This document shows positions 1 to 59,854 of a DNA stretch of 59,854 bases, piece by piece. The DNA is from Actinomycetes bacterium (lineage in GTDB: Bacteria > Actinomycetota > Actinomycetes > S36-B12), in assembly GCA_014190275.1 (NCBI GenBank), contig BJGE01000007.1, positions 1 through 59,854 of the forward strand. The letters are read 5' to 3'. A program made the translations under genes and the position numbers. Within the stretch, counting starts at the first letter, position 1. Every line of letters begins with the position of its first letter. The notes below the pieces were generated by a model. It searched no databases and was not told the origin of the DNA. It was given only the letters and a program-made list of their open reading frames with translations.

Positions 1-327
1 TTCGCGACAGTAATTGTGTAAAGGCTAGCGGCGCCAAGCCGGGCCACTGACTTTATTGGAACACCGAAACCGCTAAAAGGCAATAGCAAAACGCCAAACA
101 ATTTCAGGTGAGTGCCAACTCCCGGTGACTGCCAATTCATCAACTGGATTCGCTGGGTGCGCGCGGGCCTTTGACGGAGCCCGCTTCTGGGCAGGTGACC
201 GGTTAGGCTGAAGGCAAAACTATCAAGGTTCAGGGGCCTTCCGCCACCTGTCCGCCGAATCTGGCGACAAAATCGGACTTTCGGCAGGCAGGTTTGCCGT
301 CGAGGTGTTAGTTCGTATGGTTGTGAC
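1..327. other. Intergenic region upstream of rarA, no gene recognised
   Basis: No coding frame here resembles a known protein. A GCGGGC/GCCCGC inverted repeat (163-168 and 179-184, 10-nt loop) could be a weak hairpin, but no T-run follows it. Two imperfect copies of a GTGASTGCCAAYTC-like 14-mer lie at 108-121 and 125-138. The right end carries the likely rarA promoter. Confidence 0.6.
316..321 (+). promoter_or_regulatory. -10 hexamer TATGGT of rarA (leaderless)
   Basis: TATGGT fits the actinobacterial -10 consensus TANNNT and ends exactly 6 nt before the rarA ATG, so transcription should begin at or next to the A of the start codon. No Shine-Dalgarno sequence precedes the ATG. Confidence 0.6.
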
Positions 328-1656
328 ATGACTCTATTCGATGATGGACTGTCCCCGCAGCGGGCTTCAGCTCCGCTAGCGGTGCGAATGCGTCCACGCG
401 TCATCGATGAGGTACTTGGGCAAGACGGTGTTCTAGCGGCAGGATCCCCGCTGCGCACGATGCTGGAGAGCTCAGATCACTGCGTGTCGGTAATTCTCTG
501 GGGTCCGCCGGGCACCGGTAAGACGACCCTGGCTTCCTTAGTCTCCTTGGCATCGGGGCGATCATTTACCCAACTCTCCGCGGTGACTGCCGGGGTTAAA
601 GATGTCCGTGAGATCATCGACACCGCCCGTGATCAATTGGTATTGCACGGGCGCGGCACGGTCTTATTTATTGACGAGGTTCACCGCTTCTCGAAGAGTC
701 AGCAGGATGCCTTACTCCCAGCTGTTGAAAATGGTTGGGTGACCTTGATCGCTGCCACCACCGAGAATCCGAGTTTCTCCGTGATCTCGCCGCTGCTTTC
801 GCGCAGCGTGGTAATCACGCTCGAGCCGTTGACCGAGGCCGACCTGGCCGTGCTCATTCGACGTGCGGTTGCTGATCCTCGTGGACTCGCCGATCGCATT
901 TCTATCTCAGGCGAGGCAGTTGTTGCCTTGGAACGAATGTCGATGGGAGATGCTCGCAGGGCGCTGACTGCGCTGGAGGCCGCGTCAGCGCCGCTCTTGG
1001 CGACAGGTGGGGGCGACCTAGGGGTAGAACAGGTTGAGCGGGCTATTCAACATGTGGCACTTCGATACGACAAGGATGGTGACCAGCACTACGACGTCAT
1101 CAGCGCTTTCATAAAGAGCGTCCGCGGCAGTGATGTTGATGCCGCCCTGCATTACTTGGCTCGGATGCTTGAAGCAGGCGAAGACCCGAGATTTATCGCG
1201 CGCCGCTTGATGATCTTGGCCAGTGAAGATATTGGCATGGCCGATGTCACCGTGTTGCAGACCGCCGTTGCAGCCGCATCAGCGGTTACTCTAGTAGGGA
1301 TGCCAGAGGCGCAGCTAATTCTTGCCCACGCCACGATTCATGCCGCCCTCGCACCGAAATCGAATGCGGTGGTGGTCGCGATCGGGGCGGCGACCGGTGA
1401 CGTCAAGCGGGGCGTGGTTGGGCCGGTTCCACCGTGGCTGCGAGATGCCCATTACCCGGGGGCAGCCGCGTTGGGGCATGGTCAGGCCTACATCTACCCG
1501 CACGACCTACCTGGCGGTGTCGCCGAGCAGCAGTACCTACCAGAGATTTTGCTCGGGTCGCACTATTACCGACCCACCACCCATGGCGGGGAGGCTCACT
1601 GGGCGCAGGTTGTGGCCCGTCTAGAGCAGGCGCGGCTCGGGGAGCCCAGCGGCTAA
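328..1656 (+). CDS. rarA: Replication-associated recombination protein A (RarA/MgsA AAA+ ATPase)
   Basis: A AAA+ ATPase of the clamp-loader-like RarA/MgsA/WRNIP1 family, which acts at stalled replication forks. Visible motifs are the Walker [10 protein letters not shown] (residues 59-67) and Walker B FIDEVHRF (about 114-121), followed by the sensor segment [11 protein letters not shown]. The C-terminal third carries the tetramerisation region typical of the family (EDIGMAD, APKSNAV). The length of 442 aa is normal. The ATG at 328 is supported by a -10 hexamer 6 nt upstream. It lies just before alaS, a usual actinobacterial neighbourhood. The family assignment is secure; its exact role in this organism is inferred. 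Confidence 0.95.
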
Positions 1657-1704
1657 GGTTGGGCCTTGAACTTAGGTGACCACTAGCAGCTTCTGGGAGT
1701 TCTC

Positions 1705-1935
1705 GTGCGCAGGTTGTTCTGGACCGCGGTCGGTGCCGCCGGTGGCGTGGTGCTTTATCGCCAAGGCCAAAAGTTCTTGGCCGATGCGCGAGAGCGAGGC
1801 GTTGTCGCAAGTGCTCAGCAGGTGGGACTTTCGGCCGCTACCTCAGTCTCGGCGGCACGCGCCCTCCTGGCCGGCGCGCAGCGACCGGTACCTAGGGTCA
1901 TGCTGGGCCAAGCCGCTGCCAAGGTCCGCCGCTGA
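1705..1935 (+). CDS. Small conserved hypothetical protein between rarA and alaS
   Basis: A 76-residue protein with a GTG start at 1705, preceded by a GGGAG ribosome-binding site. The N-terminus (FWTAVGAAGGVVLY) is hydrophobic and glycine-rich and could be one membrane anchor or an amphipathic helix. The rest is basic and alanine-rich. Its TGA overlaps the alaS ATG by one base, so the two are probably translationally coupled. Short proteins with this GAAGGV start are commonly found directly before alaS in actinobacteria (a DUF6167-like family, from memory). The function is unknown. Confidence 0.7.
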   Translation: MRRLFWTAVGAAGGVVLYRQGQKFLADARERGVVASAQQVGLSAATSVSAARALLAGAQRPVPRVMLGQAAAKVRR

Positions 1936-4610
1936 TGGAGTCCGCAGAGATTCGAAGTCGCTTCCTGCGGTTTTTCGCAGATCGAGGGCATCAAATCGTG
2001 CCGTCAGCGCCGTTACTACTTGATGATCCAACACTGCTGTTCGTGAATGCCGGCATGGTGCCGTTCAAGCCATATTTCTTAGGTGAGGCACCTGCTCCTT
2101 ATCCAAGGGCGACAAGCGTGCAAAAAGTCGTTCGGACTTTAGATATTGAGGAAGTCGGAAAGACGACTAGGCACGCCTCCTTCTTTCAAATGGCCGGCAA
2201 CTTTTCCTTCGGTGACTACTTCAAATCCGATGCCATTCCGTTCGCCTGGGAGCTCCTGACCAAATCCATCGCCGATGGTGGATACGGGTTTCCCGAGGAC
2301 CGGCTTTGGGCCACCGTTTATTTAGACGATGATGAGGCCATCGACATCTGGCACCGACAAGTTGGGTTACCCCTCGATCGGATTCAGCGGCGTGGCATGG
2401 CTGATAACTATTGGTCAATGGGTGTCCCAGGACCATGTGGCCCGTGCTCGGAAATCTATTACGACCGTGGCAGTGAGCACGGCCTTGATGGCGGTCCAGT
2501 AGTTGATGAGGATCGCTACCTTGAGGTCTGGAATCTTGTTTTCATGCAGTCTGAGCGTGGAGGCGGTCCGGCTAAGGCGGACTACCCGATACTCGGCGAC
2601 TTGCCGGCACAAAATATTGATACCGGTATGGGATTAGAGCGGATGGCTGCGCTACTTCAAGGTGTTGAGAATATCTATGAGATCGACACGACGCGCGGAA
2701 TCCTAGATCGCGCCGCCGAATTATCCGGTGCCTTTTATGGCCGCGATGCGAAGAACGATGTGGCCCTGCGTGTCGTTGCCGATCATGCGCGCACCTGCGC
2801 ATTCCTAATAGGCGATGGGGTAATCCCCGGCAATGAGGGCCGGGGGTATGTGCTGCGCCGCATTATGCGGCGCACGATTCGGATGATGCGGTTACTCGGT
2901 GCCACTGATCCGACGATGCCGGAGTTAATTGATGCAACGGTCCTTGCGATGGCCCCGCAGTACCCGGAGCTAAATGACGAAGTCAATCGCATCCGGCAGA
3001 TCGCCGCTGGCGAGGAGGCAGTCTTCTTGCAGACCCTGAAGACCGGTACCAGCATTTTCGATGTCGCAGTGCAGCAGCTCAAAGATCGAGGCAGCAACAC
3101 GCTGCCGGGCGCAGAGGCCTTTGCTCTCCACGACACCTATGGGTTCCCATTCGACCTCACCTTGGAAATGGCGGCCGAGCAAGGCCTGGCGGTTGACGAG
3201 GAGGCCTTCCGACAATTGATGGGCCAGCAGCGTGCGCGCGCAAAAGCAGATGCCCGAGATCGTAAAGTTGGCCTGACCGCCACCACTGAATACCGTGAGG
3301 TCCTACAAGCCGGGGGCACGACCGAATTCACTGGGTATTTTGAAATAGCTAGTGAGGCCACTGTGATTGGCCTGTTACGCGATGGAGATTCGGTTCCGGT
3401 CGCAACAACAGGTGAACAAGTTGAGATCATACTTAATCGCAGCCCGTTTTATGCTGAAGCTGGCGGTCAATTGGGCGATCACGGGCGCATAGTTACAAGC
3501 GATGGTGGCGTCGTCGACATCTATGATGTTCAGGTACCGGTGCCGGGGCTATTCGTCCACCGTGGTGAAGTTGTGGTCGGGGAGATTGTGCAGAGTGCAA
3601 GAGTTAGGGGTGAGGTTGATATCGCACGCCGCAAAGCGATTTCCCGGGCACACACTGCCACTCACCTAATACATCGAGCCTTTCGCGAGCGCCTGGGCGA
3701 TACTGCCACCCAAATGGGATCGGAGAATGCACCCGGCCGTATTCGATTCGATTTCCCAAGCCCGACACCGGTGGGTGCCGAAGTCCTCCAAGAGGTTGAG
3801 GCGCGGGTAAACGAAATACTGCTCGACGATCTGGAGGTCAATGCACAGGTAATGACCCAGCCTGAGGCACGGGCGATGGGCGCGATGGCGCTCTTCGGAG
3901 AAAAATACGGTGACGAGGTGCGGGTGGTTTCGGTTGGCGATTGGGCACACGAGCTATGCGGGGGCACGCACGCCCGCAGATCCGGCCAATTGGGTGTGGT
4001 TACCTTCTTGTCAGAGGGCTCCATCGGCACCGGGGTGCGTCGACTAGAGGCCCTGGTCGGTGCCGATGCCTACACTTTCTTGGCGCGTGAGCATGTGCTG
4101 GTCAATCGGCTAACCGACTTGATGAAAGCACCCAGTGAGGAACTACCAGAGCGCATCGAGCGCACTATTGCAGCCTTGAAAGATGCGGATCGCGACCTAG
4201 CAAAGGTTAAGAGCTCGCATCTAGTTGCAGGCCTGGAGGGCATAATTGGTGAGGGTCGCGAGATAGGCGAAGTTAAGGTCTGGACATTCGAGGCTCCTGC
4301 CGGGACCAGCGCATCGGACCTTCGCGAACTTGCCATCAAAGGGCGTAGCCGCCACAAACCAGAAATCCCGGTCGTGCTGATCGGCAGTGCGATCACAGCA
4401 GACAAGGTGTCGATGGTGGCAGCAGCAAATGCACGTGCCATCGAACTGGGGCTGGGCGCGAGCTCGTTGCTGGAGGTAGCGCTGGCTGAAGTCGGTGGTC
4501 GTGGCGGCGGCAAGGACGATCTAGCACAAGGGGGAGGCCCCGACATTGCCGGTGTCGCGAAGGCATTCGGCTCTGTTGAAGCTGCGATTGCGATGCGGCT
4601 AGGCGGCTGA
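1935..4610 (+). CDS. alaS: Alanyl-tRNA synthetase
   Basis: Charges tRNA-Ala with alanine in the cytosol. At 891 aa it has full family length: the class II catalytic core (FVNAGMVPFKPYF, RTLDIEEVGKTTRH, GPCGPCSEIYYD), then the editing domain with the zinc-binding HTATH motif (about 573-577) and CGGTH (about 675-679), and the C-terminal glycine-rich segment GGRGGGKDDLAQGG. The ATG overlaps the stop of the preceding small gene by one base, and ruvX begins three bases after its stop, so it is part of a tight operon. No truncation is seen. Confidence 0.98.
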   Translation: MESAEIRSRFLRFFADRGHQIVPSAPLLLDDPTLLFVNAGMVPFKPYFLGEAPAPYPRATSVQKVVRTLDIEEVGKTTRHASFFQMAGNFSFGDYFKSDAIPFAWELLTKSIADGGYGFPEDRLWATVYLDDDEAIDIWHRQVGLPLDRIQRRGMADNYWSMGVPGPCGPCSEIYYDRGSEHGLDGGPVVDEDRYLEVWNLVFMQSERGGGPAKADYPILGDLPAQNIDTGMGLERMAALLQGVENIYEIDTTRGILDRAAELSGAFYGRDAKNDVALRVVADHARTCAFLIGDGVIPGNEGRGYVLRRIMRRTIRMMRLLGATDPTMPELIDATVLAMAPQYPELNDEVNRIRQIAAGEEAVFLQTLKTGTSIFDVAVQQLKDRGSNTLPGAEAFALHDTYGFPFDLTLEMAAEQGLAVDEEAFRQLMGQQRARAKADARDRKVGLTATTEYREVLQAGGTTEFTGYFEIASEATVIGLLRDGDSVPVATTGEQVEIILNRSPFYAEAGGQLGDHGRIVTSDGGVVDIYDVQVPVPGLFVHRGEVVVGEIVQSARVRGEVDIARRKAISRAHTATHLIHRAFRERLGDTATQMGSENAPGRIRFDFPSPTPVGAEVLQEVEARVNEILLDDLEVNAQVMTQPEARAMGAMALFGEKYGDEVRVVSVGDWAHELCGGTHARRSGQLGVVTFLSEGSIGTGVRRLEALVGADAYTFLAREHVLVNRLTDLMKAPSEELPERIERTIAALKDADRDLAKVKSSHLVAGLEGIIGEGREIGEVKVWTFEAPAGTSASDLRELAIKGRSRHKPEIPVVLIGSAITADKVSMVAAANARAIELGLGASSLLEVALAEVGGRGGGKDDLAQGGGPDIAGVAKAFGSVEAAIAMRLGG

Positions 4611-4612
4611 GC

Positions 4613-5035
4613 GTGTTAGGGGTGCACTTGGCCTGTGATGTTGGCACCGTGCGCATCGGAGTTGCTCGTAGTGATCCGGCGGGGATCTTGGCCTTTCCGC
4701 TTGCTGCCATCGCCGCTGGGTCGGGCGCTATTGAGGAGCTTGCGGCACTTGTTCTCGAGCACGAGGCCGTCGACCTTGTCATTGGATTACCGACAAACAT
4801 GGACGGCTCGGCGGGTCCTGCCGCTGAATCTGCCCGAGCGTGGGCGACACTGGTGGCTGCAGCGGTTGTTATTCCCGTAGTACTTGTTGACGAACGTTTG
4901 ACAACGGTGCAGGCCCAGCGTGGCTTGCATGAGGCCGGCCGCACAGTGCGCTCCTCACGCGCGGTTATCGACAGTGCCGCCGCTGTGGTGCTCTTGCAGT
5001 CGTATCTAGATGCTAAGCGAAAGGCCGGTCAGTGA
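4613..5035 (+). CDS. ruvX: Putative pre-16S rRNA nuclease / Holliday junction resolvase-like YqgF
   Basis: An RNase H-fold protein of the YqgF/RuvX family, required in model bacteria for 16S rRNA 5'-end maturation and historically called a Holliday junction resolvase. The first metal-binding strand is LACDVGTVRIGVA (Asp at about residue 9) and the second signature is VDERLTTVQA. The final acidic residue lies in VIDSAAAVVLLQSYLD near the C-terminus. At 140 aa it is typical. The GTG start is 3 nt after the alaS stop, and the gene overlaps mltG by GTGA. Confidence 0.92.
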   Translation: MLGVHLACDVGTVRIGVARSDPAGILAFPLAAIAAGSGAIEELAALVLEHEAVDLVIGLPTNMDGSAGPAAESARAWATLVAAAVVIPVVLVDERLTTVQAQRGLHEAGRTVRSSRAVIDSAAAVVLLQSYLDAKRKAGQ

Positions 5036-6129
5036 GTCAGTTGAACACGATGATGACTTCTGGGCCATTACCGCCATCGCCGAATCGGCGCAGTATAAGC
5101 CGGCGAATCGTCTTGGCAGTAATTCTGGTTGGCTTGATTGCTCTGATCTGGGCCGGGTTTTCATTTCTTCGCGGGGTTACCACCACCTCGGATTACGTGG
5201 GTGATGGCACCGGCGCCGTCGTTGTCGTTGTTGAACGAGGTGATTCATTGCGAACCATTGCTGAAAAATTGCGTTCGGCTGATGTAATCATGAGCGTTGA
5301 TGCCTTTTTATCCGCGGTGAGCTTTGATGATCGGGCATCGAGCATCGGCCCGGGAAAGTATTCGATGCGCGTGCAAATGAGCGGCGTCGACGCGCTGGCG
5401 CTAATGCTGGACTCCGCTTCGCGGGAGTTGAACCAACTGGTTCTACCGGAGGGGCTGACCCTAACTGAAACCGTCGCGACTTCGAGTAAATCAACCGGAC
5501 TTTCCAAGGCGAACTTCAAGGACGCTCTTAAAGCACCTGAGGAATTGGGACTACCCGCTTGGGCCGAAAATCGTCCCGAGGGATTCATGTTCCCGGCCAC
5601 TTATGATCTCTCAGGTGATGAAACGGCGACCGATGTGCTTAGCGTCCTCGTAAAGCGTTTTGAACAGGCAAGCTTCGACGTCCGACTGGAGAGCCGGGCC
5701 GCGGCAGTTGGCCGAACACCTTATGAAGTACTTATAGTCGCCTCCCTCTTGCAGGCCGAGGGTTTGCCCAATGACTTCGCCAAAGTCGCGCGAGTTATCT
5801 ACAACCGGCTCGACGCCGAAATGCCCTTGCAGCTTGATGCAACGGTTGCGTACGCTCTGGGCATCACTGATATTTTGCTGAACGAGGAACAGCTGGCCAC
5901 CGATTCACCATACAACACTTACGTTAATGCGGGGCTGCCTCCGACACCGATAAATTCACCAGGTGAAGCAGCCATTGACGCTGCCCTCGCACCTGCAAAT
6001 GGCAAATGGCTGTACTTCGTAACTGTTGATGCGCAAACCGGTGAAACGAAGTTCACCAAGTCATATGACAAGTTCTTGCAGCTCAAGGCTGAATTTCAAG
6101 ATAACCTGGCAAAGTCCGCCGGTGAATAG
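5032..6129 (+). CDS. mltG: Endolytic transglycosylase MltG (YceG family)
   Basis: A membrane-bound peptidoglycan lytic transglycosylase that cleaves nascent glycan strands. After a short basic N-terminus there is one membrane helix (about residues 26-48, LAVILVGLIALIWAGF), placing the rest outside the membrane. A LysM-like segment (VERGDSLRTIAEKLR) comes next, then the YceG catalytic domain with ASLLQAEG, VIYNRL and MPLQLDATVAYALG. In many homologues the catalytic stretch reads ASIVEKE; here the first Glu is Gln but the second, family-conserved Glu is kept. The GTG start overlaps the ruvX stop. Confidence 0.93.
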   Translation: MSQLNTMMTSGPLPPSPNRRSISRRIVLAVILVGLIALIWAGFSFLRGVTTTSDYVGDGTGAVVVVVERGDSLRTIAEKLRSADVIMSVDAFLSAVSFDDRASSIGPGKYSMRVQMSGVDALALMLDSASRELNQLVLPEGLTLTETVATSSKSTGLSKANFKDALKAPEELGLPAWAENRPEGFMFPATYDLSGDETATDVLSVLVKRFEQASFDVRLESRAAAVGRTPYEVLIVASLLQAEGLPNDFAKVARVIYNRLDAEMPLQLDATVAYALGITDILLNEEQLATDSPYNTYVNAGLPPTPINSPGEAAIDAALAPANGKWLYFVTVDAQTGETKFTKSYDKFLQLKAEFQDNLAKSAGE

Positions 6130-6928
6130 CACCGATGGGAAGCGGGCCGCTGTACTCGGCTCGCCGGTCACGCACAGCTTGTCCCCTGTCATCCATCGGG
6201 CCGCCTATCGAGCCTTGGGATTGGACTGGAGCTACGAAGCAATTGAAGTCAATTCGCAGCAACTGCCCGCATTTTTATCTGAAATGGATGAATCTTGGGC
6301 GGGGCTCTCGCTAACGATGCCGCTTAAGGAGACGGTCGTAGGCCTCCTCGACAATGTCGACGAGATGGCGGCGCGGGTTCGTGCGGTAAACACGATTTTG
6401 CCCCGACCGGGTGGATTGCTGGGCACGAATACCGATATCTACGGGATGGTTACCGGGCTGGCTGCAGCTGGGCTCCAATCAGCATATTCGGCCACAATCT
6501 TAGGTGCCGGAGCCACCGCTCGTAGTGCGGTGGCTGTCGCAGCCGCTTTGGGCGTCTTAAGCATCACAGTTTGTGCACGAAGTGCTGAGGCAGCGGCGGA
6601 TGTCTGCGCAGTGGCGGCTGATTTTGGTATGGCAGCCAGTGCCCGAGGGTTGGAACCGGCTGCTGGGTTGATGAATGCGGATGTGGTCTTCAGCACGCTG
6701 CCCGGGGACATCGCCTCGAATTGGGTTCGGGTAATCGGAAGTGGTGTCGGTGCCTTGCAAGATGTCTCCTATTACCCGTGGCCCACCCCGCTAGCCGCGA
6801 TATGGCCTACCGCGGTGATCGCAAGTGGTCGTGATCTGCTTCTTTGGCAGGCGGCTGAGCAGGTGCACTTGATGACCGGTTTCGCCGCGCCCATACCGCA
6901 GATGCGCGCTGCACTCGATGCCGTCTAG
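6122..6928 (+). CDS. aroE: Shikimate dehydrogenase
   Basis: Reduces 3-dehydroshikimate to shikimate with NADPH. The GTG at 6122, 8 nt inside the end of mltG, is preferred because VNSTDGKRAAVLGSPVTHSLSP gives the conserved N-terminus; upstream in-frame codons belong to the mltG frame region. Shikimate-binding SPVTHSLSP, the catalytic lysine in LSLTMPLK, the NTD aspartate (GTNTDIYG) and the nucleotide-binding GAGATARSA are visible. The MPLK form is the variant I associate with actinobacterial AroE. The length is 268 aa. It is part of the aromatic amino acid operon. Confidence 0.93.
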   Translation: MNSTDGKRAAVLGSPVTHSLSPVIHRAAYRALGLDWSYEAIEVNSQQLPAFLSEMDESWAGLSLTMPLKETVVGLLDNVDEMAARVRAVNTILPRPGGLLGTNTDIYGMVTGLAAAGLQSAYSATILGAGATARSAVAVAAALGVLSITVCARSAEAAADVCAVAADFGMAASARGLEPAAGLMNADVVFSTLPGDIASNWVRVIGSGVGALQDVSYYPWPTPLAAIWPTAVIASGRDLLLWQAAEQVHLMTGFAAPIPQMRAALDAV

Positions 6929-6942
6929 GCCGGTGGCAGCAC

Positions 6943-7407
6943 GTGAATCTGGTTTCAATTCCCGCGTGGCTGATCTTCGCAGGATTTGGCGTGGCGTTAT
7001 CGGTAATAGATTTCCGCGAACACCGGCTACCTAATAAGTTGGTCGCGTCCGCAGCAGGTACTGGGTTGATCGCTTTGGCGGCAAGTGCGATATTGGGGGA
7101 CGACCTCGCGGGGCTGCTGCGGGCCGTTTCCGGGGCGCTAATCGTCTTTATTGCACTTCTCCTGCTCGCATTAATCGCCCCGACCGGGTTGGGGATGGGG
7201 GATGTGAAACTTGGGGTGGTCACCGGGCTTTACTTAGGCTGGCTCGGCTGGTCATGGCTCTTTTGGGGAACATTTATCGGATTTTCACTGGGTGCGATTT
7301 GGGCGGTCGGCTTAGTACTGCTCAAAAAAGCGCACCGATCTAGTGCGGTCGCCTTTGGTCCATTCCTAATCCTCGGTGTCGTGGTCAGTGCGCTACTGGC
7401 TATCTGA
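6943..7407 (+). CDS. Small A24-family prepilin peptidase-like membrane protease
   Basis: A 154-aa, very hydrophobic protein with about five membrane segments. The two aspartates of the A24 (TadV/type IV prepilin peptidase) active site are present: VIDFREHRLPNK near the N-terminus and GMGDVKLG in the middle. It lacks the N-methylase domain of full PilD enzymes. The GTG start at 6943 lies 14 nt after aroE. Small A24 proteases at this place among aro genes are known in actinobacteria. No pilin genes occur in the window, so the substrate cannot be named. Confidence 0.85.
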   Translation: MNLVSIPAWLIFAGFGVALSVIDFREHRLPNKLVASAAGTGLIALAASAILGDDLAGLLRAVSGALIVFIALLLLALIAPTGLGMGDVKLGVVTGLYLGWLGWSWLFWGTFIGFSLGAIWAVGLVLLKKAHRSSAVAFGPFLILGVVVSALLAI

Positions 7408-7419
7408 AAGGATGGCCCC

Positions 7420-8598
7420 ATGGTGCGCTGGCTAACGGCAGGTGAATCCCACGGTCCAGCCCTCGTAGCCATCATCGAGGGACTGCCCGCGGGTATCGCG
7501 GTTACTAGTGCCGATATCGAATTAGACCTTGCAAGACGCCGTTTGGGTGCAGGGCGCGGCGCTCGGATGAAATTTGAACGTGATGAGATGAGGTTTGTGG
7601 GTGGAGTGCGTCACGGGCTATCGATGGGTGGCCCGATCGCGATCGAGGTCGGCAACAGTGAATGGGCAAAATGGGAAACCGTAATGGCGCCGGACCCTGT
7701 CGACGCCGAGGTGCTCACCGCTTTGGCTCGTAATGCCGCGTTGACGCGCCCACGTCCTGGGCACGCGGATCTAGTGGGCATGCAGAAGTATGGTTTCGAC
7801 GATGCCCGGCCGGTCCTCGAGCGTGCCAGTGCACGCGAGACTGCGGCCCGGGTCGCGCTCGGTGCGGTAGCGCGCGCTTTCCTGCGCCAGGCTGCAGGTA
7901 TCGAAGTTTTAAGCCATGTAGTGCGAATTGGCACGGTGCAGGTACCAAGTGGCACAGTGCCAATGATCACCCAGGGCGTTCTTATTGATGAGAGCCCTGT
8001 TCGATGCATTGATGAACTTCAAGCGGCGGCTATGGTCGATGAAATCTCCATTGCGCATAGAGATGGCGACACCTTGGGTGGAGTTGTTGAGGTCGTCGCT
8101 TACAACCTGCCGCCTGGCCTGGGCAGTCATGTGCATTGGGATCGCAGGCTCGACTCAAAGTTGGCCGCCGCACTGATGGGAATTCAGGCAATAAAGGGAG
8201 TTGAGATCGGTGACGGATTTGGTCTTGCCGCCGTCCGCGGGTCGCAGGCCCAGGACGAAATCGTCAGCGCGGACGAGCGGTTACTCCGAACCTCGGGTAA
8301 GTCAGGTGGAACCGAAGGTGGGATGTCTACCGGAGAGATCCTGCGCGTACGTGCAGCTATGAAGCCGATTTCAACTATCCCCAAGGCGCTTCGCACCGTA
8401 GACGTCGCAACAGGGGAGGCGGCGCCCGCTATTAATCAGCGCTCCGACGTTTGTGCCGTTCCGGCGGCCGGGATAGTTGCTGAAGCAATGGTTTTACTGG
8501 TGCTTGCCGATGCCATGTTGGAAAAGTTTGGCGGCGATAGCATAGTTGAAACTAAGCGTAATCATGATTCGTATTTAGCGAATTTACACATCCGCTGA
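7420..8598 (+). CDS. aroC: Chorismate synthase
   Basis: Makes chorismate from 5-enolpyruvylshikimate 3-phosphate using reduced FMN, the last common step of aromatic synthesis. The signature [18 protein letters not shown] is at residues 5-22, and the FMN/substrate regions [21 protein letters not shown] and [13 protein letters not shown] are intact. The length of 392 aa is normal. The ATG at 7420 has a purine-rich site (GAAAGGATGG) upstream. Its TGA overlaps the ATG of aroK by one base. Confidence 0.98.
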
Positions 8599-9134
8599 TG
8601 CTAAACCTTAAACAAATGACTAAACCAGTGATTGTGCTAGTAGGCGCACCCGGGGCTGGCAAGTCCAGTGTTGGCCGGCGCGTTGCTGATCGGCTCAAGG
8701 TTTCTTTTGCGGATAGCGATCGCCTGATCGAGAAATCGGTCGGTATGAGTGTTGCAGATATTTTCATAACCTTGGGTGAGGTGGAGTTCCGCCGAATTGA
8801 GGAAGAGACCGTTGCGGGGGCGATCCAACATGAGCGAGGGGTGCTTGCACTTGGGGGTGGTGCAGTCATGAATCCCAATACCAGGGCCCTGCTAGACGAT
8901 CAGTTCGTGATTTGGCTCAGCGTGAGTTTGGCCGACGCGGCCAATCGAGTTGGCATGAACACAGCGCGGCCGCTCCTTCTGGGTAACGTCCGCGGTCAGC
9001 TGAAATCGCTAATGGACGAGCGCTCGTCCACCTATGAGGCAGTAAGTAATTTCTTGGTCGATACATCCGGGAAGTCATTGAAAGTGATTTCCGATGAAGT
9101 TGTTGCGCTGGTCGAGGGTGTGGCGAATGATTGA
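8598..9134 (+). CDS. aroK: Shikimate kinase
   Basis: Phosphorylates shikimate at the 3-position with ATP. The P-loop GAPGAGKSS (about residues 16-24), the shikimate-binding DSD (about 38-40), the FRRIEE arginine motif and the GGGAV loop are visible, in a 178-aa protein of usual size. The ATG at 8598 overlaps the aroC stop. A second in-frame ATG seven codons later gives MTKPVIVLVGAPG, which fits family N-termini equally well. The gene overlaps aroB by 8 nt. Confidence 0.95.
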   Translation: MLNLKQMTKPVIVLVGAPGAGKSSVGRRVADRLKVSFADSDRLIEKSVGMSVADIFITLGEVEFRRIEEETVAGAIQHERGVLALGGGAVMNPNTRALLDDQFVIWLSVSLADAANRVGMNTARPLLLGNVRGQLKSLMDERSSTYEAVSNFLVDTSGKSLKVISDEVVALVEGVAND

Positions 9135-10227
9135 GCCGGTTCAGATAGTAGTTAAGGCTGAGCATGAGTATCCGGTGCATATCGGATCCGGGAGTATCGC
9201 GCACCTAGCGACGACCCTGTTCGGTGCCGATAAAATCGCGATTATTTACCAGAAGGCCTTGGTTGATTGGGTTCAGATTATTGGAGCGCAATGCCTAGAA
9301 CAAGGGGCAAGTGTCTTGCGCATAGAAGTGCCTGAGGGAGAATTAGCTAAATCCACCAGCGTTTTGGAGGACTGTTGGCAACGACTTGGCGAGTTCAAGT
9401 TCACGCGTAGCGATTTGATCATAGGCGTTGGTGGGGGAGCGGTCACTGACTTATCCGGTTTCGTCGCTGCGACCTGGTTACGAGGGGTTCGAAATATCAA
9501 CATCCCTACGACATTATTGGGCATGGTTGACGCAGCCGTTGGGGGAAAGACTGGAATTAACACCGCGGCCGGCAAGAACCTAGTTGGGTCCTTCCACAGC
9601 CCCATCGCGGTCATTTGTGATCTTGACACTCTCGACACCTTGCCGCGTGCGGATCTGATGGCCGGCATGGCCGAGGTCGTAAAGGTGGGATTGACCTTGG
9701 ATCCAACAATCTTGACTGATTTGCGCCGCGACGTAGCTACCTCTTGCAATCCAAAAAGTGGCCTGCTGGCAGACCTCATTCGCCGTGCGGTCCAAGCCAA
9801 GGCCGATGTGGTTAGCACTGATTTCAAGGAAGTTTCAGCAAGTGCGGAGCGGCCAACCCTTGGCCGGGAGGTTCTCAACTACGGACATACCTTTGGGCAC
9901 GCAATCGAATTGGTGGAAGATTTTCGATGGCGCCACGGTGAGGCCATCGCGGTTGGCATGGTTTATGTCGCTGAACTTGCGCACCTGGCCGGGCTGTTAG
10001 GCGCCGACGAGGTCGCTAGCCATCGTGAAATTCTCAGCTCCCTGGGGCTGCCGACCGGTTATGCACCCGACCGTTGGGAACAGTTACTCGCAGCTATGCA
10101 GATCGACAAGAAGACCCGAGGCGCCCAGCTCCGTTTCGTGGTTTTGCAGGGGATCGGAGCGCCCATTGAATTGGCGGGCCCCGAACCGGCGCTGCTGTTG
10201 GCGGCCTATGAAGCCGTAAGCGCGTAG
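9127..10227 (+). CDS. aroB: 3-dehydroquinate synthase
   Basis: Converts DAHP to 3-dehydroquinate, an NAD- and zinc-dependent step of the shikimate route. The ATG at 9127 is chosen over a start 33 nt upstream because MIEPVQIVVKAEHEYPVHIG begins at the usual place. Visible are GGGAVTDLSGFVAATWLRG (NAD binding), PTTLLGMVDAAVGGKTGIN, and zinc ligands in EVLNYGHTFGHAIE and RHGEAIAVGM. The length is 366 aa. It overlaps aroK by 8 nt. Confidence 0.96.
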   Translation: MIEPVQIVVKAEHEYPVHIGSGSIAHLATTLFGADKIAIIYQKALVDWVQIIGAQCLEQGASVLRIEVPEGELAKSTSVLEDCWQRLGEFKFTRSDLIIGVGGGAVTDLSGFVAATWLRGVRNINIPTTLLGMVDAAVGGKTGINTAAGKNLVGSFHSPIAVICDLDTLDTLPRADLMAGMAEVVKVGLTLDPTILTDLRRDVATSCNPKSGLLADLIRRAVQAKADVVSTDFKEVSASAERPTLGREVLNYGHTFGHAIELVEDFRWRHGEAIAVGMVYVAELAHLAGLLGADEVASHREILSSLGLPTGYAPDRWEQLLAAMQIDKKTRGAQLRFVVLQGIGAPIELAGPEPALLLAAYEAVSA

Positions 10228-10230
10228 GCT
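10225..10230 (+). promoter_or_regulatory. -10 hexamer TAGGCT of aroQ (leaderless)
   Basis: TAGGCT overlaps the aroB stop codon and ends 6 nt before the aroQ ATG at 10237. It would provide an internal promoter in the aro operon. Confidence 0.5.
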
Positions 10231-10236
10231 CAAGGC

Positions 10237-10677
10237 ATGGCAGCTATCGTCTTGATCCTGAACGGTCCGAATTTGAACCGGCTGGGTACTCGCGAACCCG
10301 ATATTTATGGCACTTCAACATTTGCGGATTTAGTGGCTTTGTGCGCCGCGGAGGCGATGGCGCTTGACATGGTCGCTGATGTGCGCCAAAGCAATGACGA
10401 GGCTGAGCTAATTGGTTGGTTGCACGAGGCCGCTGACTCAAAGACACCCGTGATAATAAATCCGGCAGCTTTCACGCACTATTCATACGCTCTACGCGAT
10501 GCCTGTGCCTTGGTTGAAGCACCGCTCATCGAGGTGCACCTGTCAAATCCGGCCGCGCGTGAGGAGTTTAGGCAGACTTCGGTTATCTCGGGTGTAGCTG
10601 ATGGGGTTATCGCGGGTTTTGGCATCGATTCTTATCGCCTTGCTTTGCAGGCGGTATCGCGCTTGACAACAGCATAG
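10237..10677 (+). CDS. aroQ: 3-dehydroquinate dehydratase, type II
   Basis: Dehydrates 3-dehydroquinate to 3-dehydroshikimate through a dodecameric type II enzyme. The N-terminal LNGPNLNRLGTREPDIYG carries the flexible lid with the catalytic arginine and tyrosine; NPAAFTHYSYALRDA and EVHLSNPAAREEFR hold the active-site histidines. The length of 146 aa is typical. It begins 9 nt after aroB and has its own -10 hexamer. With aroE, aroC, aroK and aroB, five shikimate steps are clustered here; aroA and aroG are not in the window. Confidence 0.97.
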   Translation: MAAIVLILNGPNLNRLGTREPDIYGTSTFADLVALCAAEAMALDMVADVRQSNDEAELIGWLHEAADSKTPVIINPAAFTHYSYALRDACALVEAPLIEVHLSNPAAREEFRQTSVISGVADGVIAGFGIDSYRLALQAVSRLTTA

Positions 10678-10678
10678 T
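10673..10678 (+). promoter_or_regulatory. -10 hexamer CATAGT before the M24 peptidase
   Basis: CATAGT lies 7 nt before the ATG at 10686 and supports that codon over the GTG at 10680. It overlaps the aroQ stop. Confidence 0.4.
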
Positions 10679-10685
10679 TGTGCCG

Positions 10686-11753
10686 ATGTCGAGTAGTCGG
10701 CGCAATTCCCTAAGGCAGCTAATGAGTGCCGGTATCGACGGCATTGTGATTACCTCGCTCCCAAATATTAGATACCTAAGCGGTTTCAGCGGCAGCAATG
10801 CGGCGCTATTTGTCTCATCTGATGAACCGAGTCGCGACATCATCTGCACCGATGGGCGTTATCTGACCCAAGTTCATGAGCAATGCCCAGATCTTCCGGT
10901 ACATCAGGATCGATCCTGCGCCTTGGGACTGGTGGCGTCGCTAGTATCAAGTGGGGTAAGAAAGATTGGGATCGAAGACACCCTGTCCACAGCCCTTACA
11001 CATGAATTGGCAAAATCGGTGGCTCTGGTGCCTACCTCGGGACTTGTCGAGCTATTGCGGGCCGTGAAAGATGATGGCGAGCTTGAGTTACTGACCCGCG
11101 CATGTTCAATAACCGCCCAGGCAATGGCTCAGCTGTTTGTGGAGTTACGAGTTGGCATGACCGAGATAAACATCGCACGCCGACTCGAGCAATTATTCGG
11201 TGAGTTGGGTGCCGACGATCGGGCTTTCGAAACAATAGTGGCGTCGGGGCCGGCGTCAGCTATTCCACACCATCAGCCCACTACTCGCTCCTTGGCTGCC
11301 GGCGATCTTTTGGTGGTGGATGCCGGGGCCATGGTCTTGGGGTACCACGCCGACATGACGCGCACGGTGGTTGTGGGTGTCGATCCGAATCCATGGCAGG
11401 TGCAGATCCACGGGCTGGTTTGGGCTGCCCAGCAGGCTGGGATTAAGGCCTGTACCCCTGGCGCCGAACTCAGTGCGATTGATTTTGCAGCCCGAGCGGA
11501 AATTGCGGCGGCTGGGTTCGGACCCGCATTCGGGCACGGCCTTGGCCATGGGGTGGGGTTAGAAATCCATGAGGCACCAATGATCAATGCCCGCTCTGTG
11601 GGTAGCATCTGTCTTAATACTCCGGTCACCATCGAACCAGGTATTTACTTACCAGATCAAGGTGGTGTTCGGATCGAAGACACGTTGGTGGTGGAATCGT
11701 CGGCGAATCGGGTACTCACGAACGCACCAAGTGAACTTGTCGTGGTCGGATGA
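10686..11753 (+). CDS. M24 metallopeptidase, Xaa-Pro aminopeptidase/dipeptidase-like
   Basis: A two-domain pita-bread aminopeptidase that removes residues next to proline. The N-terminal creatinase-like domain (to about 125) is followed by the M24 catalytic domain with all five metal ligands in context: DAGAMVLGYHADMTRT, GHGLGHGVGLEIHE, TIEPGIY and GVRIEDT. The length of about 355 aa matches the PepQ/PepP group. The ATG at 10686 is supported by the upstream -10; a GTG at 10680 is also possible. This gene regularly sits between aro genes and efp in actinobacteria. PepP and PepQ cannot be told apart from sequence alone. Confidence 0.9.
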   Translation: MSSSRRNSLRQLMSAGIDGIVITSLPNIRYLSGFSGSNAALFVSSDEPSRDIICTDGRYLTQVHEQCPDLPVHQDRSCALGLVASLVSSGVRKIGIEDTLSTALTHELAKSVALVPTSGLVELLRAVKDDGELELLTRACSITAQAMAQLFVELRVGMTEINIARRLEQLFGELGADDRAFETIVASGPASAIPHHQPTTRSLAAGDLLVVDAGAMVLGYHADMTRTVVVGVDPNPWQVQIHGLVWAAQQAGIKACTPGAELSAIDFAARAEIAAAGFGPAFGHGLGHGVGLEIHEAPMINARSVGSICLNTPVTIEPGIYLPDQGGVRIEDTLVVESSANRVLTNAPSELVVVG

Positions 11754-11794
11754 GGCCGGAATTCTAGGCAACAACAAATATTGGAGATGAAAGC

Positions 11795-12355
11795 GTGGCA
11801 ACCACGAATGACCTTAAAAACGGGCTTGTCCTAAATATTGACGGCCAATTGTGGACGGTGGTCGAATTCCAGCACGTGAAGCCGGGTAAGGGTCCAGCTT
11901 TTGTCCGCACCAAACTCAAGAGCGTGCTTTCGGGCAAGGTGGTTGAAAAGACGTTCAATGCTGGAATCAAGGTCGAGACGGCAAATGTCGATCGACGTGA
12001 TATGCAGTATCTCTACCGTGATGGTGACGACTGGGTTTTCATGGACGTGGCTAACTATGAGCAAATAACCGTGCCAAATGCGGTGGTCGGCGAATCCGCA
12101 AAGTACCTCCTCGAAAACCAAGTAGCCAATATTTCGATCCATGAGGAATCCGCAATAATCGTTGAGTTGCCCGCGTCGGTTGAGTTGATGCTCACCTATA
12201 CCGAGCCAGGTCTGCAAGGGGATCGCTCGACCGGTGGCACCAAGCCGGCGACCTTAGAGACCGGTGCGGTCATCCAAGTCCCGCTTTTCCTTGAGTCAGA
12301 CACCAAGGTCAAGGTGGATACCCGCGACGGTTCATATCTCGGCCGCGTGAACTAG
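11795..12355 (+). CDS. efp: Translation elongation factor P
   Basis: Relieves ribosome stalling at polyproline stretches by binding between the P and E sites. The protein has 186 aa in three beta-barrel domains. The tip loop reads [10 protein letters not shown], placing a lysine (K32) at the position modified in other bacteria. The C-terminal signature TYLGRVN-like SYLGRVN ends the protein. The start is GTG at 11795, with GGAGATGAA as ribosome-binding site. It is followed 3 nt later by nusB. Confidence 0.97.
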
Positions 12356-12357
12356 GC

Positions 12358-12801
12358 GTGTCTGCTCGCGGTAAGGCGCGCAAGCGTGCCTTAGACATTT
12401 TGTATGAAGCCGATATCAGGGGTATTCCAGCGGTAGAGGTGCTGCAGGCGCAGGTCGCAAGGCGCAGCACCGGCGGTGAACCAGAGTTGAATGTGTACGT
12501 GACTGAAATCGTCCACGGGGTCGTTGATCACGTGGATTACATAGATGAGGTGATCAGCACCTATTCCCTCGGCTGGACGCTGCCACGGATGCCCGCGGTG
12601 GATAGGTCGATTCTTCGGTTGGCGGCGTACGAGATTCTCTGGAACGAGGAGGTGCCTGATGCGGTTGTCATTTCGGAGGCGGTGAACATGGCCCAGAGCC
12701 TCTCGACCGATGAGTCATCCACCTTCGTCAACGGGTTGCTTGCTCGCATCAGCGAGATTAAATCGCGACTCACCCCAGGGCCTCCGACCGCTGTTTTATA
12801 G
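12358..12801 (+). CDS. nusB: Transcription antitermination factor NusB
   Basis: An RNA-binding all-helical protein that acts with NusE/S10 at boxA sites of rRNA operons. The 147-aa sequence has the conserved N-terminal ARKRALDILYEAD, the central WTLPRMPAVDRSILRLAAYEI and the C-terminal VNGLLARI. The GTG at 12358 is 3 nt after the efp stop, and the efp-nusB pairing is standard. Confidence 0.96.
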   Translation: MSARGKARKRALDILYEADIRGIPAVEVLQAQVARRSTGGEPELNVYVTEIVHGVVDHVDYIDEVISTYSLGWTLPRMPAVDRSILRLAAYEILWNEEVPDAVVISEAVNMAQSLSTDESSTFVNGLLARISEIKSRLTPGPPTAVL

Positions 12802-12810
12802 TTTCTCGTT

Positions 12811-12816
12811 CATAAT
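12811..12816 (+). promoter_or_regulatory. -10 hexamer CATAAT of the secreted hydrolase gene
   Basis: CATAAT ends 6 nt before the ATG at 12823, predicting a leaderless or near-leaderless mRNA. There is no Shine-Dalgarno sequence and no obvious -35 match. Confidence 0.55.
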
Positions 12817-12822
12817 GTAGCT

Positions 12823-14676
12823 ATGGTCCGACGGGCAGTTTCTTCGGTTGCAGTGCTCACCTTGCTAACGGTGGGGCTTACAACCGCTAGTGCAATCACC
12901 GAACAAGTACAGGCTCGTCCCACCGCGGAAACCAAGCAACTGGGCTCAATCACCGTAACCGCTTGCGATGAGGTCGTGATTACCGGTTCAAGAACTTGGT
13001 GCGGAACTATCCCGCGCCCGTGGGATCCAAGCGATACGGCACTGGGTAGTTTCGATTTGGCTTTCGCCGTGGTACTCCCGGTGGGTGGGCGGGTGTTGCA
13101 GCCGGCGGTGGTGGGACTGGAGGGTGGCCCAGGTTACGGATCCATCGGATCCGGGCAATCGTATGCCAAAATGCTGGGACCGCTGCTGGCAGACCGCGCT
13201 CTTTTAGTTGTCGACCAACGGGGCACAGGAGAGTCGAGTCCGGTTGATTGTGAGGCCGCCGATTCGGTCGCTGCCTGTGCCAAGTCATTGGGTAATCGCT
13301 TTGACCTCTTCGGCACTAAATTAGTCGCCGAAGACTTAAGTGCACTGATAACGGCCTTGGATTTTGGCAAGGTCGACGTCTACGGGGATTCGTACGGCAC
13401 GTTCGTCGCTCAAGTTTTCGCCAGTCACCACCCAGATCTGGTGCGCAGCCTGGTACTCGACGGTGCCTACCCCGTAACCGGTGAAACAGCGTGGTACCCA
13501 ACTCAAGGTCCGGCAATGCGAAGGGCATACACGGTGGTCTGTGAGCGCACCAAGGGTTGCGGTGACGATAACACCGGCACGATGCAGTTGCTGACGCGGC
13601 TACTCACGAAACTCCGAAAAAACGTGGTCTCGGTTCGGGCGCCCGGAGCAGATGACAAAATGCATAACGTTAAATTGAACCCTCAGAATCTTAATGATGT
13701 GGCTTTTGGTGGTACTTACGGCCCAACCACTTATCGGGAGTTCAATGCGTCGCTCCGCGCTGCCTTGGCTGGTGATCTGCTACCACTTGGCCGGCTGGTA
13801 GCCGAGTCCCAAGCCAAGATTGTCGGCGAACCGGTATCGGTTTACAGCCCGGGCTTGAATATAGCCGTCTCCTGCCACGACTACCCGCAACTTTTCGATA
13901 TGACGCAATCAAAGGCAATTCGAAAATCCCAGTACGACGCAGCGGTGGCTGACCAAATTAAAGTGGACCCTGACGTCTACGGGCCATTTCGAATTGGAGA
14001 GTACCTGCAGTCGGATTTCGGTACCCAGCCACTTTGCTTGCCGTGGCCGATTGCCACTCGCAACCCATGGCAATCCCCTGGGCCACCCGGGGGCAACTAT
14101 CCAGATATCCCAACATTGGTCCTATCCGGGGAGTTGGACACCATTACGACGCCGGCCGAGGGCGCCGTGGTGGCAGCACAGTTTGCCCGGGCGAGGCAAG
14201 TAATCGTGGCGAACTCCACCCACGTAACGGCCATGGATGATGTCAACAGGTGCGCCTCGAGGCTAGTGCGGGAATTTTTTACCGACCATGATGCGGTGGT
14301 TGCGGGGTCAGGTGGCCAGTGCGCCGCGGCGATCCCACCAATAGTGGCCGTGAGCGAATACCCGATCAAGATTTATGACCTTGGGGCAGGAGTAGCTCAG
14401 ACCGCCCTCGATGTAATTGATAGATACATCCAAGCGAGTGGTTACAAAGGTTTGGGGTTGCGCGGGGGTTCCTGGTCGGCCCGCAAGTGGGCACCCATTG
14501 TTATTGAACTGGAGGATTACCGGCTGTACCAAAACCTCCCGGTAAGTGGCACCGTACGCTGGAATTACGACACCGGTTCGGTCATTGTCCGAGTGCGGGC
14601 GGTCGACCGCACGTGGGTGGGGAACTGGAATATTTACGAGGCTGATGCCCGCGCGCAAGTGCGGGAATTGCGCTGA
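12823..14676 (+). CDS. Secreted alpha/beta-hydrolase, tripeptidyl aminopeptidase-like
   Basis: A 617-aa exported serine hydrolase. An N-terminal signal peptide (VLTLLTVGLTTASA, about residues 9-24) is followed by the alpha/beta-hydrolase domain. The nucleophile elbow is YGDSYGTF (Ser190), the likely acid is Asp439 in GELDT and the base is His467 in STHVTA. The cap region and a TAP-like C-terminal part are consistent with the S33 SlpD/tripeptidyl aminopeptidase group of actinobacteria. After about residue 500 an extra region of some 110 aa is present that I do not recognise (GSVIVRVRAVDRTWVG). Peptidase activity is inferred from the family; esterase activity cannot be excluded. Confidence 0.85.
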   Translation: MVRRAVSSVAVLTLLTVGLTTASAITEQVQARPTAETKQLGSITVTACDEVVITGSRTWCGTIPRPWDPSDTALGSFDLAFAVVLPVGGRVLQPAVVGLEGGPGYGSIGSGQSYAKMLGPLLADRALLVVDQRGTGESSPVDCEAADSVAACAKSLGNRFDLFGTKLVAEDLSALITALDFGKVDVYGDSYGTFVAQVFASHHPDLVRSLVLDGAYPVTGETAWYPTQGPAMRRAYTVVCERTKGCGDDNTGTMQLLTRLLTKLRKNVVSVRAPGADDKMHNVKLNPQNLNDVAFGGTYGPTTYREFNASLRAALAGDLLPLGRLVAESQAKIVGEPVSVYSPGLNIAVSCHDYPQLFDMTQSKAIRKSQYDAAVADQIKVDPDVYGPFRIGEYLQSDFGTQPLCLPWPIATRNPWQSPGPPGGNYPDIPTLVLSGELDTITTPAEGAVVAAQFARARQVIVANSTHVTAMDDVNRCASRLVREFFTDHDAVVAGSGGQCAAAIPPIVAVSEYPIKIYDLGAGVAQTALDVIDRYIQASGYKGLGLRGGSWSARKWAPIVIELEDYRLYQNLPVSGTVRWNYDTGSVIVRVRAVDRTWVGNWNIYEADARAQVRELR

Positions 14677-14714
14677 CTTGATACCTTAGGGCCAACTAGA
14701 GAGATGGAGTACCC

Positions 14715-15197
14715 GTGAGCATTTGCGTTGGAGATTCATTGCCGGTTGTTGAACTTAGAATGATGGTCGATGGTGCTCCAGCGACCATGTCCAGTTCTGA
14801 GGTGCTGGGCTCCGGGCGAGTAGTTTTATTCGCGGTACCGGGTGCATTTACCCCCGGGTGCTCTAACCTGCACTTCCCGGGCTATGTGGAGTTAGCCTCG
14901 AGTATTTCCGCGGCCGGGGTTGACACCATCGCCTGCGTCTCCGTCAATGACGTATTCGTCATGGATGCGTGGGGCAAGGCCCAAGGCTCCGGTGAGATCT
15001 TGATGCTGGCTGATCCTGCGGCTGCCTTCGCCGAAGCGGTTGGCATGGCGGTTGATGCCTCGGGTTTTGGCCTTGGAACCCGGTCAAAGCGCTACGCCAT
15101 GGTGCTACAAGATGGGGTGATCGAGGCATTCTTGCCTGAAGAGGATGGCTTCGGCGTGCTGGCAAGCACCGCATCGTGCGTATTGGCCAAGCTTTAA
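14715..15197 (+). CDS. Peroxiredoxin (AhpC/TSA superfamily, Prx5-like)
   Basis: Reduces peroxides with a peroxidatic cysteine. The active-site segment VPGAFTPGCSNLHFPGYV places Thr46 and Cys49 in the TxxC arrangement; the spacing and the NLHFPGY context match the Prx5/atypical group. The 160-aa length is normal. The start is GTG at 14715, preceded by GAGATGGAG. A clear resolving cysteine is not obvious apart from Cys94-like and C-terminal cysteines (SVNDV region; TASCVLAKL), so the reductant is unknown. Confidence 0.9.
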   Translation: MSICVGDSLPVVELRMMVDGAPATMSSSEVLGSGRVVLFAVPGAFTPGCSNLHFPGYVELASSISAAGVDTIACVSVNDVFVMDAWGKAQGSGEILMLADPAAAFAEAVGMAVDASGFGLGTRSKRYAMVLQDGVIEAFLPEEDGFGVLASTASCVLAKL

Positions 15198-15221
15198 GCG
15201 GGGCCTGTTTAAAGATTTTTG

Positions 15222-15295
15222 TGCCCCGGGTGAGATTTGAACTCACACTGGACCGAGTTTGAGTCGGCTCCCTCTGCCGGTTGGGGTACCGGGGC
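15222..15295 (-). tRNA. tRNA-Leu(CAA)-like gene with short variable loop
   Basis: Read on the minus strand, the 74-nt sequence folds as a complete cloverleaf. It has a perfect 7-bp acceptor stem (GCCCCGG/CCGGGGC) with discriminator A, and a D arm with three C-G pairs and a loop containing GG. The anticodon stem GCCGA/TCGGT encloses loop CTCAAAC, and the perfect T stem GTGAG/CTCAC encloses TTCAAAT. The anticodon is therefore CAA, which reads UUG (Leu). The variable region is only five bases (CCAGT), unlike the long arm of ordinary tRNA-Leu. CCA is not encoded. It lies antisense to both flanking genes. Confidence 0.85.
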
Positions 15296-15344
15296 GCAGG
15301 GCCAAGAGTAGTCGGTCGAGTACGAAAGTGGTGAGCCGCGTAAC

Positions 15345-15350
15345 TAGGGT
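15345..15350 (+). promoter_or_regulatory. -10 hexamer TAGGGT of pdtaR (leaderless)
   Basis: TAGGGT ends 6 nt before the ATG at 15357 and argues for that start over the TTG at 15351. Confidence 0.6.
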
Positions 15351-15356
15351 TTGCCC

Positions 15357-15953
15357 ATGAACTTGCCCGCACTCGTGCACCCGCGCACCGTGTTGGTGGC
15401 AGAGGATGAAGCCCTAATCCGGATGGATCTGGTCGAGATGCTCGCGGAACTGGGCTATGAGGTGGTCGGGCAAGCCGGCGATGGGGAGCAGGCGGTGGCC
15501 CTAGCGCGCGAGTTGCGACCTGATGTTGTCTTCTTGGACATAGCCATGCCGATACTCGACGGACTCGGTGCTGCTGAAGAGATCGTTGCGGCTAAATTGG
15601 CGCCGGTGGTGATGGTTTCGGCCTTTAGCCAGGCCGAGGTAGTGGCTCGGGCTGCCTCGGCTGGGGCCCTTGGGTATCTCGTCAAGCCTTTTAGCGTTAG
15701 TGACCTGGCTCCGGCCATTGAACTGGCCGTTGCCCGCTGGGGGCAGTTACTTGATCTGGAGGGGCAGATCACCAACTTGCAGGAACGGGTGACCGCCCGC
15801 GAGGTGGTGGATCGGGCGAAGGCCCGGCTCCAAAAAGAGCTGGGGCTGAGCGAGGCGGCAGCATTTATTTGGCTGCGCCAACAGGCGATGGATGACCGGT
15901 TGACTTTGGCCGAAGTGTCGGCCAAAGTGTTGGCCGGGCCAACTAGTCGCTAG
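15357..15953 (+). CDS. pdtaR: ANTAR-domain response regulator, PdtaR-like
   Basis: A two-domain regulator that controls transcripts by RNA binding rather than DNA binding. The receiver domain (about residues 10-125) has the acidic pair E16/D17, the phospho-acceptor Asp61 in FLDIAMP and Lys110 in YLVKPF. The C-terminal ANTAR domain (about 135-193) begins NLQERVTAREVVDRAK and contains the expected helical pattern with AAFIWLRQQAMD. In mycobacteria PdtaR is phosphorylated by the histidine kinase PdtaS and acts on terminator/antiterminator RNAs. No kinase gene is adjacent. Confidence 0.9.
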   Translation: MNLPALVHPRTVLVAEDEALIRMDLVEMLAELGYEVVGQAGDGEQAVALARELRPDVVFLDIAMPILDGLGAAEEIVAAKLAPVVMVSAFSQAEVVARAASAGALGYLVKPFSVSDLAPAIELAVARWGQLLDLEGQITNLQERVTAREVVDRAKARLQKELGLSEAAAFIWLRQQAMDDRLTLAEVSAKVLAGPTSR

Positions 15954-16032
15954 TTCTGGCGCCGAGGTAACGGTCCGGTCACAAACGGGTGACTATCCGG
16001 AGACCGAATTACCCAATTTATGGTGGACAAAG

Positions 16033-16038
16033 TAGGGT
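16033..16038 (+). promoter_or_regulatory. Possible -10 hexamer TAGGGT for livK
   Basis: TAGGGT lies 7 nt before an in-frame ATG at 16046 and 52 nt before the preferred livK ATG at 16091. It may therefore give either a leaderless message with a 15-residue N-terminal extension or a 45-nt leader ending in the good Shine-Dalgarno sequence AAGGAGATGC. Confidence 0.4.
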
Positions 16039-16090
16039 AATGCCAATGTGTCGGCACTCGCCGTCAATTTCCATGGAATCAAGGAGATGC

Positions 16091-17428
16091 ATGAAGCGCA
16101 CAATGGTCATCAAATCGGCCGCCGTGCTGGGGGTTGTTTCGCTTGGTCTCGCCGCTTGCGGTGGATCATCAACGAGCACCGAATCCAGTGCAGCGCCAGC
16201 AGCAAGTGCAGCACCCGCGGCAAGTGCAGCACCGGCCTCAGAGGCACCCGCCTCAGAGCCAGCCGCTTCAGAGTGCAAGTACCCCACCCTCACCACAGCA
16301 ACCCTGTTGCCGGCAACGGGCAGCCTTGCCTTCCTCGGCCCACCTGAATTCGCGGGCGTGAAGATGGCAGTGGATGAGATCAATGCCGCCGGCGGCGTTC
16401 TTGGCGCCCCGATGGTAAATATTGATGGTGACTCGGGCGATACCTCGACCGATATTGCAACCCAGACCACCGACGCCGCCCTTTCACAGGGGGCGCAGGC
16501 CATTATCGGTGCGGCATCATCTGGTGTTTCGTTGACCGTGATTGACAAGATCACCTCACAGGGTGTCTTGATGATCTCGCCAGCAAACACCTCGCCAGCA
16601 CTTACCACCTACGAGGACAACGGGCTGTACTGGCGCGTTGCCCCCTCCGACGCTTTGCAGGGCGCGATCCTAGCGTCAACCGCCATTGACTCAGGCATCA
16701 CCAAGGCCGCGGTCATCGCGCGCCAGGATGCTTATGGCGAGGGCTTGGAGAAGGCATTCTCCAAGAACTTCACCGAGGCCGGGGGCACCGTCACCAGCGA
16801 GCTCCTCTACGACCCAGAAGCAGCCACCTTCGATGCAGAGGTTGCGGAAATCAAGGCGGGTGCCCCTGAGGCAGTCGTAGTGATTGGTTTCGAAGAGTCG
16901 GTCAAGCTGCTCCAGGAAATGATCAAGCAGGGTGTTGGCCCGGCAAGTCAGCAGGTCTACCTCGTTGATGGAAACATCTCGACCGAGGCCTACAAGGAGT
17001 TTCCGAAGAACACGATGAAGGGTGTTATCGCCACGGTTCCGTCCGGCGAAGCAGACCTCACCGCGTTCAATGAGGCTCTGCTCATGGTGGATCCGGCACT
17101 GACCGACTTCACCTACGGCTCACAGTCATATGACGCAGCGATATTGGTAGCACTCGCTGCGAACATTGCAGGTTGTGCTGACGGCATCTCAATCGCAGCT
17201 GCGTTGGCAGACACCGCTGGTAACGGTGGCGAAGCCTGCACCACATATGCAGACTGCTTGGCGCTGATTCAGGCCGGAAAGGATATCGATTTCAATGGTG
17301 TCACCGGACCGCTGGACTTCAACCAGTACGGCGATCCTGCATCTGCGACCATCTCGATTAATCAGTACACCTCTAACGGTGCATTCGAAGAAATCGGCAA
17401 GGTTACCGCTGAGGTGCCCCTGCCGTAA
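16091..17428 (+). CDS. livK: Branched-chain amino acid-type ABC transporter substrate-binding lipoprotein
   Basis: The extracytoplasmic receptor of a LivK-type (HAAT family) uptake system. The ATG at 16091 follows AAGGAGATGC and gives a lipoprotein signal MKRTMVIKSAAVLG ending in the lipobox LAAC. A low-complexity tether of A/S/P/E repeats (about residues 26-60) precedes the type I periplasmic-binding fold (LPATGSLAFLGPPEFAGVKMAVDEINAAGG; DSGDTSTD; GAASSGVS). The 445-aa length is normal. It converges on the liv operon across a hairpin. The true substrate may be an amino acid, amide or urea; the fold alone does not decide. Confidence 0.92.
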   Translation: MKRTMVIKSAAVLGVVSLGLAACGGSSTSTESSAAPAASAAPAASAAPASEAPASEPAASECKYPTLTTATLLPATGSLAFLGPPEFAGVKMAVDEINAAGGVLGAPMVNIDGDSGDTSTDIATQTTDAALSQGAQAIIGAASSGVSLTVIDKITSQGVLMISPANTSPALTTYEDNGLYWRVAPSDALQGAILASTAIDSGITKAAVIARQDAYGEGLEKAFSKNFTEAGGTVTSELLYDPEAATFDAEVAEIKAGAPEAVVVIGFEESVKLLQEMIKQGVGPASQQVYLVDGNISTEAYKEFPKNTMKGVIATVPSGEADLTAFNEALLMVDPALTDFTYGSQSYDAAILVALAANIAGCADGISIAAALADTAGNGGEACTTYADCLALIQAGKDIDFNGVTGPLDFNQYGDPASATISINQYTSNGAFEEIGKVTAEVPLP

Positions 17429-17459
17429 GGCGGGTAACCCAGTAACTAGTTAGTCAGCC

Positions 17460-17491
17460 AGTGGGCCCTCTCCTTCGGGAGGGGGCCCACT
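17460..17491 (+). terminator. Hairpin after livK, probable terminator between convergent units
   Basis: AGTGGGCCC at 17460 pairs with GGGCCCACT ending at 17491, with an additional CTCC/GGAG stem and a TTCG tetraloop. A partial second copy of the right arm (CTTCGGGAGGGGGCCCA) follows at about 17495-17512. No long T-run follows, so its efficiency is uncertain. It could serve both livK and the oncoming livF transcript. Confidence 0.7.
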
Positions 17492-17635
17492 GCTTCTTCG
17501 GGAGGGGGCCCAACAACTTTCTATTGGTAAAAAAGCGCACCCGGTCGGACTGGAAAAAACGCAACGCAGCAACTGCGCACTCACGGCGGTACTCGGGTGC
17601 GGTAAGTCGGATCTGGTGGCGGTGACGAAAGCTGA

Positions 17636-18502
17636 CTAGGCCTTGGCCAGGGTGCCGAGATAAAGCTCAATAACCTTCGGGTCGTTTGCCAAAGAGGCCC
17701 CGCTGCCGGTGTAGGCGTTCTTGCCCTGATCCAGCACATACCCACGGTCGACAATCTGCAGGCAGCGCCGGGCATTTTGCTCAACGATGATTACCGTGAC
17801 ACCAGATGCATTAATGCCCTTGACTCGCACAAATACTTCGTCTTGCAGCGCTGGGCTAAGCCCAGCACTTGGCTCATCCAGGAGGAGCACGCTGGGGGCC
17901 ATCATGAGTGCCCGGCCCATCGCGACCATCTGACGCTCGCCACCGGAGAGCGACCCGGTGCGCTGCTTACGTCGAGTGCCAAGGGCCGGGAAAAGGTCGG
18001 TAACGGCCTCAAAACGCTCTTTAAAGGCCTTCGGGTCCTGGTAAGCGCCCATCTGCATGTTCTCCTCGATAGTCAGCGAGGGGAACACATTGTTGTTTTG
18101 CGGTACGAAGCCAACACCGCGTTTGACCAGTTGGTCGGCCCGTAGGTTGGTGATGTCCTCATCTCGCAGCAGGACGGCCCCGGAGGTGACGTTAACCAAG
18201 CCGAATAGGGCCTTTAGCAGGGTCGACTTACCGGCACCGTTGGGGCCGATGATCCCGACTAACTCGCCCTCCTTGGCGTATAGATCCGAGCCATTGAGGA
18301 TATTGACCCCGGGGAAGTAACCGGCGATGAGTTTATCGGCGCGGATCAAGGCCCCGACGGCCTCCGAGTCGTGCTGCTGCTCGATGGTGGCCTCGTGGCT
18401 GTGCGTGGTCCTGGAGGCATCAAGATTGAGTTCCCGGGAGAACTCGGAGATGTCATCTGGGCTGCCGGTCGGCGGTAAGTCACTGGGTTCAAGGAAACTC
18501 AT
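17636..18502 (-). CDS. livF: ABC transporter ATP-binding protein LivF-like
   Basis: A nucleotide-binding subunit of the branched-chain amino acid-type importer. It has Walker A GPNGAGKST (about residues 86-94), signature LSGGERQMVAMGRAL and Walker B VLLLDEPSAGLSP. Compared with ordinary LivF (about 235 aa), this 288-aa protein carries an N-terminal extension of some 50 polar residues (DLPPTGSPDDISEF, THSHEATIEQQH) of unknown role. The ATG at 18502 overlaps livG by 4 nt. It is the last gene of the operon. Confidence 0.92.
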   Translation of the reverse strand: MSFLEPSDLPPTGSPDDISEFSRELNLDASRTTHSHEATIEQQHDSEAVGALIRADKLIAGYFPGVNILNGSDLYAKEGELVGIIGPNGAGKSTLLKALFGLVNVTSGAVLLRDEDITNLRADQLVKRGVGFVPQNNNVFPSLTIEENMQMGAYQDPKAFKERFEAVTDLFPALGTRRKQRTGSLSGGERQMVAMGRALMMAPSVLLLDEPSAGLSPALQDEVFVRVKGINASGVTVIIVEQNARRCLQIVDRGYVLDQGKNAYTGSGASLANDPKVIELYLGTLAKA

Positions 18503-19389
18503 ATGGTATCTCCGGTCGTCAGCGATTCGCCAGATTCGGTTAGGGCTCTTTCATGATGGGCTCCGAGATAGGCGTCAATAACCTCAGGGTTCTTCATGAC
18601 GTCACCGGGCGGCCCTTCGGCAATGATCTGGCCCTGGGCCATCACGATTACCCAGTCGCTGATGTCGTGGACCATGTCCATGTCATGCTCAACGAAGAGC
18701 ACGGTGGCGCCTTCCTCGCGAATCATTTTTATGTGCTGGAGCAGGCTTTGCGTGAGGGCCGGATTAACCCCGGCCATGGGCTCATCAAGCATGATGAGTT
18801 CCGGTTCTGACATCAAGGCGCGGGCCATTTCCAGTAATTTGCGTTGCCCACCTGATAACGAACCGGCAAAATCTGTGCGCTTGGCGTCAAGGCTGAAACG
18901 TTTGAGGAGCAGGTCAGCGCGTTCGGTGTTGTTGGCTTCTTGGCGCCGCCATAAGAACGGCAACAGCGATGCCCAAAGGTGCTCACCGCGCTGACCCTTG
19001 GCGCCCAACAACATGTTGTCGATAACTCGTAAACGGTTCAAAGCTTTGGTGAGCTGGAAGGTGCGTACCATGCCAAGGCGGGCCACCCGATAGGGGGAGA
19101 GCCGTCCCATAGACCTGCCGTTGAAAGACCAGGTCCCCTCATCTGGTGCATCAAAACCGGTCAGCAGGTTGAAAAAGGTCGTCTTACCGGCACCATTAGG
19201 CCCGATTAGCGCGGTGATCGAGCCGCGCTGAACCTCAACATGCTCAACGTCAACCGCCGATAACCCACCGAAGCGGCGTACGACAGAACTAGCCACCAAG
19301 ATTGGATCGGGCTTTGGCGCACCCGGCACTTTGGGCACACCGGCGAGGACTGCTTGCGCTTCCAGCGCGCGCTGGCCATTAGCGGGCAT
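18499..19389 (-). CDS. livG: ABC transporter ATP-binding protein LivG-like
   Basis: The second ATPase of the importer. The ATG at 19389 is preferred to a GTG 24 nt upstream because a GAGAGAG purine run precedes it and no site precedes the GTG. Walker A GPNGAGKTT (about 63-71), signature LSGGQRKLLEMARAL, Walker B LIMLDEPMAGVNP and the H-loop FVEHDMD are intact. The 296-aa length includes a short N-terminal tail. It overlaps livM by 11 nt. Confidence 0.92.
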   Translation of the reverse strand: MPANGQRALEAQAVLAGVPKVPGAPKPDPILVASSVVRRFGGLSAVDVEHVEVQRGSITALIGPNGAGKTTFFNLLTGFDAPDEGTWSFNGRSMGRLSPYRVARLGMVRTFQLTKALNRLRVIDNMLLGAKGQRGEHLWASLLPFLWRRQEANNTERADLLLKRFSLDAKRTDFAGSLSGGQRKLLEMARALMSEPELIMLDEPMAGVNPALTQSLLQHIKMIREEGATVLFVEHDMDMVHDISDWVIVMAQGQIIAEGPPGDVMKNPEVIDAYLGAHHERALTESGESLTTGDTI

Positions 19390-20365
19390 CAAGGGCCAAC
19401 TCTCTCTTGTCACCGAAGATGCCTTGCGGTCTAAAGATCATCAAGCCCATCAAGCCCAACCCAACCAGGATGAACCTAATCGGCCCAACATCGGTCGGTA
19501 ATAGGAAGGTGATCCAACCAGCTGCAATCATCTGATTTAGGAATTCCCCGACGAATACCAGCAGGAACCAGAAGATGATGGCACCAACAATCGGCCCGAA
19601 GACCCGGGCCGCACCACCCAGCAGCAAAATCGTGTAGGAGAAGAAAGTAACGTCTGGAACGAAGTTATCCGGTTGAACCGATTGCTTGGCAATGGCCCAG
19701 ACGATGCCACCAACGGTGCCGAGTAAGCCCCCAAGGATGAGCGCCTGCATCTTGTAGACATAGGCATTCTTCCCAAGTGAAACGACGGCGTTCTCGTCTT
19801 CGCGGATACCCTTGACTACGCGACCCCAAGGGCTGCGCACGAGCAGCCAGGTAGCAAGGGTGAAGATCGCGATAAGGGACCAACCAACTGTTACCACCCA
19901 AAGGTCTTGCCGGGTCCAGGTCAAAAATGGCAGATCGATATCGGCATGGAACGGGTTCAGGTCATGGAAAGCCTGGCCCATCTTGCCGTTGATGCCATTA
20001 GCTCCGCCGAAGGTGTCCCGCAGGGCAATCGAACGCACCATTAGCCGAATAATTTCGCTTGTTGCGATAGTGACGATGGCCAGATAGTCGGCCCGAAGGC
20101 GCAGCGTCGGGATACCCAAAACAAGTGCGAGCGCCACCGAAGCCAACAGCCCAATCGGTATCGCGGCCCAAAGGCTGGCGCCGAAGCTGATCACGATGAC
20201 GCCGACGGAGTATGCGCCGATTGCCGCGAAGGCAACCTGGCCAAAGTTCAGTAGGCCGGTATACCCGAACTGCAGGTTTAGGCCCATCGCCGCAAGGCAG
20301 TAGATGATGGCCGTGACACCCAGTGCTTGGGTGATGGACTGTCCGAGTACAAAAGTGAGATCCAT
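19379..20365 (-). CDS. livM: Branched-chain amino acid-type ABC permease LivM-like
   Basis: An inner-membrane permease subunit of 328 aa with about nine hydrophobic segments. The family stretch GLNLQFGYTGLLNFGQVAFAAIGAY is near the N-terminus and GGLLGTVGGIVWA in the cytoplasmic-loop region. The C-terminus ends in RPQGIFGDKRE, typical of LivM. Its start lies 3 nt after livH. It would pair with LivH to form the channel. Confidence 0.93.
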   Translation of the reverse strand: MDLTFVLGQSITQALGVTAIIYCLAAMGLNLQFGYTGLLNFGQVAFAAIGAYSVGVIVISFGASLWAAIPIGLLASVALALVLGIPTLRLRADYLAIVTIATSEIIRLMVRSIALRDTFGGANGINGKMGQAFHDLNPFHADIDLPFLTWTRQDLWVVTVGWSLIAIFTLATWLLVRSPWGRVVKGIREDENAVVSLGKNAYVYKMQALILGGLLGTVGGIVWAIAKQSVQPDNFVPDVTFFSYTILLLGGAARVFGPIVGAIIFWFLLVFVGEFLNQMIAAGWITFLLPTDVGPIRFILVGLGLMGLMIFRPQGIFGDKRELALDAR

Positions 20366-20368
20366 TGG

Positions 20369-21655
20369 TTAGCCCACCCGCTCTCGGCGGCCCAGAATTC
20401 CTTGTGGTCGCACCAGCAAGATGATGATCATGAGGAACAGTGCACCCACCGTCTTCATCTCGGTGGGGATGAATAAGGTCGAAAGTTGTACAAACATGCC
20501 AACAACCAGCGCGCCGACGATTGCTCCATAAATAGTCCCGAGCCCGCCGAGGGTCACGGCCGCGAACATCACTAAGAGTAAGCGCTGGCCCATATTCCAA
20601 GTCACGTCCTGGGTTGATCCCAGATAGATGCCCGCGAAGGCGGCGAGCCCGGCACCGAGAATCCAGACCACCGAGATCACCCGTTCGACGTCAATGCCGG
20701 TGGCGGAGGCCAGGGCCGGGTTGTCAGAGACCGCCCGGGTGGCCTTGCCGATGCGGGAGCGTTGCAGCCAACTCACCGTGGCCGCGATGGCAATAGCCGC
20801 CAAGATCGCGAACACAATGGACTTCGGGGTGATACTCACCGGTCCGAATGCCAAGCCCGATTGACCGGCAAATTGTTGGTAACTGCGCGGTGAGCCACCA
20901 AATAAAAGCAGCAGCGTGTACCGGATGGTGATTGCCAACCCGATCGTCACGACCATACTGGCGATCAGCCCGGTCTTGCGCCGGCGCAGCGGTTTCCAGA
21001 GGATCTTGTTCTGGCCCCAGCCCCAGAGCATCGCACTGATCAGCACCGCGAGCGGCGCCGCGATAATCAGGTTCAATCCCAGTTCGTTTAACACGATGGC
21101 GGTAAAAGCTCCCAAGGTGAGCAGTTCACCGTGCGAGAAGTTTGTCAGCCCGGTGGTGCCGAAAATAAGGTTCAAACCAACCGCCCCCAGGGCGATCAAG
21201 ATCCCGAAAAATAGCCCATCCACCAGCAGTTGGGAAATGCGAGCCCAGGTGAATGAACTGGCGGTAGCGCCACCGCCCCCGTCACCACTTGAGAACCCAA
21301 ACAGCACCTTTTTGTCGCCCATCAGCACCAAGATCGACCGGCTTTGGTCCTCCGGCTTAGTAAAGGACACACCGGCCGGCAAGGTGGTTTCGTCAACACT
21401 CAACAGGTATTTGCCGCCCTTGGGAACTTCAATGCGAAATACCCCATCGGGACCGGAGACAACGGTGTCCGTGAAGCCCTCAGCGGACGCTGTGACCGAG
21501 ACATTTGCCAGTGGCGCCCCGTCTGGCCCTTTTAAGGTGCCGACGATTGCGGTACCGGCTGCCGCTGCGGGAGGAGCGAACGCGAGTAGGAGGCAGGCGA
21601 ATACCCCGGCTAATAGCGCCCCGCTGAGCAATCGCGGCTTGGTCCCGGTACGAAT
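20369..21655 (-). CDS. livH: LivH-like ABC permease fused to an N-terminal carboxypeptidase-regulatory-like domain
   Basis: About 428 aa. The C-terminal 290 residues are a LivH permease (GLNLIFGTTGLTNFSHGEL, TLGGLGTIYGAIVGAL, RPQGILGRRERVG). In front are a signal peptide (LLSGALLAGVFACLLLAFAPPAAAA) and an extracytoplasmic beta-sandwich of the carboxypeptidase regulatory/CNA-B type (GTLKGPDGAPLANVSV, VSGPDGVFRIEVPKGGKYLL). No ATG, GTG or TTG lies at a sensible place. A perfect GGAGG, spacer of 5, is followed by ATT at 21653-21655, so I propose an AUU start. The upstream ATGs at 21817 and 21790 would run into the thioesterase and give no signal peptide at the N-terminus. Confidence 0.8.
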   Translation of the reverse strand: MRTGTKPRLLSGALLAGVFACLLLAFAPPAAAAGTAIVGTLKGPDGAPLANVSVTASAEGFTDTVVSGPDGVFRIEVPKGGKYLLSVDETTLPAGVSFTKPEDQSRSILVLMGDKKVLFGFSSGDGGGGATASSFTWARISQLLVDGLFFGILIALGAVGLNLIFGTTGLTNFSHGELLTLGAFTAIVLNELGLNLIIAAPLAVLISAMLWGWGQNKILWKPLRRRKTGLIASMVVTIGLAITIRYTLLLLFGGSPRSYQQFAGQSGLAFGPVSITPKSIVFAILAAIAIAATVSWLQRSRIGKATRAVSDNPALASATGIDVERVISVVWILGAGLAAFAGIYLGSTQDVTWNMGQRLLLVMFAAVTLGGLGTIYGAIVGALVVGMFVQLSTLFIPTEMKTVGALFLMIIILLVRPQGILGRRERVG

Positions 21656-21660
21656 GCTGA

Positions 21661-21665
21661 CCTCC
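21661..21665 (-). promoter_or_regulatory. Shine-Dalgarno GGAGG deciding the livH AUU start
   Basis: On the minus strand GGCGAGGAGG is followed by TCAGC and then ATT. This is the only strong ribosome-binding site in front of the predicted signal peptide. Confidence 0.65.
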
Positions 21666-21722
21666 TCGCCTTCACCTTGTTGACGTCTGCAGCATAGCCC
21701 GATAACACGCGAGTCGGGGAGG

Positions 21723-22154
21723 TTAACCCCGGCGTAATTTCCGCAGGAGGCAGGTAAGCCGGGCGGTGCACACCAGGTGTCCGTCGTCATCAGTAATGGT
21801 GATGTTGTACGTGGCAACGGTTTGTCCTTCGTGCAGGGGGGTGGCCACCCCTGTTACCAGGCCGGCGCGTACGGCCCGGTGGTGGGTACAAGATAAATCA
21901 ACCCCAACAACCATGCGGTCTGGGCCCGCGTGCAGGGCGCCGGCGATGGAGCCAAGGCTCTCGGCGAGCACCGCACTGGCCCCGCCGTGCAATAGGCCGT
22001 AAGGCTGGGTATTGCCCTCGACGGGCATCGTGGCAACAACTCGACCAGGCACCGCCTCGGTAACGTGAATCTGCATCCGCTCAGCTAGTGCGCCGGCACC
22101 GGAGCCGGCCATTTGGGTGATTAGCGCAACTTGGTGCTCTTCTTGCTCGCTCAT
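21723..22154 (-). CDS. PaaI-family hotdog thioesterase
   Basis: A 143-aa acyl-CoA thioesterase of the PaaI/YbgC-like hotdog superfamily. The core signature PYGLLHGGASAVLAESLGS contains the usual HGG catalytic stretch, followed by DLSCTHHRAVRAGLVTG. The ATG at 22154 is preferred over the TTG at 22160 because the -10 hexamer TACAGT is exactly 6 nt upstream. Homologues in this position are often annotated as 1,4-dihydroxy-2-naphthoyl-CoA hydrolase-like; the substrate is not shown by the sequence. Confidence 0.88.
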   Translation of the reverse strand: MSEQEEHQVALITQMAGSGAGALAERMQIHVTEAVPGRVVATMPVEGNTQPYGLLHGGASAVLAESLGSIAGALHAGPDRMVVGVDLSCTHHRAVRAGLVTGVATPLHEGQTVATYNITITDDDGHLVCTARLTCLLRKLRRG

Positions 22155-22160
22155 GGGCAA

Positions 22161-22166
22161 ACTGTA
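22161..22166 (-). promoter_or_regulatory. -10 hexamer TACAGT of the thioesterase gene (leaderless)
   Basis: On the minus strand TACAGT ends 6 nt before the ATG at 22154. It lies 44 nt from the divergent polA -10. Confidence 0.55.
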
Positions 22167-22210
22167 TGGCCCTTCGGCACGGGTAGTCTGCTCGGACCAC
22201 TCGGCGCCTT

Positions 22211-22216
22211 TAGGAT
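22211..22216 (+). promoter_or_regulatory. -10 hexamer TAGGAT of polA (leaderless)
   Basis: TAGGAT ends 6 nt before the polA ATG at 22223, with no Shine-Dalgarno sequence between. Confidence 0.6.
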
Positions 22217-22222
22217 CAAGAA

Positions 22223-24898
22223 ATGTCCAAGATTAGGCTGTTGCTACTTGATGGCCACTCACTTGCCTACCGGGCTTTCTACGCCCTGCCCGTTGAAAAT
22301 TTCGCCACGACCACCGGCCAACCCACCAATGCGGTCTACGGCTTTACGTCGATGTTGATCAATGTGCTTCGCGATGAGCAACCAACCCATGTTGCCGTGG
22401 CTTTTGATGTCTCACGACACACCTTCCGCTCCGAGGAGTTCCCCGCATATAAAGCTAACCGGGCGGCCTCGCCGCCGGAGTTCAAAGGTCAGGTCGACTT
22501 AATCCAGGAAGTAGTCCGGGCGATGGGGATCCCAGCGGTGCAATGCGCGGGCTTCGAGGCGGACGATGTCATTGCAACCCTGACCAAACGGGCGCTCAGC
22601 GCTGACGGTGAAGTTCTCATTGTGACCGGTGACCGTGATGCCTTTCAATTGGTCAATGCTGAAGTGACCGTGCTCTACCCGAAGAAAGGGGTTTCCGATC
22701 TCGCCCGGATGACCCCTGATGCGGTTCAGGAGCGGTACGGGTTAAGCCCGGCTCAGTACCCAGACTATGCAGCGCTGCGTGGTGATCCGAGTGACAACCT
22801 GCCGGGGATCCCAGGTGTTGGCGAGAAGACCGCGGCTAAATGGATCAACGAGTATGGCTCCCTCGCCGCTTTGATCGACCGGGTAACCGAGGTGCCGGGT
22901 AAGGCCGGGCAAGCGCTACGTACCGCCTTGCCCCAGGTGCTAATTAACCGTGAGCTCACCGCACTGCGCACCGATGTACCAATCGATCTTGAGGTCCTCG
23001 AGTGCGAACTACTGCCTTGGAATGACGCGGCGGTCGAACAGATTTTCGAAGCCTTGCAATTTCGAACCCTGCGGGACCGACTATTTGCTGGTCGCCCCAA
23101 GACCGGCAAAGGCCAAGCCGAACGAACAGTTGGTGCGGAGTCTAAATCCCAGCGACCGACGCTGCCCGCTGCTGTTGTTGGTGGCGACCAGACGAAGGCT
23201 TGGCTGGCCGCGCTCCGGCCGCCTTGTGCGGTTGCCTTTGCAGGTACTTGGGGTCGCGGGATCGGCGTGCTTGACGCCATCGGCGTTGTTGATGCCGCAG
23301 GAGTTACCGGGGTCATCGAGGTGGTAGATCAAAGTGCCAGAAATGCAGTACTGGACTGGCTTGCTAACCCAACAGTCACCAAATGGACACATGATGCGAA
23401 AGGGCCAGCGCTCGCGCTAGCCAGTGCCGGTTCGACCATTCAAGGTTTGGTATTTGATACGGCGCTGGCGGCCTACGTAATTGCGCCGGGGCAGCGGTCC
23501 TTCGTGCTGGGCGATGTGGCGAGTCGATTAATAGGACGCGAACTGCTGACCGAGAGCTCAGCTGGCCAATTGAGTTTTCCTGACGCCCAAGCACACGAGG
23601 GCCTGGTCGAACAGGCGGCGGTGATTGGTGAGCTAACCATTGCTCTTACGGCATCCTTGGAAGCTGAAGATGCCTTAAGAGTTCTCGAGGGCATCGAGCT
23701 GCCTTTGGTTGATGTCCTTGCCCGAATGGAGGCTGCCGGTATTGCTGTTGACGTGGCGGCGCTAGAAAGTCTGTCGACTGAATTTGGGGCGACTATGCGT
23801 GACGCCGAGAACAGAGCCCACGAAATTGTCGGTCGTCCATTCAATCTGGGATCGCCTAAGCAACTTCAAGAGGTGCTGTTCGTGGAGCGCAAGTTGCCCA
23901 AGACGAAGAAGATCAAGACCGGCTATACGACCGATGCTGAAGCACTGCAGTCACTGTATGCGAAGACAAACGACCCGTTGATTGAGCAACTACTGAATTG
24001 GCGTGATCGCTCAAAGTTACGACAAACCGTCGACGGGTTACTGCCGCTTGCGGATAAGGCACATCGAATCCATACGACTTTTAACCAGACGACGACATCA
24101 ACCGGTCGGCTTTCGAGTACCGACCCGAACCTGCAGAACATCCCCATTCGCACCGAAGCCGGGCGCCGGATTCGCGAGTGCTTCATTGTTGGCACGGGCT
24201 ATGAAGGTCTACTAACTGCTGATTACAGTCAAATCGAAATGCGCATCATGGCGCATGCCTCTGCAGACGCTGGGCTCATCGATGCGTTCATCAGTGGGGA
24301 AGATCTGCACACCACGGTGGCGAGCCGGGTGTTCGGGGTGGCACCGGGGCTGGTTGATGCCGAGATGCGCCGGCGCACCAAAGCGATGTCCTATGGGTTG
24401 GCTTATGGATTATCGGCATTTGGGCTATCGCAACAGTTGGGGATTGGCCCCCAGGAAGCTGGGGCGCTAATGAACGAGTACTTCACGCGATTTGGTGGGG
24501 TGCGAGATTATTTGGCCGCGGTAGTCGAAAGCGCACGCCAATGCGGTTATACCCAGACGATGTTTGGCCGCCGGCGGTACTTACCGGACTTGAATAGTGA
24601 TAACCGACAACGCCGGGAAATGGCCGAGCGGATGGCACTTAATGCGCCTATTCAAGGCACCGCTGCCGACATCGTGAAGATCGCGATGCTGGCTGTTGAT
24701 GCGGCACTTAAGGCTAATCAACTCCAGAGCCGAATGCTACTTCAGGTTCATGATGAACTCGTGCTAGAAGTATTCCCGGGGGAGCGAGCCGGCTTAGAGC
24801 AACTCGTTCGCAACGCAATGGCCGGAGCTGCCCAGCTGGCGGTGCCACTTGATGTGTCAATCGGGTTTGGGCGCTCCTGGGACGCCGCCGCCCACTAG
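22223..24898 (+). CDS. polA: DNA polymerase I
   Basis: Fills repair gaps and removes Okazaki primers. The N-terminal 5'-nuclease domain (LLDGHSLAYRAFYALP, GFEADDVIATL, VTGDRDAFQL, GDPSDNLPGIPGVGEKTA) is intact. The middle 3'-5' exonuclease-like domain lacks the DxE metal site (the strand reads CAVAFAGTWG), so proofreading is probably absent, as in many actinobacterial enzymes. The polymerase domain has motif A DYSQIEMRI (Asp667), motif B RRRTKAMSYGLAYG and motif C VHDELVLE (His843, Asp844). The length is 891 aa. Confidence 0.97.
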   Translation: MSKIRLLLLDGHSLAYRAFYALPVENFATTTGQPTNAVYGFTSMLINVLRDEQPTHVAVAFDVSRHTFRSEEFPAYKANRAASPPEFKGQVDLIQEVVRAMGIPAVQCAGFEADDVIATLTKRALSADGEVLIVTGDRDAFQLVNAEVTVLYPKKGVSDLARMTPDAVQERYGLSPAQYPDYAALRGDPSDNLPGIPGVGEKTAAKWINEYGSLAALIDRVTEVPGKAGQALRTALPQVLINRELTALRTDVPIDLEVLECELLPWNDAAVEQIFEALQFRTLRDRLFAGRPKTGKGQAERTVGAESKSQRPTLPAAVVGGDQTKAWLAALRPPCAVAFAGTWGRGIGVLDAIGVVDAAGVTGVIEVVDQSARNAVLDWLANPTVTKWTHDAKGPALALASAGSTIQGLVFDTALAAYVIAPGQRSFVLGDVASRLIGRELLTESSAGQLSFPDAQAHEGLVEQAAVIGELTIALTASLEAEDALRVLEGIELPLVDVLARMEAAGIAVDVAALESLSTEFGATMRDAENRAHEIVGRPFNLGSPKQLQEVLFVERKLPKTKKIKTGYTTDAEALQSLYAKTNDPLIEQLLNWRDRSKLRQTVDGLLPLADKAHRIHTTFNQTTTSTGRLSSTDPNLQNIPIRTEAGRRIRECFIVGTGYEGLLTADYSQIEMRIMAHASADAGLIDAFISGEDLHTTVASRVFGVAPGLVDAEMRRRTKAMSYGLAYGLSAFGLSQQLGIGPQEAGALMNEYFTRFGGVRDYLAAVVESARQCGYTQTMFGRRRYLPDLNSDNRQRREMAERMALNAPIQGTAADIVKIAMLAVDAALKANQLQSRMLLQVHDELVLEVFPGERAGLEQLVRNAMAGAAQLAVPLDVSIGFGRSWDAAAH

Positions 24899-25199
24899 TT
24901 GATCCGGCTTAAATTTCCCCGAACCACCCCTGATCCACTTACCCCGGCCCCGGGCTAACCGGCGGTGGCAACCAACGCGATGGCTCCACCTGCCCCAAAA
25001 CAGGTGCCGGTGGCCGCCCGGCGGTTAGGTAACCGCCTTGATGGCGTATCCTTTGCGGGTTACGAGCAGGAGTGCGGCCCCAGACCTAGTGGGCCGCGCC
25101 AGTTCATTGGTTTGGCCCGTTGGGCCCGGCCTGGGCACCGGCGAGTAACGCCAACGGATTGTGTTCAATGCATCCCTATCCACCGGAGCCACTTACTCC
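24899..25199. other. polA-rpsA intergenic region with successive hairpins
   Basis: No gene is supported in these 301 bases. It contains three inverted repeats: GGCGGTTA/TAACCGCC (25020-25037, 2-nt centre), GCGGCCC/GGGCCGC (25074-25080 and 25091-25097) and a short GGCCC/GGGCC near 25117-25130. A CACCTG/CAGGTG pair lies near 24997-25016. TATCCT at 25046-25051 would fit a -10 hexamer, giving an rpsA leader of roughly 140 nt. A structured regulatory leader is possible but unproven. Confidence 0.5.
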
Positions 25200-26657
25200 A
25201 TGACATCCACCCCAGTTATCAGCAGCCCGCAAATTGCAATCAATGACATTGGTTCGGCCGAGGATTTCCTCGCCGCTATTGATCTGACCATCAAATACTT
25301 CAATGATGGAGATATCGTCGAAGGTACCGTCGTGAAAGTCGATCGCGACGAAGTGCTACTTGATATTGGCTACAAGACCGAAGGCGTGATCCCTTCTCGT
25401 GAGCTTTCAATTAAGCATGACATTGATCCGGGCCAAGTGGTCTCCGTGGGCGACCACGTGGAGGCCCTTGTTCTCCAGAAGGAGGATAAAGAGGGCCGGT
25501 TGATTTTGTCCAAGAAGCGTGCGCAATACGAGCGCGCCTGGGGCACGATTGAAAAGATCAAAGAAGAAGATGGTGTTGTTGAAGGTTTGGTCATCGAGGT
25601 GGTAAAGGGTGGCTTGATAGTAGATATCGGCCTTCGGGGTTTCCTCCCGGCCTCACTTGTTGAGATGCGCCGCGTGCGCGACCTGCTCCCATATGTGGGT
25701 AAGGTCTTGGAAGCGAAGATCATTGAGCTCGATAAGAATCGTAACAATGTGGTCCTTTCGCGGCGGGCGTGGCTGGAGCAGACACAAAGCGAAACCCGCC
25801 AGACCTTCTTGACCCAACTCGAAAAGGGCCAGATTCGCAGCGGTGTTATTTCTTCCATCGTCAACTTCGGAGCGTTTGTTGACCTCGGGGGCGTCGACGG
25901 CCTAGTGCACGTATCTGAACTTTCCTGGAGGCACATTGATTATCCGGGTGAGGTGGTCGAAGTTGGTCAGGAAGTAACGGTGGAGGTTCTTGATATCGAC
26001 ATGGATCGTGAACGGGTGTCTTTGTCGTTGAAGGCGACCCAAGAAGATCCGTGGCAGCACTTCGCTCGCACCCACACCATCGGTCAGGTCGCGCCAGGCA
26101 AGGTGACCAAGTTGGTGCCGTTCGGAGCGTTCGTCCGCGTCGAGGAGGGCATCGAAGGTCTAGTGCACATCTCAGAACTTGCGGAACGTCACATTGAAAT
26201 GCCGGAGCAAATTGTTCAGGTTGGCGACGATATTTATGTCAAGGTAATTGATATCGATCTGGAGCGTCGTCGCATCTCCCTATCCCTTAAGCAAGCCAAT
26301 GATTCCGGTGATGGAGTCGCCGTCGAGGAATTTGACCCATATCTGTACGGTATGGCACCGGCGTTCAACGAGGCTGGGAACTACATCGGTCCAGATGGCT
26401 TTGATCCGGAGACCGGTGAATGGAAAGCGGGCTTCGAGGCCCAGCGCACCGAGTGGGAGAAGGAGTACTCTGACGCCCACTCGCGCTGGGAGGCGCACCG
26501 CAAGCAGATTGGTGAGGCTCGGGTGGCTGACCAAGTGGCCTCGGTTGAATCCGGTGAGGGCCAGTCCTCCTACTCCACCGAGACCGGCGCCGAGGATGGT
26601 GCATTTGCCTCTGATGAGGCCCTGCAGGCACTTCGCGACAAACTTACTGCAGAGTAG
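25200..26657 (+). CDS. rpsA: 30S ribosomal protein S1
   Basis: Binds mRNA on the small ribosomal subunit. From the ATG at 25200 (MTSTPVIS) the protein has 485 aa, the normal actinobacterial length. Four S1 repeats are visible: GDIVEGTVVKVDRDEVLLDIG, GVVEGLVIEVVKGGLIVDIG, GVISSIVNFGAFVDLG and GKVTKLVPFGAFVRV, each ending in a VSLSL-type strand. The acidic C-terminal tail is low in complexity. The longer reading from 25161 adds 13 residues without family support. Confidence 0.97.
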   Translation: MTSTPVISSPQIAINDIGSAEDFLAAIDLTIKYFNDGDIVEGTVVKVDRDEVLLDIGYKTEGVIPSRELSIKHDIDPGQVVSVGDHVEALVLQKEDKEGRLILSKKRAQYERAWGTIEKIKEEDGVVEGLVIEVVKGGLIVDIGLRGFLPASLVEMRRVRDLLPYVGKVLEAKIIELDKNRNNVVLSRRAWLEQTQSETRQTFLTQLEKGQIRSGVISSIVNFGAFVDLGGVDGLVHVSELSWRHIDYPGEVVEVGQEVTVEVLDIDMDRERVSLSLKATQEDPWQHFARTHTIGQVAPGKVTKLVPFGAFVRVEEGIEGLVHISELAERHIEMPEQIVQVGDDIYVKVIDIDLERRRISLSLKQANDSGDGVAVEEFDPYLYGMAPAFNEAGNYIGPDGFDPETGEWKAGFEAQRTEWEKEYSDAHSRWEAHRKQIGEARVADQVASVESGEGQSSYSTETGAEDGAFASDEALQALRDKLTAE

Positions 26658-26689
26658 TTCCTCGGCAACGCATTAATTGAAGTCCCACC

Positions 26690-26695
26690 TAGGCT
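26690..26695 (+). promoter_or_regulatory. -10 hexamer TAGGCT of coaE (leaderless)
   Basis: TAGGCT ends 6 nt before the coaE ATG at 26702. Confidence 0.55.
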
Positions 26696-26701
26696 GGATG
26701 G

Positions 26702-27289
26702 ATGAGACGCATCGGGCTGACCGGCGGAATCGGATCTGGCAAGTCGACCGTGGCGTCGTTGCTCCAAGAGCGCGGCGCCATAGTCATTGATGCGGATTCC
26801 ATCGCCCGCGAACTCGTGGAGCCGGGGGAGCCGGCGCTGGAGGCTTTGGTAACGGAATTCGGTCCCCGTATCTTGACCGATAGCGGCACTTTGAGTCGAG
26901 GCGAGCTCGCGAAGTTGGCATTCAGCGATCCCGAGGCAACGAAGAGGCTCAATGCCATCATGCATCCACTTATCCGAGCTGAGTCGGCCCGGCGACTCGA
27001 GGTGGCAGCAGCAGCGGTGGTGGTGTATGACATGCCACTGCTAGTAGAGACCAAGCAACAAGACCTAGTAGACACTGTCGTCGTGGTGGATATTCCCGAG
27101 TCACTGCAGGTTGAACGCTCCGTCACCATGCGGGGCCTAGATCGCGAAGATGTAGAAAGAAGGATGCAGATGCAAGCTTCGCGGGAGGAGCGGTTGGCGC
27201 TGGCTGATTACGTTATTGACAACAGCGGATCACTAGGTGAACTCAAAGCTGCTGTTGACGGCCTTTGGTCTGATCTGCACGCGCGCTAA
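26702..27289 (+). CDS. coaE: Dephospho-CoA kinase
   Basis: Phosphorylates dephospho-CoA, the last step of coenzyme A synthesis. The P-loop GGIGSGKST is at residues 8-16, DADSIARELV follows, and DMPLLVE marks the lid/CoA region. At 195 aa it is the single-domain form; many actinobacterial CoaE proteins carry an extra C-terminal GrpB-like domain, which is absent. The rpsA-coaE-uvrB order is standard in the phylum. Confidence 0.95.
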   Translation: MRRIGLTGGIGSGKSTVASLLQERGAIVIDADSIARELVEPGEPALEALVTEFGPRILTDSGTLSRGELAKLAFSDPEATKRLNAIMHPLIRAESARRLEVAAAAVVVYDMPLLVETKQQDLVDTVVVVDIPESLQVERSVTMRGLDREDVERRMQMQASREERLALADYVIDNSGSLGELKAAVDGLWSDLHAR

Positions 27290-27313
27290 CCCGCGCCCAG
27301 ACCGAGACCGGGG

Positions 27314-27319
27314 TAGGTT
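27314..27319 (+). promoter_or_regulatory. -10 hexamer TAGGTT of uvrB (leaderless)
   Basis: TAGGTT ends 6 nt before the uvrB ATG at 27326. I found no LexA-type operator beside it. Confidence 0.6.
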
Positions 27320-27325
27320 TGGGTC

Positions 27326-29380
27326 ATGACTCGCCCGATAACAGACCTACAGCGGCGGGTTGCACCATTTGAGGTTGTTGCACCATTTCAGCCCTCAGGG
27401 GATCAGCCAACAGCCATTGCCGAGTTAACCAAACGCATTTTGGCTGGTGAGTGCGACAATGTCTTGCTCGGGGCCACCGGCACCGGCAAAAGTGCGACGA
27501 CCGCTTGGTTGGTGGAGGCCCTGCAGCGCCCCGCTTTGGTAATGGCACCCAATAAAACACTCGCGGCCCAGTTAGCAACTGAATTTCGCGAGTTGCTGCC
27601 GAATAATGCGGTGGAATACTTCGTGTCCTACTACGACTATTACCAGCCGGAAGCATACCTACCTCAAAGCGATACTTATATCGAGAAGGACTCGTCCATC
27701 AACGACGAAGTTGAGCGGCTTCGCCATTCGGCAACAAATAGTCTGCTTACCAGGCGCGATGTATTGGTTGTCGCAACAGTCTCGGCGATTTATGGCCTTG
27801 GAACTCCACAAGAATATGTCGACCGGATGGTACGCCTTCGAGTTGGTGAAACGATGGAACGTGATAAATTACTCAGATCCTTCGTCGATATTCAGTACAC
27901 CCGTAACGATATTGCATTCCAACGCGGCACCTTCCGGGTACGCGGTGACACCGTGGAGGTCTACCCGGTGTACGAGGAGCACCCGGTGCGCATTGAAATG
28001 TTCGGTGATGAAATCGAAAGGCTTATGTCGCTGCACCCCGTGACCGGCGAAATCCTCACCGAAGATCAAGAAATATATGTTTTCCCCGCCACTCACTATG
28101 TGGCCGGACCTGAACGCATGGATCGAGCAGTCGCCGGAATTGAATCAGAGCTCGAGCAGCGACTCGCGGAATTCGAAAGTCAAGGGAAACTGCTTGAAGC
28201 GCAACGACTTCGTATGCGAACAACCTATGACATCGAGATGATGCGCCAGGTGGGCAGTTGTGCGGGGATCGAGAATTACTCGAGACATATCGATGGCCGC
28301 GAAGCCGGTAGCCCGCCTAATTGCCTAATAGATTATTTTCCAGAGGATTTCTTAATGGTTATTGATGAGTCACATGTGACGGTCCCACAAATAGGGGCCA
28401 TGTATGAAGGCGATATGAGTCGTAAGCGCACCTTGGTGGAGCACGGCTTCAGACTACCTAGTGCCATGGACAACCGCCCCCTGCGGTTTTCGGAGTTTTC
28501 GGAGCGGATCGGGCAGACGGTTTACCTATCCGCGACACCGGGTCCATACGAGCTCGGCAAAGCGGCGGGCGACGTGGTGCAACAGGTCATCAGGCCGACC
28601 GGTTTGGTGGATCCGGAGGTCGTGGTGAAACCAACCCAGGGTCAGATCGATGACCTCATGGACGAAATTCGCCAGCGCGCCGGTCGTAGCGAGCGCGTGC
28701 TCGTGACCACCCTCACCAAGCGAATGGCTGAAGACCTCACCGATTACCTGCTTGAGAATGGGGTGCGGGTGCAGTACCTGCACTCCGAGGTCGACACCTT
28801 GCGCCGGGTTGAGCTACTCAGGGAGCTGCGCCTTGGGGTTTTCGACGTGCTGGTGGGAATCAACCTGCTGCGTGAAGGGCTCGATCTGCCGGAAGTGTCG
28901 CTGGTGGCAATTCTCGATGCCGATAAAGAAGGGTTCTTACGCTCGGAGACTTCCCTGATCCAGACAATTGGTCGTGCTGCCCGAAATGTCTCCGGGCAGG
29001 TGCATATGTACGCCGACAAAATTACGCCGTCAATGCGAAAAGCTATTGACGAAACCAATCGTCGACGCGCAATCCAAGTGGCATTTAATGTCTCGCACGG
29101 GGTGGATCCGCAACCACTTCGCAAGAAGATCGCAGACATAACAGACCTGCTGGCCCGCGAGGATGCGGATACCGCCGCGCTTCTCCAGGATTCAGGGTCT
29201 GGTCGAAGGAGTTCTCGTATTGCGGGTGCACCCGAGTCTGAACTGGTTTCACTGATTGATGACCTGACAAAACAGATGCATCAAGCCGCCGCCGGACTGC
29301 ATTTCGAATTGGCCGCCCGCCTTCGTGATGAGGTCGGGGATCTTAAGCGTGAGTTGCGCGGGATGCGGGAGGCTACCTAG
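27326..29380 (+). CDS. uvrB: UvrABC system protein B
   Basis: The damage-verifying helicase-like subunit of nucleotide excision repair. It has the P-loop GATGTGKS (about 49-56), the beta-hairpin region [12 protein letters not shown], the helicase motif IDESHV, motif [11 protein letters not shown] and a C-terminal UVR domain ([20 protein letters not shown]) that contacts UvrC. The length of 684 aa is usual. The TAG stop shares a base with the GTG of the next gene. Confidence 0.98.
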
Positions 29381-30318
29381 TGATCGTGCCACTTTGGATG
29401 TGGGCTACGACTGTTATCGGGCTGGTTGGAATTATCACGATCGACCTATTGATCGTGGATCGTCGACCGCACCATTTCAGCTCAACCGATGCAGCCCGCT
29501 GGGTGAGCTTCTACATCTTGCTGGCGGTACTTTTCGCCATCTTCCTAGGTTTCTACTTTGGTTGGTCATATGCGGGCCAATTCACCGCTGGTTACTTGAC
29601 CGAATACTCACTGAGCGTTGACAACCTGTTCGTATTCCTGATCATCATGACGGCCTTCGCCGTGCCCGATCAGCATCAACATCGCGTTCTACTAGTCGGT
29701 ATTGTCATTGCCCTCATCCTGCGGGCCATTCTCATTCTCGTGGGAGCCGAACTTATTGCCCGATTCACGGGTATCTTTTTCCTATTCGGTGCCTTTCTCT
29801 TCTATACGGCTTACAAAGTTTGGACCGATAAGGGCGGTGATCCGGACCCACAGGGCAATGGGTTCGTGCGATTTGTGGGGCGTCGATTCCCGACCACCCC
29901 CGAATACCACGGGACGGCTTTATCCGTCAATATCGCCGGGCAGCGGATGCTCACCCCAATGGCGATGGTGATGATTGCCATCGGTACGACCGATCTGCTA
30001 TTTGCCCTCGATAGTATCCCGGCTGTTTTCGGAATCACGAGCGAGGCGTACCTCGTATTCGCCGCAAATGCATTCGCGCTAATGGGCCTGCGACAGCTGT
30101 TTTTCCTGTTAAAGGGATTCCTAGGGAAATTGCATTACCTGAACAAGGGCTTGGCCGTAATCTTGGCGTTCATCGGCGTGAAATTGGTACTGGAGGCAAT
30201 CCACGCAACGACCAGCCTTCAGGTGCCGCTCATACCGGTCTGGCTGTCTTTGATGTTCATTGTCGCCGTGCTGGCAGTCACAATCATCGCTAGTTTGCGG
30301 ACAGCGCCCCGGGATTGA
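29380..30318 (+). CDS. TerC/Alx-family integral membrane protein
   Basis: A 312-aa polytopic membrane protein with about nine hydrophobic segments. The TerC signatures are clear: EYSLSVDNLFVFLIIM and TTDLLFALDSIPAVFGIT, with acidic residues inside membrane segments as expected for metal-ion handling. Family members are implicated in manganese export or metal homeostasis and sometimes tellurite resistance; no other ter genes are present, so metal homeostasis is the likelier role. The GTG start overlaps the uvrB stop by one base, suggesting co-transcription. Confidence 0.9.
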   Translation: MIVPLWMWATTVIGLVGIITIDLLIVDRRPHHFSSTDAARWVSFYILLAVLFAIFLGFYFGWSYAGQFTAGYLTEYSLSVDNLFVFLIIMTAFAVPDQHQHRVLLVGIVIALILRAILILVGAELIARFTGIFFLFGAFLFYTAYKVWTDKGGDPDPQGNGFVRFVGRRFPTTPEYHGTALSVNIAGQRMLTPMAMVMIAIGTTDLLFALDSIPAVFGITSEAYLVFAANAFALMGLRQLFFLLKGFLGKLHYLNKGLAVILAFIGVKLVLEAIHATTSLQVPLIPVWLSLMFIVAVLAVTIIASLRTAPRD

Positions 30319-30586
30319 CGCACACCACCAATTCGTCGACCTGCCCCGGCTAGGCAAGGTTCGGCCGGCCGGCCATTGGCATCGACCTGCTCGTTCCGTC
30401 AAAAATCACCACGAAAATGACGGAACGAGCAGGTTTAAGGCTGCACGATGACGGAACGAGCAGGTTTAAGGACCGTCCATGCCGGGCCTGGCACCGGTGT
30501 AAGTTATGGGGGTATCAATGCTCGCCGACGACTCGCCAAAGATCGGGTGGAACCAGCCCCATCGAACTAGTTCCGGTCCGCGTCCG
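30319..30586. other. Intergenic region between convergent terC-like and MBL genes
   Basis: No gene is supported in these 268 bases; the short frames here follow from the repeat sequence and have no family likeness. The region contains the inverted/direct repeat at 30385-30471, a GGCCGGCCGGCC self-complementary run just before it (about 30363-30374), and otherwise unremarkable sequence. Confidence 0.6.
30385..30471. repeat. 17-bp inverted repeat plus an extra direct copy (REP-like)
   Basis: ACCTGCTCGTTCCGTCA at 30385-30401 is matched perfectly by its reverse complement TGACGGAACGAGCAGGT at 30418-30434, across a 16-nt A-rich loop. The right arm recurs, together with six following bases (TTAAGG), at 30449-30471, so a 23-bp unit is repeated directly at 31-bp spacing and is preceded both times by CACGA. 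No other copy is in the window. It could be a bidirectional terminator, an RNA structure or a small dispersed repeat. Confidence 0.85.
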
Positions 30587-31240
30587 CTACCAGCCGCGCT
30601 CGCGCCAACTAGACAATTGCGGTCTTTCACTGCCGATATTGGTGTCATGGCCGTGCCCGGGGTATACCCAGGTTTCATCGGGTAGACGGTCAAAGAGTTT
30701 TGTGGACACATCGCCAATAAGTGAATTGAAGCGGATGGCATCTTTTTCGGTGTTTCCTACCCCGCCTGGGAAGAGGCAATCACCGGTGAACAGGTGGGGT
30801 GGACCAGCCGGATCCTGGTAAAGGAGCGCGATAGAACCGGGGGTGTGGCCAACGAGGTGGATCGCGGTTAGGGATATTTCTCCAAAACTTACCTGGTCTT
30901 GATCCACCAAGAGCAGGTCGGTCGCTACCGGGATGTCCGGGGCATCTAAGTGATGCGCGGCGGTCTGGGCGCCAGTGGCCAAAACTACCTCGGCAAGTGC
31001 CCCCCAGTGGTCGTGGTGGCTATGGGTGGTTACAACCGTCGCGATGCCCTCAGCACCGATTAGTGACAGCAGCCGATCTGGTTCGCTGGGGGCATCAACG
31101 AGCAGTTGGGTCCCTGTTCGCCGACAGCGAAGTAGATAAGAATTGTTGTTATATGGCCCCACTGCCAGCTTACTTATGATGAGTCTAGGCAACTCGTGGA
31201 CGTCAGCGCTGCCGCCAACTTTTACGTTTCCGGTATACAT
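30587..31240 (-). CDS. MBL-fold metallo-hydrolase (glyoxalase II-like)
   Basis: A 217-aa metallo-beta-lactamase-fold hydrolase. The metal-binding signature THSHHDH is at residues 72-78; later ligands fall in [25 protein letters not shown] and YPGHGHD. The size and these motifs match the hydroxyacylglutathione hydrolase-like group, but in an actinobacterium without glutathione the substrate may be a mycothiol or other thioester. The ATG at 31240 has GGAG six bases upstream. It diverges from uvrA. Confidence 0.9.
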
Positions 31241-31291
31241 TTACTTCTCCGTCCAATTTGGTGCGGTAACCCGAAATCCGGAGGCGAACCC

Positions 31292-34162
31292 GTGCCAGAC
31301 AAGTTGGTGGTTCGAGGTGCCCGCGAACACAACCTTAAGGACGTATCGCTGGAGCTGCCGCGCGACTCCCTGATCGTTTTTACCGGGCTCTCAGGATCCG
31401 GCAAGTCCAGCCTAGCCTTTGACACTATTTTTGCGGAAGGCCAACGCCGATATGTGGAGAGCCTGTCAGCATACGCACGGCAATTTTTGGGCCAGATGGA
31501 TAAACCAGATGTCGATTTCATCGAGGGTCTATCCCCGGCGGTATCAATAGACCAGAAGTCCACATCCCGCAATCCAAGGTCGACGGTGGGCACCATTACC
31601 GAGGTTTACGACTACTTGCGATTGCTGTATGCCCGCATCGGAAAGCCCCATTGCCCCGACTGTGGGTCAGCGATCGCTCGCCAAGCCCCCCAGCAAATCG
31701 TTGATCAAGTACTTGAACTAACCGCGGACTCCAGATTTCAGGTCCTCGCGCCGGTTGTCCGAGAGCGCAAAGGCGAATACGGCGAACTGTTTCGACAATT
31801 GCAATCCCAGGGTTATTCGCGGGTTCGCGTTGACGGTGTGGTGGTCGGGCTAGATGAGGTGCCCACGCTGAAGAAGCAAGAAAAGCACAGTATCGATGTG
31901 GTTGTTGATCGCCTGACGGTCAAGGCCGAATCCCGCAGACGTCTTACCGACTCTGTCGAAACTGCACTGCGGCTATCCAGTGGGGTGGTGGTCCTTGACT
32001 TCATTGATCTCCCTGAGAAGGACGCGCACCGCGAACGGGTCTTTAGTGAACATCTGGCCTGCATGAAGTGCGGGAACTCATTCGAGGAACTTGAGCCTCG
32101 ATCTTTTTCCTTCAATTCGCCCTTCGGAGCTTGTCCTGAATGCACCGGGCTTGGGACCCGGCGCGAAGTTGAACCCGATTTGGTCGTCCCGAACGGTGAG
32201 CTCAGCGTGCGCGATGGAGCCATAGCGCCATGGGCCGGCGGCAATGTCTCTGATTATTTCAAGCGGCTACTCGAAGCTTTATGCGGGGAGCTAGAGATTG
32301 ACATGGACGTACCGTGGCAAAAATTGCCCGCGCGCGCCAAGAAAGCCCTGCTCTACGGGCATGACACGCAAGTGCACGTCAAGTACCGAAATAGGTATGG
32401 CCGGCAGCGTTCCTACTACACCACCTATGAGGGCGTTATCCCTTTCATTGAGCGCCGGCACTCCGAGTCCGATAGCGATGCTTCACGGGAACGATTCGAG
32501 GGCTTCATGCGCGAAGTCCCTTGTGCTGTTTGCAGCGGTGCCAGGCTGAAGCCACTGTCGCTGGCGGTAACAGTCAGCGGACACTCAATCGCCGAAATCG
32601 CTGCTTTGCCGATTGGCAAGATGGCCGAAATGCTGGGGGGGCTGAAACTCTCCAAACGTGATGCAACGATCGCAACCCGAGTACTAAAAGAGGTAAATGA
32701 GCGCCTCCAGTTTTTGATGGACGTTGGCTTGCACTACTTGTCACTGGATCGTCCCGCGGGCACCTTGGCTGGTGGCGAGGCACAACGCATTCGGTTGGCT
32801 ACCCAAATTGGCTCCGGGCTAGTGGGAGTGCTCTACGTACTTGACGAGCCAAGTATCGGGTTGCACCAACGTGACAACCATCGACTAATTGAGACGTTGA
32901 TCCGTCTTCGGGATCTGGGCAACACCTTAATAGTGGTCGAGCACGATGAGGACACCATCCGCACCGCAGATTGGATTGTCGACATCGGCCCGGGCGCCGG
33001 TGAGCATGGCGGCCAAATTGTGGTCAGTGGCACGTTATCGGATCTGCTAGCGGAGCCTAGGTCCATTACCGGTCAATATCTAACGGGTGCCCGTGAGATC
33101 CAGATTCCAATGGTTCGACGTCCAACGACGGATCGGGTCATCACGGTTCACGGGGCCGCGGAGCATAACTTGCAAAACGTGACCGTGGACTTCCCGCTAG
33201 GTTGCATGATCGCGGTGACCGGGGTGAGTGGATCAGGTAAATCGACACTGGTAAATGACGTGCTCTTCAACGTGATGGCGCGCGATCTAAACGGGGCGCG
33301 ATTAGTACCCGGGAAGCATAAGAAAGTCACCGGGCTGGAGCACATTGACAAAGTCGTGCACGTTGACCAAAGCCCAATTGGTCGAACTCCAAGGAGCAAC
33401 CCGGCTACTTACACCGGAGTTTTCGACCATGTGCGCAAGATCTTTGCCGAGACCCCTGAGGCGAAGGTCCGTGGGTACCTACAAGGAAGATTTAGTTTCA
33501 ATGTAAAAGGAGGCCGTTGTGAGGCCTGCGCCGGTGACGGCACCATCAAGATCGAGATGAATTTCCTGCCGGATGTGTATGTGCCGTGCGAGGTCTGTCT
33601 GGGTGCTAGGTATAACCGCGAAACCCTTGAAGTTCACTTCAAGGGTAAGACCATCGCAGATGTCCTGAATATGCCAATAGAAGAAGCCCTCGAATTCTTT
33701 GCCGCGGTGCCGCCGATCGCTCGACACCTATCGACCCTTTTTGACGTGGGTCTAGGTTATGTACGAATGGGTCAATCGGCCCCCACCTTGTCCGGTGGCG
33801 AGGCACAACGAGTGAAATTGGCGGCGGAGCTGCAGAAGCGTTCAACCGGTCGCACCATTTATGTACTAGATGAGCCCACAACGGGCTTGCACTTCGAGGA
33901 TATTCGAAAGTTGCTCGGGGTACTGCAATCACTCGTGGAGAAAGGCAACACGGTGGTCGTTATCGAACATAATCTTGATGTCATTAAGACTGCTGACTGG
34001 GTGATCGACATGGGTCCAGAGGGTGGCTCCGGTGGCGGCAAGGTGATAGCCACCGGCACACCGGAGGCGGTCGCCGCCGCCTCGGGAAGTTTCACTGGCG
34101 ACTTCTTGCGCGAGCGGCTAGGTCTGCCACAGCCTAGACTTCGTAAATCTAAAGCCGGTTGA
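31292..34162 (+). CDS. uvrA: UvrABC system protein A
   Basis: The damage-recognition ATPase of nucleotide excision repair. The GTG at 31292 follows GGAGG by 7 nt and yields [20 protein letters not shown], the family N-terminus; the 32 codons upstream are not conserved. The 956-aa protein has two ABC modules (GLSGSGKSS and [21 protein letters not shown] and [15 protein letters not shown]). Zinc modules are CMKC...CPEC and CEAC...CEVC. It is divergent from the MBL gene across 51 bp; no LexA box was seen there. Confidence 0.97.
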
Positions 34163-34178
34163 TGACGATGGAGGATTG

Positions 34179-34655
34179 ATGACAATCGAGACGTACGAGG
34201 TCGAACGACGCACGGTGCTAACGGCCGGGGGGCTAGTAGTAGCCGGGGGTGCTTTGGCGGCATGTGGTGGATCGGCAACCTCTTCGGCCGCGCCTTCACC
34301 CGCCGCGCCTTCACCCGCCGCGCCTTCATCGGCCGCGCCGGCGGCCTCCGCGGGTGCACCAACCGCGGCTGGTTCGGGGATCGCGACAAGTGATATTCCA
34401 GTAGGTGGAGGGGTGATCGTCCCCGAGCCCCCGATTGTCATCACGCAGCCGACGGCGGGCACTTTCAAGGCGTTCACGGCGATCTGCCCGCATCAGGGCT
34501 GCTTGGTGGGTGAGGTCGCCGATAACGAGATCGTTTGTCCCTGCCACGGATCGTTGTTCTCCGCCGAGGACGGCTCGGTAATCCAAGGCCCCGCCGAACA
34601 AGGGTTAACGGCCGCCGAAATCGTGGTTCAGGGCGACACTGTCGTCTTGCCCTAG
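34179..34655 (+). CDS. Exported Rieske [2Fe-2S] lipoprotein
   Basis: A 158-aa protein with a Tat-like N-terminus (VERRTVLTAGGLVVAGG) ending in a lipobox LAAC, so it is probably exported folded and lipidated. A Ser/Ala/Pro tether built on three 15-bp tandem repeats (34287-34331) links it to a Rieske domain with both cluster boxes, CPHQGC and CPCHGS. The ATG at 34179 follows GGAGG-like sequence. It resembles the standalone Rieske proteins of actinobacteria. The partner is unknown; it lies between uvrA and uvrC, probably by chance of operon order. Confidence 0.9.
   Translation: MTIETYEVERRTVLTAGGLVVAGGALAACGGSATSSAAPSPAAPSPAAPSSAAPAASAGAPTAAGSGIATSDIPVGGGVIVPEPPIVITQPTAGTFKAFTAICPHQGCLVGEVADNEIVCPCHGSLFSAEDGSVIQGPAEQGLTAAEIVVQGDTVVLP
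34287..34331 (+). repeat. Three 15-bp tandem repeats in the Rieske lipoprotein tether
   Basis: GCCGCGCCTTCACCC occurs at 34287-34301 and 34302-34316, then as GCCGCGCCTTCATCG at 34317-34331. Each unit encodes A-A-P-S-P/S, so copy-number change would keep the frame and alter tether length. Confidence 0.85.
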
Positions 34656-34668
34656 GTGCTTCTTGGGC

Positions 34669-34674
34669 TAGCGT
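34669..34674 (+). promoter_or_regulatory. -10 hexamer TAGCGT of uvrC
   Basis: TAGCGT ends 7 nt before the GTG at 34682 and supports that start over the much longer frame beginning inside the Rieske gene. Confidence 0.5.
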
Positions 34675-34681
34675 CGACCTC

Positions 34682-36607
34682 GTGACCCCACCGCGCCCGC
34701 GCGATATCCCCACCGCCTCGGGGGTATATCGATTTCGTGATCATTCGGGGCGGGTGGTTTATGTCGGCAAGGCGGGTAATCTTCGGTCGCGTCTTAGTAG
34801 CTACTTCGCCGACCCGGTGACACTGCACCCGCGAACCAGATCCCTCGTTGAGTGCGCGACGAGTGTCGATTGGGTGGTTGTCGGAAATGAGGTTGAGGCA
34901 CTAACCCTTGAGTTCGCCTGGATAAAGGAATTCGATCCCAGATTCAATGTGCGTTTTCGTGATGACAAGACGTACCCATACCTTGCGGTAACGGTGGGCG
35001 AAGAGTTTCCGAGGGTCTCTGTGGTTCGCGAGGCGAAACGCAAAGGCACTAGATACTTCGGACCGTATGCCCACGCCTGGGCAATTCGCGACACACTTGA
35101 TGAGGTATTGAAGGTATTCCCTATTCGCTCCTGCCGCGACGGTGTTTACCGAAGGGCCAAGCAGGTTGGGCGCCCCTGCTTACTCGGCTATATCGGCAAG
35201 TGCAGCGCGCCTTGTGTATCGAAGATCAGTTCTGAGGACTATCGAAAGTTAGTAAATGACTTTTGCTCATTTATGGCCGGGCAGGGTGAGACCTTCATCC
35301 GTGACCTTGATCGTGCGATGCAAGATGCCAGCTCGGCTCAAGACTATGAGGAGGCGGCCCGACTACGTGATCGAGTTGGCGCCCTTCGTGCTGCCATGGA
35401 ACGCAATGCGGTGGTGTTCTCGGATAACACTGATGCCGATGTAATTTCCATGGTAGAGGAGCAGTTAGAGGCTGGAATTCAAATTTTTCACGTGCGCAGC
35501 GGTCGAATTCGGGGCGAGCGGGGTTTCGTTCTGGAGAAGTCTGAGGATCTCACCAGCAGTGGCTACCTTGAACGAGTTTTGCAGCGCATTTATTCCGAGG
35601 AAATTGATATCCCGCGCGAAGTTTTGGTCTCAAATGTTCTTGAGTCACGGCAGGTTTGGGAGTCATGGCTGTCTGAAAAGCGAGGCTCAGCGGTCACAGT
35701 TCGGGTCCCGCAACGTGGCGATAAGCGGGCGCTGATGGAAACTGCAGCGGTGAACGCTAAACACAATTTGGAGGTACATAAATTACGCAGGTCCTCCGAT
35801 ATCACCTCACGGAGCAGGGCACTGCAGGAATTGCAAGACGCACTTGGGCTCAATGATGTGCCCTTGCGAATCGAGTGCATTGATATTTCGACACTGCAGG
35901 GTCAAGACACCGTGGCATCGTTAGTGGTATTCGAAGACGCCCTGCCTAAGAAGCGCGAATATCGCAGTTTCATAATCCGGACGGTCACCGCCGACGACAC
36001 CGGGGCGGTGGCAGAAGTCGTCTCACGAAGGTTCAGGCCGACACCTGAGCTGCCCGGACCCTTGGGACCGGTGCCGGTGACCGAGGGGGAGGCAGCGGGT
36101 GCGGGCACGCAGCAGCGGTTCGCCTACCCACCCGGGCTACTGGTGATCGATGGGGGCCAACCCCAAGTGCGGGCCGCCCAGGATGCCCTGATGGCGGCCG
36201 GAGTGAGCGATTTACCGGTCATCGGGTTGGCCAAACGCCTAGAGGAAGTCTGGTTGCCCGAGGCCCGGGATCCAATTATTTTGCCCCGGACTAGTGAGGC
36301 CCTGTATCTATTGCAGCGCGTACGAGACGAGGCCCATCGGACCGCTATTGGCCTGCATCGTAAGCGTCGGGGGAAGCGCTCAACGGCCAGCGCCCTTGAT
36401 GATATTTCGGGTCTCGGACCGATCCGCGCTAAAGCGTTACTCCGCCATTTTGGGAGCGTCCGCGCGTTACGTTCGGCGACTACCGCAGAATTAGGCTCGG
36501 TTTCCGGAATCGGGCCCGTTCTTGCTGCAACAATTGCTTTAGCACTAAGTGACCAAAGGCAGGCGGACAACCTAAAAGAGGATGTGAAAACCGATGGTCA
36601 GCAGTGA
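34682..36607 (+). CDS. uvrC: UvrABC system protein C
   Basis: The dual-incision nuclease of nucleotide excision repair. From the GTG at 34682 (VTPPRPRDIP) it has 641 aa: the GIY-YIG domain (GVYRFRDHSGRVVYVGKA), a UVR domain near residues 205-240 (DLDRAMQDASSAQDYEEAA), the RNase H-like nuclease (ECIDISTLQGQDTVASLVVF) and two helix-hairpin-helix motifs (ISGLGPIRAKALL, VSGIGPVLAATI). Upstream codons from 34535 overlap the Rieske gene and look like translation in the wrong register. Its end overlaps rapZ by 14 nt. Confidence 0.96.
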   Translation: MTPPRPRDIPTASGVYRFRDHSGRVVYVGKAGNLRSRLSSYFADPVTLHPRTRSLVECATSVDWVVVGNEVEALTLEFAWIKEFDPRFNVRFRDDKTYPYLAVTVGEEFPRVSVVREAKRKGTRYFGPYAHAWAIRDTLDEVLKVFPIRSCRDGVYRRAKQVGRPCLLGYIGKCSAPCVSKISSEDYRKLVNDFCSFMAGQGETFIRDLDRAMQDASSAQDYEEAARLRDRVGALRAAMERNAVVFSDNTDADVISMVEEQLEAGIQIFHVRSGRIRGERGFVLEKSEDLTSSGYLERVLQRIYSEEIDIPREVLVSNVLESRQVWESWLSEKRGSAVTVRVPQRGDKRALMETAAVNAKHNLEVHKLRRSSDITSRSRALQELQDALGLNDVPLRIECIDISTLQGQDTVASLVVFEDALPKKREYRSFIIRTVTADDTGAVAEVVSRRFRPTPELPGPLGPVPVTEGEAAGAGTQQRFAYPPGLLVIDGGQPQVRAAQDALMAAGVSDLPVIGLAKRLEEVWLPEARDPIILPRTSEALYLLQRVRDEAHRTAIGLHRKRRGKRSTASALDDISGLGPIRAKALLRHFGSVRALRSATTAELGSVSGIGPVLAATIALALSDQRQADNLKEDVKTDGQQ

Positions 36608-37469
36608 CGTGGCCCCCTTCGATGTAGTGCTTGTTACCGGGATGTCTGGTGCTGGTAGGTCAACAGCTGCACATGTGCTGGAGGATATTGGCTGGTTCGT
36701 AATTGATAACCTGCCACCGTCGATGTTGCAGCAAGCGATTGAACTGGTCCGAGGTAGTGAAGATATTTCAAAGGTGGCGGTCGTCGTAGATGTCCGCGGA
36801 AAGTCCTTCTTCCGAGACTTAAATCGAACCTTGGAGGCTTTGGGACGAGATGGAGTCCCGGTTCGCACCTTGTTCCTAGAATCCTCGGATGAGTCTCTAG
36901 TGCGACGCTTCGAAAGCTCGCGCCGCCCACACCCACTCCAAGGCAGTCAACGAATTACCGACGGGTTGGCGGCCGAGCGCATCGCACTAGGGGATATGCG
37001 CGCGATCGCAGATGTTGTCATCGACACAACGGCGCTGAACGTGCACGACTTGCGACGCAAGATTGAGGCGGCATTCGGACATGAAGATGCGCTCACCCTG
37101 CACGCCACGGTCATGTCCTTCGGCTTCAAATACGGGATCCCTGTTGATGCCGACTTGGTTGCAGATGTTCGATTCTTGCCGAACCCACACTGGATACCTG
37201 AGCTCAAAGACCTAAATGGACTTGATGAACCGGTGATGCGCACCGTCTTGACGGAGCCGGCCGCGCAGGCGTTCTTGCAGATTTACTCGCAAATGATAAA
37301 CGTTATCGCACCGGGATACGTCGAGGAAGGCAAGCGATATGCAACTATCGCGGTCGGCTGCACCGGGGGGAAGCATCGAAGTGTCGCAGTGTCTGAAGAG
37401 TTGGCGAGCCGCCTGCGTGCGGCCGGGATCGAAACCTTGGTGGTGCACCGGGACCTGGGACGAGAGTGA
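36594..37469 (+). CDS. rapZ: RNase adapter / nucleotide-binding protein RapZ (YvcJ)
   Basis: A P-loop protein that in enterobacteria binds small RNAs of amino-sugar control and in Gram-positives is known as YvcJ. It has 291 aa, with Walker A GMSGAGRST (16-24), Walker B-like VVVDVRG, and the C-terminal signature GCTGGKHRSVAV. It looks intact. It normally sits between uvrC and yvcK; here only a relic of yvcK follows. Confidence 0.95.
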   Translation: MVSSDVAPFDVVLVTGMSGAGRSTAAHVLEDIGWFVIDNLPPSMLQQAIELVRGSEDISKVAVVVDVRGKSFFRDLNRTLEALGRDGVPVRTLFLESSDESLVRRFESSRRPHPLQGSQRITDGLAAERIALGDMRAIADVVIDTTALNVHDLRRKIEAAFGHEDALTLHATVMSFGFKYGIPVDADLVADVRFLPNPHWIPELKDLNGLDEPVMRTVLTEPAAQAFLQIYSQMINVIAPGYVEEGKRYATIAVGCTGGKHRSVAVSEELASRLRAAGIETLVVHRDLGRE

Positions 37470-37494
37470 GTAAACGCGGCGCACTGGCTTTTGG

Positions 37495-37660
37495 GTGAAC
37501 CGGCCCAAATGTGGCCGCATTGGGCGGGGCCATGGGCTCGCTGCCACCTTGAGGGGACGGTTCAGCACCGATTTGGTGGCGCCGGTGACCTAGCTGGGCA
37601 ATCACTGGGCACCTTGTTGATCTCCGAATTCTGGGACCACACCCAAGATCCGGTGCCGCG
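37495..37660 (+). pseudogene. yvcK: Relic of yvcK (CofD-like gluconeogenesis factor) with internal and 3' deletions
   Basis: Between rapZ and whiA, where yvcK belongs, two pieces of the family remain. Reading from GTG at 37495 gives NRPKCGRIGRGHGLAATLR, an eroded version of the YvcK start (family: RPKVVALGGGHGLAASLR); that frame stops at TAG. In another frame, from about 37555, comes GTVQHRFGGAGDLAGQSLG followed by [15 protein letters not shown], which matches the mid-protein QHRF-GGxGxLxGHxxGNLLIxALWE block. The intervening 60-70 codons, including VADDGGSSG, and the rest of the protein are missing. This alignment is from memory of the family, not a search. Confidence 0.85.
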
Positions 37661-37682
37661 CGAGGGTGCTTGCCAGACATGG

Positions 37683-37688
37683 CAAGAT
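37683..37688 (+). promoter_or_regulatory. -10 hexamer CAAGAT of whiA
   Basis: CAAGAT ends 7 nt before the whiA ATG at 37696. It is a weaker match than the TANNNT sites but would give whiA its own start after loss of yvcK. Confidence 0.35.
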
Positions 37689-37695
37689 GCGCACC

Positions 37696-38676
37696 ATGGC
37701 GATGACCGCGGCGGTAAAGGACGAACTCAGCCGAGTTGAGATCAATAAGGCAAGTTGCCGAAAAGCTGAAGTGGCCACCATCTTGCGTTTTGCCGGTGGC
37801 TTACATCTAGTTGCGGGTCACATTGTCATCGAAGCTGATCTTGATACCGGTGCCACCGCCCGGCGCTTGAAAAAGGACCTCTTTGATATCTATGGTCACG
37901 AGAGTGAAATTGTCGTGGTGCAGCCAAGTGGCTTGCGTAAAGGTTCCCGCTATCTGGTCCGGGTAGTTGAAGGCGGTGAGGCGCTCGCTCGGCAGACCGG
38001 AATCGTTGATGCCAGCGGACGCCCGGTGCGTGGATTGCCACCGGTTATCGTCGCCGGTGGGGTTGCCGAGTGCGAGGCTGCCTGGCGGGGGGCATTCCTT
38101 GCCCACGGTTCACTCACCGAGCCGGGGCGGTCCTCGTCCCTGGAAATAACCTGCCCGGGTCCCGAAGCCGCATTAGCGCTGGTGGGCGCCGCCCGACGTT
38201 TGGGTATTCCTGCCAAATCCCGTGAAGTACGCGGTGTGGATCGGGTCGTGATTCGAGATGGTGACGCGATCGGGGCGATGTTGACCCGGCTGGGTGCACA
38301 TGAATCAATGATGGCTTGGGAAGAACGCCGAATGCGCCGTGAAGTGCGCGCCACGGCAAATCGGCTGGCGAATTTCGATGACGCAAATTTACGCCGGTCA
38401 GCCCGCGCGGCGGTGGCGGCCGGTGCCCGCGTGCAGCGGGCGTTGGAGATTCTCGGTGACGAAGTACCAGACCACCTGTCCGTCGCCGGCCGGCTACGCC
38501 TGGAGCATCAGCAGGCCAGCCTGGAGGAACTAGGAGCCTTGGCCGACCCACCCATGACAAAAGACGCAATTGCTGGGCGAATCCGTCGGCTACTTGCACT
38601 TGCCGATAAGCGGGCCGCGGATCTTGGGGTTCCAGACACCGAATCAGCCCTTGGCCAAGATGAAGACGACTCCTAA
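37696..38676 (+). CDS. whiA: WhiA sporulation/cell-division transcription regulator
   Basis: A conserved Gram-positive regulator with a degenerate LAGLIDADG homing-endonuclease-like domain and a C-terminal helix-turn-helix. In Streptomyces it acts with WhiB to switch on division genes. The ATG at 37696 gives [14 protein letters not shown], the conserved N-terminus; the upstream codons from 37666 are not conserved. C-terminal features are [18 protein letters not shown] and the HTH segment [24 protein letters not shown]. The length is 326 aa. Here it is probably a division regulator in a non-sporulating cell. Confidence 0.95.
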
Positions 38677-38709
38677 GAACCACTAGCATGTGAGCGTTTA
38701 CAAAGGTAG

Positions 38710-39753
<1,044 letters not shown>

Positions 39754-39764
39754 GGCGGCAGAAC

Positions 39765-40973
39765 ATGCGCACCCTCGACGACCTAGATGTCGCCGGGAAA
39801 GTGGTTCTAGTTCGATCAGATTTCAATGTGCCACTTGCTGATGGTGAAAATGGCTCACGGGTCATCACCGATGACGGCCGGATTCGTGCCGGATTGCAAA
39901 CGATTGAGGAGTTGCGGGCGGCCGGTGCCAAAGTAGTGGTACTTGCTCACCTCGGGCGCCCCAAGGGCGTTGCCAATCCCCGGTTGAGTTTGGCCCCGGT
40001 GGCGATAAGACTGGGGGAACTGCTCGGAGCTCAGGTTAAGTTGGGTTTCGATATTTCGGGTCCGATAACTTCGGAGTTGATCTCCCAACTGCAACCAGGT
40101 GGGGTACTCCTACTTGAAAACTTGCGATTTGACGCGCGCGAAACTAGCAAGGATGCCACCGAGCGTCAAGAACTTGCCAGCGAATTAGCCAACCTCGGTG
40201 ATGTGTATGTTTCTGATGGTTTCGGCGTAGTGCACCGGGAACAGGCCTCGGTAACTGATATTGCAAGACTGTTGCCATGTGCTGGCGGGCGGTTGTTGGT
40301 TTCCGAAACCCAGGTGTTTCGCGGGCTTCTTGCCAATCCCGATCGACCCTATGTAGTGGTACTCGGCGGTTCAAAAGTCAGTGACAAACTCGGCGTGATT
40401 GGGAATTTGATCGGTCGCGTGGACCGCCTGCTAATCGGCGGTGGAATGGCATTCACATTTCTTGCCGCCCAAGGGTACGAGGTCGCAGACTCATTGCTGG
40501 AAGCCGATCAGCTTGAAACTGTCAAAGGTTTCATGGCTCAAGCCGACGCCGCAGGGGTTGAATTGGTCCTGCCGGTGGACATTGTTATCGCAGATGAGTT
40601 CAGCGCCGACGCGACGGTACAATGCGTAGCCAGCGACATGATCCCAATCGGTTGGCGCGGGCTTGATATTGGGCCCAAGACGCTCGCGCTATTTGCGGCA
40701 AAGATTATTGACGCAGGAACCATCGTCTGGAACGGCCCGATGGGAGTATTCGAGTTGGCGCCCTTCGCGAGTGGTACCCGGGGGGTCGCCGAGGCGATTG
40801 CGACCGCACCCGGCATGAGTGTTGTTGGTGGCGGTGATTCAGCCGCGGCGATCCGAATTCTTGGTATTGATGAGTCGGCTTTTAGCCACATCAGCACCGG
40901 CGGCGGGGCTAGTTTGGAGTTTCTCGAGGGCAAAATCTTGCCCGGGATCACCGTTCTCGACGAAGGGCAATAG
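39765..40973 (+). CDS. pgk: Phosphoglycerate kinase
   Basis: Makes ATP from 1,3-bisphosphoglycerate. From the ATG at 39765 ([24 protein letters not shown]) it has 402 aa; the 23 codons before it overlap gap and are not conserved. [15 protein letters not shown], the hinge region and the nucleotide-binding [11 protein letters not shown] are intact. It begins 12 nt after gap and ends 3 nt before tpiA. Confidence 0.97.
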
Positions 40974-40975
40974 CC

Positions 40976-41770
40976 GTGGCACACCGAAAGCCGATGATGG
41001 CCGGCAACTGGAAGATGAACATGAACCATTTCGAAGCGATCGCTTTGGTCCAGAAGCTGGCATACGCCCTAACTGAACGAGATTTTGCTGAGGTCGATAT
41101 CGTCGTGCTGCCACCATTTACCGACATCCGCTCGGTGCAGACCTTGATTGATGGTGATAAATACGATCTGCTTTACGGTGCGCAGGATATTTCTGCTCAC
41201 GATTCCGGTGCATTCACCGGTGACATCTCTGGCCCGATGTTGGCAAAATTAGGGTGCGCATATGCAATTGTCGGCCACAGTGAGCGCCGTCAATACCATG
41301 GTGAGACAGATGCGATCGTCAACTCAAAGGCAAAGGCGGCCCTTCGAAATGGCATCATCCCGATTGTTTGTCTGGGTGAACACCTAGATGTCAGGCAAGG
41401 TGGTAACGCGGTTACCCATGTCTTGGAACAGTTGGAAGGCTCCTTGGCCGGTTTGACCCCCGAACAGGTCGCCACTTTGGTGATTGCTTACGAGCCAATT
41501 TGGGCAATCGGCACCGGTGAGGTAGCCACCCCGGCTGATGCCCAGGAGGTCTGTGGGGCGATTAGGGCAAGGGTGGCCGAAGTCTGGGGCAAGCAGCCGG
41601 CGGCTGAAGTTCGAGTGCTCTATGGCGGTTCGGTGAAATCCAGCAATGTGGTTGGGATAATGGCCCACCTCGACATAGACGGGGCGCTAGTGGGCGGTGC
41701 CAGCATCGACCCTGATGACTTCGTGGGCATCGTCCGGTACCGGCTCCACCCAGCCGAACCGGCGGTTTAG
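40976..41770 (+). CDS. tpiA: Triosephosphate isomerase
   Basis: Interconverts dihydroxyacetone phosphate and glyceraldehyde 3-phosphate. The 264-aa TIM barrel shows the catalytic Lys (AGNWKMN), the His in VGHSERR, the Glu in [11 protein letters not shown] and the phosphate-binding YGGSVK. The GTG at 40976 is directly after pgk. The length is normal. Confidence 0.97.
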
Positions 41771-41779
41771 TGGACCGCG

Positions 41780-41785
41780 TATCCT
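41780..41785 (+). promoter_or_regulatory. -10 hexamer TATCCT of secG (leaderless)
   Basis: TATCCT ends 6 nt before the secG ATG at 41792, giving secG transcription independent of the glycolytic operon. Confidence 0.55.
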
Positions 41786-41791
41786 CAGCCC

Positions 41792-42043
41792 ATGATCGCG
41801 GTCCTGACAATTGCCCTCGCAGTTATCTTGGTGATAACCAGTGTGTTGCTGATAGTGCTGATTTTACTGCACCGCGGTAAGGGGGGTGGGCTCTCGGATC
41901 TTTTCGGTGGCGGGGTTAGTTCGTCAATCGGCGGCTCAAGTGTCGCCGAGCGCAATCTGGACCGGTTGACCGTGGGTTTGGGCTTGGTTTGGGCCGCCAG
42001 CGTTATCGCTGTGGGCCTGCTTGTACGTACGGGTACTCAATAA
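41792..42043 (+). CDS. secG: Preprotein translocase subunit SecG
   Basis: A small membrane subunit of the SecYEG channel. At 83 aa it has two membrane helices (AVILVITSVLLIVLILL and GLVWAASVIAVGLLV) separated by the conserved GKGGGLSDLFGGG loop. Position after tpiA is standard in actinobacteria. Confidence 0.95.
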   Translation: MIAVLTIALAVILVITSVLLIVLILLHRGKGGGLSDLFGGGVSSSIGGSSVAERNLDRLTVGLGLVWAASVIAVGLLVRTGTQ

Positions 42044-42062
42044 ACCTTCGAAGGGAATCTAG

Positions 42063-42392
42063 GTGGCAGGTGGTAGTGCAATTCGTGGTAGCCGGGTCGG
42101 TGCCGGGCCAATGGGCGAGGCGGAAAGAGGCGATGCGGCACCGCGCGTTTGGGTGTCCTTCTGGTGCTGTCGAGGTCATGAATCAAAGCCGAGTTTCGCG
42201 GTTGATGCCGCCATTCCGGAGGAGTGGGACTGCCCCCGCTGCGGTTTGCCGGCCGGTCCCGATGAGGCTAACCCCCCATCGCCCCCAAAAGTAGAGCCTT
42301 ATAAGACCCACCTGGCTTATGTCAAGGAGCGGCGATCCGATAAAGACGGTGCAGCGCTCCTAGCCGAGGCGATGGAAAATATCCGTCCGTAG
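42063..42392 (+). CDS. rbpA: RNA polymerase-binding protein RbpA
   Basis: An actinobacteria-specific partner of the principal sigma factor that stabilises the open promoter complex. The 109-aa sequence has AIRGSRVGAGPMGEAERG near the N-terminus (the basic linker that contacts DNA), the zinc-binding core FWCCRGHES...WDCPRCGLPAG, and the sigma-interaction domain KTHLAYVKERRSDKDG. The first zinc cysteine is followed by a second Cys where relatives usually have Ala or another residue. The GTG start at 42063 follows GAAGGGAA. Confidence 0.96.
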   Translation: MAGGSAIRGSRVGAGPMGEAERGDAAPRVWVSFWCCRGHESKPSFAVDAAIPEEWDCPRCGLPAGPDEANPPSPPKVEPYKTHLAYVKERRSDKDGAALLAEAMENIRP

Positions 42393-42419
42393 GTATTCGC
42401 CCCGGTTTACCAAACTTGG

Positions 42420-43193
42420 CTAGGCGGTGCTGCGACCCAGGGACGGTGGTAATTTGCTGGCGGCCTGTCCATCAAGTAGGAACAGGGTGCGTTCGCGGCC
42501 GCGAACACCGGCGGCCGGTACCTGCAGCGCTCCGGCCGCCGGATCCAGTGCCAACCTGACGGCAGCTGCTTTTTCGGCGCCGCTAGCAAGCACCCAAACC
42601 TCACGCGCGGCACAAATTGTCGGCAATGTCATGGTGATCCGGGTAGGCGGTGGCTTGGGAGCACCGTGAACGGCCGCGACCGCACGATCATCGTGCAATG
42701 TGGGTAGCTCTGGAAACAATGAGGCTACATGTCCATCAGGTCCGATACCCAATAGCACCACCTCGAAACTTGGTATCGGGGCATGATCTTCCGGACGGCG
42801 ATATTGAGCGAGTTCTGACGCATAGGACGCCGCAGCACTTTCGGCATCAGGTGAGCTGTCCGGGCCGTTGACCGCGTGCACATTTTGCTCTGGGATGTCG
42901 ACCAAGTCTAAGAGCACGGCTCGTGCGGAAGTCTCATTTCGCTGTGGATCACCACTTGGCAAGTACCGCTCATCACCCCACCAGATCTCCAATTGCTCCC
43001 AGTCCACCGCGCTGCATCCAGGACTTGTCCCGACACCGGCTAGCACCGCGGTGCCGATCCCGCCGCCCGTTAGCACAATATGGGGACGCACTCCTGCCGC
43101 TTGGACCTCGACGATTGTGGTTATCAATTGTGCCGCCACCGCATCAGCAAGGGATTGGGCACCTTGATGCCGCAAAATCTCTACGGTGCTCAT
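42420..43193 (-). CDS. pgl: 6-phosphogluconolactonase
   Basis: Hydrolyses 6-phosphogluconolactone in the oxidative pentose phosphate branch. The 257-aa protein belongs to the DevB/Pgl family: IVLTGGGIGTAVL, WWGDERYLPSGDPQRNE, LGIGPDGHVASLFP and RITMTLP. The ATG at 43193 shares one base with the opcA stop and is preferred to a GTG three codons upstream. It is the last gene of the minus-strand pentose phosphate operon and converges on rbpA with 27 bp between. Confidence 0.94.
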   Translation of the reverse strand: MSTVEILRHQGAQSLADAVAAQLITTIVEVQAAGVRPHIVLTGGGIGTAVLAGVGTSPGCSAVDWEQLEIWWGDERYLPSGDPQRNETSARAVLLDLVDIPEQNVHAVNGPDSSPDAESAAASYASELAQYRRPEDHAPIPSFEVVLLGIGPDGHVASLFPELPTLHDDRAVAAVHGAPKPPPTRITMTLPTICAAREVWVLASGAEKAAAVRLALDPAAGALQVPAAGVRGRERTLFLLDGQAASKLPPSLGRSTA

Positions 43194-44101
43194 CACCCGC
43201 ACTCGGATTCAGCTACGCCGGTGATTGCACTTTCATAGGCCTCGTCCGGATCCAGCCGTCGAAGTTCCTCGGAAAGCAGGGCGGCTAGGTCACGGCGGGG
43301 GAGCGGCACTTTGGTTTCTGGAAGGCCGGTTCGGTGCATGGTGGCCACCGAGTCCTCGCCGCGGAAGATGCTGATGTCGATTTGGCCGGCCGATATCGCG
43401 ACCGAGGTAACGCCCGGCCCGGCGTTGCATTCCAGGGCTACTGGCACACCTAGGCGTTGACGTAACCATGAAGTCAGTAGCGGCAGGCTGGGATTTCCGC
43501 GCTCGCCGGCAACGTGCACACTTGTGATATCTGCAACGCTGTGATCAAGTGCTGCAGCAAGAACCGAACGCCAAGAGGTGAGTCGAGTCCACGCTAAATC
43601 TGTATCGCCGCTGCGGTAACCAGATTTAAGCACCAAAAGCTCCCGCATCGGGTCTAAGGCTCCGGTGGCATTTGTGATGCGACGTTGGGCGTGGCGCCCG
43701 ATCGGGTCATCGGCCGGGATAGCCGGTGCCAGCCCCGGCCAATAGGCAACAACCGGGGTGTCTGAGAGGAGAAGCGGGACCGCAACCGAGTCGGCGTGCT
43801 CGGCGAGCAACCCACGCAGCCGCAGCACGGCAACCTCACCGGGACCGTCTTCACCACCCACAGCGATGTCAGCATCTAGGCGTGTTCTGGGATCACCGGG
43901 TCGAGGTACCATCGTTACGATGCGCATTGGATGTGAGCGCGCTGCGGTTATCGCGGCCGCCGTGGCGTCGGCTTGGGTCTCCTCATTTGCGACGATGATA
44001 AGTGTTAAGACCATTCCGGTTGCTGATGATCCCAAACGGCTGCGCTCGCGATTGATGGTCGAAACAATGGTCCCGCCACTTGTATCCTCGAGTCTGATCA
44101 T
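43193..44101 (-). CDS. opcA: Glucose-6-phosphate dehydrogenase assembly protein OpcA
   Basis: An accessory protein needed for full glucose-6-phosphate dehydrogenase activity in cyanobacteria and actinobacteria. The 302-aa sequence shows the family stretches [40 protein letters not shown] and [18 protein letters not shown]. It overlaps zwf by 4 nt, in the standard zwf-opcA-pgl order. Confidence 0.95.
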
Positions 44102-45630
44102 GGTCGCCGCCAGGTGCGCCCGTCGCGAGCGATCATGTCATTTGCAGAATGTGGCCCCCAACCACCGGATACATATTGATCGGGGTGACCATTTTCGGCC
44201 CATCGGTCCAGCACCGGATCAAGAATGCGCCAAGCAAGTTCAACTTCACGGGGCCTCGGGAAAAGCGGCGGATCGCCGAGTAGCACATCCAAAATGAGTC
44301 GTTCATAGGCTTCGGGGCTCGAGTCCGCAAAGGAGTCCCCGTATTGAAAATCCATCGTCACATCGCGAACCTCAATGGATGAGGTGTTCGGGACTTTTGA
44401 CCCGAATTTCACGGTGATCCCCTCGTCGGGCTGAATGCGGAAAACAAAGGCGTTGTTGCTGAGTTCCTCCACCGCGGTTTGAGCGAAGGGCAGGTGGGGT
44501 GCGCGTTTGAATACGATCGCTACTTCGGTGACCCGACGACCGAGCCGCTTTCCGGTGCGCAGATAAAAGGGTACGCCGGCCCAACGGCGATTCTCCACAT
44601 TGAGGCGAATCGCTGCGAAAGTGTCGGTAGTGGATGTGGGTGAGATGCCATCCTCCTCTAGAAAGCCCTTGACGGGGATCCCACCCTGCCAGCCCGAGGT
44701 GTATTGCCCACGCGAGGAGTGCAGATCGATTTCTGTGGGCACCGTGATCGCGGAGAGAACCTTTTCCTTCTCGAGGCGCACATCATCGGAGTTGAACGAA
44801 AGTGGCTCCTCCATTGCGGTAAGGGCGAGGAGTTGCAACAGATGGTTTTGAATTACATCGCGAGCAGCCCCAATGCCATCGTAATAGCCGGCGCGCCCGC
44901 CGATTCCGATATCTTCTGCCATCGTGATCTGCACGTTGTCGACATAATTCGAATTCCAGAGAGGCTCATACATCGCATTGGCAAATCGCACCGCCAAAAT
45001 GTTCTGCACAGTCTCCTTGCCGAGATAATGATCAATCCGAAAAACAGACCCGGAGGGGAATACCTCGCCAACTAGTCGATTCAAATCAGTTGCACTTTCC
45101 AAGTCGTGCCCGAAGGGCTTCTCGATGACAACCCGGCGCCAGGATCCGGCTTGGCCCTCCGCCAAACCGGAGGTCTTCAGGTGCTGCAGTACCACCGGAA
45201 AGAGTCCTGGCGGGATGGACAGGTAGAAGGCGTGGTTGCCCAGGGTCCCGCGGGACTTGTCCAGCTCCGCGACCGTGGTTTTCAATTCTTGATAGGCGGC
45301 CGGGTCAGCGAGATCACCGGCGACAAAGCGCACGCCCTCGGCCAACTGCTGCCAAATCTCCTCACGGAAGGGGGTGCGCGAGTGGTCCCGAACGGCGTCG
45401 TGAACGATTTGAGCGAAGTCCTCGTCTGCCCAATCACGGCGGGCAAAACCGACCAAGGCGAATCCCGGTGGTAGCAAGCCACGATTTGCTAGGTCATATA
45501 TCGCCGGCATTACCTTCTTGGTGGCAAGGTCGCCGGTGACCCCGAATAACACCATGCCGCCAGGCCCGGCGACTCGCGGCAGTCTATGGTCAAGGGGGTC
45601 CCGCAGTGGGTTATCCGCTGCCGATGTCAT
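44098..45630 (-). CDS. zwf: Glucose-6-phosphate 1-dehydrogenase
   Basis: Oxidises glucose 6-phosphate and supplies NADPH. The ATG at 45630 ([12 protein letters not shown]) shares one base with the tal stop and is chosen over a start 48 nt upstream within tal. The NADP fold [19 protein letters not shown], the active-site RIDHYLGKE and the substrate loop FEKPFGHD-like VIEKPFGHD are present. The length of 510 aa is typical. Confidence 0.96.
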
Positions 45631-46733
45631 CAGGGCGCCTGCATCGCGTTCTGCACGGTACCTCGCAGCTGCTCCCACGAATCGATGAACTTCTGCACGC
45701 CTTCGATCTCCAAGTGGTCACACACCGCCCGTTGATCTATCCCAAGTTCAGCGAGTTGCCGCCACGTGGCTGCTGCGGCTGCACCGGTACCACGCACGGT
45801 GTCACCGATCACCCGTCCGTGCTGATCGACCGCTTCCAAAGTAGCCTCGGGCATGGTGTTAACGCACCCTGAAGTTGCGAGGTCCACGACGTACCGGGTG
45901 TCGTCGTACTTTGGGTCCTTGACCCCGGTTGAGGCCCAGAGCGGACGCTGCGGGTTGGCACCGGCGCCCGCGAGTTCGGCCCACCTCGCGGTGGCGAGGG
46001 CGTCCTCATAGGCAACCCAAGCGAGCCTGGCATTGGCAATTGCAGCTTCACCCTTGAGTTCGATAGCTGCAGGCGTGGCATTCACCTCGAGTCGGGCGTC
46101 CACCGCAGCATCGACTCGGCTGACGAAAAATGAGGCGACGGATTGAATAGTTGAAAGGTCCAGACCCGCTGCCCTTGCGCGCACGAGTCCGGCCTCATAG
46201 GCGGCGATTACTTCGCGGTAACGATCAACAGAGAAGATCAAGGTGACATTGACGCTGATGCCGTTGGCGATGCTTTCGGTGATGGCCGGCAGTCCAGCCG
46301 CCGTTGCCGGGATCTTGATCAAAACATTCGGACGGGCGACCTGGGTCCAAAGCTCAGCCGCCTGCGTAATTGTAGCCGCGGTGTCATTCGCCAATCGTGG
46401 ATCTACCTCAATGGATACCCGACCATCAACGCCACCTGATTGTTGCCAAAGACCGGTGAAAAGATCACATGCCGCGCGTACATCATCGGTAGTGAGACGG
46501 CGAATTATCTGGTCGACATCTTTGCCTTGAGCCGTGAGTTCGCTGATCTGGGCCGCGTAGGCTTCGGCCCCCGCTGAAACCGCTTTGTCAAAGATGGCCG
46601 GGTTCGTGGTGACGCCCCGAACGCATTTATTCTCAATTAGATAAGCGAGATTTCCAGAGGTGATTCGGTGTCGGTCAAGATCATCAAGCCAGATTGACAC
46701 ACCTAGATCGGTTAGCTCCAACAGGGTGTTCAT
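45630..46733 (-). CDS. tal: Transaldolase
   Basis: Transfers dihydroxyacetone units between sugar phosphates in the non-oxidative pentose phosphate pathway. The 367-aa actinobacterial form shows [26 protein letters not shown], the catalytic lysine in NVLIKIPAT, and [20 protein letters not shown]. The ATG at 46733 lies 9 nt after the tkt stop. Confidence 0.95.
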
Positions 46734-46742
46734 CAGATTTGC

Positions 46743-48794
46743 TCACGCTCCCATACTTGTTTTTGCCGCTGCGATAATTGCCTCAGTCGTGATTCCGAAT
46801 TCATGGAATAGCACACTTTGATCAGCACTTGCACCGAAGTGATCGATTCCGATTACCTTGCCATGGTCACCAACGTACCGCCACCAACCGAGGGTGGCAC
46901 CGGCTTCAACAGCGACTCGGGCTCGCACTGTTGGTAGCAGCACACTATCGCGATAGGCCTGCTCTTGCTCATCAAACCATTCCAAGCAGGGCATGGAGAT
47001 AACTCGGGAGAAGATCCCTTCCGCGGCAAGCTGTACATGCGCATCTAGAACCAACTGGACTTCGGAGCCGGTTGCCATGAGTAGTACCGAGGGTGAGCCG
47101 TGGTCAGCGATTATGTAGGCCCCGCGAGCAACTCCGGTTCGGGCGGCTTCGGTCGTCACCAGTGTCGGCAGGTTCTGCCGGGTCAAGATCAAGCCCACGG
47201 GTCGGTGGGTCGACAAAGTTGCATGCCAGGCGGCCGCGGTCTCGTTCGCATCGGCCGGCCGGACGACCGACAGGCCTGGGATCGCTCGAAGGGACCAAAG
47301 GTGCTCGACCGGCTGATGGGTTGGTCCATCCTCGCCGAGTCCTATCGAATCGTGGGTCCAGACGAAGGTCACGGCGGTTTGCATGAGCGCTGCGAGCCGG
47401 ACGGCACCTCGCATGTAATCACTAAAAACCATAAAAGTGCCGCCGAATACTCGGGTCAATCGGTCCAGTGAAATCCCGTTGAGGATCGCACCCATGGCGT
47501 GCTCGCGGATACCAAAGTGCAATATTCGGCCGTAGGGTGACGCGTCGGGTGACTTCGAGCCGATGGGCAGGAAACTCTTGCCGCCTTCGATCGTGGTGTT
47601 ATTCGATTCGGCTAGGTCGGCGGAGCCACCCCAGAGTTCTGGCATCAGTTTGGCCACCGCATTAATCGCCTCACCGGATGCTTTGCGGGTGGACACCGAA
47701 CTGCCAATTTCATAGGAGGGGAAAGCCGAGTCGAATCCGGTTGGCAGTTCACCGGCGCGCAACCGGTCAAGAAGTAGTGCGCGGTCAGGGTGCGTGCTGC
47801 GCCAGGATTCGTATTCGGCGTCCCAGGTGACCCGCTCACTTGCAATTCGAGCACTTAATCTTTTTTGCACAGTGGAAATCAATTCCGCCGGGAAGGCGAA
47901 TGAGGCGCCCGGGTCAAGACCAAGTAAAACCTTGGTAGCGGCCACCTCATCTGCGCCAAGCGCCGACCCATGGGATTTCGCGGTGTTCTGTGCTTTTGGT
48001 GCCGGCCAGCCGATCGTGGTGCGAACTTTGATGAAAGTCGGTCGCGACTTTTCTGCCATCGCCGCCTGCATGGCGTGATACAGCTGTGCCACATTCACCG
48101 AGCCATCGGCATTTTTCTCGACCTCATGGGTAGCCCAGTGATAGGCCGCGTAACGATCGACAACGTTCTCGGTGAAGGCAACGGCGGTGTCCCCTTCAAT
48201 GGAGATGTGGTTGTCATCCCACATCACTATTAGATTGTTAAGGCCTTGGGTTCCGGCGAGTGATGAAGCTTCGGAGGTGATGCCCTCCTCCAGATCGCCA
48301 TCGGACGCGATTACCCACACCCGGTGGTCAAATGGGCTCTGGCCCGGTTCGGCATCAGGATCAAAAAGACCGCGTTCGAATCTGGCAGCCATCGCCATGC
48401 CAACCGCGGTTGCGAGCCCTTGGCCAAGGGGACCGGTGGTGGTCTCCACCCCGGTGGTGTGGCCGTGCTCGGGATGACCGGGGGTACGCGAGCCCCAGGT
48501 CCGAAAGGCGCGGAGATCTTCCAGCGTCAAGCCGTAGCCACACAGAAATAACTGCGAATACAAAGTCAAGCTGGAGTGACCGGCCGAGAGGACGAACCGA
48601 TCGCGCCCCAGCCAATTCGGGTCACTTGGATCATGGCGCAAACACTGAGAGAACAGTAGGTAGGAGGCGGGCGCCAAGCTCATCGCCGTACCCGGGTGAC
48701 CATTCCCAACCTTTTGGACGGCATCCATTGCCAAGGCGCGCAGGTGGCGGACGGCGTCATCGTCGGTGGTGTCCCAACTAAGTGCTCTGCTCAT
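46743..48794 (-). CDS. tkt: Transketolase
   Basis: A thiamine-diphosphate enzyme moving two-carbon units. The 683-aa protein has HPGTAMSLAP, the TPP motif GDGDLEEGITSEASSLAG...WDDNHIS, and the pyrimidine-domain stretch THDSIGLGEDGPTHQPVEHL. It is the first gene of the minus-strand tkt-tal-zwf-opcA-pgl operon and starts leaderless, with TAGGGT 6 nt upstream. Confidence 0.97.
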   Translation of the reverse strand: MSRALSWDTTDDDAVRHLRALAMDAVQKVGNGHPGTAMSLAPASYLLFSQCLRHDPSDPNWLGRDRFVLSAGHSSLTLYSQLFLCGYGLTLEDLRAFRTWGSRTPGHPEHGHTTGVETTTGPLGQGLATAVGMAMAARFERGLFDPDAEPGQSPFDHRVWVIASDGDLEEGITSEASSLAGTQGLNNLIVMWDDNHISIEGDTAVAFTENVVDRYAAYHWATHEVEKNADGSVNVAQLYHAMQAAMAEKSRPTFIKVRTTIGWPAPKAQNTAKSHGSALGADEVAATKVLLGLDPGASFAFPAELISTVQKRLSARIASERVTWDAEYESWRSTHPDRALLLDRLRAGELPTGFDSAFPSYEIGSSVSTRKASGEAINAVAKLMPELWGGSADLAESNNTTIEGGKSFLPIGSKSPDASPYGRILHFGIREHAMGAILNGISLDRLTRVFGGTFMVFSDYMRGAVRLAALMQTAVTFVWTHDSIGLGEDGPTHQPVEHLWSLRAIPGLSVVRPADANETAAAWHATLSTHRPVGLILTRQNLPTLVTTEAARTGVARGAYIIADHGSPSVLLMATGSEVQLVLDAHVQLAAEGIFSRVISMPCLEWFDEQEQAYRDSVLLPTVRARVAVEAGATLGWWRYVGDHGKVIGIDHFGASADQSVLFHEFGITTEAIIAAAKTSMGA

Positions 48795-48800
48795 GCCCCA

Positions 48801-48806
48801 ACCCTA
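48801..48806 (-). promoter_or_regulatory. -10 hexamer TAGGGT of tkt and the pentose phosphate operon
   Basis: On the minus strand TAGGGT ends 6 nt before the tkt ATG at 48794. It faces away from the ctaB -10, 64 nt distant, in an 89-bp divergent region. Confidence 0.6.
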
Positions 48807-48870
48807 GTGAATGCCGGCCTCCACCGAACCCCCGATCTCGACACCGAGGGGCCGAAATACTGGGGAACGG

Positions 48871-48876
48871 TAGTGT
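48871..48876 (+). promoter_or_regulatory. -10 hexamer TAGTGT of ctaB
   Basis: TAGTGT ends 7 nt before the ctaB ATG at 48884 and supports that start over the longer frame reaching into tkt. Confidence 0.5.
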
Positions 48877-48883
48877 GTGTGAA

Positions 48884-49798
48884 ATGACGGTAGCGGCCAC
48901 TCCGGAGAAGTTAACTAGAGGCCAACAGTTGATGGCTTTCGTTGCGCTGACTAAGCCGCGGATCGTCGAATTACTCCTAACCACCGCCATCCCGACCATG
49001 TTTTTGGCCGCCCAGGGTTTGCCAACCTTGAAGGCGGTGGTTGCCGTGCTGATTGGCGGCACGCTGGCGGCCGGCTCCGCCAATACCTTCAACAGTGTTT
49101 ATGACCGAGATATCGATGCCTTGATGGGGCGGACCGATCACCGGCCTGCCGTACTGGGCACCATCAGCGTCCGTGCTGGCATCAGCCTAGGCATTGTCCT
49201 TGGCGTAGGCAGTGTCTTGACACTGTTGTTGCTCGCAAATGTGCTGTCTGCGGCACTCGCGCTAGCTGCCATTTTGCTCTATGTAGTGGGCTACACGATT
49301 TTACTGAAGCGTCGAACCTCGCAGAACATTGTGTGGGGTGGAGCGGCAGGGTGTATGCCGGTATTGATTGCTTGGTCAGCGGTCACCGGATCGTTGACCT
49401 GGACACCGGTGGTGCTCTTTCTGATTATTTTCTTCTGGACACCTCCGCATTACTGGCCCCTCGCAATGAAGTATCGAGACGACTACGAGCGTGCGGGTGT
49501 GCCGATGCTGCCCGTTGTTAAACCGGTAACTACGGTAACCACAAATATTCTCGTATACGCGTTGATAATGGTGCTTTTCTCTCTAGCTTTGATATTCGTG
49601 GCACCCATGGGTTGGTTCTATGGTGTTGCCGCCCTAATCTTGGGCGCGCTCTTTATCGTGCAAACGGTCGTTCTTTATCGAGCGGCGCGGTCACAAAGCG
49701 GTGATGTGCTTCGCACCGGCATGCGTCTATTCCACGGATCAATCACCTATTTGGCACTGCTTTTTCTTGCGGTCGCCATCGACCCCTTTATCGGCTAG
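48884..49798 (+). CDS. ctaB: Protohaem IX farnesyltransferase (haem O synthase)
   Basis: Attaches a farnesyl group to protohaem to form haem O for cytochrome oxidase. The 304-aa membrane protein has the UbiA-family acidic motifs NTFNSVYDRDIDALMGRT and YRDDYERAGVPMLP and about nine membrane segments. The frame upstream to 48782 overlaps tkt and lacks conservation. It converges on ctaA, and the coding ends overlap by 11 bp. Confidence 0.96.
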   Translation: MTVAATPEKLTRGQQLMAFVALTKPRIVELLLTTAIPTMFLAAQGLPTLKAVVAVLIGGTLAAGSANTFNSVYDRDIDALMGRTDHRPAVLGTISVRAGISLGIVLGVGSVLTLLLLANVLSAALALAAILLYVVGYTILLKRRTSQNIVWGGAAGCMPVLIAWSAVTGSLTWTPVVLFLIIFFWTPPHYWPLAMKYRDDYERAGVPMLPVVKPVTTVTTNILVYALIMVLFSLALIFVAPMGWFYGVAALILGALFIVQTVVLYRAARSQSGDVLRTGMRLFHGSITYLALLFLAVAIDPFIG

Positions 49799-50759
49799 GC
49801 GTTACAGCCGCTTGGCCACGGGTTCTTATGACGGCTGGCATGAACAATACGGTCACCCAAACCAAGGATGCACCGAGTACATGCAAGGTCACGAGCGCTA
49901 CCGGAAGACCCGAAAAGTACTGCGTGTACCCGATCACCCCCTGGGCCAAACTAATTGCGAGCAAGGCCAAAGTGAGCCTGAATAATTGCTGGGGACCTTT
50001 CGTGAGTCGGACAGCAAGTAACATTGCCAAGATCAGTCCGATGAATAGCAGTACCACGTCGGCATGCAGCCACGCGACGGTACGAGGATCAAAACCAAAC
50101 CGGGACTCACTGTCTGCGTCACCACTGTGCGGGCCGCTACCCGTGACGATCACTCCGAGCACGACAACGAAAAACGCGGTGACAACCATCGCCCAGGTCA
50201 GGACTCGCAGTTCCGGGCGCACTAGGAAGTTGACCGGCTTGTCACCTAAGTCACTTGACCGAACCACTAGGGCAACGCAGCCCCCAACGATCAGAATCGA
50301 CACTAGGAAATGCGCTGAGACGCTGAGTGGGCTCAGGCCGGTCAGGACGGTGATACCGCCGAGAAAGGCCTGGGCGAAAGTGCCGGCGATAGGAATAGTG
50401 GCCAGTAATAGGACAACGGTCCTCGGGGTCAAACCCGCGGACTTACGTCGTCGGCGATCGATGATCGCGGCAACCACTGCTGCGATTGCCAGAACAACCA
50501 GCGCAAAAGTTAGTAGTCGATTGCCAAATTCCACGTACTTATGCCACGACTCCTCCTGTCGCGCGGTGGGAAGGTATGAACCTTCAACGCACTGCGGCCA
50601 AGTCGGGCAGCCGAGCCCGGAGGAGGTAAGGCGAACTATGGCGCCGGTGACCATGATGGCGCATTGGGCCACCAAGTTCGCAATGAAGATACCCCGCGTG
50701 GCCCGGCTGCACCTACCTGAACGGGCCACCGAGGTGCGCTGCTGCGCCAAGTTGCTCAT
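49788..50759 (-). CDS. ctaA: Haem A synthase (CtaA)
   Basis: Oxidises the C8 methyl of haem O to make haem A. The 323-aa membrane protein has eight predicted helices and the conserved VRLTSSGLGCPTWPQC with paired cysteines in the first extracytoplasmic loop region, GNRLLTF, and haem-ligand histidines in SAHFLVS, AWLHADVV and TLHVLGAS. TAATGT 6 nt upstream of the ATG indicates a leaderless start. Confidence 0.93.
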   Translation of the reverse strand: MSNLAQQRTSVARSGRCSRATRGIFIANLVAQCAIMVTGAIVRLTSSGLGCPTWPQCVEGSYLPTARQEESWHKYVEFGNRLLTFALVVLAIAAVVAAIIDRRRRKSAGLTPRTVVLLLATIPIAGTFAQAFLGGITVLTGLSPLSVSAHFLVSILIVGGCVALVVRSSDLGDKPVNFLVRPELRVLTWAMVVTAFFVVVLGVIVTGSGPHSGDADSESRFGFDPRTVAWLHADVVLLFIGLILAMLLAVRLTKGPQQLFRLTLALLAISLAQGVIGYTQYFSGLPVALVTLHVLGASLVWVTVLFMPAVIRTRGQAAVTPSR

Positions 50760-50765
50760 GAGCCC

Positions 50766-50771
50766 ACATTA
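50766..50771 (-). promoter_or_regulatory. -10 hexamer TAATGT of ctaA (leaderless)
   Basis: On the minus strand TAATGT ends 6 nt before the ATG at 50759. It separates ctaA from the upstream ABC genes, whose last stop is at 50802. Confidence 0.55.
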
Positions 50772-50801
50772 GACAGAGCGTTGGCTTGTCGCCAGCCGGC
50801 G

Positions 50802-51533
50802 TCACTCCCAACGAAAAAAGCGCCGCGCGAGAATGGCCCCTGCCGCACCCCACACCATGAGAACCGCGACGGGTTGCAGGAGCAGATTGAGATTGTTCAG
50901 GGGGCCGATCAAGATGAGGCTAAAGGTGTCAGCCAGTGCGGCCGATGGCAAGAATGCGATTACGACGCCGAGGACTTCTGGTAGCTCACTTGGGGCAATG
51001 AGGATCCCACCGAACAGCAATAGCGCAAGGAATACGCCATTGGCGACCGCGAGTACCGCCTCTGCACGCAGTGCTCCCGCCAAGAACAAGCCCCAGGAGG
51101 CGAATGTGAAGCACCCCAGCACCGCGATCAAAACTGCCAGTGGCCAAGAACCGCCCGGGTGCCAGCCCAAGGTGATCCCGAGCAGCACGACCACAATTGC
51201 TGAGAGCAAAGTCACAATCGCGGTGGCGAGAGATTTACCCATCAGTAGCTGCGCCCTGGTCAGCGGGGTAGTTGCCAAAAAACGAAGTGCACCGGAGCGT
51301 CGCTCAAATCCCGTTGCGATGGCCAAGGAGGTGAAGCAACTCGCCAGGATGCTGATCGTCAGGACCTTCGAAATGGCCGAATCGATCCCCCCTGGCATGA
51401 AGGAAGTTAGACCTAGCGCGAGGACAAGGACGACGGGGATAATGAAGACGAGGAGTAGTTGCTCGCCATTACGGAGCAGGAGTCTAAGTTCCCAACCGGT
51501 GTGCGCCCGAGTGCGAGCCCATGAGCTTGTCAT
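50802..51533 (-). CDS. ABC-2 type transporter permease
   Basis: A 243-aa membrane protein with six hydrophobic segments, of the ABC-2 (DrrB-like) export family. The conserved FERRSGALRFLATTPLTRAQLLMGK is in the first cytoplasmic loop. The ATG at 51533 overlaps the stop of the ATPase gene by 4 nt. The pair between cta genes and sufR is common in actinobacteria. The cargo is not known. Confidence 0.9.
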   Translation of the reverse strand: MTSSWARTRAHTGWELRLLLRNGEQLLLVFIIPVVLVLALGLTSFMPGGIDSAISKVLTISILASCFTSLAIATGFERRSGALRFLATTPLTRAQLLMGKSLATAIVTLLSAIVVVLLGITLGWHPGGSWPLAVLIAVLGCFTFASWGLFLAGALRAEAVLAVANGVFLALLLFGGILIAPSELPEVLGVVIAFLPSAALADTFSLILIGPLNNLNLLLQPVAVLMVWGAAGAILARRFFRWE

Positions 51534-52435
51534 GGGTTGGGCTCCGTGGCTTGGATGACGATGTCTTCAAGGGTGCGCCCACCGGCCTTAATTTCAGTAG
51601 CTTGCACGCCATTGGTCGCGCACCACTTGGTGAGATCGGCAAGTAGTTGCGGTGAGGCCTGCCCGGTCACCAGATATTGACCCGGCCGCGGCTGGGTTAC
51701 CGCAAAGCCGGCGCCGAGATCGCGCGCCAATGTTGCCAGGTTGAGGCCGGGTGGAGCTCGAAAACTCGTGAAGTGATCCACTCCGATCAATTCGGCGACG
51801 GATCCGGTGGCTACCAGTTGTCCCGCGGCCATCACCAGCACAAAATCAGCGATCTGTTCCACATCATCTAGTTGATGAGTTGTCAAGATGATTGCCGTGC
51901 CTTCATCGCCTAGGCCACGCAGTGTCTCCAGCAGTTCGCGCCGCGCCGCCGGGTCCAAGCCCGCGGTTGGCTCATCGAGAAAGAGTAGGTCTGGTTGCGG
52001 GAGCAAAGCCGCGGCAAGTTTGACCCGCTGTTGCTCGCCACCAGACATTCGCCGCGTTGCGGTCCTGGTTTTCGGGTCAATACCAAGGCGGGTGAGTAGG
52101 TAGCGCGGATCGGCGGGTTTGGAGTACAACCGGGCCAAATAGGTCAGCCAGTCGAGGGGTTTGGCAGTCGGGTACAGCCCTCCGGTTTGCAGCATGACCC
52201 CGATCCGGGCCCGCACGGACAGGTCACCAGGTGGCCTGCCAAAGAGGGCAACCGAACCACCGGTGGCCGGGCGGAGGCCGGTGCAGACCTCGATAGTGGA
52301 TGTCTTGCCCGCCCCATTGGGGCCGACCAGCGCCGTGATTTGGCCCGTTTCGACCGAAAAATCGACCCGGTCTACGGCGGTAAACCCCCCGTACCGGACC
52401 ACCAGATCCGCAACCCGCAGCGCCGTCTTGGTCAC
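51530..52435 (-). CDS. ABC transporter ATP-binding protein (exporter)
   Basis: The ATPase partner of the ABC-2 permease. It has Walker A GPNGAGKTS, signature MSGGEQQRVKLAAAL, Walker B LLFLDEPTAGLDP and the H-loop LTTHQLDD. The DrrA-like C-terminus (DIVIQATEPNP) is usual. Two GTG codons are adjacent; the second, at 52435, lies exactly 6 nt after TAGGAT, so it is chosen (301 codons); the first gives one residue more. It is divergent from sufR. Confidence 0.9.
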   Translation of the reverse strand: MTKTALRVADLVVRYGGFTAVDRVDFSVETGQITALVGPNGAGKTSTIEVCTGLRPATGGSVALFGRPPGDLSVRARIGVMLQTGGLYPTAKPLDWLTYLARLYSKPADPRYLLTRLGIDPKTRTATRRMSGGEQQRVKLAAALLPQPDLLFLDEPTAGLDPAARRELLETLRGLGDEGTAIILTTHQLDDVEQIADFVLVMAAGQLVATGSVAELIGVDHFTSFRAPPGLNLATLARDLGAGFAVTQPRPGQYLVTGQASPQLLADLTKWCATNGVQATEIKAGGRTLEDIVIQATEPNP

Positions 52436-52441
52436 CACCGC

Positions 52442-52447
52442 ATCCTA
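52442..52447 (-). promoter_or_regulatory. -10 hexamer TAGGAT of the ABC exporter operon (leaderless)
   Basis: On the minus strand TAGGAT ends 6 nt before the second GTG at 52435. It lies 36 nt from the proposed sufR -10. Confidence 0.5.
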
Positions 52448-52483
52448 TGCACCCCCCGGGTTGCCCAATAACTGGAATTACGC

Positions 52484-52489
52484 AACAAT
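52484..52489 (+). promoter_or_regulatory. Possible -10 hexamer AACAAT of sufR
   Basis: AACAAT ends 6 nt before the sufR GTG at 52496. It keeps the A2 and T6 of the consensus but is weaker than the other sites. Confidence 0.35.
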
Positions 52490-52495
52490 GAGGTT

Positions 52496-53203
52496 GTGAA
52501 ATTCCCGGGTGAAGCCGCCGAGCGCCTTGCGCACTCACTATTGGACGTGGGGCCTACTACCGCCACGGAATTGGCGGATCGCTTAAGGATGACCGCCGCG
52601 GGGATCCGGCGGCAATTAACCGCGTTACAGGAAGCCGGACTGGTTACCGCGGGGGACCGAGCCCCCTATGGGCCAGCACCGGCGCCCCGGCGGGGTCGGC
52701 CCAGCCAGGTATTTAGCCTGACCGCCTCGGGGCGGGCGGCACTCAACGGAACTTATGATGATCTTGCGGTGGACGTACTGCGGTTTGTGCAGGAGACCCA
52801 AGGAGCCGCGGGAGTGCGGGCATTCGCTGAGCGTCGGGCGAAGCGGTTGATTCAACAGGTACTTCCAACAAATTATGACGACATCACCGGTACCGCGGAA
52901 GAAATCGCCATCGCCTTGACGGCGGCTGGCTATGCCGCCTCGATCGAGACCGGTGACCAAGGGGTAACGGTTCAGCTCTGCCAGCACAATTGCCCGGTCG
53001 TGGACGCGGCCGCGGAGTTTCCGGTGCTCTGCGATGCTGAGACGTTGGCACTTGGCACCGCACTTGGCCGCCATGTCACCAGATTGGCGACCTTGGCGCA
53101 CGGTGATGGGGTGTGCACCACGGTGATTCCAGTTCAAGATGCACGAGTTAATTTCCCTAGCCAGATTTCCACCGATCCCATCGACCGAAGGGCAACGAGA
53201 TGA
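52496..53203 (+). CDS. sufR: SufR-type Fe-S-sensing transcriptional regulator
   Basis: A winged-helix regulator heading the SUF operon. The N-terminal HTH covers about residues 13-60 ([30 protein letters not shown]), followed by the wing [12 protein letters not shown]. Cysteines that would bind the [4Fe-4S] cluster sit in CQHNCPV and VLCDAE, with another in GVCTTV. Holo-SufR represses the operon in relatives. The GTG at 52496 is 60 nt from the divergent ABC ATPase start; the sufB ATG overlaps its stop (ATGA). Confidence 0.93.
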
Positions 53204-54621
53204 CAACCACCGCGGAGCAGCAGGCAGCGACGATTGATGAACTCGGGCGATATGAGTTCGGTTGGCATGATGGGGACGCCGCAGGCATCAGCGCGCGGCG
53301 AGGGATAAATGAAGATGTTGTTCGCAATATCAGCGCGCTTAAAAACGAGCCAGAGTGGATGCTGAAGCTTCGGCTCAAGGGCCTCCGGCTGTTCGGGAAG
53401 AAGCCGATGCCCACTTGGGGCTCAGATCTAGCTGGTATTGATTTTGACAACATCAAGTATTTCGTGCGATCAACCGAAAAGCAGGCGACCAGCTGGGAAG
53501 ACCTCCCGCAGGATATTAAGAACACCTATGACAAGTTGGGGATTCCGGAGGCGGAGAAGCAGCGTCTCGTAGCGGGGGTGGCAGCCCAATACGAATCCGA
53601 GGTTGTGTACCACAAAATCCGTGAAGACCTCGAGGAGCAGGGCGTTCTATTCCTCGACACGGATACCGCATTGCGGGAGCACGAGGATATGTTTCGGGAG
53701 TACTTCGGCTCGGTGATCCCGGTCGGCGACAATAAGTTTGCTGCCCTGAACACGGCGGTTTGGTCGGGTGGGTCCTTTATTTATGTACCCAAGAATGTGA
53801 AGGTTGATATCCCACTGCAGGCGTACTTCCGAATCAATACTGAAAACATGGGCCAATTCGAGCGCACCTTGATGATCATCGATGAGGGTGCCTACGTTCA
53901 CTATGTCGAAGGGTGCACAGCGCCAATTTATTCGAGTGACTCGCTGCACTCCGCGGTGGTCGAAATCATCGTGCGCAAGGGCGCGAGGTGCCGTTACACC
54001 ACGATTCAGAACTGGTCCACCAACGTCTACAACCTGGTGACCAAGCGTGCCGTGGCGCATGAGGGTGCGACCATGGAATGGGTTGACGGCAACCTAGGCT
54101 CGAAGGTAACGATGAAGTACCCGGCGGTCTGGCTTATGGGTGAGCATGCCAAGGGTGAAACCTTGTCAATTGCTTTCGCCGGTGAAAAGCAACACCAAGA
54201 CGCTGGCGCGAAAATGGTGCACGTTGCACCTAACACGTCTTCTAATATCGTTTCCAAATCTGTTGCACGCGGCGGGGGCCGCACGTCCTACCGCGGATTG
54301 GTGCAAATCCTGGAGGGTGCCCATGGGGCCAAAAGCACCGTAAAGTGCGATGCCCTGCTGGTCGATGATATCTCCCGGTCGGATACCTACCCGTACGTTG
54401 ACGTGCGTGAGGACGATGTCTCGATGGGTCACGAGGCAACCGTTTCCAAGATCAGCGCTGATCAGCTCTTCTATTTGATGTCTCGTGGCATGACCGAGGA
54501 TGAAGCTATGGCCATGATCGTGCGCGGATTCATCGAACCAATTGCCCGTGAACTCCCGATGGAGTACGCGATTGAGCTCAATCGCCTCATCGAGATGCAG
54601 ATGGAAGGGGCGGTTGGGTGA
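53200..54621 (+). CDS. sufB: Fe-S cluster scaffold protein SufB
   Basis: The central scaffold subunit of the SufBCD complex. The 473-aa protein has the conserved [37 protein letters not shown] and the C-terminal [20 protein letters not shown]. The conserved [11 protein letters not shown] cysteine is present. No intein is inserted, although many actinobacterial SufB genes carry one. It overlaps sufR and sufD by 4 nt each. Confidence 0.97.
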
Positions 54622-55739
54622 CCATCGCACCCCCGGTTGATCTTTCTCCGCGCCTAACCTCTTTGGATCCAGACGTATTTGACATACCGACCGGCCGCGA
54701 AGTCGAGTGGCGTTTTGCCCCACTCGACTCGTTCGGCGTGTTCTTTCAGCCAATCAATGACGCCGGTTTTGTCACCGCGATCGAATCCTCTCAATACGTG
54801 CGGAATATTGCGATGGCAGATCTGCGGTCAAGCTGGTTGCCTAGTGATCGGCCGTTGGCGGTAGCGCGTTCACTTGCCCAAAATGCGGTCGTAGTCGAAG
54901 TCCCCAAAGACTGCACGGTCGCTGCGCCGATCGTTGTCCAGTTGAAGGGGTCTGCGGCGCGGTCCTATCAACATATAGAGGTGAATATCGGCGCTTTCAG
55001 CAATGCGGTGATTGTCCTCGAGCATGATCTTGAACTCGATATTTGCGGTGCGATGGTTGTCAACGTCGCCGATGGCGCCAAATTGACGATGCTCTCGGTG
55101 CTGCAGGGCGATAAGAAGTCAACACATATCGCGGGCTGGCATACGACCACCGGCAGGGACTCGACTTTTATCGGGTGCGCTGTGACCATTGGGGGAGGCG
55201 CCGTCCGGATTTCTCCCTCCGTTACCTATTCTGCTCCAGGTGGTAATGCTGAGCTTCTAGGCTTGTTCTTAGCCGATGGCGATCAGTATTTCGAGCACCG
55301 AATTTTTGTTGAGCACGAGCAACCAAATTGCACCAGTCGGGTCACCTATAAAGGGGCGTTGTCTGGGTCGGGGTCACACACCGTGTGGGTTGGTGACGTG
55401 CTTGTACGTCGAGGGGCCGTCGGTACCGATACCTACGAGATGAACCGAAATCTACTTCTAAATGATGGGCCGCGTGCTGATTCGGTGCCAAATCTAGAGC
55501 TGGAAACCGGAGATATTGTCGGAGCGGGGCACGCTAGTGCAACCGGTCGCTTCGATGACGAGCAACTCTTTTATCTGCAATCACGGGGTATCTCGGAAAT
55601 GCAGGCTCGGCAACTCGTCGTGCGCGGTTTCTTTGCCGAAGTACTTGGGCGCCTCAATCAAGTGGATCTGCGTGACTCCATGATGGCAATTATCTCCCGC
55701 CGCTTGGGGTTACCGGCTGCGGAGGCCACCGATGTCTGA
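54618..55739 (+). CDS. sufD: Fe-S cluster assembly protein SufD
   Basis: The paralogue and partner of SufB within the SufBC2D complex. The 373-aa protein shares the right-handed beta-helix core and the C-terminal signature [32 protein letters not shown]. The GTG start overlaps the end of sufB by 4 nt, and its end overlaps the next gene by 8 nt. Confidence 0.95.
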
Positions 55740-56079
55740 AGCATCAGCACAATACGTAGCGGTTTGCTTGGTCAGCGAGGTGGCCTCTGATCGTGCCAAG
55801 CACGTGAAAGTCAACGATGTCCCGATCGCTGTAGTCGTCAATTCTGAGGGTGTTTTTGCGATCAGGGACCAGTGTTCCCACGCGGACGTGCCCTTGTCTG
55901 AGGGCGAGGTCGACGGTTGCATGATCGAGTGCTGGTTGCACGGCTCACAGTTCGATCTGCGCACCGGCGAGCCGCTTTCGCTCCCGGCAACCAGCCGGGT
56001 ACCTGTATATCCAACTCGAATAGTCGGCTCCGGTGACGAAGCCGTCATTGAAGTCTGCGCTACCCAAGTTTCCCCCTAG
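55732..56079 (+). CDS. Rieske-type [2Fe-2S] ferredoxin within the suf operon
   Basis: A 115-aa cytosolic Rieske ferredoxin of the NirD/non-haem oxygenase-ferredoxin group. The cluster ligands are CSHADVPL (Cys-x-His) and CWLHGSQFDLRTG (Cys-x2-His). There is no signal peptide. The position between sufD and sufC, with 8-nt overlap to sufD, is typical of actinobacteria and suggests an electron-transfer role in cluster assembly; this is inference. Confidence 0.93.
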   Translation: MSEASAQYVAVCLVSEVASDRAKHVKVNDVPIAVVVNSEGVFAIRDQCSHADVPLSEGEVDGCMIECWLHGSQFDLRTGEPLSLPATSRVPVYPTRIVGSGDEAVIEVCATQVSP

Positions 56080-56112
56080 CCACCGGCACGTCGAACAGAA
56101 AGGCAACACGTC

Positions 56113-56871
56113 ATGGGATCGCTCGCTCTCACGGATCTTTGTGCTTCGGTCATCACCGACGAAGGCGAACTGGAGATTCTGAAGGGGGTCTCGCTAACCA
56201 TTGAAAGCGGCACCACCCACGCCGTAATGGGGCCAAATGGCTCGGGTAAATCGACCTTGGCTTATGTAATAGCCGGGCATCCGAAGTACCGGGTCACTTC
56301 AGGCAGTATTACCCTTGACGGCGTCGATGTACTTGGGATGAGCGTTGATGCCAGGGCGCGCGCCGGCCTATTCCTAGCTATGCAATACCCGGTCGAGGTT
56401 CCCGGGGTGTCGGTCTCCAACTTTCTTAGGACATCGGTCACCGCGGTGCGCGGCGAAGCCCCAAAGTTGCGTACTTGGGTCAAGGAAATGAAGGATGCGA
56501 TGGGCGCGCTCCAGATGGACCCTTCATTTGCCGAACGCAATGTCAATGAGGGATTCTCCGGTGGGGAGAAGAAACGTCATGAGATTTTGCAGTTGTCTCT
56601 TCTCAATCCGAAATTCGCGATTCTGGATGAGACCGATTCCGGCCTCGATGTTGACGCCTTGCGAACGGTATCTGAGGGTGTGAATGCATTTAGGGAGCAA
56701 TCCGATGCCGGCGTGCTGCTCATAACCCACTACACCCGGATTCTGCAATATATAAAGCCGGATTTAGTACATGTATTTATAGACGGCCGCATCGTCAAAA
56801 GTGGCGGAGCGGATCTTGCTAGTGCTCTGGAGTCAGAGGGCTATGAACAGTTTGCGCCGGCTTCGGCGTGA
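56113..56871 (+). CDS. sufC: Fe-S cluster assembly ATPase SufC
   Basis: The soluble ABC ATPase of the SufBCD scaffold. The 252-aa protein has Walker [10 protein letters not shown], the Q-loop region [11 protein letters not shown], signature [14 protein letters not shown], Walker [17 protein letters not shown] and H-loop [10 protein letters not shown]. The ATG at 56113 lies 33 nt after the ferredoxin gene. Confidence 0.97.
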
Positions 56872-56893
56872 TCCGGACGGATAGGTAGCTAAA

Positions 56894-58174
56894 ATGTCAG
56901 GCATCGACGTAGCACGAATTAGGGCGGATTTCCCAATTCTGAAGCGCACCGTGCGGGAAAACAAGCCGCTGGTATACCTAGATAGTGGTGCTACTTCACA
57001 AAAGCCATTCTCGGTACTCGATGCCGAACGTGAGTTTTATGAAACAAGTAACGCGGCGGCGCATCGTGGTGCGCATCAGCTGGCTGAGGAAGCCACAGAA
57101 GCCTATGAAAGTGCGAGAGCAAAGATCGCACGATTCGTGGGCGCATCACCGGAAAACATCGTTTTCACCAAGAACGCCACCGAATCATTGAACCTCGCGG
57201 CATATGCGTTTTCCAATGCCACCGCATTAGCCAGCCAGGGTGCCTCGGTGGACCCGAGGTTCGAATTGAAACCTGGCGACAGCGTGGTTGTCACGGAGAT
57301 GGAGCACCATGCCAACTTGGTTCCTTGGCAGGAGGTATGTGCGAAGACCGGTGCCACCTTAAAGTGGATTCCACTTACTGATGATGGCCGTTTGGACATG
57401 TCCGGACTACCTGATCTAATCGATTCGGCCACTAAGGTTGTCAGTGTTGTGCACCAGTCTAATATTCTTGGCACGATCAACCCGGTGGCCGAAATTATGG
57501 ACATGGCACATGCTGTGGGTGCTGTCGGAGTGGTTGATGGGTGCCAGTCGGTGCCCCATATGCCCGTTGACGTCCGCGAAATCGGGGCGGATCTCCTAGC
57601 GTGGAGTGGCCACAAGATGCTTGGACCCACCGGGATCGGTCTGCTTTATGGCACTGCTGAAATCCTCGACTCGATGCCGCCATTCCTCACCGGCGGTTCC
57701 ATGATCTCGACCGTAGAAATGGAACGCAGCACCTACGCCGCGGCGCCAGCAAAATTTGAGGCGGGGGTTCCGATGGTTGCCCAAGCTGTTGGCTTAGGGG
57801 CGGCAGTGGATTATCTTGTGAACTTAGGTATGCAGGAAGTAGCTGAACATGAATTAGCTATGACCGAATACTCCTTGAAAGCAATCACCGATCTCCCGGG
57901 CGTGCGAATCATCGGTCCACTCGATGCCCGCAACCGCGGCAGTGCAATCTCTTTCGTGGTTGACGGCATCCACCCTCATGATGTCGGGCAAGTACTCGAC
58001 AATTTGGGGATCGCCGTCAGGGTTGGTCACCATTGTGCCTGGCCAACCTGCCGCCGGTTTGCGGTACCTGCTACGACCAGGATTTCACCTTATATTTACA
58101 ACGACTTTCGAGATATTGATGCGGTTGCCGAGGGCATTGTCGAGGCGCAGCGTTTCTTCAAGGTGGCACCGTGA
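56894..58174 (+). CDS. sufS: Cysteine desulfurase SufS
   Basis: A type II PLP-dependent cysteine desulfurase that supplies sulfur for cluster assembly. The 426-aa protein has the cofactor lysine in WSGHKMLGPTGIGLL, the PLP-binding histidine in TEMEHHANLVPW, DGCQSVPHMPVD, and the catalytic Cys381 in GHHCAWPTC. It overlaps sufU by GTGA. Confidence 0.96.
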   Translation: MSGIDVARIRADFPILKRTVRENKPLVYLDSGATSQKPFSVLDAEREFYETSNAAAHRGAHQLAEEATEAYESARAKIARFVGASPENIVFTKNATESLNLAAYAFSNATALASQGASVDPRFELKPGDSVVVTEMEHHANLVPWQEVCAKTGATLKWIPLTDDGRLDMSGLPDLIDSATKVVSVVHQSNILGTINPVAEIMDMAHAVGAVGVVDGCQSVPHMPVDVREIGADLLAWSGHKMLGPTGIGLLYGTAEILDSMPPFLTGGSMISTVEMERSTYAAAPAKFEAGVPMVAQAVGLGAAVDYLVNLGMQEVAEHELAMTEYSLKAITDLPGVRIIGPLDARNRGSAISFVVDGIHPHDVGQVLDNLGIAVRVGHHCAWPTCRRFAVPATTRISPYIYNDFRDIDAVAEGIVEAQRFFKVAP

Positions 58175-58632
58175 GCCTTGAGTCCCTGTATCAGGACATC
58201 ATCATTGACCACTACAAGAATCCCCGCGGGCGCGGCTTACTCCAGTCCCCGCTAGGAACGGCCTTTCACGTCAACCCGACTTGCGGTGACGAAGTCAATG
58301 TGCAGGTGGCAACTGACGCCCAAGGCGGTTTGCAGATCGGCTATGAAGGCACCGGTTGCTCAATCTCACAGGCAAGCGCAAGTGTGCTTTACGAACTGGT
58401 GCAAGGGTTGCCCGCGTCCGACGCCGAGAAGATTCGGCAGGCTTTTGTCGAACTGATGCACAGCCAAGGACATGCCGAACCCGATGAGGAAGTGCTAGGT
58501 GACGGGGTCGCATTTGTTGGTGTGGCCAAGTACCCGGCGCGCATAAAGTGTGCGCTGCTTCCTTGGATGGCGTTTCAGGATGCAGAAATCCAAGGTGGTC
58601 TGATGCCAATAGCAGATACAATCCAAGGGTGA
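58171..58632 (+). CDS. sufU: SufU-type sulfur relay protein (IscU-like)
   Basis: A zinc-containing sulfur acceptor that activates SufS in Gram-positives. The 153-aa protein has the three conserved cysteines, Cys38 in PTCGDE, Cys63 in GTGCSISQAS and Cys127 in RIKCALLPW, together with Asp40. The start is GTG at 58171. Confidence 0.94.
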   Translation: MSLESLYQDIIIDHYKNPRGRGLLQSPLGTAFHVNPTCGDEVNVQVATDAQGGLQIGYEGTGCSISQASASVLYELVQGLPASDAEKIRQAFVELMHSQGHAEPDEEVLGDGVAFVGVAKYPARIKCALLPWMAFQDAEIQGGLMPIADTIQG

Positions 58633-58642
58633 GGATGAAAAC

Positions 58643-58957
58643 GTGAGTCTCGCAACCGAAGATGATGTGATCGAAGCCATGAAGGATGTGGTTGACCCCG
58701 AACTTGGAATCAACGTTGTCGACCTCGGTTTGGTCTACGGGGTTAGCGTTGATGACGGCAATGTGGCCACGGTGAATATGACGCTCACCTCTGCTGCGTG
58801 CCCGCTCACTGACGTCATCGAGGATCAGACCCGCGCCGCACTCTCCGCGGTCGTGAGTGATTTCGCGATAAACTGGGTGTGGATGCCACCTTGGGGCCCG
58901 GATAAGATCACCGATGACGGCAAGGACATGCTGCGCGCCTTGGGGTTTAATCTTTAA
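58643..58957 (+). CDS. sufT: SufT-like metal-sulfur cluster biosynthesis protein (MIP18/DUF59)
   Basis: A 104-aa protein of the DUF59 family. DPELGINVVDLGLVYGV is the N-terminal signature, TLTSAACPLTDVIEDQ holds the conserved cysteine, and VWMPPWGPDKITDDGKDMLRALGF ends the domain. SufT proteins help mature Fe-S proteins under high demand. It is the last gene of the suf operon, 10 nt after sufU. Confidence 0.93.
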   Translation: MSLATEDDVIEAMKDVVDPELGINVVDLGLVYGVSVDDGNVATVNMTLTSAACPLTDVIEDQTRAALSAVVSDFAINWVWMPPWGPDKITDDGKDMLRALGFNL

Positions 58958-59010
58958 GAGGTGGCTGCGTGGTTTTGATAGGCCTCATTTGCTCGTAGAC
59001 TGAACCCATC

Positions 59011-59854
59011 ATGATTACCGCCACCGGGGTCGAGCTGCGTGCTGGCGCCCAACTTCTCATCGGCAGTGTCTCCATCCGAGTGGGCAGAGGTGACCGAGTC
59101 GGTCTAGTTGGGCGAAATGGTGCCGGTAAGACGACATTAACCAAAGCATTAGCGGGTGAGAGCGTTCCGGCTCAAGGGCAAATTACCTGCACGGGCACCG
59201 TTGGCTATTTGCCGCAAGATCCCCGGTCTGGTGATCTAGATGAGCTGGCCCGGGATCGGATATTGGAGGCACGTGGACTTCGTGATGTGCTTCGGCGCAT
59301 GCAAGAGGCAAGCATGCAAATGGATACTCCTGACCCAGAGGAGCGCGAACGGATCATCAATCGGTATGCGCGGGCCGAGGCGGAGTTCGAGTCACTTGGC
59401 GGCTACGCGGTGGAGTCACAGGCCGCTGCTATTGCGGCCTCAGTAGGTTTGCAAGAGCGCATCTTGAGTCAACCACTTGGGACCTTGTCCGGTGGGCAAC
59501 GCCGTAGAGTCGAGTTAGCGCGGATTCTATTCAGCGGGGCTGATGTGCTGCTGCTGGATGAACCCACCAACCACTTAGATGCCGATTCCGTAAGGTGGCT
59601 GCACAAGTTCCTGGCGTCATATGAAGGCGGTTTTGTGGTGATCAGCCACGACGCTTCACTTCTCGAAGGCACGATAAATCGTGTCTGGCACCTTGACGCA
59701 AACCGACGTGAGATAGATGTCTACACGCTGGGCTGGAAGGCGTATTTGACCGCGCGCGAAACCGACGAACGCCGTCGCAGGAGAGAGCGTCGTAACGCCG
59801 AGCAGCAGGCGGATTCATTGCGGAACCAAGCCGAGAGCATGCGGGCCAAAGCCT
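59011..59854 (+). CDS. ABC-F family ATPase (5' part, runs off the window)
   Basis: The first 281 codons of a duplicated ABC ATPase without membrane segments. The first ABC module is complete: Walker A GRNGAGKTT, signature LSGGQRRRVELARIL, Walker B VLLLDEPTNHLD, H-loop VISHD. The arginine-rich linker (DERRRRRERRNAEQQ) characteristic of ABC-F translation factors follows. It starts at ATG 59011 (MITATGVELRAGAQLL). TAGACT lies 9 nt before the start. The specific subgroup (translation factor or resistance) cannot be set from this half. Confidence 0.93.
   Translation, partial: MITATGVELRAGAQLLIGSVSIRVGRGDRVGLVGRNGAGKTTLTKALAGESVPAQGQITCTGTVGYLPQDPRSGDLDELARDRILEARGLRDVLRRMQEASMQMDTPDPEERERIINRYARAEAEFESLGGYAVESQAAAIAASVGLQERILSQPLGTLSGGQRRRVELARILFSGADVLLLDEPTNHLDADSVRWLHKFLASYEGGFVVISHDASLLEGTINRVWHLDANRREIDVYTLGWKAYLTARETDERRRRRERRNAEQQADSLRNQAESMRAKA

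Follow-up and report, generated by a model that had tools for sequence, protein, structure and literature searches.

A leucine tRNA gene with a short variable arm, a predicted reader of UUG in an actinobacterium, and its exchange with the long-armed form at a pdtaR-linked locus

Introduction

A 2023 review describes tRNA-Leu as long-armed everywhere but in animal mitochondria (PMC9976931). The locus considered here raises the question of whether a bacterial tRNA gene with the anticodon CAA and a variable region of only five nucleotides can nevertheless serve as a reader of leucine UUG codons. It is found in a 59,854-nucleotide stretch of an Actinomycetes draft genome (assembly GCA_014190275.1, contig BJGE01000007.1), referred to below as the window. 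An earlier note on this DNA had left three options: a lineage-conserved, atypical UUG decoder, a poorly charged tRNA with a regulatory role, and a misidentified isotype. The first is supported by a leucine-type core and a conserved locus, the regulatory option is unlikely, and the misassigned isotype is rejected. Very probably, the gene specifies a working elongator tRNA for leucine that would read UUG, would be leucylated via its conserved core by a single leucyl-tRNA synthetase (LeuRS), and represents one of two discrete architectures.

A class I tRNA-Leu(CAA) gene in the window

The gene, its diagnostic positions and its neighbors are as follows.

15222..15295, minus strand: class I (short variable loop) tRNA-Leu(CAA) gene, tRNA positions 1-73 (ARAGORN, Rfam RF00005 at 51.5 bits, conservation and covariation)
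15259..15261, minus strand: anticodon CAA (34-36), predicted to read UUG (sequence; CAA in all CAA orthologues compared)
15247..15251, minus strand: five-base variable loop CCAGU (44-48), with U48 opposite A15 and the A46-G47 signature (sequence and class comparison)
15270..15288, minus strand: position 8 and D arm, with U8, A9, a three-pair D stem, the C13/A22 mismatch, A14 A15, G18 G19 and A20a (sequence, class comparison; leucine identity positions listed in PMC9976931)
15222..15222, minus strand: discriminator A73 (sequence; A73 in 54 of 54 distinct class I CAA sequences)
14715..15197, plus strand: neighboring peroxiredoxin-like ORF (tentative name)
15351..15953, plus strand: neighboring ORF for a pdtaR-like response regulator (tentative name), which runs divergently from the tRNA and may start at the ATG at 15357

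ARAGORN calls tRNA-Leu(caa) at 15221-15295 on the minus strand as the sole tRNA of the window, and Rfam RF00005 matches 15222-15295 of the same strand over its full length (E 3.6e-8; gathering threshold 29 bits), placing the gene in the tRNA family. Read on the minus strand from 15295 to 15222, the sequence is GCCCCGG UA CCCC AACCGGCAG AGGG A GCCGA CUCAAAC UCGGU CCAGU GUGAG UUCAAAU CUCAC CCGGGGC A. All helices are intact, with a 7-bp acceptor stem, a 5-bp anticodon stem that includes G27-U43, and a 5-bp T stem. The D stem consists of three pairs (C10-G25, C11-G24, C12-G23) and leaves C13 mismatched opposite A22, the D loop has one extra base (20a), and CCA is not encoded. ARAGORN, Rfam and the sequence thus agree with the short-armed tRNA-Leu(CAA) described earlier, with its five-base variable loop, perfect acceptor and T stems, discriminator A and three-pair D stem. 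The ORF positions likewise bear out its placement as a solitary, antisense gene between the peroxiredoxin-like ORF and pdtaR.

A variable region of 4-5 nt defines class I tRNAs, while canonical class II tRNA-Leu carries a long variable arm of at least 10 nt; with 5 nt, the window tRNA is filed as a class I variant. All of the leucine identity elements A73, U8-A14, A15-U48, G18G19 and A20a are present, U8-A14 being a leucine identity element in E. coli. The same elements are common to class II tRNA-Leu and occur in 54 of 54 related class I CAA sequences, a set that includes loci found by a pattern fixing several of these core positions. Because that set is partly pattern-fixed at the core, the contrast between classes below is drawn from a separate scan of both.

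Two discrete architectures across Actinomycetota

The window tRNA is held by 33 of 40 relatives. Pairing is kept at 1134 of 1140 stem positions (99.5%; columns shuffled at random average 0.80) in a set of 57 distinct class I CAA sequences, and compensatory Watson-Crick double changes are seen in 15 of the 20 stem pairs. This spread among relatives, together with the covariation, indicates that conservation of the tRNA is not due to chance.

A pattern scan of 217 Actinomycetes genomes held U8, A14A15, GGNAGA, the anticodon and GTTC fixed and left positions 9-13, 23-26 and 38-52 free. Among the matches listed, 147 genomes have a CAA gene: 105 the short form only, 41 the long form only, and a single genome both. 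For tRNA-Leu(UAA) the short form prevails even more strongly (about 131 genomes versus 10 with the long form, among the matches listed), and a long CAA gene is combined with a short UAA gene in 30 genomes, again among the matches listed. Short CAA forms also extend beyond the class Actinomycetes, to families f34, f36 and f21 of the phylum scan. These counts come from patterns that miss atypical long-arm genes: most Streptomyces-like genomes give no CAA match, and the long UAA tRNA of G027, a genome of the window's order, has GGCATACGC.

The two forms differ at far more than the arm. Forty-eight distinct short and 35 distinct long CAA sequences separate completely at position 9 (A versus G), pair 12-23 (C-G versus G-C) and position 13 (C versus G or A), and almost completely at position 46, which is A in 47 of the 48 short sequences and C, T or G in the long ones (C46 in 31 of 35). 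Positions 9, 12, 13, 23 and 46 were free in the scan, while constancy at U8, A14, A15, G18G19, A20a, A22 and the anticodon is partly by construction. The short sequences also have G47, U48 and a 5-nt variable region in 48 of 48 cases. The window tRNA therefore resembles bacterial class II tRNA-Leu(CAA) in its anticodon, A73, U8-A14, A15-U48, G18G19, A20a, the three-pair D stem with mismatched 13/A22 and the usual linkage to pdtaR. It differs in bearing the class I signature of A9, C12-G23, C13 opposite A22, mostly A46 and a 5-nt loop, in contrast to G9, G12-C23, G or A13 opposite A22, mostly C46 and an arm of 13-17 nt in class II. The two forms represent two stable solutions of the tRNA core and not a truncated series.

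Replacement in place at the pdtaR locus

Of the 131 tRNA-Leu(CAA) loci checked, 119 have pdtaR no more than 1.5 kb away, and in 112 the two genes run in opposite directions, which supports an earlier suggestion that the gene is old and conserved at this spot. The pdtaR-linked loci include long-armed genes (L270, L271, L273-L275, L278, L279). Within genus g27, the short-armed genome G330 and the long-armed G338 and G363 have flanks that are 81-88% identical, while a segment of about -77 to +229 around the tRNA differs. Both states are also found beside pdtaR within genus g215 and within family f6. Since the two forms differ yet usually occupy the same pdtaR-linked spot, even within g27, g215 and f6, the locus has switched in place between the forms at least twice.

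Phages offer a possible vehicle. The tRNA-Leu-CAA gene of M. smegmatis is the attachment site attB-11, and phage Gaia integrates at the mycobacterial tRNA-Leu-CAA gene without rebuilding it while carrying a tRNA-Leu-CAA of its own (PMC10865867). The Gaia tRNA-Leu(CAA) (locus L268, 9121-9204) is a long-armed class II gene of 84 nt, though the host gene that it replaces is short-armed. In the cluster J phage Courthouse, attP contains the 44-nt 3' part of a class I host gene. From the anticodon loop onward to its 3' end, this part matches the short mycobacterial gene at every position, which leaves no room for an arm in the mycobacterial host gene. The authors of PMC10865867 conclude that Gaia lysogens depend on the phage tRNA; if they do, the long form would stand in for the short one. 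This rescue of the host, known from the phage sequence and its integration, indicates that the two forms may be interchangeable.

Short tRNA-Leu genes (CAA, UAA, UAG, CAG) are themselves carried by phages of Mycobacterium, Streptomyces, Lactobacillus, Salmonella, Acinetobacter and Synechococcus, with further similar matches in Erwinia and Enterococcus phages. Most of the genes in Lactobacillus phage Bacchae (L247), Mycobacterium phage BeanWater (L250), Salmonella phage SeKF_13 (L264), an Acinetobacter phage (L265) and a Synechococcus phage (L249) share the A9/C13/A46 signature. Eighteen IMG/VR stretches match the class I pattern, and a short tRNA-Leu(UAA) is found on the Ruminococcus albus plasmid pRUMAL01 (L266). 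On this plasmid, an odd 77-nt tRNA-Leu(CAA) (L266, 207-283) with a D arm of the long-arm type and a very short variable region adjoins the short UAA gene. The window's tRNA type also occurs on metagenome-assembled contigs labelled Bifidobacterium breve, Bacteroidales and Planctomycetota (L163, L186, L207, L161, L197, L208). The Bifidobacterium breve labels look wrong, two such contigs carrying a tRNA identical to that of the window, and the Bacteroidales-labelled contigs have tRNA clusters suggestive of phage.

As to origin, it is a serious possibility, if somewhat short of an even chance, that phage-borne tRNA-Leu genes replacing a disrupted host gene swap the forms between lineages, without gradual loss of the arm. 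Such an origin would be compatible with a decoding function. It would account for forms set apart at a series of core positions and lacking intermediates, for the coexistence of both states beside pdtaR within g27, g215 and f6, for the replaced segment between similar flanks in g27, for a phage that carries the class opposite to that of its host, and for class I leucine tRNAs in phages. However, no prophage scar has been demonstrated at a swap site, and ordinary homologous recombination bringing in DNA of another species would leave the same picture. Rather improbable, in our estimate, is a broader scenario in which two functionally equivalent architectures are swapped in place by phages of the other class that destroy the host gene, the short form perhaps persisting by escaping nucleases, toxins or integrases that recognize the host tRNA.

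Predicted reading of UUR codons in the source genome

The source genome (G000) is a 2.25-Mb draft of 129 contigs, 96.8% complete, and all of its 45 Rfam tRNA hits were inspected with ARAGORN. Its long-armed leucine tRNAs (CAG, GAG, UAG) are CUN decoders only. The short-armed ones are the CAA gene of the window and a UAA gene (G000:C1:11844-11917, minus strand, locus L066/L081) of 74 nt before CCA. Neither a canonical long-arm tRNA-Leu(CAA) nor any other long-armed UUR decoder is present among the 45 hits of this draft; one could still conceivably fall in an assembly gap. The tRNA hits of the draft also include no tRNA-Asn, which probably reflects such a gap. A 61-base tRNA-like stretch ending in ACCACCA (G000:C31:13190-13250, locus L073; Rfam 37.5 bits, no ARAGORN call) may be the 3' part of a tmRNA or a relic.

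The complete, single-contig genome G182 has eight long-arm tRNAs, namely four for Ser, Leu(UAG), Leu(GAG), Leu(CAG) and Tyr, while both of its UUR tRNAs, Leu(CAA) and Leu(UAA), are of the short form. In G027, Leu(CAA) and Leu(UAG) (L298, G027:C9:275761-275833) are short and Leu(UAA) is long (L289, G027:C10:332568-332651), showing that class exchange also affects anticodons other than CAA. Because pattern scans miss atypical long-arm genes, absence of long forms was settled by listing tRNAs: every tRNA in G000, and the long tRNAs in G182 and G027.

By codon usage, the short tRNAs would serve a sizeable share of leucine codons. Of 990 leucine codons in 20 ORFs of the window, 206 are TTG (21%) and 86 are TTA, together 292 (29%). 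The meaning of these codons was assessed by aligning the polA, rpsA, uvrB and uvrA genes of the window with their E. coli K-12 orthologues. TTG falls opposite leucine at 37 of 57 aligned positions and TTA at 9 of 18, compared with 45 of 80 for CTG and 33 of 46 for CTC; UUG thus means leucine in this host. A single LeuRS gene of 839 codons scores above the curated cut-off in the source genome, and a search there for a second or special LeuRS gave no other hit over the cut-off, the rest being weak matches in other large ORFs that are taken to be related synthetases. Since the tRNA would serve at least a fifth of leucine codons, UUR codons still mean leucine and one LeuRS was found, the window tRNA would have to be charged with leucine. 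We infer that it is expressed in the source organism and leucylated by this LeuRS. By wobble, UUG may also be within reach of the equally short tRNA-Leu(UAA), so that the window gene need not be essential.

How a single synthetase may accept both architectures is suggested by work on E. coli, where the long arm is dispensable for leucylation, a truncated tRNA-Leu without it remains active, and A73, the A15-U48 Levitt pair, G18G19 and A20a are important; in mitochondrial tRNA-Leu, A14 is important (PMC9976931). The window tRNA lacks the long variable arm, whether through loss or from the outset, but keeps the tertiary core for bacterial LeuRS recognition (A73, U8-A14, A15-U48, G18G19, A20a). 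By analogy with E. coli, the single LeuRS would then charge it along with the long-armed CUN tRNAs, and it would decode the UUR leucine codons together with tRNA-Leu(UAA). For CAA, genomes carry one architecture or the other (both in a single genome among the matches listed), usually at the pdtaR-linked locus.

A poorly charged or uncharged tRNA acting as a regulator and not as a decoder would fit the atypical architecture and the solitary, antisense position beside a conserved regulator gene. This is very unlikely, given that no UUG reader other than the equally short tRNA-Leu(UAA) was found in the genome for 21% of its leucine codons examined, that covariation points to selection on the whole cloverleaf, and that other species have a long-armed tRNA-Leu(CAA) in this very position. 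Similarly slim are the chances that the gene is a pseudogene or a relic of a phage, with a long-armed gene that has escaped notice: related short genes do occur in phages and on a plasmid, and the source genome is a draft, but the locus and near-perfect pairing are kept across families, long UUR tRNAs are lacking from the complete genome G182, and the two forms co-occur in just one of the 147 genomes among the matches listed. A misassigned isotype, charged by another synthetase with UUG reassigned or ambiguous, is the least credible of all and was rejected, as UUG aligns to leucine like the CUN codons in polA, rpsA, uvrA and uvrB, and the leucine-type D arm (20a insertion, 13/22 mismatch) and tertiary positions, A15-U48 included, match those of long-arm tRNA-Leu.

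Relation to known leucine tRNAs and significance

The functional UUG reader favored here has partial counterparts. Animal mitochondrial tRNA-Leu(UUR) also lacks the long arm and relies on A73 and A14 for identity (PMC9976931), whereas the window tRNA is bacterial, with full, stable stems and no mitochondrial reduction. Closer counterparts are leuV (CAA) and leuX (UAA) of M. tuberculosis, listed at 74 bp in PMC9336784, against 87 bp for Ser and 81 bp for Tyr. These published lengths imply that the UUR tRNAs of M. tuberculosis are short-armed like that of the window, an architecture that goes without remark in the passages concerned. The same paper reports a 12-nt T1 fragment for M. tuberculosis, ACUCAAAACCCG, which is present in the class I gene of G182, and shows that MiaA accepts the CAA tRNA, transcribed in vitro, as a substrate for i6A formation. 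The M. tuberculosis gene has A38; position 38 of the window tRNA is C (15257), which breaks the A36A37A38 motif used for MiaA targets.

A study of MenT3 lists M. tuberculosis tRNALeu-2, -3 and -5 as having a long loop (PMC11541572), which implies that the others lack one. In mycobacterial tRNA clusters, a tRNALeu(TAG) with a short loop was pointed out in a comparative study (PMC6582537); this tRNA shares the short variable loop, but is an extra copy beside a normal long-armed gene and not a sole decoder. The open-access literature yielded such passing mentions only, and no earlier description of the actinobacterial exception.

The window gene is a genuine leucine tRNA gene whose architecture is unusual yet normal for its lineage; what surprises is that this architecture is so common and so discrete, and that it is exchanged in place with the standard form. 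In many actinobacteria, mycobacteria included, short forms appear, from their gene content, to have taken over the reading of UUG and UUA. The long-arm rule of PMC9976931 fails for much of a major bacterial class. Isotype-scoring software that counts a missing arm against leucine may mis-score short-armed genes. Species that keep both architectures under one LeuRS provide a natural test of leucine identity, and the in-place swaps a tractable system in which to study how an important tRNA changes its architecture.
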